This document shows, piece after piece, positions 1 to 11,864 of a DNA stretch of 11,864 nucleotides; the first letter of the stretch is position 1, and each line of letters begins with the position of its first letter. Source of the stretch: Deltaproteobacteria bacterium (lineage in GTDB: Bacteria > Desulfobacterota > Desulfobacteria > Desulfobacterales > JAFDDL01); assembly GCA_019310865.1 (NCBI GenBank), contig JAFDDL010000082.1, positions 1 to 11,864 on the forward strand, written 5' to 3'. The notes under the pieces are model-generated. The model searched no databases and was not told the DNA's origin. It saw only the letters and a list, made by a program, of their open reading frames with translations. The position numbers and the translations under genes were made by a program.

Positions 1-354
1 TATTGTGTGGCGGACGAGGATATTGATGAGTTCACAGACACCTTTGCTAAACGGGTGGCGTTGATGCCATGGCAAGTATCAACTCAATACAAGAGAGCTA
101 TGAAAAAGGCATATGAAATGATGGGAATCCGAACCGCTATGGAAACGTGTTCTCAATTTACTTTTCATAGAACTGCAGATACTGAATATGTAAAAAAAAT
201 GTACGAAATATTGTGGACAAAACCTCTCACGGAATATCTAACAATCCGGGACAAGCCATATCAGGACTATCGAACTGCGGAGGAAGCAATATTGGCGCGC
301 GCTGAAGGAAGAACTCATAAACGGGAGAAAGCTATGGATAGTAAAAATAAATAA
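1..354 (+). CDS. Crotonase (enoyl-CoA hydratase/isomerase) family protein, C-terminal part only
   Basis: The reading frame is open to the left edge, so the gene starts outside the window and about 117 C-terminal residues are visible. The visible part fits the helical C-terminus of the crotonase fold: an acidic 'ADEDIDEF' helix start, then 'AKRVALMPWQ', then a lysine-rich helix (QYKRAMKKAYE). In this family that stretch follows the 'GLVDRVV' segment. The tail after it, with 'RDKPYQDYRTAEEA', resembles the C-terminal extension of crotonases that end in an 'RD-x-P-F/Y-x-D-Y' stretch. The oxyanion-hole and catalytic residues lie upstream and cannot be judged. It ends 10 bp before the next gene, which has its own ribosome binding site, so the two are probably cotranscribed. 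The family call is by pattern recognition; the substrate is unknown. Confidence 0.72.
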   Translation, partial: YCVADEDIDEFTDTFAKRVALMPWQVSTQYKRAMKKAYEMMGIRTAMETCSQFTFHRTADTEYVKKMYEILWTKPLTEYLTIRDKPYQDYRTAEEAILARAEGRTHKREKAMDSKNK

Positions 355-364
355 GGAGCCTTCC

Positions 365-1360
365 ATGATTCAAACGAAAATTACTGAAATGTTCGGCAAT
401 GAGCACCCCATCATCTGTGGCGGGATGATGTGGCTATGCAAACCGCCACTTTGTGCTGCAATTTCAAACGCCGGCGGCATGGGGAACCTGACGGCCGCCA
501 ATTACGAAACCGAGGAGGCGTTTCGGGCCGCGATCCATGAAACACGAACGTTGACAGATAAACCGTTCACGGTCAATGTCACCATATTGCCCTCGGTTCG
601 AATTACCGAAGAACATTATAAAATGTATCTGCGTGTCTGCGCAGAAGAACAGGTGGCCGCGCTGGAAATTTCCGGTATGCCCATTGACAAGGCCTGCGGG
701 ATGGAAACCATTGAACTTCTGAAAAAAGCCGGGGTCAAACTGTTTCACAAGGTCGGATCCGTTCGCCATGCCCGCCATGCCGAGAGCGTCGGCTATGATG
801 GGATCTATGCGGCCGGTATTGAAGAAGGCGGACACCCGCTTGACGACGACGTGACCACCATGCTGCTAACCCCCAGAATCAAGGCAAGTGTATCCATTCC
901 GGTGGTGACCGTTGGCGGAATAGCCGATGGGCATACCATGGCAGCGGCTTTGATGCTTGGAGCGGATGCCGTGATGATGGCCAGCCGATTCATTGCAACC
1001 AAGGAGTGCCAGGTCCACGAAAACATCAAACAGGAGCTGATCCGCCGGCAGGAAAATGACACGACGCTTATCTGCAAGTCATTGAACCTGCAAGGCAGAG
1101 CCCTTAAAAACAAGACCGTGGAATGCGTCCTGGAGGAAGAAGCCTGCGGCAGCGGATTCGAGAAAATTTATCCGTTTATCGCCGGAGAACGTTGCATCAA
1201 GGCTTGGGAGACCGGTGATGTCGATCTTGCCCCCATGTATGTGGGGCAATCCATAGGATTGATTGAGGATATTCCGAGTTGCTCAGAGCTTGTTACTAGA
1301 ATAACCGCCCAGGCTGAGGCGCGAATAGGGGAATGTCAGGCCATGATTCGACATAACTAA
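365..1360 (+). CDS. Nitronate monooxygenase / FabK-like NAD(P)H-dependent flavin oxidoreductase
   Basis: A 331-residue FMN-dependent TIM-barrel enzyme of the 2-nitropropane dioxygenase (NMO/FabK/IpdC) family. The family N-terminus is clear: 'GNEHPIICGGM' then 'AISNAGGMGNL' (flavin-binding strand 1 and loop). Later come 'IEEGGH' with the family His at residue 157, 'VGGIADG' at residues 183-189, and 'LGADAVMMASRF', which form the phosphate-binding end of the FMN site. Length is normal and no defect is visible. The ATG at 365 follows a good Shine-Dalgarno (AAGGAG) 10 bp after the crotonase stop, and a thiolase follows. In such acyl-CoA clusters this family often acts as a CoA-thioester dehydrogenase/reductase rather than on nitroalkanes; the cholesterol-catabolism enzyme IpdC is one example. 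The true substrate here is unknown. Confidence 0.85.
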   Translation: MIQTKITEMFGNEHPIICGGMMWLCKPPLCAAISNAGGMGNLTAANYETEEAFRAAIHETRTLTDKPFTVNVTILPSVRITEEHYKMYLRVCAEEQVAALEISGMPIDKACGMETIELLKKAGVKLFHKVGSVRHARHAESVGYDGIYAAGIEEGGHPLDDDVTTMLLTPRIKASVSIPVVTVGGIADGHTMAAALMLGADAVMMASRFIATKECQVHENIKQELIRRQENDTTLICKSLNLQGRALKNKTVECVLEEEACGSGFEKIYPFIAGERCIKAWETGDVDLAPMYVGQSIGLIEDIPSCSELVTRITAQAEARIGECQAMIRHN

Positions 1361-1382
1361 TTTGATGAATAAGGGGGTAATA

Positions 1383-2598
1383 ATGAGATTGAGAAATGCA
1401 GTCATTGTGGAAGGTGAAACCCAACATGATCGAGGATTTTGGAATTGGAAACGGCGCCGGTAGCGCCCATCCGGATCTCACTGGGCTAAACATGATTTCG
1501 AGGTTAGCCGGCTTGCCTTATGAAGTGCCCAATTTTTATTCTAACCGGCACTGTGCGTCCAGCATGGAAACCATGCACCGGATTGCGATGGCTATTATTC
1601 TCGGTGAGTATGATTGTGGCATCGCCTTCGGCGTCGAACGGATGACCCGTGAATTGATGGGAGGAAGGGGTGCACCGGCTGAAGAAACTCGCATCAACTC
1701 GTTCAATACGCGGACGCTCGAACCGACTCAGGAACAGCGGGATATGGCATTGGATCACTTCGAATATTTTTCCGTACCGATACCGGACTCCATACTAGAT
1801 TCAACACCTTTAGTATCGATGGTGCAAACCGCTCAGAACATTGTGGAGATGTATGATCTGAGTCGTGAGGAGCTTGACGCATTTGCATTGCGCAGCCAAC
1901 ATAAGCTTGCCGCTGCCTATGAAGCCGGTATTTATAAAGATGAAGTTATTCCTCTTGAGGTTGAGGATCCCGTGTTTGATGAAGACGGCAACTGGGTCGA
2001 GAAAGAAAAAGGCCCCATGATAGTTTTTGATAAAGATGAGTGTATCCGACCCAATACCACCATGGAGGGGTTGGCAAAGCTCAAACCGGTTCGCGGTATT
2101 GTGAGTTACAACAACCAGGAACTCCGGATCACCGCCGGCAATTCCTGCCCTACAAATACAGCTGCAGCAGCCCTGCTTATCATGAGCGAAGAAAAGGCGA
2201 TTAAATTGGGTCTAGAGCCGCTGGCGCGTATCATAGGGTGGGGTAACGGTGGTGTTAAGCAGCAGATTATGGGGCTTGGTCCGATAGTATCTACAATAAA
2301 GGCCCTTCGACATGCCGAGCTGGAAACTGATCAGATTGATCGGGTCGAATTTAACGAGGCGTTTGCTGCCCAAGTGATACCGTCTCTCAAGGATCTTAAT
2401 ATTCCAGAGGAGAAGGTGAATGTCAACGGAGGTTCCATCGGTATAGGGCATCCCGTTGGTGCTACTGGTGCCCGTATGGCAATGACACTTTGTAAGGAGC
2501 TTCGACGCAGCGGAAAACGTTTCGGTCTGATCACCCAGTGCATCGGCGCCGGTCAGGGGGCGACAACGATATTCGAAAACATGGACAGGAGTTGTTGA
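1383..2598 (+). pseudogene. Thiolase (acetyl-CoA C-acyltransferase family) with out-of-frame 5' deletion
   Basis: The natural start is the ATG at 1383, after an AAGGGGG ribosome site. It encodes MRLRNAVIVEG, the usual first strand of a thiolase, but that frame ends at a TAG at about 1461. From about 1414 thiolase homology resumes in the +1 frame ('KPNMIEDFGIGNG...') and continues to 2598. Roughly 30-40 residues of the N-terminal core are missing at a junction at about 1410-1417. The rest is well preserved: nucleophile Cys in 'SNRHCASSMET' (codon 1552-1554), 'NEAFAAQ', His in 'IGIGHPVGATGAR' (codon 2449-2451), and the second Cys in 'QCIGAGQG' (codon 2539-2541). A 400-residue product starting at the ATG at 1396 is possible on paper. 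It would lack the first beta-alpha unit of the fold and that ATG has no ribosome site. The gene is most likely inactive, and recently so because the active-site motifs are intact. Confidence 0.75.
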
Positions 2599-2599
2599 A

Positions 2600-2795
2600 T
2601 GAAGCTGGAATCGGTCATCCGCGTTCCAGGTCTCCGATGCGTGAAAACCGGTGTGAACATACCCTGGGCACAATGCCTGTACGCTGATTCCATATTCTTT
2701 CACTTCCAGTTGCAGCGTTTCGGAAAAACTATTGATGTATGCCTTTGTAGCGCCATAGGATAATGAAGACGGGACGTAAAAAAAGGCTGATATGG
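2600..2795 (-). pseudogene. Short-chain dehydrogenase/reductase (SDR), C-terminal fragment
   Basis: On the minus strand a reading frame encodes 'YVPSSLSYGATKAY', then '...SETLQLEVKEYGI', then 'SVQALCPGYVHTGFH'. This is the catalytic YxxxK helix (Tyr codon 2755-2757, Lys codon 2743-2745) followed by the 'PG-x-V-x-T' strand of a classical SDR. The N-terminal Rossmann half with its glycine-rich NAD(P) loop is absent. Its place is taken by the start of an MFS transporter gene (junction near 2790-2800). Past about 2600 the frame merges with the antisense of the thiolase 3' end, so the natural C-terminus is also lost. No start codon or ribosome site fits. It is a relic of an SDR gene that may once have belonged to the leftward operon; the homology is clear although the piece is only about 65 residues. 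Confidence 0.75.
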
Positions 2796-3004
2796 ATAAA
2801 CATTGGGGCCATCAGGCCTACCAACAGGTTACTCAGCCCCAGTGCAAGTGAAGCAGGTCCCCGGGCCCATCCCATATCGGTGACTAAAGCCGGAAAGATA
2901 ACGGTGGGAGAATACATAACACACCCAACTAGAAACATGATGATGAGAAAAAAGATCACGTTTCTTCATCCGACAAACTTTTCTGCCTGTTTTTTGGCAT
3001 CCAT
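2796..3004 (-). pseudogene. MFS transporter, N-terminal fragment with in-frame TGA
   Basis: The start is the ATG at 3002-3004, with AGGAG 7 bp before it. It encodes MDAKKQAEKFVG, then TGA (2966-2968), then in the same frame 'RNVIFFLIIMFLVGCVMYSP' and on through 'VIFPALVTDMGWARG' and 'SNLLVGLMAPMF'. This is typical first-helix and loop sequence of a major facilitator transporter that expects a partner helix. A Trp (TGG) at the TGA position would give the familiar 'GWRN' opening, so a single transition explains the stop. After about residue 69 (near 2798) the homology ends abruptly and an SDR fragment begins. About 340 residues of a normal MFS protein are missing. The gene begins 39 bp after the flavoprotein stop and was probably the next cistron of the same operon. 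Confidence 0.75.
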
Positions 3005-3043
3005 TCGTCGCTCCTGCTTGTTACTCGATTATTGCTGGATAGA

Positions 3044-3790
3044 TTATCGGTTCCTCGCTTCATCTATGGACTGCCGGATGAACTTATTGGCGAATTCATG
3101 CTGTTCTTCTACTGAATAGGGCACAAAATCACGGCTGACGATTTTGAGCGTCTCGGGAGACATCTTTCCTTCTTGAACAAGCTGACGACCGGCCTCTTTT
3201 GCGGCATCGAATATGTCATCGACCGGAACACCCATTTCTTTCATGGGCATGAGCATAGGACCACTTGGGCGCAGTAATGCGCCGGCAAATTCTAGAGGTT
3301 TCCCATTTTTGAGAATACGCTTGCAATAGTTCGCAAATTGGTGAAGCAATGCATCGAAATTTTCGAGCTCCGGAAAACCACAATTCGAGATCAGAACGAT
3401 TTTGCTGAGATTGACCGTATTACGCAGGGGGTGTGCGGAATAGCCATTGTATAACTCGAAGAGCCCCGAGGATAATGGACTCTCTCTGTCTATAATGCGC
3501 TTCATTGTGGAGGTCATTCCTTCGCAATAAAGCGGTGTTGCGTACACACAGATGTCCGCTCCCCCCCACTTTGGGTAGATCCACTGCATATCATCCTTAA
3601 TAATACATTCGCCAGGCTTCTTTAAAATACAATGAAACTCGCCTTCACAGGGTTTGACCTTTAATTTTTTCGTATAGAACAGTTCTACTTCGGCTCCTGC
3701 TTCTGTTAGACCATCAAGGAAAGGAGCAAGGATTAAATGGGTGTTGCCTTTATCCATATTGGGGCTGCTATTGAATGCTATTACCTTCAT
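3044..3790 (-). CDS. Flavodoxin-fold NAD(P)H-dependent FMN oxidoreductase (iron-sulfur flavoprotein-like)
   Basis: A 248-residue protein of the NADPH-dependent FMN reductase / Isf-like family. Residues 1-17 hold the phosphate-binding loop (MKVIAFNSSP..KGNT). Residues 48-68 hold a Cys-rich segment ending in 'GECIIKDDM', then 'ADICVYATPLYCEGMTSTMK' and 'IIDRE', all standard for the family. True iron-sulfur flavoproteins have four compact Cys ligands. Here Cys48, Cys54 and Cys62 are present but the expected middle ligand is Glu51, so a [4Fe-4S] cluster is doubtful and FMN alone more likely. The start at 3790 has a strong AAGGAGGA site. The gene lies 15 bp after the aminotransferase stop, which indicates one transcript. 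The likely role is flavin-dependent reduction of an organic substrate or electron carrier in the cytoplasm; the substrate is unknown. Confidence 0.82.
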   Translation of the reverse strand: MKVIAFNSSPNMDKGNTHLILAPFLDGLTEAGAEVELFYTKKLKVKPCEGEFHCILKKPGECIIKDDMQWIYPKWGGADICVYATPLYCEGMTSTMKRIIDRESPLSSGLFELYNGYSAHPLRNTVNLSKIVLISNCGFPELENFDALLHQFANYCKRILKNGKPLEFAGALLRPSGPMLMPMKEMGVPVDDIFDAAKEAGRQLVQEGKMSPETLKIVSRDFVPYSVEEQHEFANKFIRQSIDEARNR

Positions 3791-3805
3791 GATTCCTCCT
3801 TCATT

Positions 3806-5191
3806 TCAGGGAGTAACCCCCATCTGTTTTTCCCAGATCGTCAAGGTTTTATCTACGGCATCGAGCAGCTCATCCACATGTGCTTCGGAGGTGCAGAGTG
3901 GCGGCGCTATCCAGAAGGGAAGCCCCCGTTTCCGCCCACCCGGATGGCGAGGTCCATACAGGGTGCTGTAAAAAACAACGCCATTTTCCAGGCCGGCGGA
4001 ATGCAGCCGGAATTCGGCATGGGCGTTGCGCGGGAAGAAATCCATGGTTTCCTTGTCGGCCACGATTTCAATAGCCATAAAAAGGCCACGTCCGCGGGCG
4101 TCTGCCACGGTGGTGTGTTTCAAAAGGCGATCCTTTTGCGAATGTAGGTAAGCACCTACCTTGGCGCTGTTTTCCACCAGACCGTCTTTTTCCAATATAT
4201 CTATGACCGCCAGAGACGCTGCACAGGCAACCGGATGGCCCTGGTTGGTAAATCCATGGATGAAATAAGAACCCTTGGCAAAAGGTTCGTTGACTTTGTC
4301 GCTGATCATCACGCCCCCCAGGGGCGCATAGAGGCTGGTGATGCCTTTGCCCATGATCATCAGATCCGCCTGCACATCAAAGTGTTCCATGCAGAACCAT
4401 TTGCCGCATCGCCCGAAACCGCTGACCACCTCGTCGGCGATCAATAAAATATCATAATAATCACAGATCTCCCGGATTGTCTTCCAGTAGCCGGCGGGCG
4501 CCATCAGGCCGTATTCCGGTCCGCAACCCCAGGGTGTGGCAATGTAGGCCGAAATGTGCTGCTTTCCGGTGTAGTGGATGCATTCCGCCAGGTTCCGGGC
4601 CATTTTGACGCCCCATTGCTCCGCATCCATTTCTTCGGGACGACCGAAATGGGTGTACTGCAGAATCTTGGGCCATTTGAGCAGCATGTTGTCAAAGGGT
4701 TTTCTCATGCTTGGCGTCCCGGTCACCGAAAGGGCGCCCAGACTCACACCGTGATAGCTTTCCCAGTTTGAGATAACGATGTTTTTTTCCGGTTTCCCGG
4801 TGGTAATGTGGTATTGTCGGGCAATTTTAATGGCCGACTCCACGGCGTCCGAACCGCCGCCCGCGGACAGGTAGGCCGTATTCAGGTCGCCGGGGGATAT
4901 TTCGGCCAGTTTTGCACACAATTTCGCTTTGCTCTGGTCGGACAAAAAAGGATGGCAATAGGCGTACTTGTCGAGCTGCTTTGCAATGGCCTCGTTCACC
5001 CGTTTGTCACCGTGGCCGATGCCCACCGCCATGGGGCCACCGGAAATATCGATATAACGATTTCCATCGGTATCGTAGAGATAAATCCCTTCAGCACGGT
5101 CCAGGATCGGCTCGAACGTATGGGATGAAAAGATACTGCCCCACATCCCTTCCGGCTTTCGATGATTGTATGTAGTCTGGTTGTTTGTCAT
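3806..5191 (-). CDS. Class III (omega-type) PLP-dependent aminotransferase
   Basis: A 461-residue fold-type I aminotransferase, full length for class III. Visible landmarks are 'YLYDTDGNRYIDISGG' near the N-terminus, the cofactor phosphate loop 'SAGGGSDAVE' (usually TNSGSEAVE), 'WESYHGVSLGALSVTG', Asp253 in 'LIADEVVSGFGR' that holds the pyridine nitrogen, and Lys282 in 'MGKGITSLYAPLGG' for the Schiff base. The segment normally reading 'EP-x-x-G-x-G' is 'TPWGCGPEYG' here, so the conserved Glu is Thr219, which may signal an unusual substrate range. The ATG at 5191 is preceded by a weak AAGAGA site; an upstream ATG is out of frame. It follows the TonB receptor with a terminator between them and precedes the flavoprotein gene by 15 bp. 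It probably transfers an amino group from an omega-amine or amino acid to a keto acid; the substrate is not identifiable. Confidence 0.88.
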   Translation of the reverse strand: MTNNQTTYNHRKPEGMWGSIFSSHTFEPILDRAEGIYLYDTDGNRYIDISGGPMAVGIGHGDKRVNEAIAKQLDKYAYCHPFLSDQSKAKLCAKLAEISPGDLNTAYLSAGGGSDAVESAIKIARQYHITTGKPEKNIVISNWESYHGVSLGALSVTGTPSMRKPFDNMLLKWPKILQYTHFGRPEEMDAEQWGVKMARNLAECIHYTGKQHISAYIATPWGCGPEYGLMAPAGYWKTIREICDYYDILLIADEVVSGFGRCGKWFCMEHFDVQADLMIMGKGITSLYAPLGGVMISDKVNEPFAKGSYFIHGFTNQGHPVACAASLAVIDILEKDGLVENSAKVGAYLHSQKDRLLKHTTVADARGRGLFMAIEIVADKETMDFFPRNAHAEFRLHSAGLENGVVFYSTLYGPRHPGGRKRGLPFWIAPPLCTSEAHVDELLDAVDKTLTIWEKQMGVTP

Positions 5192-5227
5192 GTTGATCTC
5201 TTTTCTTTTTCATTGGCCTGCGGATAC

Positions 5228-5270
5228 AAAAAAGATTCCCGCTGACCTTGCAAAGCCAGTCGGGAATCTT
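5228..5270 (-). terminator. Rho-independent terminator after the TonB-dependent receptor gene
   Basis: A perfect 10-bp inverted repeat (AAGATTCCCG at 5232-5241, CGGGAATCTT at 5261-5270) has extra pairing inside (CTG/CAG with one bulged base). On the minus strand the stem runs into six consecutive T (5233-5228). It lies about 25 bp past the receptor stop and 37 bp before the aminotransferase start, so it should cut or attenuate transcription between the two genes. Confidence 0.85.
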
Positions 5271-5295
5271 GAATATTACAGTTTTTAAATCTAAT

Positions 5296-7536
5296 CTAGA
5301 ACCTATACCCAATATTAAAACCAAACGTACGCGGGGAGGGTGATGTTTCAGTAACCAAGGACCCATAGAATGTGCCGCTAATACTTCGCCATATAGGGTC
5401 ATCATTATCCTGAATGTTTCTAACAAACATCTTAGCGTACCACTTTCCTTCAAAACTTTCATAGTTCAATGTAACATCAGTTTTGATATAGGCTTCCAGC
5501 TCGTCAATCGTTTTATTGAATGCTCTGGTGTAAATTTCATCCTGCCAGTAAAAGTCAATGCGGGGGGTTAAAAATCCCCATTTTCCCATATCCACCGTGT
5601 ACTGGGCGTTGAGTTTCACTGTCCATTTGGGAGTTTTTGGTAATTGATTGCCGGATAGATCTTCCACTGCCGTTCCCGGTATAGAAGAATCATCGGAACG
5701 ATATTCATCAAAAGTTGCATCCAAAAATGCCACACTACCACCCAACTCAAAACCGCGTGTTGGACGGCCTATCAAATCCAGTTCAAAGCCCTGAATCGTC
5801 GCTTTTGCTGCATTGGTCGTCGCTCTGGTAAGGTCCTTCCAGGTCATAAGCTGCAGATCTGTATATTCACTGTAATAAGCTGAAAAATTGACCTGGAGGC
5901 GATTGTCCAGAAACTTGTTTTTTGATCCTGCCTCGTAAGAAAGGACATATTCAGGATCATAGGTGTTTAATCCTGCTAACCCTTGACTCGTGCCGCCGCC
6001 CTTGTAGCCGCTGGCGACGGATGTATAGAGAAAATTTTGGTCAGACAACTGGTAATCGATGATACCTTTCCATGTAGTTTCATTCCAATCCTGTTCATAC
6101 TCATATTGCATTGGATAAAAAACACCGGAACCGTAATCAGCCGGATTGTAAGTAATAAAGACCCATGGAATAAAAACATCATATACACTCTTTTTTTTAT
6201 CTTTGGTATATCTGATCCCGCCGGTCAATTTCAACTTATCGGTTAACTCATACGATGCCTGAGCATATCCAGCATATGATTGATTATCGATTTTTTGGTC
6301 GGCGGCATAGCCATCAAGTATAGCACCCGGTCCACCATTATAATCATTGCTCTCTTCATCAAAGTAAAATAAACCGGTTATAAATTCAAAAGGGCCGCCA
6401 AAGGCCGATATCAGCTGCAATTCCTGAACCCATTGATCTCTTGCTCTTTTATACTCCATGTTTTGAATGTATTGATCGGAATGATCTAAATCATTAAGGG
6501 CTTTATACTTCTCCTTGTGATTTGCCGTTAAAGAGGAAACAACAACTCCACCAAGATTCCAGTTCAATTTTAAATATAAACCCTCAAAGGAGTTATTTTC
6601 GTCATTATCCGTATCCTCTCGTATTTCACGCGGATCTTTCGCCCACTTAGCATTTGTATATTGGATGCCATTCCAAGTACCTACGGTGGGAAAAGCTGGA
6701 ACTAAGATTCCTGTCTGGAAGTTACCGATAACATTTTTTGCCGGTACTCCGCCCTTATAATCTTCCCTTGTGTAGCTCAATAGAACGTCAATATTCGGCG
6801 TAATTAACCATTGTAAATGCCCGCGAAATGACCGGCTGTCTATGCTATCAACCGGATTTCCCGTCGTAAGATTTTCAGTATATCCATCTCGGTCTTCTGT
6901 CTGCCAGGCGGTCCTGAAATGGAGCTTGTCCTTTTTAATGGGTATGTTAATCGCGCCTCGTGTTCTGAGCATGTCGTAGCTCCCACCTAAAACATCTGCA
7001 TAACCCTCAAACTCAGATGTCGGTTTTTTTGTAACATAGTTGATAGCTCCACCGGTTGCATTTCTTCCATACAGGGTGCCTTGGGGTCCTCTCAGCACCT
7101 CGACACGCTCCATGTCAAAAATGGGTTGGGAGGCTGCAAAAGAGCCCTTTTGATAGACACCGTCCATATGAAACGCAACGCCCCCATCAGCTCCGACAGA
7201 CCCTATATCAGTACCGATACCGCGAATCCATATCTTCGACCAGGTACGGTTTCCGGCGAATTGCGAATTCATTCCCGGTACGTTGTCCTGAAGAGAATAT
7301 TGATCCAAAATACCCTTCCCGTTCAACATGTCATCATCAAAAGCCGTGATGGCAACAGGTGTTTGCTGGACATTGGTTTCACGCTTTTGTGCAGTCACAA
7401 TGATCTCTTCAAGAATGTAATCTTTGGAGGATTCTTCCTGGGCGGATTCATCCTGGGCGGATACCGCGGAAAACGCACTTAATACCATCCCCATTGACAA
7501 TAGAACCGTCAATACCATCAATGCTGATTTCTTCAT
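5296..7536 (-). CDS. TonB-dependent outer-membrane receptor
   Basis: A 746-residue receptor for energised uptake across the outer membrane. Residues 1-27 form a signal peptide (MKKSALMVLTVLLSMG..., cleavage after VSA). An acidic spacer follows, then a TonB box in 'LEEIIVTAQKRE', the plug domain with 'NVPGM', 'IRGIG' and 'VEVLRGPQGTLYGRNATGGA', and a long beta-barrel ending in 'FGFNIGYRF' with the C-terminal aromatic residue needed for barrel assembly. There is no N-terminal STN signalling domain, so it is not a FecA-type transducer. The plug style ('VTAQKRE...TPVAITAF') is that of receptors often found beside catabolic genes. The ATG at 7536 has a good AAGGAG site. It is probably transcribed from the sigma54-type promoter about 250 bp upstream under the adjacent activator. 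The ligand is unknown; neighbouring aminotransferase and flavoprotein genes suggest an organic, possibly nitrogenous compound. Confidence 0.95.
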   Translation of the reverse strand: MKKSALMVLTVLLSMGMVLSAFSAVSAQDESAQEESSKDYILEEIIVTAQKRETNVQQTPVAITAFDDDMLNGKGILDQYSLQDNVPGMNSQFAGNRTWSKIWIRGIGTDIGSVGADGGVAFHMDGVYQKGSFAASQPIFDMERVEVLRGPQGTLYGRNATGGAINYVTKKPTSEFEGYADVLGGSYDMLRTRGAINIPIKKDKLHFRTAWQTEDRDGYTENLTTGNPVDSIDSRSFRGHLQWLITPNIDVLLSYTREDYKGGVPAKNVIGNFQTGILVPAFPTVGTWNGIQYTNAKWAKDPREIREDTDNDENNSFEGLYLKLNWNLGGVVVSSLTANHKEKYKALNDLDHSDQYIQNMEYKRARDQWVQELQLISAFGGPFEFITGLFYFDEESNDYNGGPGAILDGYAADQKIDNQSYAGYAQASYELTDKLKLTGGIRYTKDKKKSVYDVFIPWVFITYNPADYGSGVFYPMQYEYEQDWNETTWKGIIDYQLSDQNFLYTSVASGYKGGGTSQGLAGLNTYDPEYVLSYEAGSKNKFLDNRLQVNFSAYYSEYTDLQLMTWKDLTRATTNAAKATIQGFELDLIGRPTRGFELGGSVAFLDATFDEYRSDDSSIPGTAVEDLSGNQLPKTPKWTVKLNAQYTVDMGKWGFLTPRIDFYWQDEIYTRAFNKTIDELEAYIKTDVTLNYESFEGKWYAKMFVRNIQDNDDPIWRSISGTFYGSLVTETSPSPRTFGFNIGYRF
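7429..7458 (-). repeat. 15-bp tandem duplication in the receptor gene
   Basis: Two adjacent 15-bp units (GGATTCTTCCTGGGC and GGATTCATCCTGGGC, + strand) differ at one base. They encode a doubled AQ(D/E)ES in the mature N-terminus, just after the signal peptide. The duplication is in frame and probably neutral. Confidence 0.8.
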
Positions 7537-7572
7537 AACACCTTCTCCTTTAAGTTAAGAGGTTTTTAGCAG

Positions 7573-7592
7573 TTTGTCGGAAATCCGACAAA
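7573..7592. promoter_or_regulatory. 20-bp dyad in the receptor leader (TGT-N10-ACA type)
   Basis: TTTGTCGGAAATCCGACAAA is a perfect 9-bp inverted repeat around AA, 37 bp upstream of the receptor ATG. It fits the TGT-N10-ACA pattern of NifA-type enhancer sites. As RNA it would fold into an 8-bp stem with a 4-base loop just before the ribosome site. No T-run follows on either strand, so it is not a terminator. It shares the half-site TTTGTCG with the dyad at 7951-7970, arranged in the opposite order. Confidence 0.6.
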
Positions 7593-7624
7593 ACCCTTCA
7601 TATCGCATGCTTTACCCTACTGAT

Positions 7625-7771
7625 TTATTCACACAATGTCCTCCTTTTTTTGTTCCGGGTTAAAACTTCTTCCAGTGTTTGAATCGATTTATAGTTCAGC
7701 ACGCCATCCGCTCTTATGGGGATTGAGTCGGAACCGGGCTTTTTTCCTGTATATGTATCATTGGTGTTTCC
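7625..7771 (-). other. Short open frame in the receptor leader, possible transposase tail
   Basis: A minus-strand frame without an obvious start ends at a TAA (7625-7627) and has protein-like content: 'RADGVLNYKSIQTLEEVL' then 'TRNKKRR'. The Tyr-Lys-Ser-Ile helix weakly recalls the C-terminus of IS21-type IstA. Inside its 3' end is a very strong ribosome site (AGGAGGAC, 7638-7645) followed by GTG and an immediate TGA, as if a downstream istB had been removed. The similarity is from memory and weak; it may be chance. Confidence 0.2.
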
Positions 7772-7785
7772 CTACACAATATGTC

Positions 7786-7801
7786 AGCAAACTTTGTGCC
7801 A
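7786..7801 (-). promoter_or_regulatory. Sigma54 (-24/-12) promoter for the TonB-dependent receptor
   Basis: The minus strand reads TGGCACAAAGTTTGCT, an exact match to the sigma54 consensus TGGCAC-N5-TTGCW with correct GG-to-GC spacing. Transcription should start near 7775, giving a leader of about 240 nt before the receptor ATG. The nearest downstream gene on that strand is the receptor, and the gene upstream encodes a sigma54 activator. Confidence 0.8.
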
Positions 7802-7828
7802 AGATGATAAAGAAAATTAATTGTGTTT

Positions 7829-7841
7829 TTTCAATTGGTTA
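7829..7841 (+). promoter_or_regulatory. Putative IHF binding site
   Basis: TTTCAATTGGTTA matches the IHF core WATCAA-N4-TTR at all but one position and lies in an A/T-rich stretch. It sits between the -24/-12 promoter and the dyad at 7951-7970, where IHF bends DNA in classical sigma54 promoters. A match with one mismatch in A/T-rich DNA is only moderately informative. Confidence 0.45.
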
Positions 7842-7950
7842 TAAAATTCGGCCGAGAGCGATGGGATTAATAATTTTGATATTTCGGGACAATGACGATA
7901 TGTAGAGGGTGTGGTTACGAATCAGACGATACACTGTGTACGAAACGCGT

Positions 7951-7970
7951 ATCGACAAAACTTTGTCGAT
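7951..7970. promoter_or_regulatory. Upstream activator (enhancer) dyad for the sigma54 activator
   Basis: ATCGACAAAACTTTGTCGAT is a perfect 9-bp inverted repeat around AC. Its centre is about 185 bp upstream of the predicted start from the -24/-12 promoter, the normal range for an enhancer-binding protein site, and it lies 17 bp beyond the stop codon of the activator gene. A smaller palindrome (TACAC-T-GTGTA, 7930-7940) is adjacent. On the minus strand it could also fold as a hairpin at the end of the activator mRNA, but no T-run follows, so a regulatory site is preferred. Confidence 0.6.
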
Positions 7971-7987
7971 GTTGCGGTTGAAAAGAT

Positions 7988-10900
7988 CTAAACCACCTGC
8001 ATAGCTGCCTGTTCTTTACTGATGTTGAACTTTTTCATCTTCGAATATAGTGTTTGGGGATGGATATCAAGAATTTCCGCTGCACCGCCGGGGCCAAAAA
8101 TTTTCCCCTGTGTCTTCTTGATCGCTCGAATAATATGACGACGTTGAATCTCTGCGAGTGTGATTACCTGGTTCTCGGGAGCCGCCTGCAAGTAGCCCTT
8201 CTTTAGATCAGGTGTTTTAAAACGATCACCGACACTTAAAATAATACCCCGTTCGATGACATTTTCCAATTCTCTAACATTTCCCGGCCAATCATAAGAC
8301 ATTAACCTTTCCATGTCAGCCGCTGAAATTTTTCCTACGGATTTTCCAAATTTTTCCGCATAATTTTTCAGAAAATACTGGACCAACAAGGGGATGTCTT
8401 CAATGCGGTCTCGAATGGGTGGTACATGGATGGGGAACACGTTCAGCCTGAAAAAAAGATCCTCACGAAATTTACCCTCGTTGATGAGTTTTTGAAGGTC
8501 ATGATTCGTGGCAGCCACCAGGCGAAAATCAGAATAAAGCGGTTTCCGCCCCCCCACCCGCTCAAACTCTTTGCTTTGGAGAACCCTCAACAAACGGATC
8601 TGGACTTCCATGGAAACATCGCCGATTTCGTCAAGAAACAAGGTGCCTTTATCGGCAAGTTCAAACCGGCCCAATCTTTTATCTGTGGCGCCGGTAAAGG
8701 CACCCTTTTCGTGGCCGAAAAGCTCACTGGCAATGAGGGTGTCCGGAAATACACTGCAATTGACCCGAATAAATGGTCCATCCTTTCTCGGGCTACTTCG
8801 ATGGATAGCCCGGGCTATCAATTCTTTACCGACACCGGTCTCTCCCTGAATCAGAACAGCCGCATCGGTACCAGAAACGCTGTCCACTTCTTTCAATACA
8901 CGCATGAGAGCGGCACTTTTCCCGACGATTCCCTCAGAGTGGATGCTGTCAAGGTGTTGTTCTTCAAAGTATTTCTTTTCCTCTTTAAGTTTCCGGGTCA
9001 GGTTATTTATCTCTTCATAGGCGTTTGCATTGTCCATTGCAATGGATGCTTGTGCCGCAAAATACTGGAGGATTTCAAGATCGGTTTTTTTGAAATGATT
9101 CGAGAACAGGCGGTTGTCATGATACAGTACTCCAACCACTGCGTCCATGTATTTCATCGGAACACAGATGCAGGATTTGATAACTCTGGATTGAGGGATG
9201 ATTTTTTTCTGACCCGGGTTTATCTTAAACACGTAACCATCGCCGGTCGAAGCGACTTTTTGAATCGCCTCCATGGAAAATTGAAAGTTTGGGTGGGTAA
9301 TATCTTCGGCAACCAGGTTTCTTGCAGCTCTAAGTTTTAACTTAGGTGAAGGCGCGTCCTTATCGATGATGAAAATGGCGCCACGCTCCGCGCCGGTGAT
9401 GTGATTTGCCCTTGAAATGATGTGATGAACCAGTTCTTTATTGTCCCTGATCGTCGTTATCTGCTGACTAAACATCATGATTTCCTTAAGAAGATCACGG
9501 TTCGCGTGCAGATTCTTGAAAGCTATACTCAAATCTTTTGGAATCAAGTCCACTCCGATTGAATGGACGATCTCTTCAAGCTTCTTGCTTGCCTGAAGCG
9601 CCTTATTCTTTGACCCTACTGCCGAGTATTCTTTTGAAAGCTCCAGCAGCGCACTTGCTATCGCTGACTTGTTCCCGGATTTCTTGCGCCACTTGACTGC
9701 ATTTTCAAAGGTCTGAATTGTTTTATCAGATGGATTTCCATTGCGCCGAAGAAGCAGGCCCTTGTAATAATAGCCGCTCCCCATGCTCAAAATATTCTTA
9801 CTGCGAATCGATCGCTCAATTTCTGTTTTTATGGAAAGATTTCCGACACGAGGCAGCTCACCCAGTTCCATTGCCCAACACAGCTCAAGCAGCGCCGTAT
9901 AGGGAATATTGAACATGTCTCCCCTTTTAACCTTTCGGAGATATTTTTTCAGGTAGCTGACACTATTTTCCGTTTGCTTTTTAAGATAATATGCCCAAGC
10001 CAATTGCGTCAAGATGGTGGTTTCCACCCAGTGGTTCGATATGCCGATGGCCGTTTGAAGTCCCAAGTCCAGGTAAATCAATGCCTCATCCACTCTGCTG
10101 TACCAGAGAAGGAGACTTCCAAGGGCATGGCATGTCTGGCATAAAATATACTTGTCTCCGCTTTCTTTGCTATAGTTATAAATCGAATCCACCAGGCCAA
10201 AGCCTTGGGTCGCCTGTCCGGTTAATATGTAAGATACACCGATATACACGGTCGCCATCAACGAAAAATGCCCATGAGGATATATTTCCACATCCTCCAT
10301 AATCATTTCATAATGGTTGACGACATCTTTAAGCCGCCCCTGGTAATATAGATAAAATATGTGAAATGCAGCAGACGCGCGTCGTAGACGGTCATCATCT
10401 ATTGCATCCGACATTGAAAAGCCGCGTTCAAAGTGCTTGAGAGCGTTGGCATGGTTCGAAAGGAACCATTCATTCTTTGCCAGGTTCAGCTCCAAAAGAA
10501 CGGCTTGCCCTTTAAAACCTTTGCTTTCCGCTTTTGCAAGTGCATTTTTCAGAGCCGGTATTATTTCATGTGAATTGAGCGTGGCTTCGACTAGTTTGGA
10601 TGAGTTAATTACCGCCTGAATATAAAGACGAACTTCATCATCGCCTTCTTTATCTTTTAGAGCTTCCATAATTTTTGAGTGACACGCATAGGCATCTCCA
10701 TAACGGCGGGCAAACCGATAAATGTCACCGGCTTTTAAAAGAAGCTGACAATGAGACAAATCATTATCAAGATGTAAAAGGTGATTGGCTATAGAAAGGA
10801 TCTTTTCATCATTATCGTTTGGATTTCTCAGTAGAATATTTGCGATTTTTTTATGCTTGAGCGCTTTTTCCTTAATGTCAAAAGTATCCTGAAACTGAAC

Positions 10901-11560
10901 TTTTTGTTTTTCGTCTTTAAAGCAAAATTCCCCCGCGCTTTTTCTTGTGAGTATTTCTTTATTAATCGCTTTTTCAAAGGCTGAAAGAATTATCGAAGCG
11001 CTCAATTCTGTCAGTTCGATAATCCAATCTATGGAAAATGATCCTTCAAAAAGAGCGGCAACCGACATTATTTTATGAAAATCGTCAGGGATCGGTTCGG
11101 GTTTTTCATGTTGATTTGAAAAAAGGGGGGTGATTGCAGGCTCAACCGTATTGAAACTTTGGGCGAGAGCATGGATAAATCCTTGATCATCCATATCGCG
11201 CTGGATTTTATTAAGCATCCTTCGGGCCGCATGGTAATTGAGACCAATTTTATCGGACAGCTTCTTTATCGTTAGATCTTCCTTTTGGCTTTTGGTTAAA
11301 TGGATCGCCCAAAACCAATAATACAGCGGGGTTCGCGTGCCATGCATTATTGTACCCGCAGTAACCGAGGTCTGGTGGTGGCATCTTTTACAGTGAAGCA
11401 GAAATCGCTTTGGCACCTCGTAGTATTCGTTATGGCCACACGATGGGCAGACGAATCCGTTCGGCCATCGGACCTTAAGAAGATGTGCGCGGCATGCCTG
11501 TTCTGTTGAAAATCTTTTTCTAAGCACTTCAAGTAACATCTTGTTATCTAAGTTACTCAT
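7988..11560 (-). CDS. Sigma54-dependent activator with IS1595-type transposase zinc-ribbon head, TPR, GAF, AAA+ and Fis HTH
   Basis: A 1190-residue protein. Residues 1-125 match the N-terminus of IS1595-family transposases: zinc ribbon Cys38-x2-Cys41 and Cys57-x2-Cys60, then 'TSVTAGTIMHGTRTPLYYWF', then a helical 'LSDKIGLNYHAARRMLNKI' segment. The DDE nuclease that should follow is absent. Residues about 160-240 resemble the winged helix that follows STAND ATPases, then TPR-like helices run to about 690. A GAF sensor (about 700-850), a charged coiled linker and a complete sigma54 AAA+ domain follow: Walker A GETGVGKE (about 905), GAFTGA (about 953, for sigma54 contact), Walker B 'GTLFLDEIGD', 'FREDLFFRLN' and 'WPGNVREL' (about 1090). 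A Fis-type HTH (about 1157-1180, 'AEILDIHPQTLYSKMKK') ends it. The ATG at 11560 has AAGGAA 6 bp upstream; the longer frame from TTG 11575 would absorb that site. It probably activates the receptor promoter; the signal is unknown. Confidence 0.9.
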   Translation of the reverse strand: MSNLDNKMLLEVLRKRFSTEQACRAHLLKVRWPNGFVCPSCGHNEYYEVPKRFLLHCKRCHHQTSVTAGTIMHGTRTPLYYWFWAIHLTKSQKEDLTIKKLSDKIGLNYHAARRMLNKIQRDMDDQGFIHALAQSFNTVEPAITPLFSNQHEKPEPIPDDFHKIMSVAALFEGSFSIDWIIELTELSASIILSAFEKAINKEILTRKSAGEFCFKDEKQKVQFQDTFDIKEKALKHKKIANILLRNPNDNDEKILSIANHLLHLDNDLSHCQLLLKAGDIYRFARRYGDAYACHSKIMEALKDKEGDDEVRLYIQAVINSSKLVEATLNSHEIIPALKNALAKAESKGFKGQAVLLELNLAKNEWFLSNHANALKHFERGFSMSDAIDDDRLRRASAAFHIFYLYYQGRLKDVVNHYEMIMEDVEIYPHGHFSLMATVYIGVSYILTGQATQGFGLVDSIYNYSKESGDKYILCQTCHALGSLLLWYSRVDEALIYLDLGLQTAIGISNHWVETTILTQLAWAYYLKKQTENSVSYLKKYLRKVKRGDMFNIPYTALLELCWAMELGELPRVGNLSIKTEIERSIRSKNILSMGSGYYYKGLLLRRNGNPSDKTIQTFENAVKWRKKSGNKSAIASALLELSKEYSAVGSKNKALQASKKLEEIVHSIGVDLIPKDLSIAFKNLHANRDLLKEIMMFSQQITTIRDNKELVHHIISRANHITGAERGAIFIIDKDAPSPKLKLRAARNLVAEDITHPNFQFSMEAIQKVASTGDGYVFKINPGQKKIIPQSRVIKSCICVPMKYMDAVVGVLYHDNRLFSNHFKKTDLEILQYFAAQASIAMDNANAYEEINNLTRKLKEEKKYFEEQHLDSIHSEGIVGKSAALMRVLKEVDSVSGTDAAVLIQGETGVGKELIARAIHRSSPRKDGPFIRVNCSVFPDTLIASELFGHEKGAFTGATDKRLGRFELADKGTLFLDEIGDVSMEVQIRLLRVLQSKEFERVGGRKPLYSDFRLVAATNHDLQKLINEGKFREDLFFRLNVFPIHVPPIRDRIEDIPLLVQYFLKNYAEKFGKSVGKISAADMERLMSYDWPGNVRELENVIERGIILSVGDRFKTPDLKKGYLQAAPENQVITLAEIQRRHIIRAIKKTQGKIFGPGGAAEILDIHPQTLYSKMKKFNISKEQAAMQVV

Positions 11561-11622
11561 TATACATTCCTTCAAAAAGGGGGGATTAGAACCAACGCAA
11601 AAATTGATTCGTTTTGATTAAA

Positions 11623-11638
11623 CGCAATAATAATGCCA
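11623..11638 (-). promoter_or_regulatory. Sigma54-like promoter of the activator gene
   Basis: The minus strand reads TGGCATTATTATTGCG, which matches TGGCAC-N5-TTGCW except at the last base of each block, with exact spacing of the key GG and GC. A start near 11611 would leave a leader of about 50 nt before the ATG at 11560. It suggests that the activator is itself sigma54-dependent and perhaps self-activated. No dyad like those at 7573 and 7951 is seen upstream of it. Confidence 0.45.
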
Positions 11639-11706
11639 GATTTGTGGATTAAATGCAACCGCCTTTTTCATATGCGCTCGATTAATTTACATTCAATCTA
11701 AAATAA

Positions 11707-11864
11707 TCATCGTTAGAATCTTTTAAACTGATAAAAGCCGGTGCACAACTTGCTGTGCGCTTGCTGGGTTTTCCTTTCCCTGTAATAATCGCCTGCAACG
11801 GGCACTGTATCGCTTTGGCCGCCTTGCTGCTTCTGTCAACCGATTACCGTATCGGTGCGATCGG
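11707..11864 (+). pseudogene. Crotonase (enoyl-CoA hydratase) family fragment, 5'-truncated, runs off the right edge
   Basis: In this frame a stop at 11704-11706 is followed by a segment with 'KAGAQLAVRLLGFPFPV', 'IIACNGHCIALAALLLLS' and 'TDYRIGAIG'. This is the central part of a crotonase (usual form 'P-x-P-V-x-A-x-x-GHA-x-A-x-G-A-x-LLL-x-x-DYRIG'). The first 60-75 residues, including the first oxyanion-hole loop ('FSAGFDL' type), are missing. No ATG, GTG or TTG start lies in frame between the stop and the homology. The second oxyanion glycine (A-M-G-A in relatives) is Ala here (A-L-A-A). Both features suggest a dead or rearranged gene. The downstream part is outside the window, so its fate cannot be judged. 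It is divergent from the activator gene. Confidence 0.68.

What the first reader, a model, noticed from the sequence alone, without database searches (positions are those of the whole stretch)
11170..11560. A transposase DNA-binding head fused to a sigma54 enhancer-binding protein
The N-terminal 125 residues carry the IS1595-type zinc ribbon (CPSC...CKRC), the 'VTAGTIMHGTRTPL' turn and the helical 'AARRML' segment. The fusion point lies just before the DDE nuclease would begin. The rest is a complete GAF-AAA+-Fis activator, so the protein has two separate candidate DNA-binding modules. This looks like domestication of a transposase end-binding domain as a regulatory targeting module, and I do not know of a described system with this layout. 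The zinc ribbon might recognise transposon-end-like DNA, or might have become a redox or metal sensor.
Basis: partly seen in the sequence, partly recalled or inferred. Interest (0 to 1): 0.85.

Follow-up and report, generated by a model that had tools for sequence, protein, structure and literature searches.

The report
Transposase-headed sigma54 activator protein
A bacterial gene-switch protein carries at its front the DNA-gripping part of a jumping-gene enzyme without the cutting part, and the same borrowed part sits on a second, different kind of switch protein, which suggests that bacteria reuse transposase parts to aim gene regulators.

Summary
The fusion is real. One frame (window 11560-7988, minus strand, 1190 aa) starts with the N-terminal DNA-binding part of an IS1595 transposase (zinc ribbon plus helix-turn-helix, residues 1-135) and lacks the DDE nuclease. 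P0003 has the same layout; P0004, a partial record, has it up to AAA+ (64-66% identity), so an assembly error is very unlikely. The same head fronts a second architecture (Ser/Thr kinase, AAA_16 ATPase, GAF, sigma54 AAA+, Fis). The 12 heads found form one clade (100/99) apart from 70 transposases and share a change in the recognition helix (R113 in 12 of 12 heads; W in 85 and R in 5 of 109 transposases). The AAA+ domains of the two architectures do not form one clade (p-AU 0.017). The window's two exact -24/-12 sites lie before the activator and before a TonB receptor. Most likely the head is a domesticated DNA-targeting module on a one-component sigma54 activator. Its DNA target is unknown and untested.

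The parts
11156..11560 (-). Transposase-derived head, residues 1-135 (N-terminal helices, zinc ribbon, helix-turn-helix)
   Evidence: AlphaFold2 mean pLDDT 89.0, pTM 0.80
11372..11506 (-). Zn_ribbon_IS1595 (PF12760), residues 19-63; cysteines 38, 41, 57, 60
   Evidence: all four Cys in 12 of 12 heads
11192..11326 (-). Helix-turn-helix of the head, residues 79-123; lineage-specific Arg at 113
   Evidence: helices 79-91, 98-105, 109-123; NF033547; R113 in 12 of 12 heads, W in 85 and R in 5 of 109 transposases
11087..11149 (-). Linker predicted disordered, residues 138-158 (fusion point)
   Evidence: pLDDT under 50
10919..11083 (-). Winged-helix-like stretch, residues 160-214 (assigned by eye from the order of helices and strands)
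   Evidence: H160-168, H177-184, H188-200, E204-208, E211-214; hhalign of residues 158-690 with the part of type B proteins behind the AAA_16 ATPase: prob. 81, E 1.2e-5 over 139 columns at the N-terminal end
9452..10876 (-). TPR-type helical region, residues 229-703
   Evidence: PF13424 E 1.2e-11 for the whole protein, no single repeat significant alone; helical hairpins
9035..9439 (-). GAF domain, residues 708-842
   Evidence: PF01590 E 4.4e-10
8426..8929 (-). Sigma54-interaction AAA+ domain, residues 878-1045, with GETGVGKE, GAFTGA, TLFLDE
   Evidence: PF00158 E 6.5e-69; motifs
8027..8161 (-). Fis-type helix-turn-helix, residues 1134-1178
   Evidence: PF02954 E 9.8e-7
11624..11638 (-). Exact -24/-12 (sigma54) match TGGC-N7-TTGC, its -24 GG 77 nt before the activator's ATG
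   Evidence: 0 of 20,000 resampled pairs had a match in both upstream regions
7787..7801 (-). Exact -24/-12 match TGGCACAAAGTTTGC, 264 nt before the TonB receptor's ATG
7951..7970 (-). 20-bp palindrome ATCGACAAA-N2-TTTGTCGAT, 150-169 bp upstream of the receptor's -24: candidate upstream activating site (inference)
7930..7940 (-). 11-bp palindrome TACACAGTGTA, 129-139 bp upstream of the receptor's -24: second candidate site (inference)
   Evidence: with up to 2 mismatches the motif is no commoner than chance (3 matches, mean 2.08 in shuffles)
7573..7592 (-). 20-bp palindrome TTTGTCGGA-N2-TCCGACAAA sharing the half-site TTTGTCGRW, between promoter and receptor ATG
5296..7536 (-). TonB-dependent receptor, first gene behind the second sigma54 site: predicted target
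   Evidence: PF00593 and PF07715
3806..5191 (-). Class III aminotransferase, same strand, 104 bp after the receptor
   Evidence: PF00202 E 5.3e-80
3044..3790 (-). NADPH-dependent FMN reductase-like flavoprotein, 15 bp after the aminotransferase
   Evidence: PF03358 E 6.8e-16

Best explanation
The gene encodes a one-component sigma54 enhancer-binding activator to which the DNA-binding N-terminus of an IS1595 transposase was fused, without the nuclease, and kept. Shown by sequence: the layout, its presence in relatives from other contigs, the single origin of the head clade among the rows sampled, its presence on two activator architectures, the kept zinc ligands with a uniformly changed recognition helix, an intact set of AAA+ motifs, and -24/-12 matches before the activator and before the TonB receptor cluster. 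Inferred: the TPR region and GAF domain sense a signal; the Fis domain binds upstream palindromes; ATP hydrolysis by a hexameric AAA+ ring opens sigma54 RNA polymerase at its own promoter and at the receptor promoter; and the head, on a flexible linker, is a second DNA-binding module that tethers the activator to an additional site, adding affinity, specificity or a DNA loop.
For: Domains and missing DDE. Same order in P0003 and, up to AAA+, in the partial P0004, at 64-66% identity. Single head clade, 100/99 against 70 transposases. Zinc ligands in 12 of 12 heads and most of the core kept; R113 in 12 of 12 heads against 5 of 109 transposases. Confident fold with helical N-terminus, ribbon and helix-turn-helix; linker disordered and domain order confirmed. 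AAA+ part of the model matches solved sigma54 activators such as DmpR and NtrC1. Two exact -24/-12 sites, both in sense intergenic positions; in 20,000 first-order resamplings of the two upstream regions none had one in each and 2 had two in all. Palindromes sharing TTTGTCGRW before the receptor: 5 matches in the window, 4 of them in the two palindromes; mean 0.62 in shuffles, 0 of 200 as many.
Against: No DNA target of the head is known or found. Putative IS1595 terminal repeats from three elements do not match the upstream regions above resampled sequence. No sequence motif is shared by the two sigma54 upstream regions above chance. The TTTGTCGRW half-site is missing before the activator's own promoter and was noticed after the fact; each palindrome counts twice. 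Close relatives P0005 and P0006 (65%) lack the head as listed, and on the AAA+ domain alone P0006 is the sister of the window's protein (98/84), so the head is dispensable, often lost or missed by gene prediction. The head varies more than the body (P0002 to P0004: 58% against 69%), and some core positions vary in some heads (R31 is C in 3 of 12, G69 is K or N in 3 of 12). No solved structure matches the head well.
Confidence: 0.6

Rival explanations
1. The head no longer binds DNA; it is a protein-protein or oligomerisation module (for example it keeps the activator inactive, or contacts RNA polymerase as some zinc ribbons do).
For: Changed recognition helix (residue 113 W to R, 111 T to A); close relatives listed without it (P0005, P0006); Foldseek lists a TFIIB zinc ribbon among weak matches (E 0.88).
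Against: Arginine in a recognition helix does not argue against DNA contact; the zinc ligands and helix-turn-helix scaffold are kept in all 12 heads; two activator lineages carry the same module.
Confidence: 0.22
2. The head is a metal or redox sensor: the four cysteines release zinc on oxidation or zinc shortage and switch the activator; the neighbouring TonB receptor would fit a metal-linked regulon.
For: Four cysteines in a ribbon, kept in 12 of 12 heads; the TonB receptor's best NCBIfam match is a siderophore receptor model, TIGR01783, below its cut-off.
Against: The cysteines are as conserved in transposases (C38, C41, C57 in 109 of 109, C60 in 108), where the zinc is presumably structural; TPR and GAF already provide candidate sensing.
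Confidence: 0.08
3. The head has no role: a neutral fusion on its way to loss.
For: Close relatives listed without it, some broken or truncated copies (P0049, P0051, P0052), faster change in the head than in the body.
Against: Kept cysteines, mostly kept core and a shared substitution across about seven distinct head groups at 42-68% identity, and presence on two architectures.
Confidence: 0.1

Closest known systems
Sigma54 enhancer-binding proteins of the FhlA/NifA/NorR type (GAF-AAA+-Fis)
   Same: AAA+ domain with GAFTGA, GAF, Fis domain, -24/-12 matches nearby; best NCBIfam models are FhlA (listed as FlhA), NifA and NorR, all below their cut-offs
   Different: Extra TPR region and winged-helix-like stretch, plus the IS1595 head at the front
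IS1595 family transposases (zinc ribbon plus DDE; PMC8101967, passages read)
   Same: Zinc ribbon, helix-turn-helix, most of the conserved core; the three nearest transposases are 47-52% identical to the window head over 107-125 residues
   Different: DDE domain absent; residue 113 and other positions changed in all 12 heads; heads separated from the 70 sampled transposases
Headless TPR-GAF-sigma54 activators (P0005-P0028)
   Same: TPR, GAF, AAA+ in the same order; 38-65% identity (which left out P0015)
   Different: No transposase head in their listed domains
Kinase-AAA_16-GAF-sigma54 proteins with the same head (P0029, P0050 complete; P0049 broken in AAA+; P0036, P0037, P0048, P0053 cut short)
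   Same: Same head clade, 53-58% identical to the window head; same C-terminal order GAF-AAA+-Fis where complete
   Different: Kinase and AAA_16 ATPase between head and helical repeats; AAA+ domain from another lineage
Transposase capture in eukaryotes (transposon-derived transcription factors, PMC10027918; Tc1/mariner HTH captured by F-box genes, PMC12062965; both seen only in the search listing)
   Same: DNA-binding domain of a transposon protein fused into, or made into, a host regulator
   Different: Here bacterial, IS1595, sigma54-dependent
TldR, RNA-guided transcription factors of phages (PMC13418256, listing only; their origin from transposon TnpB is recalled)
   Same: A transposon-derived protein turned into a bacterial transcription regulator
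   Different: RNA-guided, not a fused protein DNA-binding domain on an activator

Membership tests
Sigma54 enhancer-binding protein | Sigma54-interaction AAA+ domain | tested here: met
   PF00158 E 6.5e-69; Foldseek matches to DmpR, NtrC1, FlrC
Sigma54 enhancer-binding protein | GAFTGA loop, Walker A and B | tested here: met
   GAFTGA 953-958, GETGVGKE 906-913, TLFLDE 973-978; GAFTGA as common feature in PMC4641369 (passages); Walker assignments recalled
Sigma54 enhancer-binding protein | C-terminal Fis-type DNA-binding domain | tested here: met
   PF02954 E 9.8e-7
Sigma54 enhancer-binding protein | ATP-dependent activation at a -24/-12 promoter | not testable with these tools
   Promoter matches only
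IS1595 transposase | N-terminal zinc ribbon PF12760 with helix-turn-helix | tested here: met
IS1595 transposase | DDE_Tnp_IS1595 catalytic domain | tested here: not met
   No PF12762 match in the protein
IS1595 transposase | Element with terminal inverted repeats around the gene | tested here: inconclusive
   Only the two upstream regions were scanned; no IS-like ends seen there
Kinase-AAA_16 (STAND-like) regulator | Ser/Thr kinase and AAA_16 ATPase | tested here: not met
   Absent from the window protein; present in P0029, P0036, P0037, P0048-P0050
Kinase-AAA_16 (STAND-like) regulator | Winged helix followed by helical repeats behind the ATPase | tested here: inconclusive
   hhalign prob. 81, E 1.2e-5 over 139 columns in one comparison with a shallow type B profile (Neff 1.2); winged helix assigned by eye

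The most novel reading that the evidence does not exclude
A transposase end-binding domain was captured once in bacteria, retuned in its recognition helix, and then moved as a portable targeting module between distantly related sigma54 activators, so that transposon-derived DNA sites serve as enhancers for sigma54 promoters: a bacterial counterpart of eukaryotic transposase capture.
Probability: 0.35. Interest if true: 0.8.

Novelty: new variant of a known kind. Interest (0 to 1): 0.6.

Why it matters
Fusion of transposase DNA-binding domains to host regulators is known in eukaryotes; in the listings I saw no described case with a sigma54 activator. If the head binds DNA, these proteins have two addresses in one chain, and the headed and headless relatives make the contribution of the head directly testable. 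The uniform change at residue 113 suggests a defined, shared new specificity that could be read out by DAP-seq or SELEX. It would also add an N-terminal DNA-binding module to a well-studied activator class whose N-termini are usually treated as sensors.

Tried and rejected

Wider distribution: a scan of genome contigs with the single protein found only one relative, a 37% match of the AAA+/Fis part in a Methylotenera genome, so the relatives' own phylum could not be sampled. In 398 genomes of Methylotenera's phylum, PF12760 was over the cut-off in 75. The strong listed matches (E below 1e-6) lie in open frames of 80-576 aa. I opened the three frames of 500 aa and more among them: L005 and L006 read by eye as transposases with the frame read on upstream, L007 is a transposase with a GIY-YIG tail. 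Four listed matches lie in frames of 879-954 aa; they are weak (E 1e-4 to 4e-4), two of them counted as over the cut-off with their neighbours. I opened one of these (L008), which gave no complete ORF of 300 aa or more within its stretch, so its nature is unknown. No clear sigma54 fusion was seen in that sample, but the match list was cut. Viral contigs: one scan, none. Plasmids and phages: no record in which one place covers 80% of the protein.

Shared upstream motif of the two sigma54 sites: none above chance. Putative IS1595 ends in the upstream regions: none above resampled sequence. Rfam: no match. Whether P0005 and P0006 truly lack a head could not be checked on DNA. Type A heads as one clade are neither shown nor rejected (p-AU 0.381). 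Type A headed bodies as one clade have 86/77 on the whole body, SH-aLRT 75 in a quick tree, but are split on the AAA+ domain alone.

Full report
Observation. The minus-strand frame 11575-7988 is open for 1195 codons. An ATG at 11560 stands behind AAGGA, giving 1190 residues (P0002). Pfam finds Zn_ribbon_IS1595 at the front, TPR, GAF, the sigma54 AAA+ domain with its lid, and a Fis domain at the end. NCBIfam's IS1595 transposase model matches the head from residue 75 to 126 with positions 2-54 of 215, below its cut-off; the DDE domain PF12762 is absent. Pfam's TPR match is significant for the whole protein but not for a single repeat.

The head. Folded with 47 relatives it gives a confident model (pLDDT 89.0, pTM 0.80): helices 3-16 and 20-31, a two-stranded ribbon, and helices 79-91, 98-105, 109-123. 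No solved structure matches it well. A search with the head among proteins of 121 to 385 residues gave 262 relatives, 120 listed, 110 of these with PF12760 and PF12762. On plasmids 328 records match; of the 30 listed, 27 are annotated there as transposase and 3 have no annotated feature.

Relatives with the fusion. One search lists 46 proteins, the window's own included, some matching only in part (7997 candidates were scored). P0003 has the same order; P0004, listed as partial, has it from head to AAA+ (64 and 66% identity). P0005 and P0006 are as close (65%) but lack the head as listed, and P0007-P0028 (39-47%) lack it in their listed domains. A search with residues 1-135 among long proteins and brought a second architecture, type B: head, Ser/Thr kinase, AAA_16 ATPase, helical repeats, GAF, sigma54 AAA+, Fis (P0029, P0050 complete; P0049 broken inside the AAA+ domain; P0036, P0037, P0048, P0053 ending earlier). 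P0029 and P0049 report the same longest contig length, 160,141, so they are probably paralogues on one contig. P0051 and P0052 are short pieces with the same head.

Origin. In a tree of these 12 heads and the 70 best-ranked of 109 listed proteins P0054-P0170 of at least 270 residues, the heads form one clade (100/99) with a long stem (0.5). With 132 columns many other forks are open, and P0003 is a long branch. Against all 109 (108 of them with PF12762) the zinc cysteines and most of the core are kept; exceptions are R31 (C in 3 of 12 heads), V66 (L in 3) and G69 (K or N in 3). Several positions have changed together: residue 113 is R in 12 of 12 heads and W in 85, R in 5 of 109 transposases; residue 111 is A in 12 of 12 against 8 of 109. 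The 12 heads fall into about seven distinct groups, the rest being near-copies. The AAA+ domains of the two architectures do not group: holding the five headed rows (three type A, two type B, of 35 rows) together costs 20.2 log units, p-AU 0.017, with long branches in the set. Their winged helix and first repeats are distantly related (hhalign prob. 81, E 1.2e-5, shallow profile). So one domesticated head sits on two activator lineages, by two fusions or by transfer. For type A, headed bodies group with 86/77 on the whole body, while the AAA+ domain alone joins the window's protein with headless P0006 (98/84): gain and loss of the head cannot be ordered.

Local regulation. The sigma54 pattern TGGC-N7-TTGC (consensus recalled) has exactly two perfect matches in the window, both in sense orientation in intergenic DNA: 11638-11624 before the activator and 7801-7787 before the TonB receptor (with one mismatch, 14 matches are no more than chance). 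In 20,000 first-order resamplings of these two upstream regions none had one in each and 2 had two in all. The receptor is followed on the same strand by a class III aminotransferase and an FMN-reductase-like protein, a likely target operon. Before the receptor lie palindromes at 7951-7970, 7930-7940 and 7573-7592; the first and last share the half-site TTTGTCGRW (5 matches in the window, 4 in the palindromes, mean 0.62 in shuffles, 0 of 200 as many). The middle one, allowing two mismatches, is no commoner than chance. This was noticed after the fact and the half-site is absent before the activator, so these are candidates only. For D. vulgaris activators, three groups of motifs have half-sites TGT and ACA spaced 9, 11 or 12 bp (PMC4641369, passages).

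Mechanism. Shown: the parts and their conservation. Inferred: signal sensing by TPR and GAF, Fis binding to upstream palindromes, opening of sigma54 polymerase at its own and the receptor promoter, and tethering by the head to a further DNA site. The strongest points against are the lack of any identified head target, relatives listed without the head, and the faster change of the head.

Literature. Nine searches of the open-access library showed, in their listings, no description of an IS1595 head on a sigma54 activator (two searches listed 20 of 56 papers each, 8 of 793). Papers of most subscription journals and bioRxiv are not held. [quoted passage not shown] A survey of 37 D. vulgaris activators (PMC4641369, passages) names two-component response regulators, PAS and GAF, and two long N-terminal regions of unknown kind. 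Eukaryotic transposase capture was seen in search listings only.

Verdict. A real and inherited domain architecture that I did not find described, best read as transposase capture by a bacterial sigma54 activator; new variant of a known kind, interest 0.6.

Noticed in passing
L007:514-2208 (minus): A 564-aa IS1595-type transposase (PF12760, PF12762) with a C-terminal GIY-YIG nuclease domain (PF20815, E 1.2e-9): two nuclease folds in one protein.
   Followed up: partly
window 11707-11862 (plus): Piece of a crotonase/enoyl-CoA hydratase-like reading frame without its N-terminal part, directly upstream of the activator; assigned by eye.
   Followed up: partly
window 1-354 (plus): C-terminal piece of an enoyl-CoA hydratase family protein (weak PRK08290 match), so both window ends lie in crotonase-like frames.
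   Followed up: no
window 2600-3040 (minus): Overlapping remnants that look like an MFS transporter frame and a short-chain dehydrogenase frame, no intact gene seen (by eye).
   Followed up: no
window 7573-7592 and 7951-7970: Two 20-bp palindromes with the shared half-site TTTGTCGRW on either side of the sigma54 site of the TonB receptor.
   Followed up: partly
P0029 and P0049 (proteins, no window coordinates): Two headed kinase-ATPase-sigma54 proteins that report the same 160,141-base contig length; one is broken inside its AAA+ domain.
   Followed up: partly
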